From: Ignavibacteria bacterium
Lineage (GTDB): Bacteria; Bacteroidota; Ignavibacteria; Kapaibacteriales; UBA2268
Length of the DNA: 64,000 nucleotides
NCBI GenBank assembly: GCA_026417135.1
Contig: JAOADV010000001.1
Coordinates: forward strand, 62,001 to 126,000
Reading direction: 5' to 3'
In this document: positions 1 to 64,000 of the stretch, in pieces
Layout: each line of letters opens with the position of its first letter
Numbering within the stretch: position 1 is the first letter of the stretch
The notes under the pieces: generated by a model
Told to the model about the DNA's origin: nothing
Database searches by the model: none
Seen by the model: only the letters and a program-made list of their open reading frames with translations
Program-made: the position numbers and the translations under genes

Positions 1-834
1 AAGAACTTCTTTGACACTGCTTTCCAAATTATAATTTTTGAACTCCATAAGTGCTGAAACTTGAAATGCAGCTGACTGACGAATGAAAAATTCACCCAAC
101 CCAGTACAAGAAATACCGCAAGTTGAGTTTTTTGCATAGGTACCAGCACCGATAACAGGAGAATCGCCGATTCTTCCGACCATTTTCCCGGCGTAACCAC
201 CAGTAGAAGTACCCGCTGCGATGTTGCCATACTTATCTAAGGCAACCGCACCAACAGTTCCTTTAGTTTTTGACTTCTGTTCGGACCATCTTTTCTTTTG
301 CTCTGGGGTAATCAAAATCTCTGGATTGATGGTATCAAGGTTGAACTTTTTTATCAAATTATCAATACCCTCCCCAGCAAAGAACAGATGCGGTGTCTTT
401 TCCATTACAAGTCTTGCCAAAATAATTGGATTCTTAAAATTTCTAACACCAGCAACAGCTCCAGCACGTAAGTCCTTTCCTTCCATAATAGATGCATCCA
501 TCTCGACAAATCCGCTGTCGTTTAAAGCAGAGCCTATACCCGCATTAAACAAAGGGCAATCTTCTAAAATTTTTATAGCCTCGACAACTGCGTCAATCGA
601 GCTACCACCTTCCTCTAAAATTTTGTATCCCCTTTCTAAGGCTAAATTGATAGCCTGGTTAACTTCTTCAACATATTTCTTTTCTCGCGAATAAGTGCCT
701 GCTCCTCCGTGTACTACTATTGCAAATGAATTAGCAGATTTTGACTCATTTTGTGAACTCATAGCAAAGAACTCACCAACTATTACAAGAAGAAAAAATA
801 GCAAAACGACTTTTTTTAGCAAATTTGAACCCAT
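1..834 (-). CDS. Secreted isoaspartyl peptidase / L-asparaginase (Ntn-hydrolase), 3' end outside window
   Basis: The reverse strand is open from an ATG at 834 to the window edge (278 codons), so the C-terminus is missing. It matches plant-type asparaginase/isoaspartyl peptidase (N-terminal-nucleophile family), which cleaves isoaspartyl dipeptides and asparagine after self-cleavage. Visible landmarks are the N-terminal VVHGGAG motif (about residues 40-46), the block NAGIGSALN near 97-105, the GTVGAVALD cleavage motif with the presumed nucleophile Thr193, and the substrate loop GTSTGG (208-213) followed by GRIGDSPVIGAG. A hydrophobic N-terminus (LLKKVVLLFFLLVIVGEFFA) suggests export to the periplasm, as for many Bacteroidota homologues. 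It ends five bases from the stop of bamD, on the same strand, so the two may be co-transcribed. The family assignment is firm; substrate preference cannot be read here. Confidence 0.93.
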   Translation of the reverse strand, partial: MGSNLLKKVVLLFFLLVIVGEFFAMSSQNESKSANSFAIVVHGGAGTYSREKKYVEEVNQAINLALERGYKILEEGGSSIDAVVEAIKILEDCPLFNAGIGSALNDSGFVEMDASIMEGKDLRAGAVAGVRNFKNPIILARLVMEKTPHLFFAGEGIDNLIKKFNLDTINPEILITPEQKKRWSEQKSKTKGTVGAVALDKYGNIAAGTSTGGYAGKMVGRIGDSPVIGAGTYAKNSTCGISCTGLGEFFIRQSAAFQVSALMEFKNYNLESSVKEVL

Positions 835-839
835 AAAAA

Positions 840-1598
840 TTAAAAATTTGTCAAATTTTTACTTAAAGTTTCTACCTGGACAATATATTTACCATTAGAA
901 TATTTCATTTTATATTCTTCCAAAAGTTTCCTTAAATCAAAATAATGCTTTAAGTCGTTATATATATTTATCTTTAACCAAAGCGCCTCTTCGGCATAAT
1001 CGGTATCTTGAAACTCTTTCAAAACGATGTCAGCATAGATAATAGCAGATTTATAGCTCAACCACTTATAGTATAATTCGGCAATAAAATAATTACGATA
1101 TGCAAGTTTGTTTCTTAATTCTTTTTTGTATTTTTCGGCTAATACCGAAAGTGAATCATTAGGATATAAATTAAGAAACTCCGAAAAGCTTTCGATTGCT
1201 TTAAAAGTATATTCTTGGTCTCTATCCGAAGGTGGAGAAAGATTATAATAGCACAAAGCAACCTTAAATGTTGCATCTTTAAAAAAAGTGGAGTTAGGAT
1301 AAGACCGACGCAACCAATTATAATGAAAAGCTGCCATCAGAAATTCTCCTTTGGCAAAACTTATTTCAGCAAGGTAGTATTGAGCATCGATTGCATATTG
1401 ACTTGCTGGATATTGGAGTTTGACCAAATCAAAGAATTTCGTTGCCTCTTCGTAATCTTTCTCTTCGAATTTTTTCTTAGCAGAAGTAAACAAATCGTAG
1501 GCTGTTTTTAATTCCTCAACTTTTGTAGTGGCACAGCCACTGAAAGCTAACACAAGGTTAACCAGAATAACAAAATAAATTTGAATCCTTAATAACAT
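840..1598 (-). CDS. bamD: BamD/YfiO-like outer-membrane assembly lipoprotein
   Basis: A 252-residue lipoprotein with a type II signal peptide: hydrophobic stretch then FSGCATT, where the Cys would be lipidated. The rest is helical TPR-type repeats (for example YEEATKFFDLVKLQYP and the following SQYAIDAQYYLAEISF), the layout of BamD, which works with BamA to insert beta-barrel proteins. bamA lies far away at 33666. I place the start at the ATG at 1598: the longer frame would begin with a TTG at 1637 that is the last three bases of a TAATTTTG promoter box, and the added residues would spoil the signal peptide. It diverges from the exonuclease gene, and the two promoters overlap. Confidence 0.88.
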   Translation of the reverse strand: MLLRIQIYFVILVNLVLAFSGCATTKVEELKTAYDLFTSAKKKFEEKDYEEATKFFDLVKLQYPASQYAIDAQYYLAEISFAKGEFLMAAFHYNWLRRSYPNSTFFKDATFKVALCYYNLSPPSDRDQEYTFKAIESFSEFLNLYPNDSLSVLAEKYKKELRNKLAYRNYFIAELYYKWLSYKSAIIYADIVLKEFQDTDYAEEALWLKINIYNDLKHYFDLRKLLEEYKMKYSNGKYIVQVETLSKNLTNF

Positions 1599-1627
1599 TA
1601 ACGTATTCTTAAAATAAGTTATCTTTG
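1598..1627 (+). promoter_or_regulatory. Bacteroidota-type promoter of the exonuclease gene
   Basis: TTA at 1598-1600, 19 bases, then TATCTTTG at 1620-1627 (consensus TAnnTTTG). Transcription would start near 1634, leaving a leader of about 33 bases before the ATG at 1667. The -33 element is TTA rather than TTG, and it overlaps the start codon of bamD on the other strand. Confidence 0.6.
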
Positions 1628-1634
1628 TAATACG

Positions 1635-1662
1635 CAAAATTAAACTTTAAATTTTGAATTAA
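1635..1662 (-). promoter_or_regulatory. Bacteroidota-type promoter of bamD
   Basis: On the minus strand, TTA at 1662-1660, a 17-base spacer, then TAATTTTG at 1642-1635. The predicted transcript begins near 1628, about 30 bases ahead of the chosen ATG at 1598. This excludes the TTG at 1637 as a start. Confidence 0.65.
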
Positions 1663-1666
1663 CATT

Positions 1667-2398
1667 ATGTTCGCAGAATACCTCGTCTTCGATATCGAAA
1701 CAGTTCCTTTGGATTGGGATGCTTTTTCTCCGTCCCAACAAGAATATCTTTTAAGGAATTTGTCAACAGAAGAAGAAATTGAAAAAAGAAAATCTGAGCT
1801 TGGGTTATCGCCTTTAACTGCTCAAATCGCTTGCATTGGACTTTTGTTTATCGAAACTGATGGGGATGATGAAAAAACATATCTTCCAGTAGCCTATGCA
1901 GTAAACAATCATTTTAGTTATGAGCAGGAGGAACTTATCGAAACCGATAGCCGAAGAATTTACATTGTCTCCGAAAAAAAAGCTTTGGAACAATTTTGGA
2001 AAATACTGAAAAAACATTTAGATATTTGTTTAATATCTTTTAACGGGCGTAATTTCGATAGTCCATTTTTAATGCTTCGCTCTGCAATTTTGGGAATACA
2101 TCCTTCGAGAAATCTTATGGATGGTACGAAATATAATTATAAATATCATATCGACCTGCTAGACCAATTCACCTTTTACCAGCCAACCAATTATTTCTCT
2201 CCTACTAAAAGATTCAATATGGATTTCTATGCACACTCATTTGGGGTGAAATCGCCCAAAACCGAAGAAATAAATGGCACGAAAGTAAAAGAATTCTTCA
2301 AAGAAGGGAAAATTATAGAAATAGCAAGATATTGCATAGATGATGTTGTTGCTACTTGGGAATTATTCAAAAAATGGAAAAAAACACTTCAATTTTGA
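1667..2398 (+). CDS. 3'-5' exonuclease related to the PolB proofreading domain (DEDDy)
   Basis: A 243-residue protein of the predicted PolB-like 3'-5' exonuclease family. Exo I is VFDIETV (Asp9, Glu11), exo II lies in ISFNGRNFDSPFL near residue 130, and exo III is YCIDDVVATW near the C-terminus, with the Tyr and Asp expected of DEDDy nucleases. There is no polymerase domain, so it is a free-standing nuclease, probably acting in repair or DNA end trimming. It starts at ATG 1667 behind its own promoter and converges on the subtilase gene: its TGA stop (2396-2398) directly abuts the neighbour's stop. Family identity is solid; the physiological substrate is unknown. Confidence 0.85.
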   Translation: MFAEYLVFDIETVPLDWDAFSPSQQEYLLRNLSTEEEIEKRKSELGLSPLTAQIACIGLLFIETDGDDEKTYLPVAYAVNNHFSYEQEELIETDSRRIYIVSEKKALEQFWKILKKHLDICLISFNGRNFDSPFLMLRSAILGIHPSRNLMDGTKYNYKYHIDLLDQFTFYQPTNYFSPTKRFNMDFYAHSFGVKSPKTEEINGTKVKEFFKEGKIIEIARYCIDDVVATWELFKKWKKTLQF

Positions 2399-5257
2399 TT
2401 ATTTCAACTTTAACAGCTTGACAACCTTTGTCCCTTTAGAAGTTAAAATTCTCAAAAAATACATTCCCGAAGGAAATTCATTCAATCCAAGATTAGTCTC
2501 GAAGACTTTAGTTCCTTTGTCTGTGTAGTCCATTGGAATAGTTGAAATTAATTTTCCAGTAATATCAAAAATTCGCAGTTCCATAGGTATATCTTCGAGA
2601 AAGGAAACCCTTACCAAAAAATCGTCTTGCGACGGATTTGGAAAAATTGAAACAGCATAATCGCTACCCGTGTAGCTCGGCTGTTTATTTATCCAGCCTT
2701 TTTCGTAAGCAAATTCTGCTGAACGAATGGAATTCTTACGAACCCCAGCAATTGAGTAATCTGAAACAATTGAAAACCCAACCAAAACCTTTTCTTTAGA
2801 CTTTAAAGAAATCGGTCCAGCAGCAATCAACATAGACGCATCAGTTGAACGACTCTTGGAACGCAATATACCTCTGCTCATCATATTCCACTTTTCAGCT
2901 TTGCTAAAACCATCGTAAATTCCAACACTATCTTCGCCTTCTCCATCGTTATCAATCGCATAAAAATTCAGAGCTTGTTCAGTTAAGAGCCTAATCCCAA
3001 CAAAAGGTAATGTGTCTGAATCGGTGTTGAAAGCAATAGCAATATCATACTCAAAATCATAAACTACTCGGTCTTGTTTACCGTTGAAACCGATATCCCA
3101 ATCGAAAAATAGCCCTAAAAATAATGAATCAAAATTTCTCTCGCTTAGATTCTCAATTTCATAAAAAATTAGAATGAAGTTCGAATCTTTTGAAGAAAAT
3201 GGTTGGATAACTCTTTGCTTGATTTTAAACTCATTGAAATTCAAGGAATCTGGTAGTGTTACAAAAGTTGTGGTTCCTAAATAAAAATCAGGAAAAGGAG
3301 ATATCGAAAAGAGTGTATCTATAACAAAATTCTTGCTTTGATGCATTTGATTACTACTCCTTACACAATCATAGACTTTTCCACCTTCATAACCAAGCAA
3401 CAATCCACCTTCGAAAAGTATATTTCTACTTGTTTTAAAATGAAAACCTATTCCTTGCTTGTTTTGAGGATAATCGTTAAAACCAATATTACCTTGACTA
3501 TTAAAAGTTGTTCCTATGTTATTAAAATTCATTGTCCGATATGACGGATTTACCGAAAGTTCAACATTAAACTTATTAACATAGCCAATGCTATCGAAGA
3601 CAGAAATAGGGAACCTCAGAAGAAAATCAATGGGGACTTTTTCGGATAAAGTAAAATCAAAAGAGTTCAGAGATTTAGCAATATTTTTTCGCAGTAAATT
3701 TCCCAAAAAAGCCGAATCTTTACTAATATAACCAATATTTGGTATTGGAGCTAAAATTTTAGCGTAAACATTTTTCAAGTCCGATAAATAACTAATTACT
3801 GAAAGGTTCAACCTTATCAATTCACCCGGCAGAAGGATGCCATCATTATCTTCATCTTCAACAAAGTAACTAATCAATTCAACATAACGAATAGTATCTG
3901 GATTACAACTTAAACTTTTAAATGCATTCACTCTCCCTTCGCCAATCAAGCCAGAAAAAAGTGGATTAAGACTATCGATTTTATCCGATTGAGATTTAAC
4001 TAAAGAGTAAACCTGATTGTGGTCCAAGTATGGAAACTTTTGTCTAACCAAAGACAAAACGCCAGCAGCAACTGGAGAAGCCATAGATGTTCCATCCCAC
4101 GATGCATAACCATTATTAGGAACTGTGGACATAACTTTTACACCTGGGGCTGACACATCGACACGAGAGCCAAAATTTGAAAAACCAGCTTTAACATCAA
4201 CCGAATCGACAGCTGCGACAGACAATACCCCATCGAAAGATGCGGGCGAAAAATCTGAATATCTACCATTATTCCCAGCAGCTGCAACAACACAAGCTCC
4301 CAATAAGTTTACAGCTTTAATAACATCATTTTCGAGATTCGAGGCAGATTCACTTCCCCAAGAGCAATTAATAACCTTTGCTCCCATAACACCAGCATAA
4401 AAAATTGCTTCGTACCCAAATGAAATATATGTGTTGAAGATATTATCCGATGCAGCTTTCAAAGCCATAATCTTAACTTTTGGATTAACTCCAGCTATTC
4501 CTAATCCATTATTAACTACTGCGCCGATTATTCCAGCAACGTGTGTTCCATGACCATTTCCCGGAATAGGATTGTTATCTGGGGTTTTGTTGTCCACCCC
4601 GGCAAAATCCCATCCAACAAAATCATCAATATATCCATTATTATCGTCGTCTAATTTATTTGTTCTTTTGTCCTTTCCTAAAGAATCAAGTCCAATCTCT
4701 CCATAATTAAAAAAAATACTACTTTGTAAGTCTTCGTGTTCAATGTCCACCCCAGTGTCGACCACAGCAAGTATTATCGAATCGACATCCTTCGGAAGCA
4801 GTTCCCAAGATTCAAAAGCCTTTATATTTTTTAAATAATATTGTTGGGGAACGAGCGAATCATTCGGAATGAAAGAAACTCTTCGAACATAAAGTGGCTC
4901 TACATACTCAAGTAAAAAATCGTTCTTAATCTTGCTCGAAACTATGAAAGGGTCGATTTTTTTATCAAAACTCAAAATAAATATTCTTTTCAACGATTCA
5001 AAAAAATCTGTCCCAACTGCTTTAAAAGAATTAAAGTATTTCCTTTTAGCATAATCTAAGAGTTTCGGATTAAGCCCGGGAGAATAGGAAAATTCACCAA
5101 GAAAATCTGTCAAAAGGCTACGAGCTCTACTATCCTTTTTCTGAAAATCTTCATAACCGATTTCAGAAAATTTCACAACAATTTTGCCTTGAATAAAATT
5201 TTCGGAATAAGCAATGTTAATAATTGCAAAAAAGAAAAAGACAACAAATTTTATCAT
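2399..5257 (-). CDS. Secreted subtilisin-like serine protease (S8) with T9SS sorting domain
   Basis: A 952-residue exported protease. A signal peptide (about residues 1-18, ending IAYS) is followed by a propeptide-like region and an S8 catalytic domain. The triad is clear: Asp167 in AVVDTG, His236 in GNGHGTHVAG, Ser391 in WDGTSMASP, with the oxyanion Asn329 in AAAGNNG. Residues about 450-860 look like beta-rich repeats of unknown role. The last 80 residues (IFPNPSQDDF, LRIFDITGK, GMYFLRI, VVKLLKLK) are a type A T9SS C-terminal domain, so the protein should cross the outer membrane by T9SS and stay on the surface or be released. It faces glyA across a 119-base divergent spacer. Confidence 0.93.
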   Translation of the reverse strand: MIKFVVFFFFAIINIAYSENFIQGKIVVKFSEIGYEDFQKKDSRARSLLTDFLGEFSYSPGLNPKLLDYAKRKYFNSFKAVGTDFFESLKRIFILSFDKKIDPFIVSSKIKNDFLLEYVEPLYVRRVSFIPNDSLVPQQYYLKNIKAFESWELLPKDVDSIILAVVDTGVDIEHEDLQSSIFFNYGEIGLDSLGKDKRTNKLDDDNNGYIDDFVGWDFAGVDNKTPDNNPIPGNGHGTHVAGIIGAVVNNGLGIAGVNPKVKIMALKAASDNIFNTYISFGYEAIFYAGVMGAKVINCSWGSESASNLENDVIKAVNLLGACVVAAAGNNGRYSDFSPASFDGVLSVAAVDSVDVKAGFSNFGSRVDVSAPGVKVMSTVPNNGYASWDGTSMASPVAAGVLSLVRQKFPYLDHNQVYSLVKSQSDKIDSLNPLFSGLIGEGRVNAFKSLSCNPDTIRYVELISYFVEDEDNDGILLPGELIRLNLSVISYLSDLKNVYAKILAPIPNIGYISKDSAFLGNLLRKNIAKSLNSFDFTLSEKVPIDFLLRFPISVFDSIGYVNKFNVELSVNPSYRTMNFNNIGTTFNSQGNIGFNDYPQNKQGIGFHFKTSRNILFEGGLLLGYEGGKVYDCVRSSNQMHQSKNFVIDTLFSISPFPDFYLGTTTFVTLPDSLNFNEFKIKQRVIQPFSSKDSNFILIFYEIENLSERNFDSLFLGLFFDWDIGFNGKQDRVVYDFEYDIAIAFNTDSDTLPFVGIRLLTEQALNFYAIDNDGEGEDSVGIYDGFSKAEKWNMMSRGILRSKSRSTDASMLIAAGPISLKSKEKVLVGFSIVSDYSIAGVRKNSIRSAEFAYEKGWINKQPSYTGSDYAVSIFPNPSQDDFLVRVSFLEDIPMELRIFDITGKLISTIPMDYTDKGTKVFETNLGLNEFPSGMYFLRILTSKGTKVVKLLKLK

Positions 5258-5288
5258 AGAAAAAGCAAAATATATTAACCAAAAAATT

Positions 5289-5318
5289 CAAAATAAGAAT
5301 ATATCGCTCATTAAACAA
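5289..5318 (-). promoter_or_regulatory. Candidate promoter of the subtilase gene
   Basis: On the minus strand, TTG at 5318-5316, a 19-base spacer, then TTATTTTG at 5296-5289, one mismatch from TAnnTTTG. The start would lie near 5282, about 25 bases ahead of the ATG at 5257. It is divergent from the glyA promoter a few bases away. Confidence 0.4.
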
Positions 5319-5324
5319 TTCATA

Positions 5325-5355
5325 TTGGTTATTTAGACATTATTATATAACTTTG
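5325..5355 (+). promoter_or_regulatory. Bacteroidota-type promoter of glyA
   Basis: TTG at 5325-5327, a 20-base spacer and TAACTTTG at 5348-5355, an exact match to TTG-N(17-23)-TAnnTTTG. The TTG inside the -7 box (5353-5355) is the first possible in-frame start of glyA and is therefore not used. Expected transcription start is near 5362. Confidence 0.75.
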
Positions 5356-5376
5356 ATTTTTTATAATATTTGCAAG

Positions 5377-6690
5377 ATGGAAATGGAAAAAATGTATCAA
5401 TTTGTCAGGAATTCCGACCCCGAAGTTTATCAAGCTTTACTGAATGAATACAAAAGGCAACACGAAAAAATCGAGTTAATCGCCAGCGAAAACTATGTTT
5501 CTCCTGCTGTACTCGAAGCACAAGGTTCTGTTTTGACAAATAAGTATGCAGAGGGCTATCCCGGCGCTCGTTACTACGGTGGTTGTGAATGGGTCGATGT
5601 TGCAGAAAATCTCGCTCGGGAAAGAGTAAAAAAACTTTTTGGTGCAGAATATGCCAATGTCCAACCTCATAGTGGTAGCAGTGCCAATATGGCAGTTTAC
5701 TTTAGTTTTCTAAAGCCGGGCGATACTGTTTTGGGAATGAGTTTGTCTCACGGAGGCCACCTAACACACGGTTCACCAGTTAATTTCTCTGGTCGTCTTT
5801 TCAACTTCATTCCATACGAACTAAGTAAGGAAACTGGTCTAATAGATTTAAATATGGTCGAAGATTTAGCACTGAAACACAAACCTAAAATGATAACAGT
5901 TGGAGCATCGGCATATCCAAGAGACATTGACTTTAAAAGTTTCCGTGAAATCGCCGATAAAGTGGGAGCATTCCTTTTTGCTGACATCGCACACCCAGCC
6001 GGTATTATTGCCAAGGGTTATCTACAAAGCCCTATCCCTTATTGTCACGTTGTCTCCAGCACAACCCACAAAACCTTACGAGGACCAAGAGGTGGTCTAA
6101 TATTAGTTGGAAAAGACTACGAAAACCCATTTGGAATTGTTGCCCCAAAATCTGGGAGAGTGAAAAAAATTGGGGAAATCATAGACTCTTGGGTTATGCC
6201 CGGAATTCAAGGTGGACCATTGATGCACGTAATAGCAGCAAAAGCAGTTGCTTTTGGCGAATGCCTTACTGAATCTTTCGACAAATATATTCAGCAAGTT
6301 TTAAAAAATGCAAAAGTTTTAGCAAACGAATTAATTGTTAAAGGCTACAATCTCGTCAGTGGTGGCACTGATAACCACTTAATGTTAATCGACTTACGAA
6401 ATAAAGGTGTAACAGGACGCCAAGCTGAAAATGCTCTCGACAAGGCTGGAATCACTGTTAATAAAAATGCTGTACCATTCGACACTCAACCACCTTTGAT
6501 AACATCTGGCATAAGAATCGGTACACCAGCAATAACAACAAGAGGTATGAAAGAAGACGATATGAAAATCATAGCTGAATTTATCGACAAGGTCATTTCT
6601 AATATAGACAAAGAAGATGTCATTAACAGCGTTAAACAGGAAGTCTTCGAATTTACTTCAAAATTTCCATTATTTGCATTGTACAATTAA
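5377..6690 (+). CDS. glyA: Serine hydroxymethyltransferase
   Basis: A PLP enzyme of 437 residues interconverting serine and glycine with transfer of the one-carbon unit to tetrahydrofolate. Family blocks seen are [11 protein letters not shown] at the N-terminus, [34 protein letters not shown], and [14 protein letters not shown], where Lys232 forms the PLP Schiff base. Length is normal for bacterial GlyA. I start at ATG 5377, since the frame upstream runs into the promoter -7 box; ATGs at 5383 and 5392 are alternatives. It appears to be transcribed alone. Confidence 0.96.
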
Positions 6691-6895
6691 GTACTCATTG
6701 ATTTAGAAATTCTCGATACCGATAAATTTCCTATAAAAACGAAAAAGTATAAATCAGTAATTACAATTACTGCTAAAGATGTTGTAAAAATTCAATTCCC
6801 GATGAAAGACAAAATATTAGATTTTGTATGTATATTTTTTTGAATATCATTTAAAAACAAATAAAGTATCTCACTCGATGAAGAGTTTAAATCTT
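6691..6895. other. Spacer between glyA and the ABC exporter, no supported gene
   Basis: Directly after the glyA stop the same frame stays open for 50 codons (6691-6843) but has no usable start except a late ATG. The encoded string is rich in Lys, Ile and Asp and matches nothing I recognise. It may be chance or a gene remnant. Confidence 0.3.
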
Positions 6896-6935
6896 AAAAA
6901 TCCCCATAATCAAAGAAAAAAAAGTTTTTTGGGGA
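6896..6935 (-). terminator. Candidate rho-independent terminator of the HIT-ksgA-ABC operon
   Basis: On the minus strand, TCCCC (6935-6931) can pair with GGGGA (6905-6901), and a T5 run follows at 6900-6896. The loop is long and contains A6 and T8 runs that can extend the stem with a bulge. It starts about ten bases after the ABC gene stop. The short GC stem makes this only a candidate. Confidence 0.4.
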
Positions 6936-6944
6936 ACTATACTT

Positions 6945-8741
6945 TTAACTGGGGACTTCCATTCTTACTAACTTTTGCTTTTCGACTTGAAGTTTGTAAA
7001 GTTTTGAGTAAATTCCATTTAATTTCATCAGCTCAGTATGAGTACCAATTTCCCGAAGTTCACCTTTATGTAAGACAACAATACGATTAGCACGGTTAAT
7101 GGTTGTAAACCTATGTGCAATTACTATCGAGGTTCTTCCAGCAAACAATGTGTTTAAAGATTGTTCTATAATTTTTTCCGTTTCTGGGTCTATATTAGAA
7201 GTCGCCTCGTCTAAAATCAAAATTTCGGGGTCACGAACCAATGCACGAGCAAAAGCCAAAAGTTGCCGTTGCCCAGCAGATAGATTAATTCCCCGTTCAA
7301 GAATATTAGTATCATACTTGGTTGGTAAATTCTCGACAAATTTCGATAAACCAATCGTCTCCGATACTTCAACAATCTTTTGAAAGTCAATTTTTTCATC
7401 TCCAAGCGAAATATTTTCTACAACCGTGCGCGCAAATAAAAACACATCCTGTGTGATATAAGCAATTTTGGAACGAAGGTCATTTATATCATACCTTCTT
7501 AGGTCAACCCCGTCAATCAAAATTTCCCCAGATTGTGGTTCATAAAACCTACAAAGCAAGTTTACTATAGTTGTTTTCCCAGCACCAGTATGACCCACAA
7601 TTGCTATAATCTCGCCTTTTTCTACTTCAAAAGATACATCTTTCAAAACATTATTATTTCCATCATAACTAAATGTGATGTTTCTGAATTCAATCGACTT
7701 TCGAAAACCAGAAAACGAGATGCAATTTGTTTCGACTACTATTTTAGGCTGGGTATCCAGAACTTGAAATATTCTTTCAGACGAAGCCATTGCATTTTGT
7801 AGGTTTGTGAATTTTTCCGTCAAATCCCTTATGGGCCTAAAAAACATTTCTGAATACTGAATAAATGCAAAAAATGTCCCTAAAGTCATAAGTTTCGACA
7901 AGACACTTTCTGCGGTAAACCAAATTATTAATGCTAAAGCAAGAGAACCAAGAAATTCGATTGTTGGAAAAAAAATCGAATAATAATGCACGGTTTTTAT
8001 CCACAAATTCCTATTCTCTTCGTTAATTTTCCGAAATCTTTGCTTAAAATAATTTTCCCTATTAAATACCTTTATAGTCAAAACTCCAGTAAAAAATTCA
8101 TTTAAGAAAGCGTTTATATTAGCAATACTTTTCCTTATTTCTCGAAAGATTTCCCGAATTCGATTTCGAAAAATCCAAGTAATTAAGAAAAGAATAGGTA
8201 AAATTGACAACGTAATCAAAGTTAGTTTTATATTCAAATAAAGCATAAAGGCAATTATTGCAAGTATTAGTATAAAATCGGTCAATATAATTATGAAACC
8301 ACCGGACAAAAAATCGGAAATTGTCTCTATGTCGTTTGTAACTCTGGTAACTAAACGGCCAACTGGATTTTTATCAAAATAACTCACATCCAGTCCTTGT
8401 AAATGCTGAAAAACTTTAGTTCTAATTATAAAAAGTGCTTTCTGTCCTAACCACTTCATACTATAAGTTGCCAGAAATTGTAATATACTGTGGCTAATTA
8501 GAACCAAAAAGATAAGGAGAATTAGGGTAAAAAAGCCAGTGGTATTTGATTGCAAGATATAGTCGTCAATAATAACTTTGGAAAGATAGGGTCTTAAAGG
8601 TGCAAGAATCGTTGTAATAAGCATTAACAACAAAGCAAAGTAAAAATAACGGGCAAAAGGTTTCACGAAAGAAAGTAACCTTTTTGTTAACTTCCAGTCG
8701 AACTCTTTTGATTCAGTTTCTTCGAAATGCGTTTTATCCAT
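6945..8741 (-). CDS. ABC exporter, fused permease and ATPase (MsbA/multidrug type)
   Basis: A 598-residue half-transporter. Residues about 30-310 hold six membrane segments of the type I exporter fold; the ATPase follows with Walker A GHTGAGKTT (about 383-391), Q-loop ITQDVF, signature LSAGQRQ (Ala in place of the usual first Gly of LSGGQ), Walker B ILILDEATSNID and the H-loop IAHR. Such proteins act as dimers that flip lipids or drugs across the inner membrane; the substrate cannot be read from sequence. The start overlaps the end of ksgA by eight bases, so translation is probably coupled. It is the last gene of a three-gene operon and ends opposite glyA. Confidence 0.93.
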   Translation of the reverse strand: MDKTHFEETESKEFDWKLTKRLLSFVKPFARYFYFALLLMLITTILAPLRPYLSKVIIDDYILQSNTTGFFTLILLIFLVLISHSILQFLATYSMKWLGQKALFIIRTKVFQHLQGLDVSYFDKNPVGRLVTRVTNDIETISDFLSGGFIIILTDFILILAIIAFMLYLNIKLTLITLSILPILFLITWIFRNRIREIFREIRKSIANINAFLNEFFTGVLTIKVFNRENYFKQRFRKINEENRNLWIKTVHYYSIFFPTIEFLGSLALALIIWFTAESVLSKLMTLGTFFAFIQYSEMFFRPIRDLTEKFTNLQNAMASSERIFQVLDTQPKIVVETNCISFSGFRKSIEFRNITFSYDGNNNVLKDVSFEVEKGEIIAIVGHTGAGKTTIVNLLCRFYEPQSGEILIDGVDLRRYDINDLRSKIAYITQDVFLFARTVVENISLGDEKIDFQKIVEVSETIGLSKFVENLPTKYDTNILERGINLSAGQRQLLAFARALVRDPEILILDEATSNIDPETEKIIEQSLNTLFAGRTSIVIAHRFTTINRANRIVVLHKGELREIGTHTELMKLNGIYSKLYKLQVEKQKLVRMEVPS

Positions 8742-9564
8742 TTCGGCTTTGGTGTTTTAAAAAGCTTGAAATTTCAATAAAATCCATAGGAGTAAGTTCA
8801 TCACTTCGACAATTAGAATATTTTGAGAGGAGTGATGAAGAAACAACTTCATCGTCTAAACCAATTCTTTTAAAGAGCGAATTGGCAAGTTTCTTTCTTC
8901 TTTGATTAAAAGCGATTCTAACAATATTCTTAAACTCTTCGTAATCGATATTTTCAATTTTTGCAGTGCTTTCATTCAGAATAATTTCCACCAAAGAGGA
9001 ATCAACTTTCGGTTTTGGAACAAAGCAGGTTCGAGCAACATCAAAATGCTTTTTTACTTGCGCAAATACTTGAAGAAGCACAGAAAGTATCCCATATTCT
9101 TTGCATCCAGGTGCCGCAACGAATCTATCGGCTACCTCTTTTTGGACTAAAAGAACAGCTCGAGAATAGTAATCCAAGTTGTCGAGAATTTTAAATATTA
9201 TCCGACTGGTTATGTTATACGGAATATTTCCTACCAATAGAATCTTTTTCCCAAACTTTACAGAAAGTTGGGCTTCGGAAATTGTTAGAAAATCTTGGAA
9301 ATGAATTGCGAAATATTTTGCAAAACTTTCCGAAGAAAAATTTTGAAGATATTCCTTTAAATCTTCGTCAATTTCGTAGCCGAGATAGAAAACTGGAAAT
9401 TGAATTAAATACTTGGTTAAGACACCTTTACCAACACCAACTTCAACAACAAAGTCATCCTCTGCAAGCGATATAGCATCGACGATTTTCTTTGCAACGT
9501 TTAAATCCCAAAGGAAATTTTGGCCTAAGTGTCTTTTGAATTTGAATTCAGAAAATTTAGTCAT
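8734..9564 (-). CDS. rsmA: 16S rRNA (adenine-N6,N6) dimethyltransferase KsgA/RsmA
   Basis: A 276-residue Rossmann methyltransferase that dimethylates the two adjacent adenines of the terminal 16S rRNA hairpin late in small-subunit assembly. Seen are the N-terminal LGQNFLWD, the SAM loop EVGVGKGVLT (about 41-50), and the catalytic motif NIPYNITSRI. The C-terminal region (QRRKKLANSL) fits the family. Its ATG shares one base with the TAA of the upstream HIT gene (TAATG), and its end overlaps the ABC gene by eight bases. Confidence 0.95.
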   Translation of the reverse strand: MTKFSEFKFKRHLGQNFLWDLNVAKKIVDAISLAEDDFVVEVGVGKGVLTKYLIQFPVFYLGYEIDEDLKEYLQNFSSESFAKYFAIHFQDFLTISEAQLSVKFGKKILLVGNIPYNITSRIIFKILDNLDYYSRAVLLVQKEVADRFVAAPGCKEYGILSVLLQVFAQVKKHFDVARTCFVPKPKVDSSLVEIILNESTAKIENIDYEEFKNIVRIAFNQRRKKLANSLFKRIGLDDEVVSSSLLSKYSNCRSDELTPMDFIEISSFLKHQSRNG

Positions 9565-10064
9565 TAACTGATTTCGTCGAAGGCTTTTACAAGCATATTA
9601 TAAATCTCATCCATCGCTTGGGAAACTACCTTTGTATCTGAAACTAAGGTAATAAAAGAAGTATCTCCATTCCATCGTGGAATAATATGGAAATGAACGT
9701 GTTCTGGCAAACCAGCTCCCGCTACACGACCAATGTTTACCCCGATATTAAATCCGTGGGGTTTTAAGGATTTATTTAAAACATTAAGCGATTTCCTAAT
9801 AGATTGAAATAAATCGAGAAGTTCAGATTCGCTTAGCTCATCGAAAATTGGAATATGCTTAACTGGGCAAACCAAAAGATGCCCAGCGTTGTAGGGAAAT
9901 TTATTCATCAATACTATCGAAGAATGTGAAGAAAAGACTACAAGTCGAGATACCTTTTCTGTTGGATTGTTAATTGCTTCGCAAATAAAACAAGTTTGAT
10001 TTTGCTCTTCGTCCTTAAATGATTTTATGTATTCAGAGCGCCAAGGTGACCAGAGAATTTCCAC
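9564..10064 (-). CDS. HIT-family nucleotide hydrolase/phosphorylase
   Basis: A 166-residue histidine-triad protein. The triad is EHVHFHIIPRW with His122, His124 and His126; an N-terminal CFIC pair plus later residues resemble the metal-binding part of the longer HIT proteins that act on Ap4A-like dinucleotides. The opening WSPWRSEYI is typical of that subgroup. The start is a GTG at 10064 (an ATG two bases upstream is out of frame). It is the first gene of the operon with ksgA and the ABC exporter; I see no convincing promoter box in the 60 bases upstream. Confidence 0.88.
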   Translation of the reverse strand: MEILWSPWRSEYIKSFKDEEQNQTCFICEAINNPTEKVSRLVVFSSHSSIVLMNKFPYNAGHLLVCPVKHIPIFDELSESELLDLFQSIRKSLNVLNKSLKPHGFNIGVNIGRVAGAGLPEHVHFHIIPRWNGDTSFITLVSDTKVVSQAMDEIYNMLVKAFDEIS

Positions 10065-10124
10065 ATCAATAAGAAGATAAAAATTTCGACCTAAAAAGTA
10101 TGCTACAATGGTACGATAATAGCC

Positions 10125-10988
10125 TTACAAAGTAAATCTTATATCTACCCCAGCTTGAATAGAACTAACTTTCCAAGACTCGACATTATTAACGTTAGTT
10201 ACACCAAGATTGTAGAAAATGCCAGGGATAATGTCTATCTTTGTTCCTGTGATAATTTCATACTGAATACCAAACTTCAAAGAAAATCGAAAAGCAGTGG
10301 ATTTAACATCAGGATTTCTTGAAGTTGGTCTCGCTGGAGCTCCATCCCAAGCTACTATTGTTCTATCATTATTTTCATATCGAACAATTCCTTTTTCTTT
10401 CCATTGGTCACGGGGCACCATTTTAAACTTTACATTTGCAGGTTCAACAATTTCCATTTTTTGCAAAAGGTTACTTTGAAGAACGAAATCAAAAGTGGGA
10501 CCACCAGTTACAACCAACCCATAAGCTATGTTAAATTTATACATTGCTTCAACGGTCAGCATACTATAAGTAACATTCAATGTATGTCTAGTCGAAGAAA
10601 GGACAGTTGTAAATCCACCTCGGCCATCGTCAACAAGGGACGGATAGGTATCCCCTTCCTTTTCGAAAACTGCAGGCATTGTATTAAAAATAATCCTTCC
10701 AACAAGGGAATGCTTAGAAACAACTCCACCCAGAATCTGTTCGTAAAAACCACCAACGTAAAATCCATTTGAACTTCCATTAGTAAAGAAGGGGCACAGT
10801 GGGTCATCCGCAAACGAAGCAAGATTCGCAGAATGCACGGCGCGGTTAAAACCAGCAACAGGACCTAAATAAATCGCTGCAGTCCCTCGACCCGGTCCGA
10901 GAGGTGTTGGTCCTTCCTCTTCAACTTGGGCAAAAACATCAATGAAAGTAATAGAGAAGCAAACCAAAAGCATTAAATAAAATTTCAT
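10125..10988 (-). CDS. Exported outer-membrane beta-barrel-like protein, unknown function
   Basis: A 287-residue protein with a signal peptide (cleavage probably after VFAQ near residue 21). The mature part alternates hydrophobic and polar residues in short strands and ends VDIRFTL, a plausible outer-membrane beta-signal. I do not recognise a named family. It follows the giant T9SS protein by seven bases on the same strand, so the two are very likely co-transcribed and may act together at the cell surface; that link is inference. Confidence 0.7.
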   Translation of the reverse strand: MKFYLMLLVCFSITFIDVFAQVEEEGPTPLGPGRGTAAIYLGPVAGFNRAVHSANLASFADDPLCPFFTNGSSNGFYVGGFYEQILGGVVSKHSLVGRIIFNTMPAVFEKEGDTYPSLVDDGRGGFTTVLSSTRHTLNVTYSMLTVEAMYKFNIAYGLVVTGGPTFDFVLQSNLLQKMEIVEPANVKFKMVPRDQWKEKGIVRYENNDRTIVAWDGAPARPTSRNPDVKSTAFRFSLKFGIQYEIITGTKIDIIPGIFYNLGVTNVNNVESWKVSSIQAGVDIRFTL

Positions 10989-10995
10989 ATAACAC

Positions 10996-13900
10996 CTACT
11001 TCATTTTAAAAACTACTATATGATTTAATCGATTTTCAAATTGCAATTTTACAAAATAAATTCCATTTTCTAAAAAAGAAAAATTAATTTCTTTCCTGTT
11101 CAAACCAAATCCAATATCAAATACAATTTTTTCCATAATTCGGTTGCCTAAATTATCAAAAATTTCACCATATACCAAAAAGTTCTTTTTGGAATTTGAC
11201 AAAAACTCCAAAGACAGAATATCTTCGACAGGATTAGGATAAAAGTTAATTAGTATTGGCTCTTCAATAATTTCAACATTGCGAAGAGGCACAATACAAA
11301 CTGGCTCAACGAGGAATTTAAGATTCGTTTCATTTGAATTATAACAAATCGATTCCATTAGTTTAACTTTAAATTCTCCCTCTAAATGCTCGGTCAAAAA
11401 TAAATCGAAAGGAACTTTAACATTCCAATTTCCGTATTCCCCGTATAATGTAACATTTCTTGCTGTTAGCTTAACTCTGTTCGGTTTTGGCTGAATAACT
11501 TCGAATAGTTTATAAATTGTATGATTTGGCGTAAGGATTGAAAGGACAACATTTCGTGGCGAAAACATAATTTGGCGAGAATCGTTCGATTCAATCCAAA
11601 GTTCAAAATCAAAATTCAGATTAGCTGGCTGTGGAAAATCGCCTCTAATTATCAAATCGTACCTTTTCCCTATTCTTAAAGATTTTTCTTCCAAACCTAC
11701 AAATAAATTCGGCTTCGATTTATAAACCTCGAAAGCAATAGTTTCGAAAAGTAAAGAATCGACTTCCGTTGTCCCATATTTAATAGTAAGTGCTACCGTA
11801 ACATATCCTTCATTAATTGGATACCCATAAAAACTACCTTTTAAGCTCTTTCCTACGTCTATTGTTTTTTCAGTAAGATTAGTATCACCTCGACTAAATT
11901 CGAAGTTGGAGAAGTTGAAGATGCTTTGTTTTAACTGAATAGGTACATTCCCAGTGTTAGTTATCTCAAAATCAATTCTAATTTCATTACATACCAACCC
12001 ATTAGTTAAATAACTTATTTTCATTTTGGCATTTGCAGTATCACGAGATTTAGCAAAACCTTCTATTTTTACGTAATTCAAAGCAAAAGTATCTTCAATT
12101 GAAGCATCACTTTTAACGAGTAAAATCAAAGAATGCTGTCCAACAAATTCGGGTTTAAAAATTATTGGAATTTCAAGATAGTTATCAACTGGTAATATAA
12201 TATTCTCTAACAATGAGTAATCTATTTCAAATGAGCTAAAATTCCCAGTTAATGGGAGAATCTCCCTTATAAAAAGATTTTCATTTCCGGTGGACAGAGC
12301 GATTTTAGCAGTTTTAGCCAACTTATCGAATACAAAAATTGTATCGAAATGGACATTGTAGGTTTCAAGTTTTGGAATAACCCCAAAACCGACTGCTTCG
12401 ATACTAATTGGTGGGTGGAACTTCCAATCCACTGAATAATTCGCTACAATCCTTTGCTCGCCTACTTCCAAAGGTGTAAAAATCACTCGAATAGGTAGGG
12501 AATCGACAATAGAATTTGAGAATTTAAACAACGAGGTATCGAAATTGCTGTTGTAAATGCCAAAATGAGAAAAAGAAACTACTCCAGAAAAATTTCCAGT
12601 ATTTCTTAAGTAAATTAAAGTATCTTTGCTTTTCCCTAAACGAACACGGCCAAAATCTACAAAAATCGATTTTAATTCTGGAGCAACTCCCCTACCAGTA
12701 ATTTCTGCTTTCGGTTTTGTTCTAAATTCATCGAAATAAACCACAAAACTTTGATAAACTCTCCTTTCACGAGGAATAAATAATATATCGAAAAATAAAG
12801 TATCCCCGGGGTTTAAAGTAAATCTTTTTGTGTCCTCGACTTTATGAAAAACATTAAGAAAAGAAACAATCGACAAAGAGTCGAACCTAACGGTTGTTTC
12901 CCCCAAATTAGCTATTCCGACTTTTCCCCTTGCAGTATCTCCAATGAGAACATCCCCAAAGTCATATCCGATGGCAATTAGTTTAGACTCAACTATGGTG
13001 GTCTTTATTGGGATTTTAAACACAAGATTACAATCAGTTCGAATTATCAAAGTATCGAACAAATCTTCAAGCTTACCATTTGGAACAACCGTAATCAAAA
13101 TAGATATCGAGTCCAAAGCCTTTAACTCGATAGGAAAGCGCCTATCCACATAAAATTTAAACCTTTGGTCCGAACGAACAAACGAAATACCTAAAACATT
13201 AATAGTTCCTGAATTATTTTGAAACTTTATGGGCTTACTTAGAGAATCATAAGGCTTAACCCTTTCGAAAAGCAGTTCTTTTGTATAGGAAACATTAGGT
13301 GGTTGATAATTATATGAAAATTTTGTACTATTTCCATTTTTGTCACGCACTTCGATAACAATCTTCGCCTTGTTGTATGGGTCGATTACTTTAGCGGAAA
13401 AATTTACAATCTTAGTTGTATCACTTGTTTGCCCTAAAATATATGAGTAGTTATAAGTGCTGTCTGTAACAACATAAATATAACTTATACCAGAGCTAAT
13501 GCTACTATCTTGCTCAAAAAAAGTGCCTTGAATATTTCCACATTCAACCGAATACGAAAGCAAAGGTGGCAACGAATCCTTTAAGAAAGGATTGAATAAA
13601 CTAGACCCAAGAACAAGCGCATAGGCATCTGCACGTCCTACCCCAAAAACTGTACCAGCAAACTTACCTTGCTTAGAATAAACTCGGTATTTCCCGTAGG
13701 GTATATTAATATTAGCCCAAAAATATTTGTTATCGAAAATTCTAAAAAGGTTAATGTTTCGATTTAAATCTATAATACGAACATCATTAAGATAAATAGA
13801 ATCCAACGCCGAAATGTCCCCTATTATGTTGACATAGTGAGCTACAAACTGTCCTGAATTCCAATCAATGTTTTGAGGAGTTTGAAAAGTTATATTCGAA

Positions 13901-15021
13901 ACAAATTGTTCAATCGGTGGAACTAAAGTCATAGCTGGGTCGTAATTCGGTGAATCACCATCCAACCCAGAATGCATTAGAAACTGAGCCACTTGTATGG
14001 GCTTGTCCGATATCCATCTGACCGGTTCTTTTACAAAAGGAATTGTTAGCACATCATATGCGTTATTTAGATAATAAGTCGTTGTTTGATTGCCTATAAT
14101 GGCTCGAATTGTCGTACCAGCATAATAGGAAACAATCTTGATTAAGTCGCCGTAGGGACTTACTAAAAAAGGAACGGTGATAAATTCTCTACCCCAAGAA
14201 CTTGTAGGCATAAGCATTTCGACAAGATGATTTTTAGAATCCCAACGCGGGACTAAATCTTGCGGGATTGCAGTTCGAACATGCCCGGAAAGTACACCAA
14301 AAGGTTTTGTTCCTTTAATCAAAGTGCCCGAAAGGTCGCCTTGCCCACGCGGGAAAGGGAAAGACTTCACAAGATAAGTTTGACCGCGATTTAAAATAAT
14401 CGTTTTTGAACTTCCAACTTGAACCCCCTTTTCAGTAATTGAACGAGGATAAAATGTAATTTGAGTAGAATCGTGAGCAGAGATAATTAAAAACTCACTT
14501 TGGCGAGGAGTTGAATAATAAATAGAATCTGCCAAAGAATACTGGGCATCGGGCAACATTTTATATTGGTCGTTAGGATAAGACATTACAACATATTCTT
14601 TGCCCCATTTATCCACGGGAACAGCTGTATATGCATCGGAAGTTAAGTATTGGGTTGAAAAACCATAGACAATAATTGGCTGTTGACTTATTATTTCGAT
14701 AGCTTTTTTTCTTGCAACTTCGGATTCAAAATTTTCGAATGCATTTGGAACTTTAACAACTAAATGAGAAGTAGGTCTTACATTACTATACGTTACGCTA
14801 CTGTCGTTCGGGAAATTTATTTGTATGTCGGTAGTGGACGAAGGAAAAATAAAAAGCATAAGATGTAACCCACCAAAGCGTGGGTCGATAGAGATTTCAT
14901 TTTGCATAAAACCAATAAAGAAATGGGTGCCTTCGAAAGCAGAATATTGAGTATCGGCACTTGTTATATTGGGAAGGAAAAAAAGAAATAAAGCAACAAT
15001 ATATTTTAAAAAAGCTTTCAT
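10996..15021 (-). CDS. Giant secreted T9SS protein with IgGFc-binding-like and ASH-type repeat domains
   Basis: A 1341-residue exported protein. It has a signal peptide (MKAFLKY..., ending near NITSA), then a region of about 350 residues resembling the IgGFc-binding N-terminal domain (FIGFMQNE, IIVYGFSTQYLTSDAYTAVP). Next come several repeats of the choice-of-anchor-D/ASH type, each with a pattern like FGDVLIGDTARGKVGIANLG and an ending like EITGRG (about residues 680-1080). The last 80 residues (INFYPNPVEDILSLEF ... GIYFVKLQFE) are a T9SS sorting domain. It is likely a surface adhesin or structural protein. I start at ATG 15021; an upstream TTG at 15051 lies before the expected transcription start. 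The gene has its own promoter and runs into the outer-membrane protein gene. Confidence 0.85.
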   Translation of the reverse strand: MKAFLKYIVALFLFFLPNITSADTQYSAFEGTHFFIGFMQNEISIDPRFGGLHLMLFIFPSSTTDIQINFPNDSSVTYSNVRPTSHLVVKVPNAFENFESEVARKKAIEIISQQPIIVYGFSTQYLTSDAYTAVPVDKWGKEYVVMSYPNDQYKMLPDAQYSLADSIYYSTPRQSEFLIISAHDSTQITFYPRSITEKGVQVGSSKTIILNRGQTYLVKSFPFPRGQGDLSGTLIKGTKPFGVLSGHVRTAIPQDLVPRWDSKNHLVEMLMPTSSWGREFITVPFLVSPYGDLIKIVSYYAGTTIRAIIGNQTTTYYLNNAYDVLTIPFVKEPVRWISDKPIQVAQFLMHSGLDGDSPNYDPAMTLVPPIEQFVSNITFQTPQNIDWNSGQFVAHYVNIIGDISALDSIYLNDVRIIDLNRNINLFRIFDNKYFWANINIPYGKYRVYSKQGKFAGTVFGVGRADAYALVLGSSLFNPFLKDSLPPLLSYSVECGNIQGTFFEQDSSISSGISYIYVVTDSTYNYSYILGQTSDTTKIVNFSAKVIDPYNKAKIVIEVRDKNGNSTKFSYNYQPPNVSYTKELLFERVKPYDSLSKPIKFQNNSGTINVLGISFVRSDQRFKFYVDRRFPIELKALDSISILITVVPNGKLEDLFDTLIIRTDCNLVFKIPIKTTIVESKLIAIGYDFGDVLIGDTARGKVGIANLGETTVRFDSLSIVSFLNVFHKVEDTKRFTLNPGDTLFFDILFIPRERRVYQSFVVYFDEFRTKPKAEITGRGVAPELKSIFVDFGRVRLGKSKDTLIYLRNTGNFSGVVSFSHFGIYNSNFDTSLFKFSNSIVDSLPIRVIFTPLEVGEQRIVANYSVDWKFHPPISIEAVGFGVIPKLETYNVHFDTIFVFDKLAKTAKIALSTGNENLFIREILPLTGNFSSFEIDYSLLENIILPVDNYLEIPIIFKPEFVGQHSLILLVKSDASIEDTFALNYVKIEGFAKSRDTANAKMKISYLTNGLVCNEIRIDFEITNTGNVPIQLKQSIFNFSNFEFSRGDTNLTEKTIDVGKSLKGSFYGYPINEGYVTVALTIKYGTTEVDSLLFETIAFEVYKSKPNLFVGLEEKSLRIGKRYDLIIRGDFPQPANLNFDFELWIESNDSRQIMFSPRNVVLSILTPNHTIYKLFEVIQPKPNRVKLTARNVTLYGEYGNWNVKVPFDLFLTEHLEGEFKVKLMESICYNSNETNLKFLVEPVCIVPLRNVEIIEEPILINFYPNPVEDILSLEFLSNSKKNFLVYGEIFDNLGNRIMEKIVFDIGFGLNRKEINFSFLENGIYFVKLQFENRLNHIVVFKMK

Positions 15022-15039
15022 AATATTTTTATAAACAAA

Positions 15040-15066
15040 CAAATATAACAAAAAAAATCAAAACAA
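15040..15066 (-). promoter_or_regulatory. Bacteroidota-type promoter of the giant T9SS gene
   Basis: On the minus strand, TTG at 15066-15064 (inside the end of the OstA-like gene), a 16-base spacer and TATATTTG at 15047-15040. The transcript would begin near 15033, just before the ATG at 15021. The spacer is one base below the usual range. Confidence 0.5.
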
Positions 15067-16404
15067 AATTTTCTTAGGCTTTCTGTAAAAAAAATCTTTT
15101 GGATAGGTGTAAAATTTTTCGAGATTCTTTTCGAAAATTATATCTGGAATTACCTCTCCCAAAACATTACCATACCATACAACATTCTCTACTTCATTCT
15201 CCCTAAAAAAGATTTTGATACTATCCGACTCATAATTAACAAGCAAAATTTCTCCAGAGTCTTCATTTTTAATAAAATAGGCTGTTTTGGAGTTGGATTT
15301 CCCTATCAAAGTTCTAATTTCATTGTTGTAAAAACTAATTGCAATAGTATCAGAAAATATCTTGTTGATATAGGCACTATCGAAGTTCGAAGGTGATAGA
15401 ACAAAAGCATTTTTGATTAATTCTATGTAGTCGATTCTTCTATCGTTAATTGTAAAAAAAATTGAATCACCACGAAATTCAGTTGAATCGTACCAAAATT
15501 TCGGGTTACCATTCAATCTGCCGTAATTTTTTGATTTATTTATCTCTCCATCTTCACCAATTGCGGACAACCTATTTTTGAATATCTTGACATTCCCAAA
15601 GAAATTAAATCTTTCGTCATCAGTGGATGAAAAACTAATAGTATCTGATTGTATGAACATCGTGTCAATTTTTATGATAGAAGAATCCTCCTTCATTTCG
15701 GAAATCGTATCTTTAATAATAATAAATGGATTACCATAGGACAAAGAGAATTTATCATTTCGATTATAAAACAAATAATTTGAAAAAAGTTCAAATGGTT
15801 CGCTCTTCGAAATTAACTTAACATTAGAAAATGCAAAGTATTTTCCATCCTTACGGTTATTTATCAAAGAATCACAAATTAAAACAAGTGTATCTGTTTC
15901 CAAACGAACTTGCTTCAATGCTTTTACAACATTTGTTTTGCGATTAAATTCTATTGCACTTGCTTCCAATTTAGACTTTTCGTCTTGAAAAGTAACACTA
16001 TCAAAAAACTCGGCTATATTTGAGCGAAAGTTGTAAATTCCTCGTTTTGCCCGAAGTTTACTCGTATAATCACTTATAACAATTTCAGACCAAGAATTAG
16101 CAATCGAAGTATTGCCATCGAATTCAATAAATTCAGAACTTAAAACTAAACTATCCCTAACAATAGAAACTCTACCTATTAATTGCGCCTTGTTATAGTC
16201 AACGAAGTGGATAGCCTTATTGCAATGGATAGTAATATCGTTGTGTTGAAGGCGAACGTTTCCAATAAAATCCCTTATATGTTTATTTTCGAGCTTGTAA
16301 CCAACTATACTATCCGAGTGGAGAAGAATTATAGTATTTTGCGCAAAAGTAAAGCTGTAATAAAGAAAAAGGAAACTAAACAGAGTAAAAAAGAATTTAC
16401 TCAT
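15058..16404 (-). CDS. OstA/LptA-like LPS transport protein
   Basis: A 448-residue protein with a signal peptide (cut near TFAQ, residue 22) and repeated short beta strands of the OstA type: [42 protein letters not shown], and later [22 protein letters not shown]. This is the Bacteroidota OstA-like family, longer than the E. coli LptA, thought to form a periplasmic beta-jellyroll bridge carrying LPS to the outer membrane. Its start overlaps the end of the macro-domain gene by eight bases. Fold assignment is good; a role in LPS transport is by homology. Confidence 0.85.
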
Positions 16405-16918
16405 TTGTTAGGTATTTTTGATAGATTTCATAATTTTCTTGGTCGTAGCAAACGAAAATCACACGCTCAATTTCTGGATTTTGTAATAGAAATTCCTTTA
16501 CAGCCGAAACTGCAATTTCGCAAGCTAATTTTTTGGGAAAACCGTACGCACCAGTGGAAATGTTAGGAAAAGCAATAACTTTAAGCGAATATTCTTTTGC
16601 AAGTTTCAAAGAATTTATGTAAGAAATTCTCAATAGAAATTCTTCACCGTAAGACCCACCTTTCCAAATAGGACCAACTGTGTGAATAACATACTTACAT
16701 TTTAAATTTCCTGCACCAGTAATTACAGCTTCGCCAGTAGGACAGTAGCCAATTTTTTCTGTAATTTGAAGACACTCTTCCAACAATTTGGGACCAGCAG
16801 CTCTGTGAATTGCCCCATCGACACCCCCGCCACCTCGGAGAGTAGAATTGGCAGCATTTACTATAGCGTCGACTTCAAGCTGTGTAATGTCCCCTTTTAT
16901 TAATTCGATTTTTCCCAC
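16397..16918 (-). CDS. Macro-domain protein, O-acetyl-ADP-ribose deacetylase type
   Basis: A 173-residue macro domain. The ligand motifs are [23 protein letters not shown] (residues about 20-42), [19 protein letters not shown] and [12 protein letters not shown]. Bacterial members of this YmdB/MacroD-like group hydrolyse O-acetyl-ADP-ribose or ADP-ribosyl groups. The likely start is the GTG at 16918. It heads a tight pair with the OstA-like gene (eight-base overlap); no functional link is evident. Confidence 0.92.
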
Positions 16919-16969
16919 AGAAAAAAAAAGAAACGAATTTTTAACTTAAAAAAAATTATCGAAACTAAT

Positions 16970-18472
16970 TTACTTCACGAAAATGTTTGCGGAAAAATTT
17001 GCCCAGTTTATGATTGGTGAGAAATAAATTCCAAAAACTAAAGTAAAAATCGACAAAAGGAATATTACCACTAAATTTAAAGCTGGAAAAGTTATAGGCT
17101 CTTTTTCTACTTCAATCCCACGAATAAACATATTTCGCATAATTTTTACATAATAGTATAAAGAAATTACGCTATTAACAACCCCAGCAACAGCAAGCCA
17201 AATCAGACCAGCATCGATAACAGCCGAAAAGACATAAAATTTAGCAATAAAACCTGCGGTCGGGGGCAACCCAATTAGTGAAAATAGAAATATTGAAAAA
17301 ATTGCAGAAAGAACTGGTGCCCTATAACCAAGACCTTCGATATCGTTGATATCTTCACTATTAATTTCATTTGCAATCAACATAGCACAGATGAAAGCCC
17401 CTAAATTCATTATCATATAGATAAATGAATAGATTAAAACGGAAGCAACCCCAGTTTGATTCATCACCGCAACACCCATCAAGATATAACCAGCGTGTGC
17501 TATACTTGAGTATGCAAGCAACCGTTTTAAATTGTTTTGCCAGAGTGCGATAATGTTTCCTACTGTCATACTTAAAAATGAAAGAATCGAAATAACAAAC
17601 GTCCAATCAATAGAAGAAATCAAAGTCCATATTTCTTGTTGAGCTGATGTTTCGGCAACTAAAGTGCTACGAACAAATCGTATTAGAACAGCAAAGCCAG
17701 CAACTTTCGAGGCGACAGATAAATATGCAGTAATTGTTATAGGAGCACCTTCATAGACGTCGGGGGTCCAAAAATGAAAAGGCACTGCCGAAATTTTATA
17801 TGCAAAACCCATTAATATCAAAATTATCGAGATGAAAAATGCAAGGGACGGAATTGGACTTGTTTGCAAAATTTTATTTATTTCAACTATATTTAAACTT
17901 CCGGTTAACCCAAAAAGCAAGGATATACCATAAATCATAAGCCCAGAGGAAACAGCCCCAAAAATCACATACTTCAACGACGCCTCGCTCGACCTTTTGA
18001 TTTCTTTTGTATAACCAGCAAGAATATACGAAGAAATACTCATCGTTTCGACTGCAAGGTATATTAATATCAAGTTCAAAGAGCCAGTAACAAGAAACAT
18101 TCCAAAGGTCATTCCGATGAGGAAAGTATAAAATTCTCCAAGCGATAATTTGTTGTGTGTTAACTCCTTGCTATTGAAAGACATCAAAATTATTATCACA
18201 TTGGTGAGAAGTATAATTAATTTGATGAAAATTGAAAAATTATCTACAACAAAAGAGTTAAGGAAGCCAACTTGGTCTTTAGGAATATAAAATAGCGAAA
18301 TTCCAGCTGCAAAAAAACCAACAAGAGCAACGTAAGCATTAAAAAATTTCAATCTTTTAAAAAATAAGTCGCTTAAAATTGCTAAGATGAGCGAAACAAC
18401 TAAGAAAACTTCGGGAAGGAAAAGGAACAAACTTTTTTGAATATCTTCAACAAAACCTAAAATTTCCAACAT
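16970..18472 (-). CDS. nuoN: NADH-quinone oxidoreductase subunit N
   Basis: A 500-residue antiporter-like membrane subunit of complex I with about 14 membrane helices. Typical blocks are the conserved Glu helix ILIYLAVETMSISSYILAGY, the broken helix around HFWTPDVYEGAP, and LLAYSSIAHAGYILMG with its conserved Lys just before (NNLKRLLAYSS). It is the last gene of the complex I operon. I start at the ATG at 18472; a GTG nine bases upstream in frame is an alternative. Confidence 0.95.
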   Translation of the reverse strand: MLEILGFVEDIQKSLFLFLPEVFLVVSLILAILSDLFFKRLKFFNAYVALVGFFAAGISLFYIPKDQVGFLNSFVVDNFSIFIKLIILLTNVIIILMSFNSKELTHNKLSLGEFYTFLIGMTFGMFLVTGSLNLILIYLAVETMSISSYILAGYTKEIKRSSEASLKYVIFGAVSSGLMIYGISLLFGLTGSLNIVEINKILQTSPIPSLAFFISIILILMGFAYKISAVPFHFWTPDVYEGAPITITAYLSVASKVAGFAVLIRFVRSTLVAETSAQQEIWTLISSIDWTFVISILSFLSMTVGNIIALWQNNLKRLLAYSSIAHAGYILMGVAVMNQTGVASVLIYSFIYMIMNLGAFICAMLIANEINSEDINDIEGLGYRAPVLSAIFSIFLFSLIGLPPTAGFIAKFYVFSAVIDAGLIWLAVAGVVNSVISLYYYVKIMRNMFIRGIEVEKEPITFPALNLVVIFLLSIFTLVFGIYFSPIINWANFSANIFVK

Positions 18473-18492
18473 CGGCGCCACACTAATTAATC

Positions 18493-20133
18493 TTACATTC
18501 CAGAAAGAAAACTACCTATAAAAACATACGGCTTCAAGATTTCAACGAAATGGTTTACAGAAGCATTCATCAATTGCAACATAGGATTTGGATAGATACC
18601 TAAAAAGATGATTATTAAGGCTAATGGTACAAAAGCCACATACTCGCGAGCAATTAGGTCGTCGCCGGGAAACTCTTTACCAGTTGGGTCCCAAGGCTTA
18701 TTCCATCGTTCTGGTAATTTTCCAAAGAACACTCTTTGCAAAGCCCAAAGCATATAAGCAGCTCCGAGAATAATTCCCAAACCGGAAGCAATTGCAAGAT
18801 ATGGATATGTGTTGAAAGCCCCAAGAAAAACTAAAACTTCCGAAATAAAACTGCTTAAACCGGGAAGGCCAATTGCAGCGAAAAATGCAACCATCATAAT
18901 TCCTGTATATACTGGCATTTTAGTTGCAAGCCCACCAAATTCGTCGAGCCCCCTTGTATGGGTACGGTCGTATATAACTCCAACAATCATAAACAACATA
19001 GAAGTAATTGTTCCGTGGTTGAACATCTGAAATATTGCACCAGTTACACCTTCGGGTCGCATTGCAGCAATTCCAAGAACAACAAACCCCATATGGCTCA
19101 CACTTGAATAAGCAATGAGCTTCTTGAAATCTTTTTGTCCAACTTTGTGCTGTCCAAGAGCACAAAGTGCCCCATAAATGATACTTATCATACCGACCCA
19201 AGCAATTAGAGTTTGAAAGTACCCTGCAGCATCGGGGAAAATTGGAAAAGCTATACGAATTATTCCATAAGTCCCCATTTTCAAAAGAATACCTGCAAGT
19301 ATGACACTTATCGGAGTTGGTGCTTCGACGTGAGCATCGGGTAGCCAAGTATGGAATGGCACTGTTGGAACTTTAATTGCAAAGCAAATAAACAACGCCA
19401 TAAAAGCGATATACCGAATTGTCGTATGCATTCCAGCAAATATCGAATCGGGTTTGTAATTTTCTGGATTCATCATCTCGAGCATATTGAAAGAGCCAAC
19501 GCTGAAGTAAAGCCCAATTATCACAAGCAACATAAAAACACTACCAACGAGAGTATATATAAAGAACTTTATGGCAGCATATTCTTTACGTGGGCCGCCC
19601 CAAATTCCAATCAGAAAATACATTGGGAGTAGCATAACTTCCCAAAAAACATAGAAAAGGAAGAAATCTAAGGCAACAAAGACACCCATCATACCAGTAT
19701 CTAATAGCAGATACATAGCAAAGTAACCTTTGACCCCTTTATGTATTACGAAAGAGGGGAAGACCGCAATAAAACAAACAAGGGCAGTCAAAAGAACCAT
19801 TGGTAAACTGATGCCATCGACACCAAGAAAATATTCAATTTTTATTTGCCCAACAATAGGAAAGTTAGCATTAATCCAAGTAATTTTCTCGACAAATTGA
19901 AAACTTGAAATATCGTTAACACCGGGCAGAGTTTTATCGAAATTAATATATAACAGAACTGCTAAAATAACTTGGAAAAAAGTAAAAACAACAGTTATCC
20001 AGCGCATTATAGTATGCGACAATTCTCTGCCTTCTTTAGATTTAAATACAGGAACAAGGAGCACTAAAAGCATTCCAACTATTGGAAGAAATGTAATCAA
20101 TGTTAGTATCGGAAATCCCAAATTGCTTTGCAT
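18493..20133 (-). CDS. nuoM: NADH-quinone oxidoreductase subunit M
   Basis: A 546-residue proton-pumping antiporter-like subunit. Conserved elements are FYVFWEVMLLPMYFLIGIWGG with the essential Glu, VPFHTWLPDAHVEAPTP, and KKLIAYSSVSHMGFVVLG. It lies between nuoL and nuoN with only 34 and 20 bases of spacing, as in most bacterial operons. Confidence 0.96.
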   Translation of the reverse strand: MQSNLGFPILTLITFLPIVGMLLVLLVPVFKSKEGRELSHTIMRWITVVFTFFQVILAVLLYINFDKTLPGVNDISSFQFVEKITWINANFPIVGQIKIEYFLGVDGISLPMVLLTALVCFIAVFPSFVIHKGVKGYFAMYLLLDTGMMGVFVALDFFLFYVFWEVMLLPMYFLIGIWGGPRKEYAAIKFFIYTLVGSVFMLLVIIGLYFSVGSFNMLEMMNPENYKPDSIFAGMHTTIRYIAFMALFICFAIKVPTVPFHTWLPDAHVEAPTPISVILAGILLKMGTYGIIRIAFPIFPDAAGYFQTLIAWVGMISIIYGALCALGQHKVGQKDFKKLIAYSSVSHMGFVVLGIAAMRPEGVTGAIFQMFNHGTITSMLFMIVGVIYDRTHTRGLDEFGGLATKMPVYTGIMMVAFFAAIGLPGLSSFISEVLVFLGAFNTYPYLAIASGLGIILGAAYMLWALQRVFFGKLPERWNKPWDPTGKEFPGDDLIAREYVAFVPLALIIIFLGIYPNPMLQLMNASVNHFVEILKPYVFIGSFLSGM

Positions 20134-20167
20134 CTTTGACCTACCCGTTATTTATTCATACAAATCT

Positions 20168-22324
20168 TTAAATCAAAAAGTAAATCAACAATATCAAACC
20201 AAAAACAGCAAAGGCAACATAGGTTTGAACCCTTCCTGTTTGTATATGCCTCAGAACAGAACCAAAAAATCCTGTTACATTTGCGATAAGGTTGACCAAC
20301 CCATCAATTACAAAATTGTCGAAATGCCCAATGAAATGACCAAAGTTTCTGGTTACCCAAGCCCAAGCATTTACGATTCCATCAACAATGTATAAATCAA
20401 AAAGAGCAGATATTCTAGCAAAAAGTACTGTTCCACCAGCTACTATGGCATTGTACACCTCATCGAAATACCACTTTCTAAAAGATAATGAATACAAAAA
20501 TGGAAATTGCTTTTTAAATGTCTCTGGATTTAAAATCTTAAATTGAAAGAAAAGAAAAGCAAATAATATTCCACTGCCAGCAATAACCAATGATAAAATC
20601 ATTGCTGGGTAATGCAAATGATGCATCACCTCTTCGAAATGGTTGAGATATTTATGAGCCTCTTTTCCAATTGAACTATGAGATTCTCCCAGAAAGGAGT
20701 GAGTAATCAAAAAGTCCCATTGTGTTTCTGTTGGAACAACAGTTTTTGGTTGAACTATGATTTTAGGGAACCAACCGGATTGGGCATCAAGTGGATTTGG
20801 AGAATAAAAGAACCATAAAGAAAGTATAGAAAAAACAAATAAAGGAAGCAAAATAATCCAGTTGTTTTCCTTTGTGTGTTCTGCAACTTTTGTCCTTGGT
20901 TCCCCGTGAAAAGAAACAATTAAGAGACGAAACATATAGAATGCAGTTAAGCCAGCAGACGCAAAAGCTATTATAGGTATAAACCAACGCCAACCACCTG
21001 TCAATTGTGCATAAGCCAGAGTACCAGCAAGAATACCGTCTTTGCTAAGAAATCCAGAAGTAAGTGGTACACCAGAAATTGCGAGTGTAACTAAAAGAAA
21101 AGTCCGATAGGTCCAAGGCATCGTACGCCGTAAGCCGCCCATATTGCGTATATCCTGAGGGTCGGTATGATGGTCGCCAAGATGATGAGCAGAATGGTGC
21201 ATAGCGTGAATTACAGAACCAGAGCAAAGGAATAATGCTGCTTTGAACCAAGCGTGGGTCACTAAATGAAAAACACCCATTGTGAAAGCGCCAACACCAA
21301 GAGCCATTATCATATACCCCAACTGGCTAACGGTAGAGTATGCCAAAACCCTTTTAAAGTCGTATTGAGTAATCGCAATTGTAGCTGAGATAAATGCTGT
21401 AATTGCACCTATAACAGCAATGAATGTCAGTGCATCAGCAGTAAACATTGCATAAACACGAGCAGTCAAATAAACCCCAGCAGCAACCATTGTCGCAGCG
21501 TGAATTAAAGCACTTACTGGGGTGGGTCCTTCCATTGCATCAGGTAGCCAGACGTGAAGAGGAAACTGTGCAGACTTGCCTATTGCTCCACAAAATATTA
21601 ATATTCCAGCAAGAGTAAGAATAGCTTCACTGTTGAATGGGAGCTTACCTTGAGCAATGCTACCGAAAATATCATCGAAGAGCACGGTACCAAAACTGAA
21701 ATAAAGAATCATAATTCCGACGAAGAAACCTAAGTCCCCTACTCTATTTACTATGAAGGCTTTTTTACCAGCATCGGCAGCCGATTTCTTTTCGAACCAA
21801 AAACCAATCAACAAATATGAACTAATCCCGACGAGCTCCCAAAATACATACATAAACAAAAAATTGTTTGCAAGGACGATTCCGTTCATCGAGAAGGTGA
21901 AAAGCCCAAGATATGCAAAATATCGGGAGAATCTTGGGTCGCCAGCCATATATTCGATGGAAAACAAATGAACTAAAAAGCTAACCATTGCGACAACAAC
22001 CAGCATAGTCGCCGATAGATTGTCGATAGCAATCCCGACTTTAATTTGTAGCGAGCCGAGGTCTATCCAAGTGAACTTTAATTGCAAAATCTCGTTTGAG
22101 AATTCATAGAGAAAATAATTTACTATTACTTTAGAATCAAAGTGAGCAAACAATTTGAAATAAAATATCACAAAAGAACCCAGCAAAACCAACCCTAAAA
22201 TAGAAGTTGCTACAATTGAACTTGCTTTGCCTAACTTCTTGCCGAAAAAAATATTTACAACAAAACTTAAAAAAGGTAATAGTAAAGTAAGAACAGACAC
22301 AAGTAACAAACTTTCGGGTTGCAT
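20168..22324 (-). CDS. nuoL: NADH-quinone oxidoreductase subunit L
   Basis: The largest antiporter-like subunit, 718 residues. Motifs are MYVFWELVGISSYLLIGFW, PLHVWLPDAMEGPTPVSALIHAATMVAAG and KRVLAYSTVSQLGYM. The extended C-terminus (beyond about residue 570) carries the long amphipathic helix and terminal membrane helix that brace the membrane arm. It is preceded by nuoK with 25 bases between. Confidence 0.97.
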   Translation of the reverse strand: MQPESLLLVSVLTLLLPFLSFVVNIFFGKKLGKASSIVATSILGLVLLGSFVIFYFKLFAHFDSKVIVNYFLYEFSNEILQLKFTWIDLGSLQIKVGIAIDNLSATMLVVVAMVSFLVHLFSIEYMAGDPRFSRYFAYLGLFTFSMNGIVLANNFLFMYVFWELVGISSYLLIGFWFEKKSAADAGKKAFIVNRVGDLGFFVGIMILYFSFGTVLFDDIFGSIAQGKLPFNSEAILTLAGILIFCGAIGKSAQFPLHVWLPDAMEGPTPVSALIHAATMVAAGVYLTARVYAMFTADALTFIAVIGAITAFISATIAITQYDFKRVLAYSTVSQLGYMIMALGVGAFTMGVFHLVTHAWFKAALFLCSGSVIHAMHHSAHHLGDHHTDPQDIRNMGGLRRTMPWTYRTFLLVTLAISGVPLTSGFLSKDGILAGTLAYAQLTGGWRWFIPIIAFASAGLTAFYMFRLLIVSFHGEPRTKVAEHTKENNWIILLPLFVFSILSLWFFYSPNPLDAQSGWFPKIIVQPKTVVPTETQWDFLITHSFLGESHSSIGKEAHKYLNHFEEVMHHLHYPAMILSLVIAGSGILFAFLFFQFKILNPETFKKQFPFLYSLSFRKWYFDEVYNAIVAGGTVLFARISALFDLYIVDGIVNAWAWVTRNFGHFIGHFDNFVIDGLVNLIANVTGFFGSVLRHIQTGRVQTYVAFAVFGLILLIYFLI

Positions 22325-22349
22325 ACTTCTTAACTCTTAATCATTAAAC

Positions 22350-22658
22350 TTACTCTTTAAGTGTATCGACTTCGTCAACATTTATATGCTTGTAATTTTG
22401 ATATATGTTTAGAACTATTGCCAAAGCAACTGCTACTTCGATTGCTGCTAACATAATTACAAAAAGGGCTGCTATATGTCCATCGATATTTAATTTATTG
22501 AACTTAGAAAAAGCAACAAAGTTTATATTAGCAGAATTCAGCACAAGTTCTACTCCAATAAGAACCAGAACAGCATTTTTTCGTGTAATAATTGCAAACA
22601 AACCCAATCCAAAAAGTATAGCACTAAGAACTAAATAATGTGTTAGACCAATTCCCAT
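22350..22658 (-). CDS. nuoK: NADH-quinone oxidoreductase subunit K
   Basis: A 102-residue protein of three membrane helices, of normal length. It has the conserved LIGVELVLNSANINFV and AIEVAVALAIVLNIY segments with the buried Glu residues of the proton path. A Shine-Dalgarno-like AGGAGA precedes the ATG at 22658. One base separates it from the stop of nuoJ. Confidence 0.96.
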   Translation of the reverse strand: MGIGLTHYLVLSAILFGLGLFAIITRKNAVLVLIGVELVLNSANINFVAFSKFNKLNIDGHIAALFVIMLAAIEVAVALAIVLNIYQNYKHINVDEVDTLKE

Positions 22659-22659
22659 A

Positions 22660-23160
22660 TTATTTTCTCCTAGCTATGAGTGCGGCACCAATTATAGCAA
22701 TAAGCAAAAGAACAGAGGACGATTCAAAGGCAAGAAGATAATTAGTTAGCAAAGAGTTACCAATGGTTTCGATGGTCGCTTTTTGTTCCGAATGCGAACT
22801 CGATGTAGCCCAATTGGTAGAAAGTGCTATATAAGAGATTCCAGCAATAACCAAAAGGGATATTAAACCAGCCCAAAAGGTATGAAATACACCTATTTGT
22901 CCACTTCTGATATCGACGCTGGTAATGTTGCTTGTCAACATCACGCCGAAAATTAATAGTACAAGAATTCCACCAATATAAATCAAGATTTGTGTGATAG
23001 CAATAAAATCTGCGTTCAAAAGAACATAGATACCAGCAACTCCAAAAAAAGTAAATAAAAGTGCAAATACTGAGTAGATAACATTTTTACTTAGAACTGC
23101 AACTAAAGCCGATAAAACAATTAAAACAGCAAATGTCCAAAAAACGATTTCAACAAGCAT
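22660..23160 (-). CDS. nuoJ: NADH-quinone oxidoreductase subunit J
   Basis: A 166-residue membrane subunit with five predicted helices. The segment GIYVLLNADFIAITQILIYIGGILVLLIFGVML is the family hallmark, including the helix with the pi-bulge region. A polar loop (about 116-135) precedes the last helix LLIAIIGAALIARRK. Position between nuoI and nuoK is canonical. Confidence 0.96.
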   Translation of the reverse strand: MLVEIVFWTFAVLIVLSALVAVLSKNVIYSVFALLFTFFGVAGIYVLLNADFIAITQILIYIGGILVLLIFGVMLTSNITSVDIRSGQIGVFHTFWAGLISLLVIAGISYIALSTNWATSSSHSEQKATIETIGNSLLTNYLLAFESSSVLLLIAIIGAALIARRK

Positions 23161-23172
23161 AGTATTTATGTT

Positions 23173-23730
23173 TTAATTTTCACCTTTTTCAACTGAACTT
23201 GGTTCTGCCACTTTCCCTGCTTTCGCAGCTTTTTCTTTCGCCGACCATTCTTCGAATAGTTTCTTCTTTTGTTCGACTTGTTCACTGCTCATCGCAGAAA
23301 AGTGATAGATTAAACCTTCGCGAGTATATGAACTATACTCAAAGTCCGTTGTATGTTTTATAGCTTCTGTGGGACAAACCGTGGTACATAAACCGCAAAA
23401 ACAGCATTTTGCAAAATCAATATCGTAAACACTCACCCATAGCTTGCGCTGAGTTCCATCGCCCATAACTGGTTTATCGGGGTCAGTCGGAACGACACGG
23501 ATAGTTTCGACATCAATACATTGAACTGGACAAACTCGAGCACACTGCATACAACCATTACACAAATCGGGGTATAGCTGGAGTCGGTTTTTCGCATTGT
23601 GGGGTATAGGGTAACGTTCGTTAGGATATTGTATAGTTACCTTTTTCGAAAAGAGATGAGTAAATGTAATTTTCATCCCGATAAGGATTGTATGGAACCA
23701 AGCCCAAACACTTTTAAAGTAATCTATCAC
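23173..23730 (-). CDS. nuoI: NADH-quinone oxidoreductase subunit I, 2x[4Fe-4S] ferredoxin-like
   Basis: A 185-residue subunit carrying clusters N6a and N6b. Cluster ligands are Cys57/60/63 plus Cys67 (CNGCMQCARVCP) and Cys109/112/115 plus Cys119 (CCFCGLCTTVCP). The N-terminus has an amphipathic anchor; the C-terminal tail is Lys/Glu/Ala-rich. The start is GTG at 23730, supported by GGAGG six bases upstream (23741-23737). In this NuoEFG-lacking operon NuoI is one of the few visible redox subunits and a likely part of the electron entry path. Confidence 0.96.
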   Translation of the reverse strand: MIDYFKSVWAWFHTILIGMKITFTHLFSKKVTIQYPNERYPIPHNAKNRLQLYPDLCNGCMQCARVCPVQCIDVETIRVVPTDPDKPVMGDGTQRKLWVSVYDIDFAKCCFCGLCTTVCPTEAIKHTTDFEYSSYTREGLIYHFSAMSSEQVEQKKKLFEEWSAKEKAAKAGKVAEPSSVEKGEN

Positions 23731-23762
23731 AGCGAACCTCCAACTTTGTTAGAATAACAAGA

Positions 23763-24815
23763 TTAATATAAAATCCTATATAAACTTAATACAATAAAGC
23801 AAACAAGAGCAAATGGAAGAAGAACTTTCCATCCCAAGAACATAAGTTGGTCGACACGGACACGTGGAAGTGTCCAACGCAACCAAATTTGAAGAAAAAC
23901 AATAAACATTGCCTTCGAGGTAAACCAAAAAACACCCCAGAAATAGCCAGACATAAACTCCCCAAAAGGCGAGTTCCATCCACCAAGAAAAACAATAGTT
24001 AAAACAGAAGCCACAATGAACATATTCGCATATTCAGCAAAGAAAAACATTGCAAACTTCATCCCCGAATATTCTGTGTGATAGCCACCGACAAGTTCCG
24101 ATTCCCCTTCGGGTATGTCGAACGGGGTACGATTAGTTTCGGCAAGAGATGTAATCATAAAAATTAAACTCAATAACAAAGTAAAAGGGATAACCCAAAT
24201 CTTTGTCCAAGGACCCGGTCCACCAAATAGAAACCAATTCCAAAACGGACCAGATTGGGCTAAGCTTATTTCTTGTAAATCTAAGGAATTGGCTAAAACA
24301 GCCGCAGTTAAAACTACCAAAGCGCCAGGAATTTCGTAACTAATCATTTGCGAAGCGGAACGCATTGCCCCAAGCAAAGAGTATTTATTGTTTGAAGCCC
24401 AGCCACCCATAACAATTCCAATCACAGCGAATGCACCGACAGCGAAGATATAATATAAACCCAAATTTATATGAGCTGGTGCAAATGCTGGACTAAAAGG
24501 GATTACAGCAAATCCAGCAAAAGCTCCAGTAAACATCACAAAAGGTGCTAAATTAAATAGTAGCCGATTAGCATTTGTTGGCACGATGTCTTCTTTTTGC
24601 AGCAATTTTACAACTTCGGCAATAGGTTGAAGAATACCATACGGTCCAGTTCTCATCGGTCCAAGCCGCTCTTGAATCCAAGCAGAAATCTTTAATTCCC
24701 CAAGAATAGCTATCAAAGCATAGACAATCAAAAAAATTAATGGTAAAAGAGCGCTTAAAACTGCACTCAAAATACTTTCGCCTATTATCTTATCAAGAAA
24801 GTTAAATGTTTCCAT
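23763..24815 (-). CDS. nuoH: NADH-quinone oxidoreductase subunit H
   Basis: A 350-residue membrane subunit with eight or nine helices that forms the quinone chamber with NuoB and NuoD. Signature blocks are QERLGPMRTGPYGILQPIAEVVKLLQKEDIVP near the N-terminus and ETNRTPFDIPEGESELVGGYHTEYSG in the central loop with its Glu cluster. Spacing to nuoD is 15 bases. Confidence 0.97.
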   Translation of the reverse strand: METFNFLDKIIGESILSAVLSALLPLIFLIVYALIAILGELKISAWIQERLGPMRTGPYGILQPIAEVVKLLQKEDIVPTNANRLLFNLAPFVMFTGAFAGFAVIPFSPAFAPAHINLGLYYIFAVGAFAVIGIVMGGWASNNKYSLLGAMRSASQMISYEIPGALVVLTAAVLANSLDLQEISLAQSGPFWNWFLFGGPGPWTKIWVIPFTLLLSLIFMITSLAETNRTPFDIPEGESELVGGYHTEYSGMKFAMFFFAEYANMFIVASVLTIVFLGGWNSPFGEFMSGYFWGVFWFTSKAMFIVFLQIWLRWTLPRVRVDQLMFLGWKVLLPFALVCFIVLSLYRILY

Positions 24816-24830
24816 ATCAAAATATTATTC

Positions 24831-25982
24831 TTACCTATCAACCTCACCAAGAACGATATCTATACTACCAAGGATAACAATTAAATCGGCAAATAAATAT
24901 CCACGAGAAATTTCTGGAAGAACACTCAAATTAACAAAACTTGGCGCACGAGCTTTGACACGATAAGGTTTATCTTTTCCGTCGGAGATGATATAAAAAC
25001 CTAATTCTCCTTTCGGATTTTCGCAACGAAAGTAAATTTCACCCTTTGGTGGTCTAACTTTTTTAGGGATTGCTTGTTGAACATCCCCTTCGTTTGGCAT
25101 TTGTTCGACCGCTTGCTCAATAATTCTACAACTTTGTTCAATTTCTCTCATTCGGACAATATTTCTGTCCCAAGAATCACCAACAGTGCCTACTTCACCC
25201 TTCCCGACTGGAATTTCAAAATCGAACCTATCGTAAATTGAATAAGGTTCATTTTTTCGCAAGTCGAACTGAACTCCAGAACCCCGCAGAACTGGACCAC
25301 TACAAGCATAATTTATCGCAACATCGGCCGGAAGGATTCCTACATTAGCTGTTCTGTCTATAAAAATTTTGTTATAAATTAATAGCCTTTCAATCTCTTG
25401 ATTGGTTTTCCTAACTTGTTTGACTATATTCAAAACATCTTCTTTAAATGTTGGATAAACATCGTTGGCTAGGCCGCCAATCCAAAAATAGTTAAAAAGT
25501 AGTCGGGCACCACTAGCTTTTTCAAATATCCAAAGAATGTATTCTCGGTCTCGAAAAAGATACAAAAAGGGAGTAAATGCCCCAGCATCTAGACCAAAAG
25601 TTGCAATTGCAATTTGATGATTTGCAATTCGGTTAAGCTCCGACATTATAACTCGAATATACTCTACCTTATCTGGAACCTTTATCCCCATCAATTTTTC
25701 CACTGCCATTACGTAAGGTAGTTCATTATTCATCGAGGAAACATAATCCATTCGGTCGACGTAAGGTATTACTTGTGGATAAGTTACATTTTCGGCAATC
25801 TTTTCGAAACAACGGTGTAGATAGCCAATATGTGGTATTACATCCGTTACAACCTCTCCATCGAGTTCCACTTCGAGACGTAATACCCCGTGAGTCGAAG
25901 GATGTTGCGGTCCAACATTAAGCCGCATTCTATCCGACTCAATTCTACTAAAATCAATATCGATAAACTTCCTCGTGGTCAT
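24831..25982 (-). CDS. nuoD: NADH-quinone oxidoreductase subunit D (49 kDa type)
   Basis: A 383-residue hydrogenase-large-subunit-like protein lining the quinone site. Seen are VGPQHPSTHGVLRLEVELDGE with the quinone-binding His, IGYLHRCFEKIAE, YVDRMDYVSSMNNE with the conserved Tyr/Asp region, and the C-terminal ILGSIDIVLGEVDR. NuoC and NuoD are separate genes here. GGAG lies just upstream of the ATG at 25982. Confidence 0.97.
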   Translation of the reverse strand: MTTRKFIDIDFSRIESDRMRLNVGPQHPSTHGVLRLEVELDGEVVTDVIPHIGYLHRCFEKIAENVTYPQVIPYVDRMDYVSSMNNELPYVMAVEKLMGIKVPDKVEYIRVIMSELNRIANHQIAIATFGLDAGAFTPFLYLFRDREYILWIFEKASGARLLFNYFWIGGLANDVYPTFKEDVLNIVKQVRKTNQEIERLLIYNKIFIDRTANVGILPADVAINYACSGPVLRGSGVQFDLRKNEPYSIYDRFDFEIPVGKGEVGTVGDSWDRNIVRMREIEQSCRIIEQAVEQMPNEGDVQQAIPKKVRPPKGEIYFRCENPKGELGFYIISDGKDKPYRVKARAPSFVNLSVLPEISRGYLFADLIVILGSIDIVLGEVDR

Positions 25983-25994
25983 TTTGTCTCCAAA

Positions 25995-26471
25995 TCAATA
26001 TGGTACTTTCATACCGTGGTAAGTCTCTGGCTCTTTGTAATCCTTTCGTAAGGGGTGCCCTTCCCAATCATAAGGCAACAAAATTCTAATTAAATTATGG
26101 TGCCCTTCGAAGACCACGCCCAACAAATCGTAAGCTTCACGCTCGTGCCAGTCGGCTGAGCGCCAAATTCTTTCAATCGATGGCACAACGGGGTTTTCTT
26201 TGGGCACAGAAACTTTCAAAATAACTTTATGCTTCTTGTTCATTGAATAAATATGATAAACTACTTCCAAATTTTCACTGAAATCCACTGCACTAATACA
26301 CATCAAGTAATCGAAATCGAATTCTGGATTATCGCGTAGCTCAAGGCATATATCAAAAAGCTTATCGGATGCTATTGCAATAAACGCATCCGAAGGGGGA
26401 GAAATAATTAGGTCTTTAACAGAATCCCCAAATTTATCTTTTAATTTATTGTAAATTTCGGTAATTTCCAT
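25995..26471 (-). CDS. nuoC: NADH-quinone oxidoreductase subunit C (30 kDa type)
   Basis: A 158-residue peripheral subunit. The family signature WHEREAYDLLGVVFEGHHNLIRILLPYDWEGHPLRKDY is intact near the C-terminus, which ends soon after at MKVPY. A GGGAGA Shine-Dalgarno-like stretch precedes the ATG at 26471. Confidence 0.96.
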   Translation of the reverse strand: MEITEIYNKLKDKFGDSVKDLIISPPSDAFIAIASDKLFDICLELRDNPEFDFDYLMCISAVDFSENLEVVYHIYSMNKKHKVILKVSVPKENPVVPSIERIWRSADWHEREAYDLLGVVFEGHHNLIRILLPYDWEGHPLRKDYKEPETYHGMKVPY

Positions 26472-26481
26472 ACATTCTCCC

Positions 26482-27015
26482 TTACTTTTCCTTCAATGCT
26501 TCTTCTTCGGCAAGTCGTTGCCTTTTTCGAAAAATTGCTTGCTGGTCAATCAACTTTTGCAATTTCATCATACCCTCTTCCATAGCTTCGGGTCGGGGCG
26601 GACAACCGGGAACATAAACGTGAACAGGGATAATTCTGTCGACCCCTTTTAAAACGTGATAACCATATTGCCAATATGGACCCCCGCAATTAGCACAAGA
26701 GCCCACAGAAATACAATACTTAGGTTCTGCCATCTGTTCCCAAAGAACCTTAATTCTTTCTGCCATTTTCAAAGTTACGGTGCCAGTAATCATAATAAAA
26801 TCAGCCTGCCGCGGGGTAGCACGAGGAATTATACCGAACCTCATAAAATCGAAATGCGAGGCATTCATTGCCATAAACTCTATCGCACAACAAGCCAAAC
26901 CAAAGTGTAGATACCAATCCGACCTACTCCTACCCCAATTAAGGACATCTTCTATCGTACCCAGAATTATTCCGCCAGCTTCATACGGATTATCTAATCT
27001 ATCGAGTAAACCCAT
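26482..27015 (-). CDS. nuoB: NADH-quinone oxidoreductase subunit B (cluster N2)
   Basis: A 177-residue subunit holding the terminal N2 [4Fe-4S] cluster. The ligands are the tandem Cys42-Cys43 ([11 protein letters not shown]), Cys107 ([10 protein letters not shown]) and Cys138 ([10 protein letters not shown]). The C-terminal tail is charged (Lys/Glu-rich). It sits 26 bases after nuoA with an AGAGG-like site before its ATG. Confidence 0.97.
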
Positions 27016-27041
27016 CTTTTCCCTCTTTAATTGATAAACTT

Positions 27042-27461
27042 CTATTTTCTATATAGCAAAGTATCAAGTTTAGGTATAACGGGCTTCGAACGTTCCCAAT
27101 CTAAATCGCCTTTTGCCCAAACATAAATAAACCCGAACAACAAAATCAAAACAAATATTAGCATTTCTACGAAAATAAATAAACCTAACCCAAGTCCCTT
27201 GAAATGGTCAATTACAACAGCCCAGGGAAGCAAAAAAACTATTTCTACATCGAAAAGCAAAAAGACCAATGCAACAACATAGAACCTAACATTAAATCGT
27301 ATCCAAGGTGTACCAATCGGTTGTTCGCCACACTCGTAAGTTGAAAGTTTTAAAGGATTAGGCTTGTTTGGTCGAATAATCGCAGCAACAAATAGCCCAA
27401 GAGCAACAAAAAGAACTCCAAAAATGAAAAAGATTAAAACAACACCAAATTCACTAAGCAT
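27042..27461 (-). CDS. nuoA: NADH-quinone oxidoreductase subunit A
   Basis: The first gene of the complex I operon, 139 residues with three membrane helices. The conserved loop [24 protein letters not shown] carries the Cys expected in the NuoA loop near the quinone site, and [12 protein letters not shown] forms the second helix. I start at ATG 27461. The frame extends to a TTG at 27485, but that TTG is the end of a TAATTTTG promoter box. Confidence 0.95.
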
Positions 27462-27482
27462 ATAAAATAATTTTAAAAATTT

Positions 27483-27516
27483 CAAAATTAATAAAAAGTC
27501 GGTAATATAGTTTTAA
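27483..27516 (-). promoter_or_regulatory. Promoter of the nuo operon
   Basis: TAATTTTG on the minus strand at 27490-27483, with TTA at 27516-27514 across a 23-base spacer (upper limit of the usual range). Expected transcription start is near 27476, about 15 bases before the nuoA ATG. The -7 match is exact; the -33 part is weak. Confidence 0.5.
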
Positions 27517-27691
27517 GCAAATAAAGGTAACGAAAGTATAAAAAAACGAAAAAAAAAACTATATGTCCATAAAAAATAATAAATTAACAAAATCATCGGG
27601 GGAAATAAAATTTTATATAAAATAGAAATAATTCCTTAAAAATAATTAAGATAAGAAATTATTGCAACACATCCTTTACAAAGATGAGAAA

Positions 27692-29977
27692 TCACCTTTC
27701 CTTTAAAAGCTCCTTAGAAAGTGGGGTTTTAAACCAACTATCAATGAAAATTTTAAATTTATTCAAGTATTCAACTAAACTAATTGTCCTTTGTGAAAGA
27801 GCAAATAGGTTATCTAAAAGAAGAAGATACATTGTGGCTCTTTTTAAATTAGCTTCCGGTCTTCTTATCGCTTTGAAATAGTATTCCTTTATCCTATTTA
27901 TCTCCTTCAAAAATTCATCTTCTTGGAGTTTAATGTCCGAGGGAATAATTGTCAAATTGGAATCCAAAAACGCAAAAAGCTTATTATAAAGAGCATTGAA
28001 ATGTTTAGTAACCACTTTTAGTTCGCTTAATTGATTATTAGTCAATGGTCGTTGAGAATTATCAACATAAGCCATACACTTTGTTGACATTGTATTTAAG
28101 TGGAAGGCTATTAAATTTAAGTCATTAACAATAGGAACAAAAGAATGAAGATTTTCAAATGTTCCGTCGTCCAAGTTTTTGAAGTTCCTCGCAAAGTCAA
28201 TATATAAATATTCTGTCTTTTTTGCTAACTCATCACTAATTTTCTTTGCTTTTTTAAGTTCCTTTAGTTTGTACTTACTAATTCCTTGTACACACAATTC
28301 CAAACAACTACGAACATCTTTAAGAAATGCAACTATATCCGAGACAAACAAAGCTAAACTTTCTCGGACATTTAATTGTTGGATTCGTATTTTTTCTTCG
28401 GCGAGTTTTCTCTGTTTTTCACGCTTTCGATGAATCAGAGCTGAACGGGTAAAAATAAATATAAAGACTACCAAAAAGGCTAAAACACCATAAACGCTCG
28501 TATGATATATAATCAATGCAATAATTCCAGATGTAATGCTACAAATTATTGCGGTTAAAAACCATCCTCCAATAACAGCTAAAATACCAGATACACGATA
28601 AACAGCATATTCTCGCCCCCAAGCACGGTCGGCAAGCGCAGTTGCCATTGCAACGATGAATGTTACATAAGTTGTAGATAAAGGTAATTTCAGAGCTGTT
28701 CCAAGAGAAATCAAACCGGCAGATATTGTAAGATTCACAGTGGCTCTGATTAAATCGAAAGATGCTCGGTCGCCACTTCCATCTGTTAGAAGATGCATCT
28801 TACTTGTGTCGAACCTCTTATTGACCTTTTCTTTGATAGATTGAGGAATTAGCCCCAAAATAAAACTTGTAGTGGAAGATATTGCTCTCACCAAAGAACG
28901 TGCTAATGGAAAAGGTTCAAATGCCTCGTAACCTTCGTGTTGCCTCCCAAGGTTAACTTCTGTTGAAGTAACTGTCCTAGCCTTTTTAGATAAATAAAGA
29001 GTTAACACCATTATTAGACCGCAAAGCAATAAAATCGAAGTTTGAGCTTTGATTGGCTCGGAAAGAGGAGACATATTTGCGGTCAAACCAGATTGACTAT
29101 TTAAAGCAATTTCATAAGCATTTAAAGAAGCAAAGGCAGGTCCAACGAAATTAACTAAATCATTTGAAGCAAAGGACATAGCAAGTGCACTTGTCCCTAT
29201 TAAAACTATTATCTTTAATATGTTGGTTTTTACAAGATAAGTAAGAATGTAGAATATAGCTGAAGTTCCTAGGAAAGCAACAAGCAACAACCACCACAAG
29301 TGAGACTTTACAAAAAGTTCAACCGAAGGGGTTACAAAAACAGAACCTTCCAAACCCTTAATCGAAATAAAAAATAGAATAAATGTAACGGAAAAACCAG
29401 CCCAAAGCGGACCAATTTTTTTGAAAATATTTACAAAATCAAATGTGAAAATAAGACGGGAAAGAAATTGCCCCCAAAAACCGAAAATAAAAGCTAATAT
29501 TATCGAAGCAACTATAGATATGAAAATTGTTGTTATCTTACTTAAATTAAGATAATAATCAATTCCTTGAGCACTATTATCACCAGAAAGGATGTAAATT
29601 AGAGAAATTACAAGTGCTCCACCAGTAATAGAGGAAACTAAGGACACAGTAGTGGAAGTTGGTATGCCATAGGTGTTGAAAAAGTCGAGCAATAGGATAT
29701 CGGTAAAAACGTAGGCAACGAAAATCACCAAGACATCGTAAAGAGTAAAAGCATAGGGGTTAAAAATTCCCTTGCGAGCAATCTCCATCATCCCACTTGA
29801 AAACAAAACTCCAAGTAAAATCCCAATTGAGGCAAAAAATAATGCCTTCTTTAAAGTTGTTACCTTTGAACCAACTGCACTATTAAGGAAATTTACAGCG
29901 TCGTTTGCAACTCCAACGATTAGGTCAACAATAGATAGACTAACAACAACAATAACAAAGATTAAAGCAATTTCCAA
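27692..29977 (-). CDS. PiT-family inorganic phosphate transporter with PhoU-like C-terminal domain
   Basis: A protein of about 761 residues. The two PiT repeats are visible: GVANDAVNFLNSAVGSKV near the N-terminus and LPLSTTYVTFIVAMATALADRAWG near residue 430, each with a following conserved helix. About 12 membrane helices are followed from about residue 520 by a charged helical domain similar to PhoU, as in the long PiT proteins of Bacteroidota. It should import phosphate with H+ or Na+. No ATG exists near the N-terminus. The TTG at 30001 belongs to a TATTTTTG promoter box, so I favour the next TTG, at 29977 (reading MEIALIFVIV). Confidence 0.9.
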   Translation of the reverse strand: MEIALIFVIVVVSLSIVDLIVGVANDAVNFLNSAVGSKVTTLKKALFFASIGILLGVLFSSGMMEIARKGIFNPYAFTLYDVLVIFVAYVFTDILLLDFFNTYGIPTSTTVSLVSSITGGALVISLIYILSGDNSAQGIDYYLNLSKITTIFISIVASIILAFIFGFWGQFLSRLIFTFDFVNIFKKIGPLWAGFSVTFILFFISIKGLEGSVFVTPSVELFVKSHLWWLLLVAFLGTSAIFYILTYLVKTNILKIIVLIGTSALAMSFASNDLVNFVGPAFASLNAYEIALNSQSGLTANMSPLSEPIKAQTSILLLCGLIMVLTLYLSKKARTVTSTEVNLGRQHEGYEAFEPFPLARSLVRAISSTTSFILGLIPQSIKEKVNKRFDTSKMHLLTDGSGDRASFDLIRATVNLTISAGLISLGTALKLPLSTTYVTFIVAMATALADRAWGREYAVYRVSGILAVIGGWFLTAIICSITSGIIALIIYHTSVYGVLAFLVVFIFIFTRSALIHRKREKQRKLAEEKIRIQQLNVRESLALFVSDIVAFLKDVRSCLELCVQGISKYKLKELKKAKKISDELAKKTEYLYIDFARNFKNLDDGTFENLHSFVPIVNDLNLIAFHLNTMSTKCMAYVDNSQRPLTNNQLSELKVVTKHFNALYNKLFAFLDSNLTIIPSDIKLQEDEFLKEINRIKEYYFKAIRRPEANLKRATMYLLLLDNLFALSQRTISLVEYLNKFKIFIDSWFKTPLSKELLKER

Positions 29978-29998
29978 AACAAAATTTGTATTGTTAAA

Positions 29999-30029
29999 CA
30001 AAAATAAAACTAAATTAGCAAAAAATTAA
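29999..30029 (-). promoter_or_regulatory. Promoter of the PiT transporter gene
   Basis: TATTTTTG on the minus strand at 30006-29999 with TTA at 30029-30027, spacer 20. The TTG of the box coincides with the first possible start of the gene, which argues for the later TTG at 29977. Predicted leader is about 15 bases. Confidence 0.5.
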
Positions 30030-30092
30030 ATCAAAATCTGTTAAGAAAATATTAAGCAAATTCTTCAAGCATAAAAGAATAATTATTTTAGG

Positions 30093-30100
30093 TAATTTTG
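30093..30100 (+). promoter_or_regulatory. Promoter -7 box of purB
   Basis: TAATTTTG, exact match, 16 bases before the purB ATG, giving a leader of about 10 bases. No good TTG element is seen at the expected distance upstream. Confidence 0.45.
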
Positions 30101-30116
30101 TTTTTTTTGAGGATTT

Positions 30117-31409
30117 ATGATAGAAAGGTACACTCTTCCAGAAATTGGCAAAATTTGGTCGGACTTCAACAAATTCTCTATATGGCTCGAAATTGAGATT
30201 TTAGCTTGCGAGGCCCTCGCCGAACTGGGCTGGATACCTAAAACTATTCCGCAAGAAATTCGCGAAAATGCAAAATTTAATGTTGAAAGAATCGCTGAAA
30301 TTGAAAAAACGGTTAAACACGACGTCATTGCATTTCTAACAAATGTTGAAGAATCCATAGGCGAATTAGCTAAGTACTTACATTTTGGTATGACTTCGAG
30401 CGATGTATTAGACACTTGTTTAGCAGTTCAAGCTAAGCAAGCAGGAGAGTTAATTTTAGAAAAATTATTAGAACTTTCAGAAATTCTCAAACAACAAGCA
30501 AATAAATTCAAATACACAATTTGTATAGGTAGGTCCCACGGGGTACACGCTGAACCTACTACCTTCGGGCTCAAATTTGCTTTGTGGTATGATGAATGCC
30601 AGAGAAATATTTCGCGATTAAAAAACGCAATCGAAGAAATTTCAGTTGGTAAGATTAGTGGCGCTGTTGGCACTTTTGAACATATCCCACCATTCGTCGA
30701 AGAATATGTATGTAGCAAGCTTGGATTGAAACCAGCCTTAATCTCGACCCAAGTTGTTCAACGCGATAGACATTCCTACTATATTTCAACACTTGGAATA
30801 ATTGCATCGATGCTTGAAAAAATAGCAACAGAAATTCGACATTTACAAAGAACCGAAGTACTCGAAGCCGAAGAGTACTTTTCAAAAGGGCAAAAAGGAA
30901 GTTCAGCAATGCCCCACAAGCGAAATCCGATTGTTAGCGAAAACATTTGTGGACAAGCTAGGCTCCTTCGTTCATACATCATCCCTGCTATTGAAAATAA
31001 TACACTTTGGCACGAACGGGATATTTCGCACAGCAGTGTAGAAAGAATAATTTTCCCCGATGCAACCATATCGCTCTACTATATTTTGACTCGTTCGGTT
31101 GAACTTGTAAAAAATCTTGTCGTTTATCCTGAACGGATGAAAGAAAACCTAAATCTGACAAAAGGGTTGATATTCTCCGAGAAAATACTTTTAGCACTAA
31201 TGAAAAAAGGTTTAAAACGACAAGATGCATATAAATTGGTTCAAGAAGCTTCTATGAATTCATGGGAAAAACAAATTGATTTTTTCGATTCACTTACACA
31301 AAACCCTATTATTCTAAATTACCTAACAATTAGCGAAATAAAGTCCCTTTTTAGCTACGAAGAGATTTTCAACAACGTGGATTACATTTTCAGACGCCTA
31401 AGCATTTGA
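30117..31409 (+). CDS. purB: Adenylosuccinate lyase
   Basis: A 430-residue fumarase/aspartase-superfamily enzyme that acts twice in purine synthesis, removing fumarate from SAICAR and from adenylosuccinate. The superfamily signature is GQKGSSAMPHKRNPI (about residues 260-274, with the mobile-loop Ser). TSSDVLDTCLAVQ and GRSHGVHAEPTTFG with its catalytic His are also present. Length is normal. Its TGA stop overlaps the ATG of the next gene by one base. Confidence 0.96.
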   Translation: MIERYTLPEIGKIWSDFNKFSIWLEIEILACEALAELGWIPKTIPQEIRENAKFNVERIAEIEKTVKHDVIAFLTNVEESIGELAKYLHFGMTSSDVLDTCLAVQAKQAGELILEKLLELSEILKQQANKFKYTICIGRSHGVHAEPTTFGLKFALWYDECQRNISRLKNAIEEISVGKISGAVGTFEHIPPFVEEYVCSKLGLKPALISTQVVQRDRHSYYISTLGIIASMLEKIATEIRHLQRTEVLEAEEYFSKGQKGSSAMPHKRNPIVSENICGQARLLRSYIIPAIENNTLWHERDISHSSVERIIFPDATISLYYILTRSVELVKNLVVYPERMKENLNLTKGLIFSEKILLALMKKGLKRQDAYKLVQEASMNSWEKQIDFFDSLTQNPIILNYLTISEIKSLFSYEEIFNNVDYIFRRLSI

Positions 31410-32791
31410 TGAAGATATTCTATCAGAAAACTTTTTTCAAGCTTCTTTTAATTCAATTTTTGGAAAGGTTGGGTTATACCATTGTCTTAATTCAACTTCC
31501 AATTTATATTGCACAAAAAGACGTCGAAGATGGCCTTGGTTGGGAGCAAGATGTAAAGGGAATAATTTTTTTTATTTGGGCAATGGTCCAAAATCTTACC
31601 CCAATTTTTGCAGGTAATATAGCAGACCGCACCGATAAGAAAATTATGTTAAGTCTTTCTCTCATTTCTATTGGGGTCGGTTTCTTTTTTATGCTTATTG
31701 CAAAAAACATTCCACTGATGATACTGGCAACAATACTGCTCGGGTTGGGTTCCGGTGCATTTAAACCAACTATACAAGGAGAGATTGCAAAACAAAAAAA
31801 TAGTGGAACTCTCCATTGGGCAGCTTACATTTTTGTAACTAACCTTGCCTTTTTCACAGCAGGACCAATTTCGAAAATGCTACGAGAAATAGATTGGAAA
31901 TTTATTTTTCTTACAAGTTTCTTTCTCACACTGTTAAATTTAATAATCGTAATTTTGACTTTACAAAGGGAAGGAACAGAAAGAACCAAAACTATTTTGC
32001 ATCGAAAAAGCATTTTAGACTTTAAAACTTTGTTCTCAAAACTAAAATATAAAGAGCTTTACATAATAGTAATTATAACAGCGTGTTTTTCAACAATTTA
32101 TATGCAATTTTATGAAACGCTACCTAATTTTATTTACGACTGGTCGGACACGTCCTCAATTGTTAAACATTTGAAACTGCCTAATGAATTTACAATGCTT
32201 ACCGACCGTGGAATACAAATAAGCTACGAATGGTTATTTAACATTAATCCTTTTTTGATACTTCTCTTTGCAATTCCAATTGGTAAATTCTGTGCTAAAT
32301 TCAAAATAATGAAATCCATATCCTTAGGCCTATTTCTAACGGTGCTTGGATTTTCCCTAAGTGGTTTTACGATGAAAGGTGAACTTTTAATTTTAGGTAT
32401 AGCAATCTATACCTTTGGCGAAATGATGTTCAATATTAATGCTTACAAATATATCGGGGAAATTGCAACAGATAAAGAAAAGGCAACATTCTATGGTTTA
32501 CTTAACATAAGCTACGCTTTCGGCTTTGGTGCTGGTGCGTTAGCAGGTGGAGTTTTCTACAAACACTTTGGCGAGAAAATAACTTTAGCCGAAAAATTTG
32601 CTTCCCAATTTGAGCATTTAAAAATTGAAAATCCACTTATTTGGATAAAAAGTAAATTCGAAATTACAAATGTTACCGAGTTCCTTTGGTCAAATTTTCA
32701 TCCATATCTTTTTTGGCTTCCGTTTATTTTTGTCGGAATATTTGGTTTAGCAATATCATTAATCCACCAAAATATAAAGTTCCCAAAATAG
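31409..32791 (+). CDS. Major facilitator superfamily transporter, POT/PTR-like
   Basis: A 460-residue integral membrane protein with about 12 helices. An MFS loop motif (GNIADRTDKKIML) follows helix 2, and GLGSGAFKPTIQGEIA resembles the peptide-transporter (POT/PTR) motif, so uptake of peptides or similar solutes is possible but not shown. A large loop after helix 6 (about residues 230-290) is unusual. The start is ATG 31409, overlapping the purB stop (TGATG); a TTG three bases upstream is less likely. Confidence 0.82.
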   Translation: MKIFYQKTFFKLLLIQFLERLGYTIVLIQLPIYIAQKDVEDGLGWEQDVKGIIFFIWAMVQNLTPIFAGNIADRTDKKIMLSLSLISIGVGFFFMLIAKNIPLMILATILLGLGSGAFKPTIQGEIAKQKNSGTLHWAAYIFVTNLAFFTAGPISKMLREIDWKFIFLTSFFLTLLNLIIVILTLQREGTERTKTILHRKSILDFKTLFSKLKYKELYIIVIITACFSTIYMQFYETLPNFIYDWSDTSSIVKHLKLPNEFTMLTDRGIQISYEWLFNINPFLILLFAIPIGKFCAKFKIMKSISLGLFLTVLGFSLSGFTMKGELLILGIAIYTFGEMMFNINAYKYIGEIATDKEKATFYGLLNISYAFGFGAGALAGGVFYKHFGEKITLAEKFASQFEHLKIENPLIWIKSKFEITNVTEFLWSNFHPYLFWLPFIFVGIFGLAISLIHQNIKFPK

Positions 32792-32841
32792 TCAATATGA
32801 AAGGTAAAAAATGAAAAAAATTTCGCGGAGATTTTCTTCTT

Positions 32842-33669
32842 ATGAATTGGCTTAAAGAGCAAAGTCTCGAAGACCAAGAAATTCAAAATAATCTGCTTGC
32901 GACGTGTAAAATCCCCAAACACATTGGAATCATTATGGACGGAAATGGACGATGGGCACTCGAACGTGGACTTTCCCGTACTGAAGGACATAAACAAGGG
33001 ATTGAAAGTGTTAGGGATATCGTTAAAGCTTCGGCTCAGCTAAAAATTGGTTACCTAACACTTTACGCTTTTTCAATAGAAAATTGGAACCGACCTTTAA
33101 CTGAGGTAGGAATTCTAATGAAACTTCTTGAACACTACCTAAAATCTGAAATTGACGAAATCGACGAAAACAACATTAGACTTTACTCTATTGGAAAACT
33201 TAGCTCTTTACCCAAAAAAGTTCAAAGATTACTTTTCGAAGCGGTAGAAAGGACAGCAAAAAATACTGGACTTACCCTAACATTAGCTTTGAGTTATAGT
33301 GGAAGGTGGGATATCGTTCGTGCAGTTCAAATGCTTGTACACGACGTCCGCCGCAGCAAATTAGCTCCCGAAGATATAACTGAAGAAACTTTTTCTTCGT
33401 ATTTGCAAACGAATATATTGCCAGACCCAGACCTTATTATTCGAACAAGTGGGGAAATGCGACTAAGCAATTTTTTACTTTGGGAATCAGCCTATTCAGA
33501 AATTTACATTTCTAACAAATATTGGCCCGAGTTCCGTCGAACCGACCTTTACGAAGCTATTATCGATTATTCTCGTCGCGAAAGAAGATTTGGGAGAACT
33601 TCCGAGCAAGTTGTTTCCCAATCCAAAACAATTGAATTTCAATCCGAGAAAAGTTTGAATACAAGATGA
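32842..33669 (+). CDS. uppS: Isoprenyl transferase (undecaprenyl diphosphate synthase type)
   Basis: A 275-residue cis-prenyltransferase making the C55 lipid carrier for peptidoglycan and O-antigen. The catalytic region is IGIIMDGNGRWA with Asp33; GHKQGIESV, YAFSIENWNRP and IRTSGEMRLSNFLLWESAYSE are the other conserved blocks. It opens the envelope operon and its end overlaps bamA by four bases (ATGA). Confidence 0.96.
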   Translation: MNWLKEQSLEDQEIQNNLLATCKIPKHIGIIMDGNGRWALERGLSRTEGHKQGIESVRDIVKASAQLKIGYLTLYAFSIENWNRPLTEVGILMKLLEHYLKSEIDEIDENNIRLYSIGKLSSLPKKVQRLLFEAVERTAKNTGLTLTLALSYSGRWDIVRAVQMLVHDVRRSKLAPEDITEETFSSYLQTNILPDPDLIIRTSGEMRLSNFLLWESAYSEIYISNKYWPEFRRTDLYEAIIDYSRRERRFGRTSEQVVSQSKTIEFQSEKSLNTR

Positions 33670-36023
33670 TTCGAAAACAATTTCCATTTTTTGTCATTCT
33701 ATTCTTGTCGTTTCAAATCTTGACTTTACATTCCCAAAGCTCTAAAAGGTATTTTATTGCAAGTGTTAACGTTGAAGGACACAAATTTGCCGACCCTCAA
33801 ACAATAATAACAATCTCTGGATTAAATATTGGAGACTCAATAAGATACCCCAACGACCCCAAAATTAGCAAAGCAATAATCAATTTATGGCAAAGGCAAC
33901 AATTTTCTGATGTTCAAATTCTCGCCGATAATATAATTGGCGACAATATCTTCCTTACAATCAAAGTCGAAGAGCTCCCAAGAATCAATTCTATCAGAAT
34001 TGAAAACAATAAGGAAGTGTCCACTGAAGCACTTTTAAAAGCTATCAACAAAAATATTGGGGACTTAATCTCGCCTTACGAAATTTTCCTAATCAAAGAG
34101 AGGATAAGAAAAAAATATAAAGACGAGGGGAGACATTTTGTTCGAGTCGAAGTAGAAAGGGTTCCAACCTATGCAACGAACTATTACGACCTTGTAATAA
34201 AAATTGATGAGGGAATAAAATACAGAGTAAAATCTATTTCATTTTTTGGGAATAATAGTTTCGACGATGAAAGATTAAAAGGTACATTCGAAGAAACCAA
34301 AACCAAACACTGGTGGCAATTTTGGACCTCCGATAAATTCGAGCCAAATAATTATGAGAAGGATAAAGAACTTTTAATAAAGTTTTACCGTAATAACGGT
34401 TTCGTTGACTTCGAAATATTAAAAGACACAATAATATATGATGACCAAAAAGAACAGGTTCACATACACATTTTTGTCCACGAAGGGAAAAAATTTTATG
34501 TACGAAATATTTACTTCATAGGAGCGACTGTTTTCCCTTCCGAGCTACTTCAAAAACGATTGGACATATCAAAAGGCGATGTGTACAACCACGAAAAATT
34601 TCAACAAAATCTTTATGGCAATAAGGAAAATACAGACGCAATGAGTTTGTATTTCGATAATGGATACTTATTCGCAAGGAATGAAATTCAAGAAATCCGC
34701 ATCGGTCCAGATTCGCTTGATATTTACATACGGGTTTACGAAGGGAACAGAGTAACCATAAACAAAGTTGACATAGTTGGAAATACCAAAACTAAAGATA
34801 AGGTTATACGCAGAGAACTTTTTACCTATCCGGGCGACCGATTCAGCAGGGCTGCAATAATCAATAGTATAAGGGCTTTGGGAAGACTTAATTACTTCAA
34901 TCCCGAAAACTTGCGACCAGAAATTAAAATGGTCGACAACACCAAAGTCGATGTTATTTATAAGGTAGAAGAACGTTCGACCGATACATTTAATGCCTCT
35001 GTCGGATTTGCTGGCAGTTTAGGTCTTACTGGTGCAATTGGATTTTCTTTCAACAATTTCTCCATTTCTGAACCATTAAAAGGTGGTGCTGGACAAATCT
35101 TGAACTTGACATTGGAGTTTGGTCAAGCTTATAAGCATAGAACATTTTCATTAGGTTTTACTGAACCTTGGCTTTTCGATACTCCTACAACTATTGGTTT
35201 CAACATCTTCGACCAAAGAATACTGCATTCGCCAATAGACCTACAAAGAAGGGGAATTGGCGTAAACCTTGGTCGAAGGCTTCGCTGGCCAGACGACTAC
35301 TTCAGAATCGATGGTGGCTTACGCTTCCAAAAAAACAAAATTGGTAGTGCTGGTTATTCTCAATATTACCGACAAGGGACAACTACTGAGTTAACTCTAA
35401 ACGCTGCTATATCGAGAATAAGCTTGGATAACCTTTTCTTCCCGACAAGTGGTTCTCGTTTTACAATCTCCACAGATTTTTCGACTGGTGCTTTAGGAAT
35501 TGGCAACACAGACTTTCTAAAATCTGAGATGCATTTTGAAATTAATCAAACTTTGTTCAAAATAAATGAAATTCCTCGAATTGTTCTAAATATGACTTCA
35601 AAGTGGGGATATATTGCTGGAATAAAATCTGACACGAACATAAACCCCATTGAGCTATTTTATATGGGTGGCACAGGACTTAGCAGTGGTTTTCCAATTA
35701 CTCCACTGCGAGGTTACCCCGACCAATCTATTGGACCACGCGGCGGTGGGAAAATACTTGCAAGACACTTTGCCGAGCTTCGTTTTGCCCTTAGTTTAGA
35801 CCCTATGCCAATTTATTTTTATGGCTTTGTTGAAGCAGGCAATGTTTGGAGCGAACCTAAAAGAACAGACCCATTTAATCTAAAACGCTCCGCAGGCGTT
35901 GGAGTCCAAATCTTTTTGCAAGCATTAGGTATTATTGGCTTCAGCTACGGGTTCGGTTTCGACAAAACCGACGACACTGGACAGCTTTCGGGCTGGCGAT
36001 TTCTTTTTCACATTGGTCAATAA
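33666..36023 (+). CDS. bamA: Outer-membrane protein assembly factor BamA
   Basis: A 785-residue Omp85 protein with a signal peptide (about 1-24). Five POTRA domains span roughly residues 28-430 (for example RYFIASVNVEGHKFADPQTI and VTINKVDIVGNTKTKDKVIRRELF), followed by the beta-barrel. The barrel contains the conserved loop motif near GGTGLSSGFPITPLRGYPDQSIG. It ends LSGWRFLFHIGQ, so the last residue is Gln rather than the common aromatic. It folds outer-membrane proteins together with BamD (840-1598). Translation start overlaps the uppS stop. Confidence 0.96.
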   Translation: MIRKQFPFFVILFLSFQILTLHSQSSKRYFIASVNVEGHKFADPQTIITISGLNIGDSIRYPNDPKISKAIINLWQRQQFSDVQILADNIIGDNIFLTIKVEELPRINSIRIENNKEVSTEALLKAINKNIGDLISPYEIFLIKERIRKKYKDEGRHFVRVEVERVPTYATNYYDLVIKIDEGIKYRVKSISFFGNNSFDDERLKGTFEETKTKHWWQFWTSDKFEPNNYEKDKELLIKFYRNNGFVDFEILKDTIIYDDQKEQVHIHIFVHEGKKFYVRNIYFIGATVFPSELLQKRLDISKGDVYNHEKFQQNLYGNKENTDAMSLYFDNGYLFARNEIQEIRIGPDSLDIYIRVYEGNRVTINKVDIVGNTKTKDKVIRRELFTYPGDRFSRAAIINSIRALGRLNYFNPENLRPEIKMVDNTKVDVIYKVEERSTDTFNASVGFAGSLGLTGAIGFSFNNFSISEPLKGGAGQILNLTLEFGQAYKHRTFSLGFTEPWLFDTPTTIGFNIFDQRILHSPIDLQRRGIGVNLGRRLRWPDDYFRIDGGLRFQKNKIGSAGYSQYYRQGTTTELTLNAAISRISLDNLFFPTSGSRFTISTDFSTGALGIGNTDFLKSEMHFEINQTLFKINEIPRIVLNMTSKWGYIAGIKSDTNINPIELFYMGGTGLSSGFPITPLRGYPDQSIGPRGGGKILARHFAELRFALSLDPMPIYFYGFVEAGNVWSEPKRTDPFNLKRSAGVGVQIFLQALGIIGFSYGFGFDKTDDTGQLSGWRFLFHIGQ

Positions 36024-36028
36024 ATTAG

Positions 36029-36036
36029 TAATTTTG
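36029..36036 (+). promoter_or_regulatory. Internal promoter -7 box before the skp pair
   Basis: TAATTTTG, exact match, 33 bases before the first skp-like ATG in the only sizeable gap of the envelope operon. It would let the two chaperones and lpxD be expressed apart from bamA. No -33 TTG sits at the right distance, so this is tentative. Confidence 0.4.
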
Positions 36037-36068
36037 TATTTTTTATTAATAATTATTTTAGGTTAGAT

Positions 36069-36608
36069 ATGCCATTAAAATATTTTGCTTGGTTCCTTAC
36101 CTTTATTTTTCTTTTGAGTTCACAAGTTGTTTTTTCACAGAAATCTTCGGCACCAGCCGGAATTGCATTTGGAGTTGTTGACGTCGAGACAATCGTTAAA
36201 CAATTACCCGAGGCTCAAGACGCCGATAGTAAGCTCCGAGAAATGCAAAAACAATTGCAAGACACAATTACTAAAATGCAAGAATCTCTACAAAAAAAGG
36301 TCGACACATACCTTAGACAAAAAAATCTTATGCCAGCAGAACAGCAACAAAAGCAAGAACAAGCTCTTCAAGAAGAGCAACAAAAAATTCAATCTTTTTA
36401 CAATGAAAAGGTCAACGAAATTCAAAACAAGCGAGATGAATTTCTTGAACCAATACGCAATAAAGTAAAAAGTGCAATCCAATCCGTTGCAAAAGAGGAA
36501 AATTTAACCATTGTGTTTGAAAAGGGGAATTTGCTATATTCCGAGGATAGGTTCGACATCACATTCAAAGTACTTGATAAAATCAAACGAGGAATTGACA
36601 AAAAATAA
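36069..36608 (+). CDS. OmpH/Skp-family periplasmic chaperone (first copy)
   Basis: A 179-residue exported protein: signal peptide ending VVFSQ (about residue 24), then the Skp N-terminal strand FGVVDVETIVKQLPEAQDAD and a long Gln/Lys/Glu-rich coiled coil (residues about 60-140), closing with a short beta part IVFEKGNLLYSEDRFDIT. Skp trimers hold unfolded outer-membrane proteins in a tentacle cavity on the way to BamA, which is encoded just upstream. Confidence 0.9.
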   Translation: MPLKYFAWFLTFIFLLSSQVVFSQKSSAPAGIAFGVVDVETIVKQLPEAQDADSKLREMQKQLQDTITKMQESLQKKVDTYLRQKNLMPAEQQQKQEQALQEEQQKIQSFYNEKVNEIQNKRDEFLEPIRNKVKSAIQSVAKEENLTIVFEKGNLLYSEDRFDITFKVLDKIKRGIDKK

Positions 36609-36625
36609 TATTCGATAAAATTCTT

Positions 36626-37321
36626 ATGATAAAAAAAATTTTTTTCTTAGTCGTTGTTGGGATTATTGTCCTTTCAAATTATCCCTACGCCCAAAGAGTG
36701 GGATTTATCGCAAGTAACATTATTCGCGAAAAATTCCCCGAAGCCATACAAGCTGAACAAAGAATTCGTTCGATTGTCGAGGAATGGAAAAGAGAAATCG
36801 AAGAAATGGAAAGAGCCATAGAAAATTTAAAATTTGAAATAAACAAGAACCGATTGATTTGGACTGATGAAGAGAAAAAACAGAAAGAGAAGGATTTAGA
36901 AGATTTAATAACCCAAAAGCTGAGTTTTTCGAGAAAAAAATTTGAACCCGGTGGTGAATACGATATGATTGTGAAAACAATAATGCAACCAATTGAAGAT
37001 AAAATATACGCTGCGGTTCAAAAAGTTTCTGCCGAAAATGGTTTCGACATTATTTGGGATAAAAGTACTCAACCACTGGCTTATGTTAATTATAAGTATG
37101 ATTTGACATTAAAAGTCTTAAGGGAATTAGGAGTAGATGTAACACAAATGGAAAAAGAGTTACAAGAAAAAATATCAAAAGACCCAAGAAACGTTATCAA
37201 AGTCGAAAGCCCCGCAGCTACTCGAAGAAAACAAAGAACACCAACAAAAAGAGAAGTCGAACAAAAGGAAGTTCCTCAACCATCTCCGGAACTCGAAGAA
37301 ACTGAACAAAAAAACAAATAA
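36626..37321 (+). CDS. OmpH/Skp-family periplasmic chaperone (second copy, with charged tail)
   Basis: A 231-residue second Skp-like protein 17 bases downstream of the first. A signal peptide ends near YPYAQ, followed by [24 protein letters not shown], coiled coil, and the closing strand [22 protein letters not shown]. Unlike its neighbour it carries a C-terminal extension of about 45 residues rich in Arg, Lys, Glu, Pro and Thr that is probably disordered. Paired skp genes next to bamA are common in Bacteroidota. Confidence 0.88.
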
Positions 37322-37322
37322 A

Positions 37323-38381
37323 ATGGATTTAGACTCTCCCAAAACTTGCGATGAAATTGCCGCCTTACTCGAAGGACAACTCCTTGGAGCCCCTAACTTA
37401 ACAATATACCGATTAAACCGAATTGAGTATGCACAACCCGGCGATTTAACCTTCTATGCAAATAAAAAATATCAATCATTTCTGAAGAATACAAAAGCAA
37501 CTTGCATTCTTGTGCCTAAAGGGTTCAAAGATAAACAACCATCGCAAAACCAAACTTTTATTGAAGTGGAAAACCCATACAATTCATTTTTAAAATTACT
37601 TGTTCTCAACGATACATATTATCAAAATTTTAATTCTTTCATACATCCAACTGCAATCGTAGGCGAAGGTTCTTTTATCGACCCAACTGTTTATTTAGGT
37701 CCTTTGGTAGTTGTTGGAAAGAACTGTTACATTGGGAAAAATACTAAAATTATGCCAAATGTAACATTATATGACAATGTAAAAATCGGAGAAAACTGCC
37801 TAATTCATTCAAATGTCGTTTGCTACCATAAAACAATCATTGGAAATAATTGCATTATTCACGCTGGTGCAATAATAGGTTCGGACGGATTCGGCTTCGT
37901 AGAAAATAAAGATGGTTCATACACCAAAATCCCTCAGCTTGGAAATGTTATCATTGGAAACAATGTGGAAATTGGGGCCAACACGACTATCGACCGAGCT
38001 ATTGTTGGTAGTACCATTATCGAAGATGGAGTCAAAATTGATAATTTGGTTCAAATTGCCCACAATGTTCATATTGGCGAAAATACCGCAATGGCAGCAC
38101 AAGTTGGAATCTCGGGAAGTACAAAAATTGGAAAAAGAAATAGACTTGCTGGGCAAGTTGGTATTGCTGGACATATCGAATTAGCCGACGACGTCGTATT
38201 AGAAGCCAAATCTGGCGTTCCAAAATCTATCACCGAAAGCGGTGTTTACTTTGGTGCCCCACCACAAAAGAAAATCGAAGCTTTTAAAATACTTTTATCG
38301 CAAAATGAATTGCCGCAACTTATAGTAGAATTCAAAAAACTAAAAGCCCTTCTGAAAGATAAATTTGGCTTAGAAATCTAA
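37323..38381 (+). CDS. lpxD: UDP-3-O-(3-hydroxyacyl)glucosamine N-acyltransferase
   Basis: A 352-residue left-handed beta-helix acyltransferase for the third step of lipid A synthesis. After the N-terminal uridine-binding domain (to about residue 100) come hexapeptide repeats ([20 protein letters not shown] onward). The catalytic His is His247 in [10 protein letters not shown], and the C-terminus forms the ACP-binding helices. It is the last gene of the uppS-bamA-skp-skp-lpxD operon; its TAA directly abuts the stop of the convergent PASTA gene. Confidence 0.96.
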
Positions 38382-39116
38382 TTATTTTACGATAGTCAAA
38401 GCAATTTTTGTCCCCTTAGGAACTAACGACCCAGCCTTTAAACTTTGTTGAAGAACTGTATTTGGAAGATATGTTTGACTTTCAACATAAGATAATTCCC
38501 CAACTTCGAGTTCCGATTCAAAAAGTAACTTGCTCGCAGCATCCAAGTTCAACCCTTCGAGATACGGGACCTTTACAAGATTTACAGAACCCCGACTAAC
38601 TACAACATCAATTTGTGTTCCATAGGGCACCTTTGTGCCATATTGGGGGCTTTGAGCGACAATAGAATCGACCCCAAAATTTTCACTATTTACGTAGGAA
38701 AGATTGCCTATATCGAGACCAATATTTTTCAAAATGATACGGGAATCCCTAATATGTTTACCAATCAAATTTGGAACGACAACTTCTTCCCTGCCTTGGC
38801 TTATTGTGATGAATACTTCTCGCCCTTTTTTAATTACTTGTCCAGCGCGAGGACTTTGATTAATGACAGTTCCGGGAGGATAATTTGCACTAAAAAGTTC
38901 GTTCACCCGAGCCAATTTCAAATCTAAGGATTTCAAAAGATTCTCGGCATCAGAAATTTTCATACCTATTAAATTTGGCATTTTAACAGTGTCCCCGCTG
39001 TGAATCAACAAAGGAAAGACAATCTTATCGAGTACGATAATAGAAATTATTAAAATCGCAAAAAAGCCAATCAAAACATAAAAATAAGGAAGTAGCCCTT
39101 TTATTCTTTCGCCCAC
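38382..39116 (-). CDS. Membrane-anchored PASTA-domain protein
   Basis: A protein of 244 residues: short cytoplasmic N-terminus, one membrane helix (YVLIGFFAILIISIIVLD), then three PASTA domains (KMPNLIGMKISDAENLLKSL, VVPNLIGKHIRDSRIILKNI, KVPYLEGLNLDAASKLLFES, each ending in a strand like VFITISQG). PASTA modules bind peptidoglycan or beta-lactam-like ligands and usually sit on Ser/Thr kinases or PBPs; here there is no catalytic domain, as in many Bacteroidota. I start at GTG 39116: the frame extends to a TTG at 39161, but an excellent promoter lies inside that extension. Confidence 0.88.
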   Translation of the reverse strand: MGERIKGLLPYFYVLIGFFAILIISIIVLDKIVFPLLIHSGDTVKMPNLIGMKISDAENLLKSLDLKLARVNELFSANYPPGTVINQSPRAGQVIKKGREVFITISQGREEVVVPNLIGKHIRDSRIILKNIGLDIGNLSYVNSENFGVDSIVAQSPQYGTKVPYGTQIDVVVSRGSVNLVKVPYLEGLNLDAASKLLFESELEVGELSYVESQTYLPNTVLQQSLKAGSLVPKGTKIALTIVK

Positions 39117-39139
39117 GAAAATAAGGAAATAATGAACTA

Positions 39140-39171
39140 CAAAATTAGAGAAATCGAGCAAATATTTCCAA
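39140..39171 (-). promoter_or_regulatory. Bacteroidota-type promoter of the PASTA gene
   Basis: TTG at 39171-39169, 21-base spacer, TAATTTTG at 39147-39140 on the minus strand: exact in both parts. The transcript would start near 39133, giving a leader of about 17 bases before GTG 39116. Confidence 0.65.
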
Positions 39172-39363
39172 AATCATCAGCGTTTAAAAATATTCCTCGA
39201 TTAGAGAAAAAGCATTATCGAAGCTTCGCTATATGTATAAGAATATAGAACAGAATTAGAGTTTCCCTTAACACAATTGAATGTTCGAGTTCTTCTATAT
39301 TCTTTGTTTGAAATCAGTATTGAGAAAGAAAATAAAAATTAACTTTGTTATTCCTAATATCCT
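39172..39363. other. Spacer between the PASTA gene and der
   Basis: No supported gene. On the plus strand an ATG-started frame of 38 codons (39132-39248, overlapping the PASTA promoter) is followed in another frame by 33 open codons (39241-39342). It could be a small frameshifted gene, but chance is not excluded. Confidence 0.3.
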
Positions 39364-40689
39364 TTAATTTTTACTGTCTTTTTTGCTCTTTTTCTTAAAA
39401 ATAAATGAAATAGGGGTCCCTTCGAAACCAAAATTTCGACGGATGATACGCTCGATAAATCGCTTATAACTATCGGGCAATAATTCTGGAAAATTGCAGA
39501 AAAAAGCAAAGACGGGAGGTTCAATTCCAACTTGGGTAATGTAATTTATTCTTAAATCCCGACCACGTACGGCTGGAGGAGGGAACTTTTCCAACTCGGG
39601 CAAAATAATACTATTTAATTCGGAAGTAGTAATTCGACTTGAACGATGTTCTTTTATTTCAACAGCAGTTTCAAGCAATTTATTTAAACGCAATCGTTTA
39701 GTGGCACTTACAAATAGTATGGGCACAAAATAATACGAAGGCAGCTCTTCATATATCTTTTTTCTAAATGAATCGGCAACTTTTGGGTCCTTGTCTTGAA
39801 TTAAGTCCCATTTGTTCACTGCAACAATTATTCCCTTCCTAGCTTCATCAACTTGATTGATAATTTTTTTGTCTTGTTCTTCAAGCCCTCGCAACGCATC
39901 GATAACAACAATGCCAACATCGCATCTTTCGATTGCTTTTATTGTTCGAACAGCACTATAGAATTCTATACTTTCTCGGATTTTGCTTTGTTTTCTTAAC
40001 CCAGCAGTGTCTATCAGGATAACATCTTCATTATGAAACTTAATAACTGAATCAATTGAATCCCGTGTAGTTCCCGGAATATCTGTAACGATTGAACGTT
40101 GCTTACCAATTAGTGCATTAGCAATCGAAGACTTGCCAACGTTCGGTCTTCCAACAATTGCAATTTTAAGTCTTGCATCAATTGATTCCGATTCATCTTG
40201 AGGTAGCAAAGCAATCAGCTCGTCGAGAAAATCACCAGTGTTTCGTCCAATTAAAGCAGATATTGGATGTGGTTCACCAAGTCCAAGTCTATGAAATTCA
40301 TAAGCATTAAGGTCCTGTTTGGGATTATCGCATTTGTTTACTAATAACAAAACCTTGACCTGCTTGCTTCTTAAAATGTTGGCTATTTCAATATCGTACG
40401 ATGTAATTCCTTCTCGCCCATCGCAAACAAAAAGAACAGCATTGGCTTCGTCTAATGCAATTTGGATTTGTTCGCGAACTGCCAACTCTATTTCATTTTC
40501 AGTTTTTGGAAGAAAACCACCAGTATCAACAATAGTAAATGTTTTACCACCCCACTCAACTTTTCCATAAATTCTGTCCCTTGTTACTCCGGGAGTATCT
40601 TCTACTATTGCTGAACGCTTTCCAACTAATCGGTTGAACAAGGTTGACTTTCCAACATTAGGCCTACCAACTATTGCTACAACACCCAT
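39364..40689 (-). CDS. der: Ribosome-assembly GTPase Der (EngA)
   Basis: A 441-residue double GTPase needed for 50S subunit maturation. Both G domains are complete: G1 motifs [16 protein letters not shown] (from residue 7) and [16 protein letters not shown] (near 180), G3 VDTGGF and IDTAGL, G4 NKCD and NKWD. A KH-like domain fills the last 90 residues, ending in a basic tail. It is divergent from yicC; no exact promoter box is visible in the 95-base spacer. Confidence 0.97.
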
Positions 40690-40784
40690 TTGTAGTAGTA
40701 ATTATAAAACTTCGCCAATATATTGTCAAGTCGATTTATGTTCATAAATAGTCTTAATTTGGAGAATTATTAAAGTTGCAAATT

Positions 40785-41660
40785 ATGAAAAGTATGACTG
40801 GATATGCTAAGGCAGAAAAGAAAGAAGGTGGAATACGAACCATAATCGAGATTAAAAGCTTAAACAATAGGTATTGCGAAATTAACTGCAAAATACCAAA
40901 GACATTAAGTTCAAAAGAAATTGAAGTGCGCAACTTAATAAGGGAAAATATATCAAGAGGCTCGCTAACCGTTACTATCACTATTGAATACGAGGATGAA
41001 CCTCTTCCATTTTCGTTAAATGAACAAGTAGCAGAAAAAATTTACGAATCACTTTCAAATCTTTCGAAAAAACTAAATATTGAAGAAAAGGTAACCATTA
41101 GCGACATACTCTCTTTTCCGAATTACTTATTGTTTAATGAAATCAGAACAAACGAAAGCGAAGCCGAATGGAAAATTGTAAAAAAAGGCCTAATTGAAGC
41201 ACTGAAAAAGTTGAATGAATACCGAAGAGCTGAAGGTAAAGCTATCTACAAGGATATAACAAATCGAGTAAAAAAATTATCCGGAATCTTGAAAAAAATA
41301 AAAGGACTCAGCCAAAGCAAACTTGAAATTGAAATACAAAAACTACGAGAGAAAGTAAAAAAAATAATTAACAATCAAGAGATAGATGAACAAAGAATGC
41401 ATCTCGAAATTGCACTTTTAGCTAACAAATTCGACATCAGCGAAGAATGCCTAAGATTAGAATCGCATTTAAATTTTCTGGAAGAGACGATAAAATCGAA
41501 AGAGCCAGTTGGTCAAAAAATCAATTTTATACTGCAAGAAATAAGTCGAGAGTTCAACACTGTCAGTTCAAAATCCGACGATGCTGAAATTTCCAAATTA
41601 ATTGTTAATGCAAAAGAAGAAGTTGAAAAAATTAGGGAACAAGTTCAAAACATCGAATAA
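40785..41660 (+). CDS. YicC-family endoribonuclease
   Basis: A 291-residue protein with both conserved ends of the YicC family: MKSMTGYAKAE at the start and EEVEKIREQVQNIE at the end, plus EIKSLNNRYCEINCKIP. E. coli YicC has been described as an endoribonuclease. I use the ATG at 40785; an in-frame TTG at 40776 lies in TAAAGTTG, a one-mismatch -7 box, and is unlikely to be the start. A following gmk gene, common elsewhere, is not here; a tRNA gene on the other strand follows instead. Confidence 0.92.
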   Translation: MKSMTGYAKAEKKEGGIRTIIEIKSLNNRYCEINCKIPKTLSSKEIEVRNLIRENISRGSLTVTITIEYEDEPLPFSLNEQVAEKIYESLSNLSKKLNIEEKVTISDILSFPNYLLFNEIRTNESEAEWKIVKKGLIEALKKLNEYRRAEGKAIYKDITNRVKKLSGILKKIKGLSQSKLEIEIQKLREKVKKIINNQEIDEQRMHLEIALLANKFDISEECLRLESHLNFLEETIKSKEPVGQKINFILQEISREFNTVSSKSDDAEISKLIVNAKEEVEKIREQVQNIE

Positions 41661-41669
41661 TGATTATTG

Positions 41670-41743
41670 CTCCAGAGAGGGGATTCGAACCCCTGACCCC
41701 CTGATTAACAGTCAGGTGCTCTAACCAGCTGAGCTACTCTGGA
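41670..41743 (-). tRNA. tRNA-Asn (GTT)
   Basis: A full 74-base cloverleaf on the minus strand: acceptor TCCAGAG/CTCTGGA with discriminator G, D arm GCTC/GAGC, anticodon stem CCTGA/TCAGG around CTGTTAA (anticodon GTT), T arm AGGGG TTCGAAT CCCCT. CCA is not encoded. Confidence 0.97.
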
Positions 41744-41752
41744 ATGCAAACG

Positions 41753-41783
41753 CAAAATTAATTCAAATTTACCAAATAACCAA
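41753..41783 (-). promoter_or_regulatory. Bacteroidota-type promoter of tRNA-Asn
   Basis: TTG at 41783-41781, 20-base spacer, TAATTTTG at 41760-41753 on the minus strand, both exact. The expected start near 41746 is only a few bases before the mature tRNA 5' end (41743). A second box match, TAAATTTG at 41771-41764, overlaps the spacer. Confidence 0.7.
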
Positions 41784-41858
41784 AAATTTACATTAAAAAG
41801 TTCAAAAAAACTATTGCAAAATATTTTCGTCTAATAAAATTTTAATAAAGAGTAATTT

Positions 41859-42488
41859 ATGAACGACCAGTTAATTCCAATCGTAATCGAGCAGACCCCT
41901 CGGGGCGAACGCGCTTTTGATATTTACTCTCGTTTACTTAAAGAAAGGATAATATTCATAGGAACACCTATCGACGATAACGTAGCAAGTCTTGTTATTG
42001 CCCAATTGCTTTTCTTGCAAAGCGAAGACCCAAACAAAGATATTCACATCTACATCAATTCGCCGGGCGGAAGTGTAACTGCTGGGCTTGCTATTTACGA
42101 CACTATGCAGTATGTTTCGCCAGATGTTGTAACGATTTGTATCGGCTTGGCTGCATCGATGGCACAAGTCCTTCTTTGTGCTGGAACTCCCGGTAAGCGT
42201 TTTGCTCTACCACACTCACGAATTTTGCTACACCAACCTACCGGGGGAACACAAGGTCAATCGGTCGATATCGAAATTTACACTAAAGAAATGATTAGGA
42301 TTCGCGATATGTTGTATGAAATAATTGCAAAACACACAAACAAGGATGTAGAAAAAATACGAAAAGATGCCGACCGAGATTATTATATGTCCGCAGAGGA
42401 AGCATTGGAATATGGTATAATTGATAAAATTCTCGCAAAAGCCCCCAAAGTAAAGCAGGAAGAAAACAAAGAAAAGGAAGAAAAATAA
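41859..42488 (+). CDS. clpP: ATP-dependent Clp protease proteolytic subunit
   Basis: A 209-residue serine protease that forms the Clp barrel. The triad is Ser100 (GLAASMAQ), His125 (ILLHQPTGG) and Asp174 ([12 protein letters not shown]). The oxyanion strand [11 protein letters not shown] is intact. The usual GLAASMG is GLAASMA here, a mild change. The C-terminal tail is Lys/Glu-rich. The TAA stop shares a base with the clpX ATG (TAATG). Confidence 0.97.
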
Positions 42489-43741
42489 TGCCCCAAAGAA
42501 AAACTACGACACGCGAAATACACTATTGCTCATTTTGTGGGCGAAGTCAATACACAGTCGAAGGCTTCTTCGAAGGCAAGGATAAAGTCTTAATTTGTAA
42601 CTTCTGCATCGAAGAAAGTTATGAAATTATTAAGAATAAGAGGTTCGAACGTTTTTTAGTAGAAAGTCAATTGCAAAGACTTCCCACCCCAAGGCAAATA
42701 AAAGAAAAGCTCGATGAATACGTAATCGGGCAAGAGTACCCCAAACAAATCATATCTGTCGCTGTTTACAACCATTACAAACGTATTTTATTAAATTTTT
42801 CGGAATCCAACGACGTTGAAGTCGATAAAAGCAATATATTATTAATTGGTCCAACAGGAACAGGAAAAACATTATTAGCCCAAACACTTGCAAAAATCCT
42901 TAGAGTTCCTTTTGCTATAGCAGACGCAACGACTATTACCGAAGCTGGATACGTTGGCGACGATGTTGAAACGGTAATCGTAAGGTTGCTTCAAAATGCC
43001 AACTACAACATCGGTCTGGCAGAAATTGGTATCGTTTATATCGATGAAATAGATAAAATTTCGCGTAAAAGTGATTCGCCCTCTATAACCAGAGACGTCT
43101 CTGGCGAAGGGGTACAGCAAGCTCTATTGAAAATTCTCGAAGGAACAATTGCGGGGGTTCCACCGCAAGGTGGAAGAAAGCATCCAGAACAAAGTTTACT
43201 TTATGTTAATACCAAAAATATTTTGTTTATTTGTGGAGGAGCCTTCGTAGGACTTGAACAGATTATCGCCCAAAGATTGCGAAAAACAAGAATTGGATTT
43301 AACACCGAACCAACACAACCAAATTATGCTTCTTTGGAGCTCTTGAAAAAAGTTGAACCAGACGACTTAATTAAATTTGGGTTTATTCCAGAACTTGTAG
43401 GTCGATTACCCGTCATCGCCCCATTCGAAGAACTTTCCAGCAGTGCATTGAAAAAAATCCTCACCGAACCAAAAAATGCCATAGTAAAGCAATACAAAAA
43501 ACTATTCGAGATGGAAGGAGTCGAATTGGAATTTAATAATGATGCACTGGATGCAATTGTTAACAAAGCAATAGAGTTGAAGACTGGGGCAAGGAGCCTT
43601 CGCTCGATAGTAGAGGAAATAATGCTACCAATTCAGTTCAAGGTGCCAGATTTAAGTAACCTACAAAAGTGCATAATTACAAAAGATGTAGTCGAAAAAG
43701 GAGTAGAACCGCTCTACCACTTTAAAAAAGACGCCGCTTGA
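42488..43741 (+). CDS. clpX: ATP-dependent Clp protease ATPase subunit ClpX
   Basis: A 417-residue AAA+ unfoldase. The zinc-binding domain has Cys14, Cys17, Cys37 and Cys40; Walker A is GPTGTGKT (121-128), Walker [11 protein letters not shown], the pore loop AGYVGDDVE, and the ClpP-docking loop is in the region IGFNTE. Coupled to clpP by a one-base overlap, forming the standard clpP-clpX operon. It unfolds tagged substrates and feeds them to ClpP. Confidence 0.97.
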
Positions 43742-43892
43742 TTTATTAGATTAAGCAATCGATGTATATTTAGAATATTGTGGTCTAAATATTAAAAAAC
43801 TCAAAAACTCTTCGAATCTTGACTTTTTAAACTGGATTAACGAAAATCCATACGAATTTAAAATTAATTAAAGAGTTGAGTATAGAAAATAT
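43742..43892. other. Spacer after clpX with a start-less open run
   Basis: Between convergent clpX and the C1 peptidase. On the plus strand 43755-43871 is open for 38 codons and ends FLNWINENPYEFKIN, which looks protein-like, but no start codon precedes it. Possibly the tail of a lost gene, possibly chance. No terminator hairpin is obvious. Confidence 0.3.
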
Positions 43893-45113
43893 TTATTTTT
43901 TAAACTTTGCCAAAATTTCCTTAACAGCGTCTTTGTGAATAGTTACGATTAGCATTTTTAGCTTCAGATAATCTTCGTGGTAGAAGTAGTAGCCTTTATT
44001 TGGTCCATTGAAAGAACCACTTCCCGAATCTTTTATAAGAAACCAAAAAACTCCATTTGTTTCTTTATAACCAACAAGATGTACGCCGTGGTCGTCTTGT
44101 GTAGTGTTATTAGAAAAGCGAAATTGCCTTGAATACTCATCGATAAAAGCAGAGGGGATATCAAAAGATGGAACAATTGCAACTTCATAATGGGATTCGA
44201 TACCCGGTTCGGTAACATCCCCTCCGATTACAAAAGTAAAGCCTTTTTTTATTGAACTTTTTATGATATCCATAAAAACATCGAGTGGGACATTGTAATA
44301 GCTGGAATCATTCCACCAATTGTCTGGGACATCGAACTCTACTTGTTGCCAATATGGTTTTTCCATTAATGACAGAAAATCAACATAATCGTCCAAATTC
44401 AATTTTAAACGTTCTTTGATAAAAGATTTCGGAGTGTAAGTATTATTTTGATAAACAAATTTTTGTGGGGGTTCTCCAATGTACAAATTAAGAATTGATT
44501 TAACAGTCGAAATCACGAAATCTTCGTTCCAAAGACTTTTTTCCTTTACATAATCAAGAAATTTTTTAAATTCTGAAAAAAGTTTGCTATGGTCGAAATG
44601 TTTTTGTCCTTCAAGTTTGCCCGGAAAAACCTCGTAAGGTACGCAACCATAGGTTTTCCATATTCTAATAACAGCGTTTGGTTCGCTGCCTTCTCCCAAA
44701 AAAGATTCCCCACGTGTTTTGACAAAATATCGTGCTTTTTCGATATATTCCCAATAAACCGTGTGCATTTCGGAAATTTTCACCTTTTCCCCAGTCAACC
44801 TGTAAATCTCAGATTCAAGGAACGATGTAGTTGCAAAACTCCAACAAGTTCCTGTTGCCCCTTGAGGAATAGGTTCATTATGCCAAAAATATTTAAATTC
44901 TTCCTTCGACTTCGGTAACTGCATACCTTCGAAATCGACAATGAAACGCATCTTTTTCTTTTCAGGTTTTTTCCAATAATCTTGTGTGGACTTATGAATT
45001 TCCTCCCAAAACTCATTTTTTGGCTCGATGAATTTGCCTTTGTGACGTGGTTGCTCCTGAGAAAAAACCGATATACTACTAAATAAAACTAAAAACAACA
45101 AAACCTTTACCAT
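43893..45113 (-). CDS. Exported C1-family (papain-fold) cysteine peptidase, aminopeptidase C-like
   Basis: A 406-residue protein with a signal peptide (MVKVLLFLVLFSSISVFSQ, cut near residue 19). The papain-fold residues are Cys90 in GATGTCWSFATTSFLESE and His342 in DDHGVHLVGY. The third position, normally Asn in a KNSWG-like motif, reads IKDSGSG, with Asp362. The architecture and length resemble the C1B bleomycin-hydrolase/aminopeptidase C group, but export suggests degradation of peptides in the periplasm or outside. The start at 45113 is backed by GGAGG four bases upstream. It diverges from the HAD-UbiA gene. Confidence 0.85.
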   Translation of the reverse strand: MVKVLLFLVLFSSISVFSQEQPRHKGKFIEPKNEFWEEIHKSTQDYWKKPEKKKMRFIVDFEGMQLPKSKEEFKYFWHNEPIPQGATGTCWSFATTSFLESEIYRLTGEKVKISEMHTVYWEYIEKARYFVKTRGESFLGEGSEPNAVIRIWKTYGCVPYEVFPGKLEGQKHFDHSKLFSEFKKFLDYVKEKSLWNEDFVISTVKSILNLYIGEPPQKFVYQNNTYTPKSFIKERLKLNLDDYVDFLSLMEKPYWQQVEFDVPDNWWNDSSYYNVPLDVFMDIIKSSIKKGFTFVIGGDVTEPGIESHYEVAIVPSFDIPSAFIDEYSRQFRFSNNTTQDDHGVHLVGYKETNGVFWFLIKDSGSGSFNGPNKGYYFYHEDYLKLKMLIVTIHKDAVKEILAKFKK

Positions 45114-45168
45114 ACTCCCTCCAAAAAAATGCAATTTAGGAATAACTACACAAATCCTCAGACTTGTT

Positions 45169-45176
45169 TAATTTTG
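45169..45176 (+). promoter_or_regulatory. Promoter -7 box of the HAD-UbiA/DprE1 operon
   Basis: TAATTTTG, exact, 17 bases before the ATG at 45194, giving a leader of about 11 bases. No TTG lies at the usual distance upstream. Confidence 0.45.
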
Positions 45177-45193
45177 CATTTTTTAAATAAATA

Positions 45194-46621
45194 ATGAACG
45201 AAAGTAATAAAAAATTACCCATTTGCGTAGATTTAGATTACACAGTAATTAATAGCGATATACTAATTGAATCGATACTACTGTTTATTAAGCAAAACCC
45301 TTTACATATTTTCTTATTATTTTTTTGGTTTTTGAAAGGGAAAACTTATTTAAAACGACAATTACATAGAAAGGTTAAAATAGATATTGCAAATCTTCCC
45401 TACAACGAAAACATACTGAATTTTTTACGAAAGAAAAAAAAGGAGGGACACAAATTAATTCTTGTTACTGCTTCTTTACAAGAAATTGCTGACGAAATCA
45501 ACAAAAATTTACAACTTTTCGACGAAGTTTTTGGAACACAAAATAGCTATAATCTCAAAAGTAAGAACAAGGCGTTATTTTTGAAAGATAAATTTGGGTT
45601 AAAAGGCTTCGATTATTTAGGAGATTCTATTTTCGATTTGCCAGTTTGGAAAATTGCAAACAAAGCTTTTGTAACTTCAGATTTCAAATTCGTCATCAAA
45701 AAAGTATCCAAGTTAAAAAACTTTGCAGAAAACTTAGGACAAGTTGCAACATTCAAAGACTTTATCAAATCAATTCGAATTCATCAATGGATAAAAAACA
45801 TATTAATTTTTGCGCCTTTACTACTGGCTCACAGGTTCGACGATACATTGTTATTCGTCCAATGCCTTATTGCTTTCGTCTCTTTCTCACTCGTTGCATC
45901 ATCTTGTTACATTATCAATGATATATTCGATATTGCAAACGATAGAATTCATCCTCAGAAAAAAAATCGCCCGATTGCCTCGGGGAAAATCTCTGTTTAC
46001 AAGGCAATGTTCTATTCCTTTTCAATTTTATCATTAGGCTTGTTCCTTTCAAGTTGGGTGAATTTCAATTTTTTCTTGTTACTCTTGTTCTATTCTTTTA
46101 TTAATTTAACATATACCAACTATTTCAAGTATATTTTCATTATAGACTTTTTCACACTTGCAAGCTTATATGTCGTTAGAATTTATGCCGGAAGCATTGC
46201 TTCTTCTGTTGAAGTTTCAAACTGGCTTTTGGCTTTTTCTATGTTCTTTTTTATTTCTCTTGCTGTGCTCAAAAGATATTCCGACCTAATTCAGAACGAA
46301 AACAATTCAAATCTTACTGGAAGACCTTATAATGTACAATCTTCAATAATGTTGTTAACAATTGGATTATCGAGTGTTTTCGCATCAACAATAATCCTAA
46401 TTCTTTACATCAATACTCAGAAAGTTTTGCAATTTTACAAAAGTCCGAACTTCCTTTGGCTCGATGCTTTTCTTGTGCTCCTTTGGTCCTTGCTTCTTTG
46501 GAATGACGCTAACCAAAGAAAAATAGCATACGACCCAGTAACCTATGCTTTAAAAGACCCTAAAACCTTATTCATCGCTTGTTTAATTATAGCTATTTGG
46601 ATTTTGGCGATTATAGTGTAA
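45194..46621 (+). CDS. HAD phosphatase fused to UbiA-type prenyltransferase (probable polyprenyl-phosphate phosphoribose synthase)
   Basis: A 475-residue two-domain protein. Residues 1-190 are a HAD hydrolase: motif I CVDLDYTV (Asp13, Asp15), motif II LVTAS, a Lys before motif IV, and GDSIFDLP. The rest is a UbiA membrane prenyltransferase with RIHQWIKNILIFAPLL, a hallmark of decaprenyl-phosphate phosphoribose synthases, and the metal motif NDIFDIANDRIHP, plus about eight helices. By homology it would join PRPP to a polyprenyl phosphate and the HAD part would remove the 5-phosphate. The next gene is the DprE1-like oxidase of the same pathway, overlapping by one base (TAATG). Confidence 0.85.
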   Translation: MNESNKKLPICVDLDYTVINSDILIESILLFIKQNPLHIFLLFFWFLKGKTYLKRQLHRKVKIDIANLPYNENILNFLRKKKKEGHKLILVTASLQEIADEINKNLQLFDEVFGTQNSYNLKSKNKALFLKDKFGLKGFDYLGDSIFDLPVWKIANKAFVTSDFKFVIKKVSKLKNFAENLGQVATFKDFIKSIRIHQWIKNILIFAPLLLAHRFDDTLLFVQCLIAFVSFSLVASSCYIINDIFDIANDRIHPQKKNRPIASGKISVYKAMFYSFSILSLGLFLSSWVNFNFFLLLLFYSFINLTYTNYFKYIFIIDFFTLASLYVVRIYAGSIASSVEVSNWLLAFSMFFFISLAVLKRYSDLIQNENNSNLTGRPYNVQSSIMLLTIGLSSVFASTIILILYINTQKVLQFYKSPNFLWLDAFLVLLWSLLLWNDANQRKIAYDPVTYALKDPKTLFIACLIIAIWILAIIV

Positions 46622-47928
46622 TGAAAAATTATCAATCTTGGGGACTTTATCCAAAATCAGAATTCAAAGAAATTATTCACCTCGACTGGCGGCACGAAAC
46701 AATTGACTTTACAAATTTTTCACCTCATTGCCTTGTATATGGTTTAGGTAGAAGCTACGGAGACGTTTGTTTAAACAATGGTGGCATACTTTTAGATGCT
46801 TCCTCATTAAATCATTTTATCGATTTCGACCCAAACAATGGAATTTTAAAGTGCGAAGGTGGAGTAACTTTATCGGAAATTTTAAACTTTGTGGTTCCAA
46901 AAGGCTGGTTTTTACCAATAATACCGGGAACAAAATTTGTAACTGTTGGTGGAGCAATTGCAAATGATATCCACGGAAAAAACCATCATAAAAAAGGCTC
47001 ATTTGGACACTTCGTCAACAAATTTGAGCTTATACGGTCGAATGGCGAAAGATTAATTTGCTCGAGAAATACAAATAAAGAACTTTTCTTCGCTACTATT
47101 GGTGGTTTAGGTTTGACTGGAATTATACTCTGGGCAGAATTGCAATTAAAACCAATTTCATCTTCATACATTTATGTCGAATCTATTAAGTTTTCGTCAA
47201 TAGAAGAATTTTTCTCAATAAATGAGAACTCGGAACAAGAATTTGAATACACAGTCGCTTGGCTTGATTTTTCAGTCCCATCACTCAACAACTGTCGAGG
47301 AATTTATCAAAGGGGAAACCATTACGAAAAAGACATCGCAAAGGCCAAACGAAAAACAAAGTTCGCAATTCCTTTCGTTGCTCCATTTTCCCTAATTAAC
47401 AAATGCTCGATTACCACCTTCAACTTTTTATATTATATCAAAGAACAAGAAAAAATTTCAAAATCCATTGTCCATTTCGAAAAATTCTTTTTTCCGTTGG
47501 ACAACTTAGAAAACTGGAATTATCTATACGGAAAAAATGGTTTTTTTCAATATCAATTTGTAATACCAAAAAGCGACGGACCCTACAAATTGAAGGCTTT
47601 TATCAATGAATGTAAAAAACTCAATCTTCTTTCATTCCTAACCGTAATAAAAACATTTGGAAAATTTGAAAATTCTGGATTACTTTCTTTTCCACGAGAA
47701 GGGATAACATTAGCTGTCGATTTCCCATTCCACAAAGAAATTTTCGTGAAACTCAACAAATTAGACGATTTGATAATGGAATTCGGTGGTGCACTCTATC
47801 CAGCAAAAGATTCGAGAATGAGTCCTAAAATGTTTCTTCAATCTTTTCCAAATCTTAATGAATTTTTAAAATTCAAGGACCCACTATTTAGCTCATCATT
47901 TTGGAGACGAGTAGCAAAGTCAGTGTAA
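46621..47928 (+). CDS. DprE1-like FAD-dependent oxidase (polyprenyl-phosphoribose 2'-oxidase)
   Basis: A 435-residue oxidase of the VAO/D-lactone oxidase type. FAD-binding blocks are VYGLGRSYGDVCLN and GGAIANDIHGKNHHKKGSFGHF, and the C-terminal ALYPAKDSRMSP matches the DprE1 active-site region. DprE1 oxidises decaprenyl-phospho-ribose to the 2-keto form, later reduced by DprE2 to the arabinose donor. I start at ATG 46621, whose first base is the last base of the upstream TAA. No DprE2-like reductase follows; the next gene is on the other strand. Confidence 0.88.
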   Translation: MKNYQSWGLYPKSEFKEIIHLDWRHETIDFTNFSPHCLVYGLGRSYGDVCLNNGGILLDASSLNHFIDFDPNNGILKCEGGVTLSEILNFVVPKGWFLPIIPGTKFVTVGGAIANDIHGKNHHKKGSFGHFVNKFELIRSNGERLICSRNTNKELFFATIGGLGLTGIILWAELQLKPISSSYIYVESIKFSSIEEFFSINENSEQEFEYTVAWLDFSVPSLNNCRGIYQRGNHYEKDIAKAKRKTKFAIPFVAPFSLINKCSITTFNFLYYIKEQEKISKSIVHFEKFFFPLDNLENWNYLYGKNGFFQYQFVIPKSDGPYKLKAFINECKKLNLLSFLTVIKTFGKFENSGLLSFPREGITLAVDFPFHKEIFVKLNKLDDLIMEFGGALYPAKDSRMSPKMFLQSFPNLNEFLKFKDPLFSSSFWRRVAKSV

Positions 47929-48106
47929 TTATTTTATTTTAGTACTCGTTCCCCTACACATCGTCTCAAAGCATCCTTTGAAGCTAGCGTAATACCAAAA
48001 GTAAATCTAATATAATAAATATAAATTCGCTATTACAAATTCTCCTTAAGTTGAAAAATTTAGAATTAATAACAAGTTGTTTACATATTTCTTTTCGCTT
48101 TATTAC
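47929..48106. other. Spacer with a possible gene remnant
   Basis: Between convergent DprE1-like and ACR3 genes. On the minus strand 48029-47934 is open for 31 codons, ending YIRFTFG then ITLASKDALRRCVGERVLK and a stop. It has no start. Its base composition is richer in G+C than the rest of the spacer. A short hairpin TCAAAG-CATC-CTTTGA lies inside it. Confidence 0.3.
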
Positions 48107-49144
48107 TTATTCGAATTTTCTTTTGAAAAATAGAGCAGCATTAACTAATCCTATTAAAACTGGAACTTCTACAAGTGGACCAATAACAGTTGCAAAAGCA
48201 ACTTGTGAATTTATCCCGAAAACTGCTACGGCAACAGCAATGGCAAGTTCAAAGTCGTTACTTCCAGCGGTAAAAGCAACCGTTGTTGTTTTCTCATACG
48301 AAATACCTTGTCTTTTCACAAAGAAAAAAGTTGCAAAGAACATTATTGCAAAGTAAAAGGTATAAGGGATTGCCACTCTTATTACATCCAAAGGTAGTTC
48401 TACGATTTTTTCACCCTTTAAAGAAAACATTACAAAGATTGTGAAAAGAAGAGCAATGGGTGTAAGAATCGATATTTTAGGTATGAATTCTTTATGATAC
48501 CATACTTTCCCTTTATACTTAACAAGGATTAAACGCGTCAGCAATCCACTTGTAAAAGGAATCCCTAGATATATGATGACCGTTGAAGCGATTTCCCAGA
48601 TAGAAACATTCACCAATGTTCCACTCATACCAAATATTGGTGGCAAAACTGTTATAAAAATATATGCATAGATTGAATAAGTCAGTACTTGAAACAATGC
48701 ATTGAATGCAACTAACCCAGCAGCCAGTTCAGAATCACCTTGAGCTAAATCGTTCCAAACTAATACCATTGCTATGCAACGGGCTAACCCAACAAGAATA
48801 ACACCGAAAGCCATTTCAGGTTTATCTGGGAGAAAAATTAAAGCAAGAGTAAACATAACAATTGGTCCTATAATCCAATTTTGAATTAGCGATATTGTGA
48901 GGAGTTTGATGTTGCTAAAAACAATTGGCAGTTCTTCATATTTTACCTTGGCTAAAGGTGGATACATCATAAGAATCAATCCAATTGCAATAGGATAATT
49001 TGTTGTTCCAATGCTTAAAGAGTCCCAGAATAAGGCAATATTTGGGAACATTGAACCAACCAAAACCCCCAAAAACATCGTGATAAATATCCATAAAGTC
49101 AAATACTTGTCGAAAAACGAAAGTTGTTTAACTAACTTGCTCAC
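48107..49144 (-). CDS. ACR3-family arsenite (or related metalloid) efflux carrier
   Basis: A 345-residue membrane carrier with ten predicted helices. Family blocks are [23 protein letters not shown], and [19 protein letters not shown], which holds the conserved Cys of ACR3 proteins. It should export arsenite driven by the proton gradient. The start is GTG 49144 with AGAGGG upstream. No arsR or arsC lies next to it, and a long non-coding region precedes it. Confidence 0.9.
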
Positions 49145-49619
49145 TTGTGCCCTCTCGAATTATTAATTGTAGTTAAGAAATAAATCTGCAACTTTAAAAA
49201 GAAAAATGGATATACAAAACAATTCAAAAAATTTTGATAAAAGAAATTCAAGTGGTGTCGCAAATCGTTAAATATTAATAAATAATAAATCGAGTATTCT
49301 GGTGAACATAGAACTGAAGAAAAATTTTTTAAAAAAAATTAGTTTTTTGGGCTATTGAAAAGAGAATCGTCTTAATAAAAATTAGAGACCCAATACTATA
49401 TATTTGAATTAATTTTTAATATTGGCTATTATAAGTTTTATTAAACATCATTGACCATAATCAAAATAGTTTTTTCGCATAAATGACAAGAGTAACATAA
49501 TAAAGGTAAAGCTAAAGAAACACTAAATGAAATTTAACTTTACTTTGACCAAAATTAAAAGATGTTAGAAAAAAATTTAAAGATAAAATTAAATTTGACA
49601 AAAATTTACAAGGCAAATA
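49145..49619. other. 475-base non-coding region upstream of ACR3 and downstream of frr
   Basis: No gene is supported on either strand; only very short frames occur. It is extremely AT-rich. One candidate promoter points toward the ACR3 gene: TTA at 49580-49578, 20-base spacer, TAATTTTG at 49557-49550 (minus strand), which would leave a leader of about 400 bases. Box-like matches on the plus strand (49399-49406, 49590-49597) have no gene to serve and show how often such matches arise by chance here. Confidence 0.4.
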
Positions 49620-50180
49620 TTATTCTTCGATTATTTCTTTTTCCTTAGATACAGTCAATTCATCAATTTTTTTGATAAACTCATCTGTTACTTTTTGTAT
49701 TTTTTCTTCTCCCCAATGCCTTTGGTCTTCACTGATTGACTTATCCTTTTCTGCTTTTCGTAGAACTTCGATTTGGTCCCTCCGAATATTCCGAATTGCA
49801 ATTTTAGCGTCTTCGGACAGCTTTTTGGTAAACTTGACCAATTCTTTTCTTCTTTCTTGAGTAAGCGGTGGAACTGGTATCCTTAAAACTTTCCCATCGC
49901 TGACGGGGTTAAAACCCAAATCGGATTTCTTAATTGCTTTTTCTATCGAAGAAACAGTCGAAATATCCCAAGGTTGCACTATTATGGTTTTAGCATCTGG
50001 TATATTAATTGTTGCAATTTGTGGTATTGGAGTTAAAGTTCCGTAGTAATCCACTTTGATGTTTTCCAAAAGGCTTGCATTAGCACGTCCAGTTCTAACT
50101 TTCGCAATTTGTTCTTTGAAATGCATTAGGGATTTCTCCATCTGCTCTTTTGCCTTGGAGACAACTTGTTCTACATCCAT
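49620..50180 (-). CDS. frr: Ribosome recycling factor
   Basis: A 186-residue RRF that splits post-termination ribosomes with EF-G. Conserved parts are LRTGRANASLLENIKVDYYGT-like KVRTGRANAS, WDISTVSSIEKAIKKSDLGFNP, and PPLTQERRKELVKFTKKLSEDAK. Last gene of the rplM-rpsI-rpsB-tsf-pyrH-frr cluster, 16 bases after pyrH, with GAGG before its ATG. Confidence 0.97.
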   Translation of the reverse strand: MDVEQVVSKAKEQMEKSLMHFKEQIAKVRTGRANASLLENIKVDYYGTLTPIPQIATINIPDAKTIIVQPWDISTVSSIEKAIKKSDLGFNPVSDGKVLRIPVPPLTQERRKELVKFTKKLSEDAKIAIRNIRRDQIEVLRKAEKDKSISEDQRHWGEEKIQKVTDEFIKKIDELTVSKEKEIIEE

Positions 50181-50196
50181 ATCTACCTCGCTTTTA

Positions 50197-50916
50197 TTAA
50201 CTTGTAACTAAGGAACCAATAGACTCCCCTTGAACGAGTTTAAGCAAGTTCCCTTGTTTATTGATATTTAACACTACAATAGGAATTTTATGGTCGCGAC
50301 ATAGTGTAAAAGCAGTTTGGTCCATTACTGCCAAATTGTGAATAATAGCATCGTTAAAAGTAAGTAGTTTCAAAAGTTTCGCTTCGGGGTTTTTCATTGG
50401 GTCAGAATCGAAAATCCCATCAACTTTTGTCCCCTTAACAATTAAATCCGCACCGATATCGATTGCACGAAGTACAGCAGTTGTATCGGTAGTAAAATTA
50501 GGCAAACCAGTACCCCCACCAAAAATAACAACTCTCCCTTTTTCGAGATGACGAATGGCTTTCCTTCGAATGTAAGGTTCTGCGACACTTGTCATCGTAA
50601 TTGCAGTTTGAAGGCGTGTCTCGAGCCCCAAAGCTTCGAGAGCGCATTGAAAAGCTAAAGAATTGATTACCGTTGCAAGCATACCCATATAATCGCCGGA
50701 GACTTTATCAATACCTTTCGCAGCAGATTGAATGCCACGAAAAATATTCCCCCCCCCGATTACGATACCAACTTGAACACCTAAATCGTGGATTGCTTTT
50801 ACTTCGAATGCAAAAAAATTTAAAGCCGATGGGTCAATTCCAAACTGACCACTTCCCATCAAGGCTTCGCCACTCAATTTCAAAAGAATTCGCCGATAAA
50901 TCGGCTTATTTTCCAT
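50197..50916 (-). CDS. pyrH: UMP kinase
   Basis: A 239-residue amino-acid-kinase-family UMP kinase. Seen are RILLKLSGEALMG, VIGGGNIFRG, and the nucleotide-binding GGTGLPNFTTDTTAVLRA. It makes UDP for nucleic acids and cell-wall precursors. Located 8 bases after tsf, the usual tsf-pyrH-frr order. Confidence 0.97.
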   Translation of the reverse strand: MENKPIYRRILLKLSGEALMGSGQFGIDPSALNFFAFEVKAIHDLGVQVGIVIGGGNIFRGIQSAAKGIDKVSGDYMGMLATVINSLAFQCALEALGLETRLQTAITMTSVAEPYIRRKAIRHLEKGRVVIFGGGTGLPNFTTDTTAVLRAIDIGADLIVKGTKVDGIFDSDPMKNPEAKLLKLLTFNDAIIHNLAVMDQTAFTLCRDHKIPIVVLNINKQGNLLKLVQGESIGSLVTS

Positions 50917-50924
50917 TTCGTGCC

Positions 50925-51791
50925 TTAAACTTCCCCAAGAAAATATCTGATAAATTGCGAAATTTCTACTTTACAGCCAACTAACGACTCTATTTTGTTT
51001 AAAACATCGCGGACAGAAAGGCTACCATCTTTGATAAATGTTTGCTCCAGCAAACATTGTTCGCTGTAAAACTTTTCAAGCTTTCCTTGTGCGATTTTTT
51101 CGGCAATTTCGGGTTTCTTACCTTCACTAATTGCAAGTTCTTTGTATATTTCTATCTCTTTGGAAATCACTTCGGGAGGCACAAAATTCCTGCTTAGATA
51201 AGAAGGATTCATTGCTGCAACTTGCATTGCTATATCCCGTAGAAATTGCTTAGCTTCGTCGCTCACCCCGTTACTAAGTTGAAATTCATAGGTTACAAGA
51301 ACACCAAGTTTGCTCCCAGCGTGAACATAATTACCAACAAATCCAGTTGCAGATACTTTTACAAATCTTCTAATTTTAATATTCTCTTGGAACTTTAGAA
51401 GAATCTCATTATGCAAACTTTCGAGCGTTTCTCCATTATATTCACATTTCAATAATTCATCGACAGTATTGACTGAATTGTTTAAAATAATATTTGCAAC
51501 AATCGAAGAATAATTTACAAAGTTTTCGTTCCGTGCGACAAAATCAGTTTCACAATTAATTTCAACCATAGCGGCTGTTTTTTCATCGGAAGATACTGCT
51601 ATTGCAACAATACCTTCATTAGCTTCTCTTTCGCTACGTTTAGCAGCAGAAGCAGCACCCTTTTTTCGTAGTATTTCGATAGCAAGATTAAAGTCGCCAT
51701 CAGCTTCGAGAAGCGCCTTTTTGCACTCCGACATTCCAGCCCCAGTTTTTTCACGCAATGAAAGAACCATTTTTGTTGTTATTTCTGCCAT
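50925..51791 (-). CDS. tsf: Elongation factor Ts
   Basis: A 288-residue nucleotide exchange factor for EF-Tu. The N-terminal domain LREKTGAGMSECKKALLEADGD and the NCETDFVARNENF motif are both intact, and the later dimer-like core is complete. It follows rpsB by 23 bases. Confidence 0.97.
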   Translation of the reverse strand: MAEITTKMVLSLREKTGAGMSECKKALLEADGDFNLAIEILRKKGAASAAKRSEREANEGIVAIAVSSDEKTAAMVEINCETDFVARNENFVNYSSIVANIILNNSVNTVDELLKCEYNGETLESLHNEILLKFQENIKIRRFVKVSATGFVGNYVHAGSKLGVLVTYEFQLSNGVSDEAKQFLRDIAMQVAAMNPSYLSRNFVPPEVISKEIEIYKELAISEGKKPEIAEKIAQGKLEKFYSEQCLLEQTFIKDGSLSVRDVLNKIESLVGCKVEISQFIRYFLGEV

Positions 51792-51814
51792 ATCTATCCA
51801 TTAATTTAACAAAA

Positions 51815-52693
51815 TTACTCAATCGAAGTAGGTTCCTCTTCTTCGAGCGATTCAATTTTTGGGGTTATACCCCCAGTTCCAACTCCAATATCCGCCTTTT
51901 TCGCTTTTCGTGGTCTTAGCTTTGTTTTTACTGTGGACAACTCGGAAGGTATTTCTTCAATTTCTCCAACGACAACTTCCGGAGTAGTCTCACGAGTTTT
52001 CTCTGCAAAAACTTGTTTACCTTCGTTATATGCATCGGCAATAACACTTGTAATTAAATCAATTGTTTTCTGGGAGTCGTCGTTGGCTGGTATAACATAA
52101 TCAACTAACTCGGGGTCGCAATTTGTATCGACAATTGCAACAACGGGGATATTCAAAATTTGAGCTTCTTTGACAGCAATATGCTCCTTCTTTATATCTA
52201 CGACATAAAGCATAGACGGTAGAACTATCATTTCTTCGATTCCACCAAAAAACTTTCGCAACCTTTCTCTTTCACGAACCAAATGCAAACGTTCCTTTTT
52301 AGTTAATTTGTCGAAAGTTCCGTCGAGTTCCATCTTATCGATTGTATTCAATCGCTTGATACTTTTACGAATAGTAGTAAAATTTGTTAACATTCCACCA
52401 AGCCATCGCTCTGTTACATAAAATGCTCCGCACCGCTTTGCAGCTCTTTCGACTGGCAACTGAGCTTGTGGTTTAGTTCCAACCATAAGTAAACTCTTGC
52501 CCTGCAACGCAAGATTGTAAACAGCATCCCGAGCATAATCAATTAATATTTGTGTTTTCCGAAGGTCTATTAAATGAATACCATTTTTCTCTCCGAAAAT
52601 GAACTTATCCATCTTCGGATTCCAGCGACGAGTCAAGTGCCCAAAATGAGCACCACTTTCAAGTAATTGTTCAATCGACAAATAGTGTTTCAT
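51815..52693 (-). CDS. rpsB: 30S ribosomal protein S2
   Basis: Ribosomal protein S2, 292 residues. Conserved parts are LLESGAHFGHLTRRWNPKM, MVGTKPQAQ, RWLGGMLTNF and VDTNCDPELVDYVIPANDD. A C-terminal tail of about 60 residues rich in Glu, Lys and Thr extends past the core. A clear AAAGGAGA Shine-Dalgarno site precedes the ATG by five bases. A 111-base gap separates it from rpsI; I see no sure promoter or leader structure there. Confidence 0.97.
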   Translation of the reverse strand: MKHYLSIEQLLESGAHFGHLTRRWNPKMDKFIFGEKNGIHLIDLRKTQILIDYARDAVYNLALQGKSLLMVGTKPQAQLPVERAAKRCGAFYVTERWLGGMLTNFTTIRKSIKRLNTIDKMELDGTFDKLTKKERLHLVRERERLRKFFGGIEEMIVLPSMLYVVDIKKEHIAVKEAQILNIPVVAIVDTNCDPELVDYVIPANDDSQKTIDLITSVIADAYNEGKQVFAEKTRETTPEVVVGEIEEIPSELSTVKTKLRPRKAKKADIGVGTGGITPKIESLEEEEPTSIE

Positions 52694-52804
52694 AAATTCT
52701 CCTTTGTGTTAAACATCTGTTCCGTTCAACTTGCTTGCTCAAGGGTAAAAAAGACTTCATATATCACCCCCACACACAAGCAATCCCGAAACATAGTAAA
52801 AAAA

Positions 52805-53191
52805 TTATCTTTTAGAAAATTGAAAACGTTTTCGTGCTTTCTTTTGTCCATATTTTTTTCTTTCGACCATTCTAGGGTCGCGAGTAAGCAACCCAAACTC
52901 CTTTAAAGTGGATTTAAATGATTCTTCATAAGAAACCAAAGCACGGGCGATGCCAAGTGTAACAGCTCCGCATTGACCACTTATGCCACCTCCAATTGCT
53001 TTAACTCGTACATCAAATTTCCCTAAGGTTTTAGTTAATTCAAAAGGCTTAAGTATTTGAAGTCTATGGCTTTCTATCGGAAAGTATTTTTCGAAATCTA
53101 GTCCGTTAACGACAATTTTACCAGTTCCAGGTGTAATAGAAACTTTAGAAACAGCAGTTTTTCGCCTTCCAGTTGCTATAGACATTCTCAT
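52805..53191 (-). CDS. rpsI: 30S ribosomal protein S9
   Basis: Ribosomal protein S9, 128 residues, with TGRRKTAVSKV at the start, GGGISGQCGAVTLGIARAL in the middle and the typical basic tail RDPRMVERKKYGQKKARKRFQFSKR that reaches toward the P-site tRNA. It follows rplM by 20 bases. ATG 53191 is preceded by GGAGAG; a second ATG two codons in is possible. Confidence 0.97.
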   Translation of the reverse strand: MRMSIATGRRKTAVSKVSITPGTGKIVVNGLDFEKYFPIESHRLQILKPFELTKTLGKFDVRVKAIGGGISGQCGAVTLGIARALVSYEESFKSTLKEFGLLTRDPRMVERKKYGQKKARKRFQFSKR

Positions 53192-53211
53192 TTAACTCTC
53201 CAAAATATTTT

Positions 53212-53667
53212 CTAATATTTCAATGTCATAATTTCTGGTTTTTGTGCAATATGGGGATGACTTTCACCACGATAGACCTTCAACTTCTTGATTATTTTGC
53301 GACCCAATCTGTTTTTAGGAAGCATACCCCAAACTGCTTTTCGAATAACAAACTCGGGTTTCGTTTTCACTAAATCCTTAAACCTTTGAAAGATTTCACC
53401 ACCGGGATATCCTGTATAATGAAAATATTCTTTTAGTTCGAAACGTTTTCCTTCGACAATAACTTTTTCTGCATTTAAAACAATAACATAATCACCACAG
53501 TCAATATGTGGAGTAAAATAAGTTTTATTTTTCCCCCGAAGTAACGATGCTATTTGAGTCGCAAGACGACCCAAAGTTTTACCATTAGCATCGACTATCC
53601 ACCACTTCTTAGTTACCTCTATATCTTTCACAGACTTAGTAATCCTGCCAGATAATTCAGTTTTCAT
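53212..53667 (-). CDS. rplM: 50S ribosomal protein L13
   Basis: Ribosomal protein L13, 151 residues, with KWWIVDANGKTLGRLATQIASLLRGK and VWGMLPKNRLGRKIIKKLKVYRG. First gene of the translation cluster. GAGG lies just upstream of the ATG. A one-mismatch promoter box TAAAATTG at 53691-53684 is possible but weak. Confidence 0.97.
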   Translation of the reverse strand: MKTELSGRITKSVKDIEVTKKWWIVDANGKTLGRLATQIASLLRGKNKTYFTPHIDCGDYVIVLNAEKVIVEGKRFELKEYFHYTGYPGGEIFQRFKDLVKTKPEFVIRKAVWGMLPKNRLGRKIIKKLKVYRGESHPHIAQKPEIMTLKY

Positions 53668-53856
53668 TTTATCCTCAAAAAAACAATTTTAACTTAATAA
53701 AGAAAGGCAACTTAATAAAAATTTTTTTTTTATCCAAATAAGAAAATTAAAGCAAAAAGGCTCGTAATTGCCTACAACGATGGTCAACAACCCAAAAGTA
53801 TTTATAGTTACTAAAAGTAAATGCCAAAAAGAAGTAAAAGTAAATGCAGAAACTTG

Positions 53857-53931
53857 TGGGCTCTACAGGAGTCGAACCTGTGACCTCTTCCGCGTCAAGG
53901 AAGCGCTCTAGACCAACTGAGCTAAGAGCCC
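53857..53931 (-). tRNA. tRNA-Val (GAC)
   Basis: A 75-base cloverleaf on the minus strand: acceptor GGGCTCT/AGAGCCC with discriminator A, D arm GCTC/GAGC, anticodon stem CTTCC/GGAAG around TTGACGC (anticodon GAC), T arm ACAGG TTCGACT CCTGT. CCA is not encoded. Confidence 0.96.
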
Positions 53932-53941
53932 TATCTGAATA

Positions 53942-53971
53942 CAAAATTGCAAAAAAATTAGCAAAAAACAA
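53942..53971 (-). promoter_or_regulatory. Candidate promoter of tRNA-Val
   Basis: TTG at 53971-53969, 19-base spacer and CAATTTTG at 53949-53942 on the minus strand; the first base of the -7 box deviates. Its distance to the tRNA 5' end is the same as for the tRNA-Asn promoter. Confidence 0.45.
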
Positions 53972-54026
53972 AAAATTTTTTCCCTTTTTTTTCTTCTTTA
54001 CACATTGAATTTTGCGAAACCAAAAA

Positions 54027-55883
54027 ATGATTAAGCAAGTAATTCTTATTTTGTTTGCTTCGATATTAACTTTTAATAATTTACTTGCTGAATACAGATT
54101 CACTGCCTCCGCCAGCAGCACAACCGTTAGAGTTGGTGAGCAAATTCAAATAACTTTTACATTGAACACAACTAATGGCAGGAACTTCCAAGCCCCAAGC
54201 TTTAAAGGGTTTTCCGTTCTTGCTGGTCCAAGTCAATCTATGCGAACTCAAATTGTTAATGGACAGATTTCGAGTTCGCTTTCGTTTACTTACATTCTCT
54301 TGGCCGACGCCGAAGGTACTTTCACAATCGAACCCGCTAAAATTAATGTTGAAGGTAGCACATTGAGCTCTAATCCACTAACGATAAAAGTTTTGAAAGC
54401 CGACGAAAAATCGAAATCCGAAAAAGAAGAATCAACCGAAAGTGGAAAGACTATTTCACAACAAGCTGACGAAATTTTACGAAACAATCTTTTTATTAAA
54501 CTTTTTACTGATAAGAATCAAGTTTATCTTGGCGAAACTATTGTCGCTACGTATAAGTTGTATGTTCATAAAGATTTAAACATTGTCAACATATCCGTCC
54601 CCAAAATGCCTACTTTCAATGGGTTTTGGGCTCAAGATTTTGAAATTAAACAGTTGAATTTTACTACCGAAGTAATTAACGGCACCCCTTTCAAAGTAGC
54701 AGATTTAAAACAAGTTGTTTTAATCCCCCAACAAAGTGGAAATTTAACCATTGAGTCAATGGAAATCGACTTTGTCGTCCGTTTATTAATTCAACAACAA
54801 AAGAAGCGTTATCGGGACCCCTTTGATATTCTTTTTGACGACCCATTTTTCAATGACCCTTTCTTTACAAATAGATATAAGGATTTCCCTTTTACGGTTA
54901 AATCCAAACCCACTACAATTAAGGTCCTACCATTACCCACCCCTCAACCTCCAGAATTCACTGGTGCTGTCGGGTCACTGCAAATGAAAGCTTGGCTCGA
55001 CAAAGATAAGGTTAGAACCGGAGATATTGTTACCTTAAAAGTTCAACTAATCGGAAAAGGGAACTTAAAACTTCTAAATCCACCACCTTTGAACATACCA
55101 GCCGATTTCGATTTATATGAACCAAAAATTATAGACAACACTAATGTTACACCTTCTGGAATTAGTGGAAACATTACATTTGAATATTATTTGATACCAA
55201 AAAATCCCGGTCAATTCAAAATTGAGCCTTTTAAATATGCCTATTTCGACCCAAAAATGAGCAAATACATAAACCTTACTTCAAACCATTTTATTCTAAA
55301 TGTCGAAGGAAACCCAACTGCACAAGCTTTTGTTACAAACGTTCGAAAAGAAGAAATTAAGTATTTGGGCCAAGACATCCGATATATCAAAACTAATGCC
55401 CCAAACTTTAACAGGGCGTCCGAAAGTTTCCTGATAAGTCCATTATTTTTCATCTTAATTCTTCTTCCTACTGGATTTTGGTTTGGTTTTTTCTACTATG
55501 TTCGTAAAAGAAATTCACTTGAAAACAACGCCGCTTTATTCAAGCAAAAGAAAGCAATGAAAATCGCAAAAAAATACTTACAAAAAGCGAAAGACTTAAT
55601 TAGTGAAAATTCAAAGGATAGGTTTTACGAAGAAACTTCGAAAGCTTTATGGTCTTTTGTTTCTAACAAATTAAACATACCTCCAACTGAATTGACAAAA
55701 GAAAACATACGCGAACGACTAATTCAAGCAGTAAAAGATGAAGAACTTGTCGAGAAATTTATAGCCTTACTTATGCACTGCGAAGAAGCAAGGTATTCAC
55801 CAAATTCGAATTCACAGCCTTTACAAGATGTCTATGAATATTCAATAGACATTTTATCGAATATAAGCAAAAAAACAATATGA
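54027..55883 (+). CDS. batD: BatD protein
   Basis: A 618-residue BatD-family protein, with signal peptide (MIKQVILILFASILTFNNLLA), several beta-sandwich repeats (for example TVRVGEQIQITFTLNTTNG and VRTGDIVTLKVQLIGKG), one membrane helix near residue 480 (LFFILILLPTGFWFGFFYYV), and a helical cytoplasmic end. The Bat genes were named for aerotolerance in Bacteroides. The region upstream holds a tRNA, so batA-batC are not here. I start at ATG 54027; a TTG at 54012 belongs to a GAATTTTG box-like sequence. It overlaps batE by four bases. Confidence 0.88.
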   Translation: MIKQVILILFASILTFNNLLAEYRFTASASSTTVRVGEQIQITFTLNTTNGRNFQAPSFKGFSVLAGPSQSMRTQIVNGQISSSLSFTYILLADAEGTFTIEPAKINVEGSTLSSNPLTIKVLKADEKSKSEKEESTESGKTISQQADEILRNNLFIKLFTDKNQVYLGETIVATYKLYVHKDLNIVNISVPKMPTFNGFWAQDFEIKQLNFTTEVINGTPFKVADLKQVVLIPQQSGNLTIESMEIDFVVRLLIQQQKKRYRDPFDILFDDPFFNDPFFTNRYKDFPFTVKSKPTTIKVLPLPTPQPPEFTGAVGSLQMKAWLDKDKVRTGDIVTLKVQLIGKGNLKLLNPPPLNIPADFDLYEPKIIDNTNVTPSGISGNITFEYYLIPKNPGQFKIEPFKYAYFDPKMSKYINLTSNHFILNVEGNPTAQAFVTNVRKEEIKYLGQDIRYIKTNAPNFNRASESFLISPLFFILILLPTGFWFGFFYYVRKRNSLENNAALFKQKKAMKIAKKYLQKAKDLISENSKDRFYEETSKALWSFVSNKLNIPPTELTKENIRERLIQAVKDEELVEKFIALLMHCEEARYSPNSNSQPLQDVYEYSIDILSNISKKTI

Positions 55884-56656
55884 GAATAGAAAAGCATTTT
55901 TCAGTCTTACTTCTAACTCTTGCTTTGTTTTCCATTTGTTATGCAAAAGGAAAACCAATCGACCCCGCCTTAACTTTCACCGAAGCAAACGAATCATATA
56001 GACATGGAAAATTCGAAAAAGCTATAGAGCTTTACCATAAGATTTTAGATAGTGGGTACAAAAGTAAAGAAATTTTCTACAATCTTGGAAATGCTTATTA
56101 TCGACTCAAAGAATATCATCAAAGTATTCTTTTTTACGAAAGGGCTTTGAAAATCGACCCAACAGATGAGGATATAATTTATAACCTTCAAGTCGCACGA
56201 CTACAAAACATCGATAAAATTGATGAGTTACCCAAGTTTTTTCTTCAAAGTTGGTGGGAAACTGTTCGAGACCTATTCAATTCATCTACTTGGGGTTTGT
56301 TGACATTAATAGTTTTCTGGCTTTCGGTTCTCAACTTTTCCCTTTTTCTAATAGTTCGTTCAATTACAGCAAAAAAAGTTGTTTTTCTAATTGGCTCTGT
56401 TTTCATTCTTATTTCACTCCTTTTTGCTACTTTAGGTTATTCTCGTTTTGATACGGAAACTAATAGTAAACACGGGATAATTTTTTCATTGACTTCTTAC
56501 ATAAAAAGTTCCCCCGAAGAAAATTCAACAGACTTGTTTATTTTACATAGAGGGACAAAAGTCGAAATTTTAGATGAAATAGGAAACTGGTTCAAAATTA
56601 AAATTCCAAATGGAAACATTGGATGGATCCCTAAAAAAGATATTGAAATTATATGA
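55880..56656 (+). CDS. batE: BatE protein: TPR plus SH3-like domain
   Basis: A 258-residue membrane protein: signal peptide, two or three TPR units (FTEANESYRHGKFEKAIELYHKI, KEIFYNLGNAYYRLKEYHQSILFYERALKI), two membrane helices (about 137-155 and 164-180), and a bacterial SH3-like domain at the end (RGTKVEILDEIGNWFKIKIPNGNIGWIPKKDI). This is the BatE layout. Its ATG overlaps the batD stop (ATGA). The Bat proteins are thought to form an envelope complex; the molecular role is not established. Confidence 0.88.
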   Translation: MRIEKHFSVLLLTLALFSICYAKGKPIDPALTFTEANESYRHGKFEKAIELYHKILDSGYKSKEIFYNLGNAYYRLKEYHQSILFYERALKIDPTDEDIIYNLQVARLQNIDKIDELPKFFLQSWWETVRDLFNSSTWGLLTLIVFWLSVLNFSLFLIVRSITAKKVVFLIGSVFILISLLFATLGYSRFDTETNSKHGIIFSLTSYIKSSPEENSTDLFILHRGTKVEILDEIGNWFKIKIPNGNIGWIPKKDIEII

Positions 56657-56706
56657 AAAAAAATATATACTTCAAGGTCTTGAATTAAAGTTAACATTAT
56701 AGACTT

Positions 56707-57321
56707 ATGTTGGGAACAAATGAAATCGAAACTATCCGCAAAATTCTTTCAAACGATGGCGTAATTGCATTCCCTACGGAAACCGTATACGGAATTGGTT
56801 GCGATATTTTTAGCCAAAAAGGAGTCGAAAGAATTTTCGCTTTAAAGAAAAGAGAAGCAAAAAAACCGCTTGCTGCTCACGTTGGAAGTTTTGAGCAAAT
56901 AAGACAAGTCGGAAACACTTCGGTAAAATACTTCGACATTTTAGCAAACAAATTTCTGCCCGGACCCTTAGCCATAATTATTCCAAAACTCGAAACTGTT
57001 AGCAATAGTGTAACTTGCAATTTTCCTTCAATCTCAATTCGCTTTCCAGATTGCGAAGAATTCATCCAACTTGCTCTATCATTTGGTCGACCTATTGCTG
57101 CAACTTCTGCAAACTTTTCAGGCGAACCATCTTCAATTCATCATTCACAAGTCAAGACATATTTCGAAGGAAAAATCGACTATATTGTTGAAGGTGGAGA
57201 TACCAAGTATCGCAAAGAGTCAACAATAATTGATTTAACAAAAGAAAAACCAACTATTTTAAGAATTGGTGTAATACAACCCGAAGAATTAGAAGAAGTC
57301 CTTAAAATGAAACTTTCCTAA
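56707..57321 (+). CDS. L-threonylcarbamoyladenylate synthase (Sua5/TsaC)
   Basis: A 204-residue YrdC-fold enzyme for the first step of tRNA t6A37 formation from threonine, bicarbonate and ATP. Family blocks are GVIAFPTETVYGIGCD, KKREAKKPLAAHV, LPGPLAIIIPK, ISIRFP and PIAATSANFSGEP. The short length is the TsaC form, without the extra C-terminal domain of Sua5. Encoded 50 bases after batE on the same strand. Confidence 0.93.
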   Translation: MLGTNEIETIRKILSNDGVIAFPTETVYGIGCDIFSQKGVERIFALKKREAKKPLAAHVGSFEQIRQVGNTSVKYFDILANKFLPGPLAIIIPKLETVSNSVTCNFPSISIRFPDCEEFIQLALSFGRPIAATSANFSGEPSSIHHSQVKTYFEGKIDYIVEGGDTKYRKESTIIDLTKEKPTILRIGVIQPEELEEVLKMKLS

Positions 57322-57551
57322 TTAGAATTGATAATGCCTCGTTAGCAATTTAAAACTCAAATTACAATCTTTCTGTGGTAATGTTTTGAATTGTAGGAAT
57401 CCATTTCATAGATTGATGAATTGGAAGAACACACATTTTTAAAAAAGGATTCCTTCGAATTTCAAATCTACATTCAAGAAGAGTGAATTAACCTGCTGAA
57501 AATTATGCACTTCCTTTGTGATTCTTAAAAAACTAAAAATCAGAATTTTTT
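57322..57551. other. Spacer between tsaC-type gene and glycosyltransferase
   Basis: A 230-base convergent spacer. Nothing is supported. A plus-strand open run near 57412-57489 reads like coding sequence (ending QIYIQEE) but lacks a start. No terminator is clear. Confidence 0.3.
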
Positions 57552-58607
57552 TCATTTGACACAGCCAAGCAACTGTTTTGCTTTATCGAATACCATATCT
57601 GTTGATATTCTATCCATACATTTATGATGTCGAAGTGGGCACGACTGGTATCCGTGAATGGAACAAGGCCTACAAATTTCATCAACTTCAATAATTGCAC
57701 TATTAGTGGAAAGAGGATAGAAACCAAACTCTGGAATTGTCGGACCGAAAATTGTCAAACAAGGAGTGCCAACCAAGGTAGCAAGATGTGTGGGGGCACT
57801 ATCGTTTGTAACTAAAAGAGCTGATTTTCTGATTAAAAAAGTCGTTTCCAAAAGTGTTGTTTTCCCCGCAAGATTTAAGACATTGGAATTCGATGAAATT
57901 CGATTACAGATTTCAAAATCTTCGGTGCTTCCAAGAAGCACTGGTAACCAACCTTCATCATATAGATACCTACATAATTCAATAAAGCCATCTTCTTTCC
58001 ATCTTTTAGTGCCCCAGACCGAACCCGGAGCCACAGAAACAATATATCTCGCTTCATTTTTGGAAAAGTTTCCGAAAAAACTTTCGAATTTAACGACTAC
58101 ACTTTCTGGAAATTGAATTTTAACTTTTGGAAGTTTTTCGGGAATATTAACATCTTCAAAAATACTTAACAATTCCAAATTTCTTTCGACTTCGTGTTTG
58201 TTAAAGAAATATTTGACTGTTTTTGAATATAAAAATTTAAAAGATGAGGTAGAATAAGAAACAGAAAATTTGGGGTTTACAAGAAAAGCAAGTAACGAGG
58301 TTCTCGACGAACGATGTGGAGCTAAAATTAAATCGACCTTCTCAAATCGCAAGTTTTCGGCAATTTTAATTATTCCTTTTAAGCCTTTGTGGTCTAAGTT
58401 TTTATCGAAAGCAACAAAAAAGTCTATCGACTCAATCGATTCGACTAAGTCCTTCAATCTACTTGCAGTAACAAAAATAATCCTGGCACCACGATGATTT
58501 TGTTTAATTACCTCTGCCAAATAAAAAGAAAGGACAACATCGCCGATAAATGCTGTATTTATAATAGCAATATTTTTGTAATTCGTAATTTTGTTTTTTT
58601 CTTTCAA
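57552..58607 (-). CDS. Glycosyltransferase family 9 (heptosyltransferase-like)
   Basis: A 351-residue GT-B enzyme of the GT9 family that adds ADP-heptose or a related sugar to LPS core. Seen are IINTAFIGDVVLS, APGSVWGTKRW and TNDSAPTHLATLVGTPCLTIFGPT with the sugar-nucleotide site. The C-terminal CRPCSIHGYQSCPLRHHKCM is a Cys cluster common in this family. No ATG is near the start; TTG 58607 is the best choice, because an in-frame stop lies two codons upstream. Confidence 0.92.
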   Translation of the reverse strand: MKEKNKITNYKNIAIINTAFIGDVVLSFYLAEVIKQNHRGARIIFVTASRLKDLVESIESIDFFVAFDKNLDHKGLKGIIKIAENLRFEKVDLILAPHRSSRTSLLAFLVNPKFSVSYSTSSFKFLYSKTVKYFFNKHEVERNLELLSIFEDVNIPEKLPKVKIQFPESVVVKFESFFGNFSKNEARYIVSVAPGSVWGTKRWKEDGFIELCRYLYDEGWLPVLLGSTEDFEICNRISSNSNVLNLAGKTTLLETTFLIRKSALLVTNDSAPTHLATLVGTPCLTIFGPTIPEFGFYPLSTNSAIIEVDEICRPCSIHGYQSCPLRHHKCMDRISTDMVFDKAKQLLGCVK

Positions 58608-58636
58608 CTTTTAGTATTTTATTTTATGTTAAAATT

Positions 58637-58644
58637 CAAATTTA
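58637..58644 (-). promoter_or_regulatory. Promoter -7 box of the glycosyltransferase gene
   Basis: TAAATTTG on the minus strand, exact, in the 52-base divergent spacer. It would start RNA near 58630, about 23 bases before TTG 58607. No -33 TTG at the usual distance. Confidence 0.4.
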
Positions 58645-58659
58645 ACTATAACATATCCA

Positions 58660-60897
58660 ATGAGTAAATCACAAGAAAAAAGCCCAGCAAATCCTTTATT
58701 TTCAAAGAAATTGTTACCAATAAGCGAAAAAACTCCAACCAAAACTCCTTTAAGAAATAAAATAGCGGTATCGATAGCAACACTTCTTATTTGTACATTT
58801 TTACATAATTATAGATTAAACGAAGAAAGCCAGATTCCTTCCTTTTCCTTACAAGTCGGTAGCGTATGGCCAAACAACACAGTAATAGCCGAATATACTT
58901 TCCCAATTTATAAAGAACGCAATCAGTATTTACAAGAAGTTGAGCAAGCCAAAAAAGGAATTCTTCCAGTTTTTATCAAAATCACCGAAAACGAAAAAGA
59001 AACATTCCGCAATTTCGATAGCTTGTTTAAAAGATTCTCCAACCTAAATTTTTCTGAAAATATTTTCAATGAACTTAACTTTAATTTTCCCTCCAAAGAG
59101 CTTTTATTTAATCCTAAACCAGAGAAGCTTAATGAAATACAAAAAGCCAAAGTCCAAACACAAAAAATTCTTAACTCAATATTTCTTCAAGGGGTAACTG
59201 ATGTAAACTTAAGTAATATCAATTCAACTGAAATTTCGTTGGTCGATAATAACACAAACAAAGAATTTATTATCCCTAAAAGAATTCTTTTCGATAAAGA
59301 TGGTGCACTTTCACAATTAAAAGTTAGGCTTCAAAATGAGTTTCCGACAGAAATTGTCCAATTCTATGCATTCATAATTTCCAAGTCCTTAATTCCAAAC
59401 GTCTTTTTCTCGAGCGAATTGACAGAGAAGAGATTACAACTTGCAGAAAAATCCGTACCAAAAACCATTGGGCTTGTTAAAAGTGGGGAAACCATTGTTG
59501 AAAAGGGAAGCATCCTAACCGAAGAGACAGTCCTAAAATTAAAATCTTACGAGAAAGTTAAATTATATTCTTCCCCCGAAAAAATTTCATTCACTGCAAC
59601 TTTAGCTTCTTTTTTAAACATTTTCTCGATATACCTTATCATCTTAATTTATTTAATAATTCTCCGCAAAAGAATTTTCGCCGACGACTTTCAATTTGGT
59701 ATCATAAATTTTTCTCTCGTCTTAGTGGCATTGATAAGCTGGATAACCATTACAATTCCGTCCAATCTACCATTACAATATGTAATTATTCTACCTTCTC
59801 TTTCGATTTTAACTGCAATCGTATTCGATTCACGCACAGCCTTTTACTCCACGGTTACTATGGCTATGCTTGTAGCCTCGATTCGAGGCAACGACTTTGA
59901 AACAGCAACCTCTTTAATGCTTGCAGGAGTGATTGGTGCTTATTCGGTCCGCGATATTCAAAGCCGTACACAAATGTTTCGTTCAATGATTTTTATTTTC
60001 ATAGGATTTACTATCCCAATAACCGCTTTCTCTCTTGCCAAATCTGTCGAAGCACATACCCTTTTTGAATCCTTTGGTTTTGCAATTCTAAATTCTATGC
60101 TTTCCCCTGTACTCACTTATGCTCTATTGTTCTTTTTAGAAAAAGTTTCGAATATCACTACCGATTTGAAATTGAAAGAATTCGACGACGTCAATCATCC
60201 TTTGCTTCAAAAGCTACGAGAAGTTGCCCCAGGTACTTACCAACATACACTTTCGGTGGCCGTCCTGGCTGAATCTTGTGCAGAAGCTATCGGAGCAAAT
60301 CGACTTCTTACAAGAGTAGGAGCATATTTTCACGATATAGGGAAGATTACAAGACCGGAGTATTTCGCTGAAAACCAAATTGATATAGAGGACAAACACG
60401 AATTCCTTTCGCCTAAGCGGAGTGCGGAAATTATTCGGGAACACGTGCTTAATGGAATTGAAATAGCCAAAAAATACGGGCTCCCCCCAAGAATCAGCGA
60501 TTTTATACCAATGCATCACGGCACATCGCTAATACAACATTTTTACGCTAAAGCATTAGAACAAGCCAACGACGAAGAAGTGGACGAGAAAGATTTTCGT
60601 TATCCCGGACCAAAACCTAACAATAGAGAGACAGTAATTCTAATGATTTGCGACTCTGCAGAAGCCCTATCCCGACTGCATTTTAAAACAAAGGAAGAGC
60701 TTGCAAATTCTATTGAAAAACTTATAACAAACAAATTACTTGATGGGCAATTCGACGAAGCCGATATTTCAATTAAGGAATTAAAACGAATTGAAGAAAT
60801 CTGTGTTCAACACCTTTATGGAATAATTCATCACCGAGTAGAGTATAAAGAAATTCCTCAAAACAAATTGAAGAATGAAAACCAAAATAATAAATAA
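58660..60897 (+). CDS. PgpH-type 7TM-HD phosphohydrolase (c-di-AMP phosphodiesterase family)
   Basis: A 745-residue membrane protein: one N-terminal membrane helix, a large extracytoplasmic 7TMR-HDED domain (to about residue 310), seven membrane helices, and a C-terminal HD domain. The HD motifs are GTYQHTLSV (His near 528), FHDIGK (His557-Asp558) and a later MHHGT. Homologues (PgpH) degrade cyclic di-AMP. Its end overlaps xerD by 23 bases, so the two are probably co-transcribed. The domain order is certain; the nucleotide substrate is by homology. Confidence 0.92.
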   Translation: MSKSQEKSPANPLFSKKLLPISEKTPTKTPLRNKIAVSIATLLICTFLHNYRLNEESQIPSFSLQVGSVWPNNTVIAEYTFPIYKERNQYLQEVEQAKKGILPVFIKITENEKETFRNFDSLFKRFSNLNFSENIFNELNFNFPSKELLFNPKPEKLNEIQKAKVQTQKILNSIFLQGVTDVNLSNINSTEISLVDNNTNKEFIIPKRILFDKDGALSQLKVRLQNEFPTEIVQFYAFIISKSLIPNVFFSSELTEKRLQLAEKSVPKTIGLVKSGETIVEKGSILTEETVLKLKSYEKVKLYSSPEKISFTATLASFLNIFSIYLIILIYLIILRKRIFADDFQFGIINFSLVLVALISWITITIPSNLPLQYVIILPSLSILTAIVFDSRTAFYSTVTMAMLVASIRGNDFETATSLMLAGVIGAYSVRDIQSRTQMFRSMIFIFIGFTIPITAFSLAKSVEAHTLFESFGFAILNSMLSPVLTYALLFFLEKVSNITTDLKLKEFDDVNHPLLQKLREVAPGTYQHTLSVAVLAESCAEAIGANRLLTRVGAYFHDIGKITRPEYFAENQIDIEDKHEFLSPKRSAEIIREHVLNGIEIAKKYGLPPRISDFIPMHHGTSLIQHFYAKALEQANDEEVDEKDFRYPGPKPNNRETVILMICDSAEALSRLHFKTKEELANSIEKLITNKLLDGQFDEADISIKELKRIEEICVQHLYGIIHHRVEYKEIPQNKLKNENQNNK

Positions 60898-61789
60898 AGA
60901 ACTTATCTTAAACGAGTTTTTGTTCTATTTGCAAGTAGAAAAGGGATTGTCGAACAATACAATACAATCTTATAAAAATGACATTAATAAATTTTTTTCC
61001 TTCATCTCAAAAAAAAGTCTCGAAAACTTCAGTGAGGTCGACCCGTTGGTCCTTTCAAAATTTTTGGAGCATTTGACTAGTGAAAATATTTCTCCACGCT
61101 CGCAAGCTCGTTACATTTCAACTCTCCGACACTTTTTTAAGTATTTAACAGAGAACAACTTGGTCGACGCGAATCCGCTCGAAAAGATTGACTCCCCCAA
61201 GTTAGCCACAAAATTACCGAATGTCCTTTCAATCGAAGAAGTTTTGTATCTACTCAATTCGATAAACATTGAAACTCACTTGGATATACGCAACAAAGCA
61301 ATCTTGGAAGTCTTATATGCTTGCGGATTAAGGGTTTCCGAATTAATCAATTTAAGGCAAAGAGATGTTTATCCAAATGAAGAAATCCTAATTATTTTTG
61401 GTAAAGGTTCCAAAGAAAGAATTGTACCAATAGGAACGACAGCATTGTTTTGGATACTGGAATATCAAAAAAAATCAAGAATATATCTGGTAAAGGATAA
61501 TAAAGACACCAAAGACATTCTCTTTTTGAATTCACGAGGCGAAAAATTTTCGAGAATGGGAATTTGGAAAATCATCCATCATTATGCAAAACTATCGGGT
61601 TTAGAGAATAAAGTTCACCCACATATCTTTCGGCATTCTTTTGCCACGCATCTTCTCGAAGGTGGGGCTGATATTCGTGTGGTTCAGGAATTACTTGGAC
61701 ATTCAGACATTTCTACAACCCAAATTTATACTCACATAACTAAAGAGCATTTAATCGAGGTTCATCGAAAATATCACCCAAGAAGTTAG
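60875..61789 (+). CDS. Site-specific tyrosine recombinase XerC/XerD-type
   Basis: A 304-residue tyrosine recombinase. The N-terminal SAM-like core-binding domain (LQVEKGLSNNTIQSYKNDI) precedes the catalytic domain. Catalytic residues are in ACGLRVSEL (Arg), GKGSKERIVP (Lys), HIFRHSFATHLLEGG (His, Arg), LGHSDISTTQIYTH (His, Tyr). Length and lack of flanking mobile genes make it the chromosome-dimer recombinase rather than a phage integrase. I cannot tell XerC from XerD with certainty; the sequence looks more XerD-like. Confidence 0.93.
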   Translation: MKTKIINKELILNEFLFYLQVEKGLSNNTIQSYKNDINKFFSFISKKSLENFSEVDPLVLSKFLEHLTSENISPRSQARYISTLRHFFKYLTENNLVDANPLEKIDSPKLATKLPNVLSIEEVLYLLNSINIETHLDIRNKAILEVLYACGLRVSELINLRQRDVYPNEEILIIFGKGSKERIVPIGTTALFWILEYQKKSRIYLVKDNKDTKDILFLNSRGEKFSRMGIWKIIHHYAKLSGLENKVHPHIFRHSFATHLLEGGADIRVVQELLGHSDISTTQIYTHITKEHLIEVHRKYHPRS

Positions 61790-61796
61790 GTTTGAT

Positions 61797-64000
61797 ATGT
61801 CGTTTATTGTACACAATGATTACTTCACACAATATTCGCAAGTACTAACTTTCGAAGAGTTTAAGAATAAAATCATTAACGAAGGAAATGTAGAGGATAT
61901 CTATTTTATATCGGCTACAAACCAATTGGCACTTAATTTTAAGCAAACATTTTCCGAAGATTACTTTGCGAAAAAAAGTTTACCTTTAACAAACTTTTCG
62001 ATATCGAACCTCGAAGGTATCGTTCGCCAAGCTTATGAATACTTCAAACCTAAGTTTGGCAAGTCAATCATTTCTGATGCATATAGGTTTTTACTTTTCA
62101 AAGAAGCATTCGACAATGCCAATCTAAAATTTTTTCGAAGAAATAATGAAAAGGTATCTTTATTTGTTATTAAGTGGCTTTCGCAAATTATTTTTGGGCT
62201 AAAAGAAGATGGTATTACGGTTGAAACCTTCGACAAAGAGTTTACAGATGGAAATTCTAACATTGTTAATTATGCCAAATTCGAGGACACCCGAAATCTC
62301 TTCCAATCTTATCAGCAACTTTTAACCAAAAGTGGATTTGTCGATATAATCGAAGCCTTTTATTTTGTAACCGAAGTTCTGGAAAATCTAATCGAAAAAA
62401 ACTCCCAAAAGGATAGTTTATATTTACCATTTTTATCGGGAAAAAAATGTTTGATACTATTTGGATTTTTTGATTTTAAAATTCCAGAAATCAATTTTAT
62501 TTCTACTCTATCAAAATTTAAAAATCCAGTTGCAATATACCTGGATTTCGACGAAACGAATGGGCCTCTTTTTGGAAATTATATCGATTTAATAATAAAG
62601 TTTAAAGAAAGGGGTTTAAAAGTTTCGGGGACAAAAGTAGAGCCTTCCGAAACAAACACAAATTTTTTAAAAAAATATTTATTCAACAACATAGCAAAAA
62701 AACAATGTAAATCGCTAAAAGAAACGATTAGAATATGTGAAACTGAAAATAGATATACAGAAGCAAAAGAAATTGCTAAGCTTTGTAAATATCTTATTTT
62801 AAGAATGGGATATAAACCAAACGAAATTTGCATCACAACGAAGAATCCCCAAACATACGCCGAGCTATTTAGAGAAACTTTTGCAGATGCTAATATACCT
62901 GTCAATATAACTGAACGCTTTCGGTTGAGTTCTTCCCCGCTCATCATTGCGATTATTTCTGCTCTGGAAGTTGTTTCGAAAGGTTTTCGGTTTAAAGATT
63001 TACGCAAAGTTTTGCTCAGTTTCTACTTTCGTTTCGAAAAAAAATTGGAACAAGAAGGGAAGACACAACCCATCGATAGTGAAAATTTTCTACACACAGC
63101 TTTGAAGATGAAAGCAATCGGTGGAAACGAACTTGGCGGAGTGAGGTATTGGCAAACTCGTTTCGAAAATAGAATCAAGATAATCCGCAATAGAATAACT
63201 TCGTTGGAAAATTTACCATATTCCGACCAAACTGAAATAATAAATTTGAAATCTGAACTGATTTCACTCGAGAAAGCCTACGAAGATTTTAAAGTATTAG
63301 CTGGCTACTTTAATTTTTTGAAACCAACATTAACTCCACAAGAATTCCAAAACATCATCATAGACGACATAATAAACAAGTTTGGGGTTCTTAGAACTTT
63401 GCAAGAAGTGGTCGATGGTACTTTAAAAGATATCGAAACATCGAACTATTATGACAAAATCAGCCGAATTGAAGAACTCGAGCGGGATACACGCGCACTC
63501 TCTCGATTTCTCCAGCTTCTCGAAGAATTTACATTTATCACCTATATCAGAAATAAAAACAAGAAATTCACATTTACAGAACTCTTAGAGCTTCTCCGGG
63601 TCGTAATATTTGAAGAAAGATACCAAATATCCCGTAAGTCGAACTACGGAGTAAATATAACTTCAATCGAACAAACACGAGGAATACCTTACAAAGTAAT
63701 GATTCTTTGCGGTGCAGTCGATGGCGAATTTCCCAAGAAGTATTCCCCGCAAAAGTTTTTAGGAAAAGAATTGGGTAAAAGCGAAAGACGACATTATGAA
63801 AATGAAAGATTAGAGTTCTTTTTCTTTTTAACGAATAATTCTACACTTTTCGATAAAAACAAAAGGTTAACTTATATTTTCTATCCCAAACAAGATTCAA
63901 AACGAGAATTTGTCCCAAGCCCTTTCATCGCTTCCCTTCTCGACTTATTCGAAAGAGATACCCAAGGAGTATTCTTTAATTTACGGTATTTAGATAAGTT
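61797..64000 (+). CDS. AddB-like helicase-nuclease (PD-(D/E)XK family), 3' end outside window
   Basis: Open from ATG 61797, seven bases after xerD, to the window edge (734 codons), so the C-terminal nuclease domain is not seen. The N-terminus DIYFISATNQLALNF is the AddB-type pseudo-helicase start, without a Walker A motif. A UvrD-like region near residue 635 reads MILCGAVDGEFPKK, the equivalent of the LPGLNDGVFP motif of AddB. Related proteins pair with an AddA helicase to process double-strand breaks. The partner should lie beyond the window. Confidence 0.8.
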   Translation, partial: MSFIVHNDYFTQYSQVLTFEEFKNKIINEGNVEDIYFISATNQLALNFKQTFSEDYFAKKSLPLTNFSISNLEGIVRQAYEYFKPKFGKSIISDAYRFLLFKEAFDNANLKFFRRNNEKVSLFVIKWLSQIIFGLKEDGITVETFDKEFTDGNSNIVNYAKFEDTRNLFQSYQQLLTKSGFVDIIEAFYFVTEVLENLIEKNSQKDSLYLPFLSGKKCLILFGFFDFKIPEINFISTLSKFKNPVAIYLDFDETNGPLFGNYIDLIIKFKERGLKVSGTKVEPSETNTNFLKKYLFNNIAKKQCKSLKETIRICETENRYTEAKEIAKLCKYLILRMGYKPNEICITTKNPQTYAELFRETFADANIPVNITERFRLSSSPLIIAIISALEVVSKGFRFKDLRKVLLSFYFRFEKKLEQEGKTQPIDSENFLHTALKMKAIGGNELGGVRYWQTRFENRIKIIRNRITSLENLPYSDQTEIINLKSELISLEKAYEDFKVLAGYFNFLKPTLTPQEFQNIIIDDIINKFGVLRTLQEVVDGTLKDIETSNYYDKISRIEELERDTRALSRFLQLLEEFTFITYIRNKNKKFTFTELLELLRVVIFEERYQISRKSNYGVNITSIEQTRGIPYKVMILCGAVDGEFPKKYSPQKFLGKELGKSERRHYENERLEFFFFLTNNSTLFDKNKRLTYIFYPKQDSKREFVPSPFIASLLDLFERDTQGVFFNLRYLDK

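Follow-up and report, generated by a model that had tools for sequence, protein, structure and literature searches.

Does a HAD-UbiA fusion followed by a DprE1-like oxidase belong to a pathway for a lipid-linked arabinofuranose donor when the reductase that would complete the epimerisation, DprE2, is not encoded beside it, and if so, where is that last step? This question is raised by a plus-strand unit of two genes in the window, the 64,000-nucleotide stretch of Ignavibacteria DNA analysed here, in which the fusion and the oxidase are bordered on both sides by genes on the minus strand. Lipid-linked arabinofuranose is best known from mycobacterial cell walls, and its use has also been inferred for the pili and O antigens of certain Gram-negative bacteria. 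We consider it likely that the pair encodes early enzymes of the polyprenyl-phospho-D-arabinofuranose pathway and that DprE2 is supplied from a second locus of the same genome.

Organization of the two-gene unit

The coordinates of the unit (45194-47928), of its flanking genes and of the second locus are collected in Table 1. The mechanical open-reading frame of the oxidase opens at a TTG codon at 46579, and the start backed by homologues, which gives the N-terminus MKNYQSWG, is the ATG at 46621; we take the latter as the likely start. In all four relatives of the same genus in which the junction was read (L107-L110), with the frames taken from the aligned C-termini of the fusion, it has the form ATGA, a four-base overlap. 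The geometry of these overlaps suggests that the fusion and the oxidase may be translationally coupled. The sequence-only reading had described a HAD-UbiA fusion overlapping a DprE1-like gene with DprE2 missing from the neighbourhood, and this description was borne out: both genes are real, the fusion is intact, the overlap is a single base, and no DprE2 adjoins the pair, both flanking genes being unrelated. Upstream lies a gene for a C1-type peptidase and downstream one for an ACR3 arsenite efflux transporter; neither shows an evident connection to the pathway.

Table 1 Features of the two-gene unit, its flanks and the second locus (window positions, or contig C6 of the window's genome, G000)
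Feature	Position	Strand	Size or residues	Basis or remark
C1-type peptidase	43893..45134	-		flanking gene
HAD-UbiA fusion gene	45194..46621	+	475 aa	NF006088 512.5 bits, Pfam HAD and UbiA, alignment
HAD phosphatase domain	45230..45541	+	residues 13-116	PF12710; VDLDYT at residue 12 (D13/D15), VTAS at 91
UbiA membrane domain, DPPR synthase-like	45749..46618	+	residues 186-475	NDIFDIANDR 242-251, KKNRPIASG at 256
TAATG junction	46619..46623	+		one base common to fusion stop TAA and oxidase start
DprE1-like FAD oxidase	46621..47928	+	435 aa	NF053785 359 bits, PDB DprE1 1.5e-75, in 33/40 genomes
ACR3 arsenite efflux transporter	48107..49144	-		flanking gene
PMT_2 (GT-C) glycosyltransferase	C6:101-1567		488 aa	DprE2 47 bases downstream
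DprE2-type reductase	G000:C6:1615-2352		245 aa	other contig

A DprE2-type reductase at a second locus

The window's own genome was searched for a DprE2-type short-chain reductase, a course suggested in the sequence-only reading, using the reductase of a gammaproteobacterial locus (L005) described below. The search matched G000:C6:1615-2346 at 41% identity with an E value of 5.6e-61, while the next-best SDR scored 1.7e-23. The two best models for the C6 reductase are PRK07102 (NF005489, 235.8 bits) and DprE2 (NF053786, 156.3 bits), and it falls under the cut-offs of both, which are 267 and 250, respectively. Judged from these matches, the window genome is not missing DprE2; rather, the predicted reductase sits in another locus. 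For the final step, the sequence-only reading had allowed that DprE2 was elsewhere, that it had been replaced, or that the keto product was otherwise used. The first of these stood and the other two did not, the last being set aside once a DprE2-type reductase turned up in the genome. A neighbourhood without DprE2 should therefore not be taken as a lost step.

Directly upstream of the reductase gene lies a PMT_2 glycosyltransferase gene, one of seven PMT_2 matches in the window genome; six of the seven are over the cut-off, and none is tied to pentofuranose transfer. The adjoining PMT_2 protein had no PDB sequence match at 0.01, and of the genomes outside the genus in the sample of 40, just two (G014 and G017) gave a match to it, so a role for it as arabinosyltransferase would be a guess. 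A search of the window genome for flippases of the GtrA type gave no match.

Conservation of the pathway genes in relatives and across the phylum

The distribution of the genes was followed in a sample of 40 genomes, consisting of the window's own genome (G000) and 39 relatives. DprE1 is present in 33 of these, exactly the genomes that also have the fusion or its UbiA part, with the DprE1 and UbiA genes neighbouring in 28 and apart in five. At a threshold of 1e-30, DprE2 was found in 31 of the 40 genomes, 30 of which have DprE1 and one of which (G005) does not. The DprE2 of G019, missed at this threshold, adjoins DprE1 and contains a run of 64 N; with it counted, 31 of the 33 DprE1-bearing genomes have DprE2. 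Of the 31 genomes with both, 18 have DprE1 and DprE2 side by side; in the other 13, which include all five members of the window's genus, the two are apart. Four of the genus members (G000-G003) retain PMT_2 next to DprE2, and in G004 these two genes lie on separate contigs.

Across a phylum sample of 392 genomes, DprE1 (at 1e-40) and DprE2 (by profile, at 1e-45) were each found in 78, a DprE2 count that leans towards the relatives above because the profile was built partly from them. Both genes occur together in 72 genomes, DprE1 alone in six, DprE2 alone in six, and neither in 308 (Fisher p 7e-64, uncorrected for relatedness).

These distributions bear on whether the 2-keto product might meet another fate, being consumed or reduced without the C6 reductase, so that the final sugar would not be arabinofuranose. 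Such a diversion would fit the position of DprE2, which is transcribed separately from the fusion-DprE1 pair and not co-located with it, and the two DprE1-bearing genomes, G016 and G034, in which DprE2 was not found. However, G016 is only 85% complete and the contig of G034 ends 664 bases past DprE1, while the window genome itself and nearly all other DprE1-bearing relatives do carry a DprE2-type reductase and the co-occurrence of the two genes is strong throughout the phylum. On balance, we regard a product other than arabinofuranose arising in this way as unlikely, and reduction by the C6 enzyme as the preferred reading.

Full-length fusions, running from the start of the HAD domain to the end of the UbiA domain, were found in 35 of the 392 genomes, of which 32 also have DprE1 and three (G059, G073, and G205) do not; arabinose can thus not be predicted from the fusion alone. 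The three exceptions, all from family f29 of the same phylum, have neither DprE1 nor DprE2 at the thresholds used and are perhaps ribofuranose-only systems. In four other relatives (G024, G033, G030, and G038; loci L104, L120, L125, and L126, respectively), DprE1-DprE2 clusters contain a UbiA protein without a HAD domain, and a separate phosphatase would thus be needed there. This variation in the phosphatase, fused or absent, makes the relatives useful comparative material.

GLF, the UDP-galactopyranose mutase, is encoded in 19 of the 40 genomes and in none of the five members of the window's genus. In six of the 19 GLF-bearing relatives (G007, G008, G010, G012, G013, and G019), the fusion has the GLF gene as its immediate upstream neighbour, and loci L119, L113, and L102 belong to three of these six. 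We take this adjacency to resemble the arabinogalactan clusters of mycobacteria, and it suggests joint production of galactofuranose and arabinofuranose in the six genomes. For the window genome, a galactofuranose link was dropped and, given the lack of GLF in its genus, no arabinogalactan-like polymer is proposed for the source organism.

The DprE1-like oxidase

The oxidase scored 359.2 bits against the DprE1 model NF053785, with the next family at 47 bits, yet it does not reach the equivalog cut-off of 500. We therefore call it DprE1-like, a name that reflects by far the best family match together with a score under the cut-off. A PDB sequence search gave a similar result, with solved mycobacterial DprE1 as the best match and xylitol oxidase next, at 2.4e-11. 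A place outside the DprE1 clade would have told against the sequence-only reading, and it is to DprE1 that the protein proved closest. In an alignment of 16 rows, the flavin and active-site residues examined are conserved except at two positions. The positions of Tyr60, His132, Lys367, and Lys418, which belong to the active site of the M. tuberculosis enzyme (numbering checked against the 461-residue chain 21gq), are identical in 16/16 rows. The two exceptions are the position of Asn385, which is Thr in the window oxidase and in the aligned rows Thr in 15/16 and Ser in 1/16, and that of Cys387, the benzothiazinone-reactive site, which is Ala in the window oxidase (residue 365) and in the rows Ala in 15/16 and Thr in 1/16. 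The DprE1 of M. avium also has Ala at 387, where it is associated with resistance to inhibitors that bind DprE1 covalently (PMC11124399). A natural Ala at the Cys site of benzothiazinones makes these oxidases, too, useful for comparison.

The replacement of Asn385 is one of three observations that would suit a simpler system, in which the pair's product stops at polyprenyl-phospho-ribofuranose, destined for ribose decoration, and the DprE1-like protein has some other substrate to oxidise; the others are the fusion-bearing genomes of the phylum sample without DprE1 at 1e-40 and the characterised Citrobacter O1 fusion, which serves ribofuranose addition without DprE1 (PMC11127046). In the window, however, the DprE1 start overlaps the fusion stop, the two genes remain neighbours in most relatives, and the Lys, His, and Tyr active-site positions of DprE1 are unchanged in every aligned row. 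A pathway ending at ribofuranose thus appears improbable for this locus, to about the same degree as the diversion of the keto product, and we continue with the oxidase as a candidate enzyme of arabinofuranose synthesis.

The HAD-UbiA fusion

The fusion matches NF006088 (PRK08238), a curated family, over its full length (residues 3-474), scoring 512.5 bits where the cut-off is 351, indicating that its architecture is that of an already known protein family. In addition to the motifs listed in Table 1, a GDSIFD motif begins at residue 143, just past the Pfam HAD span, and the Pfam UbiA match (PF01040) covers residues 209-398. The nucleophile motif of the HAD domain and the Asp-rich motif of the UbiA domain are both intact, and N242, D243, D246, and D250 are invariant in 17/17 aligned rows.

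The UbiA half scored 147 bits with DPPRS models, compared with 36 for haem O synthase and 27 for UbiA_proteo, the model of the 4-hydroxybenzoate enzymes, although it remains under the DPPRS equivalog cut-offs (207-474 bits). In a tree of 13 rows, the fusion and M. tuberculosis DPPRS were split from the three other UbiA proteins of the genome with a support of 0.97, and those three proteins carry CtaB-like or MenA-like signatures. The best PDB fold match of a structure model of medium confidence (mean pLDDT 66.7, from a five-row alignment) was 8j8j, M. tuberculosis DPPRS, with an E value of 4.5e-10. By family score, tree, and fold, the UbiA half therefore resembles DPPRS, and the whole protein is predicted to be a polyprenyl-phosphate phosphoribosyltransferase that carries a built-in phosphatase for the 5-phosphate. 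The weakest alternative, a quinone or haem prenyltransferase only incidentally associated with DprE1, draws on the breadth of PF01040 and on the weak matches of the UbiA half to such enzymes, and it was rejected as highly improbable on the model scores, the tree, and the presence of separate MenA-like and CtaB-like paralogues. Grouping with the quinone-synthesis enzymes, the placement that would have told against the sequence-only reading, was seen in neither the scores nor the tree.

Proposed pathway and significance

Taken together, these results point to a pathway in which the UbiA half would transfer phosphoribose from PRPP to a polyprenyl phosphate, the fused HAD domain would remove the 5-phosphate, DprE1 would oxidise C2 of the ribose, and the DprE2-type reductase of contig C6 would reduce the ketone with inversion to give arabinofuranose. 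Export by a flippase might follow, and arabinofuranose might then be added to a surface glycan by a GT-C enzyme, for which the PMT_2 protein beside the reductase is one possibility; both of these steps, like the acceptor, are guesses. Each enzymatic step is carried over by analogy from established work on relatives, and both PRPP use and the arabinose end product would be expected in the source organism on the same grounds. Most likely, all enzymes up to the donor are present and split over two loci, as far as their sequences can indicate. The three activities that the sequence-only reading had assigned to the unit, namely phosphoribosyl transfer, 5-phosphate removal, and 2'-oxidation, are supported by the DPPRS-like UbiA domain, the intact HAD and UbiA motifs, and the DprE1-like oxidase, and the arabinose-type donor it had envisaged is supported as well.

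A lipid-linked arabinofuranose pathway would thus be widespread in a lineage that has received little study. No literature on DprE1 or the pentofuranose pathway in Bacteroidetes, Bacteroidota, or Chlorobi was found in a survey of titles and abstract openings. The chemistry itself has already been described (PMC11127046), and our finding mainly extends a known pathway. Tentatively, and as a possibility we rate well below the assignment of the pair itself, the D-arabinofuranose donor pathway may be near-core in the lineage (33/40 genomes with fusion or UbiA part and DprE1) and may feed an undescribed arabinofuranose surface glycan, in some members beside galactofuranose, so that an arabinogalactan-like polymer could exist outside mycobacteria and related bacteria. 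The split seen in the window's genus would then pair the committed reductase with a genus-specific GT-C transferase.

Comparison with known systems

Six loci were found for comparison (L005-L010), of which L005-L008 were annotated further. A similar arrangement is seen in gammaproteobacterial loci. In L005, L007, and L008, the fusion and DprE1 are followed by a reductase of 245-246 aa, within fusion-DprE1-DprE2-SDR-FAD-GtrA clusters; the best models for the L005 and L007 reductases are PRK07102 and DprE2, and in L006 the contig stops inside DprE1, after the fusion. As in these clusters, DprE1 directly follows the fusion in the window, and the proteins are 40-49% identical. In contrast, L005, L007, and L008 have DprE2 and a GtrA gene in the cluster, whereas in the window system DprE2 lies elsewhere and GtrA was not found.

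A characterised fusion of the same build is ORF15 of Citrobacter youngae O1, in which a DPPRS-like UbiA domain likewise follows an N-terminal HAD phosphatase; it was shown biochemically to make farnesyl-phospho-ribofuranose from PRPP, and its HAD Asp mutant accumulates the 5-phosphate product (Kelly et al. 2024, PMC11127046). The residues mutated in ORF15 (PMC11127046) correspond, by motif, to the invariant N242, D243, D246, and D250 of the window fusion. The ORF15 locus also encodes a flippase of the MATE type and a GT136 transferase, a three-component pentofuranose system that serves ribofuranose, and systems with DprE1/E2 homologues are proposed to supply arabinofuranose (PMC11127046). Unlike ORF15, the window fusion is followed by DprE1, with neither a flippase nor a GT-C gene in the locus.

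The mycobacterial DPA pathway (Rv3806c, Rv3807c, DprE1, and DprE2) differs from the window system in that the phosphatase of the latter is a fused HAD domain and not Rv3807c, which has been described as unrelated to HAD-family PRPs (PMC11127046). The window DprE1 also has Ala at the Cys387 position, and its DprE2 is encoded in another locus. What the two pathways share is a DPPRS-like UbiA protein together with DprE1 and DprE2 homologues, a combination that argues for epimerisation on the lipid in the window system as well.
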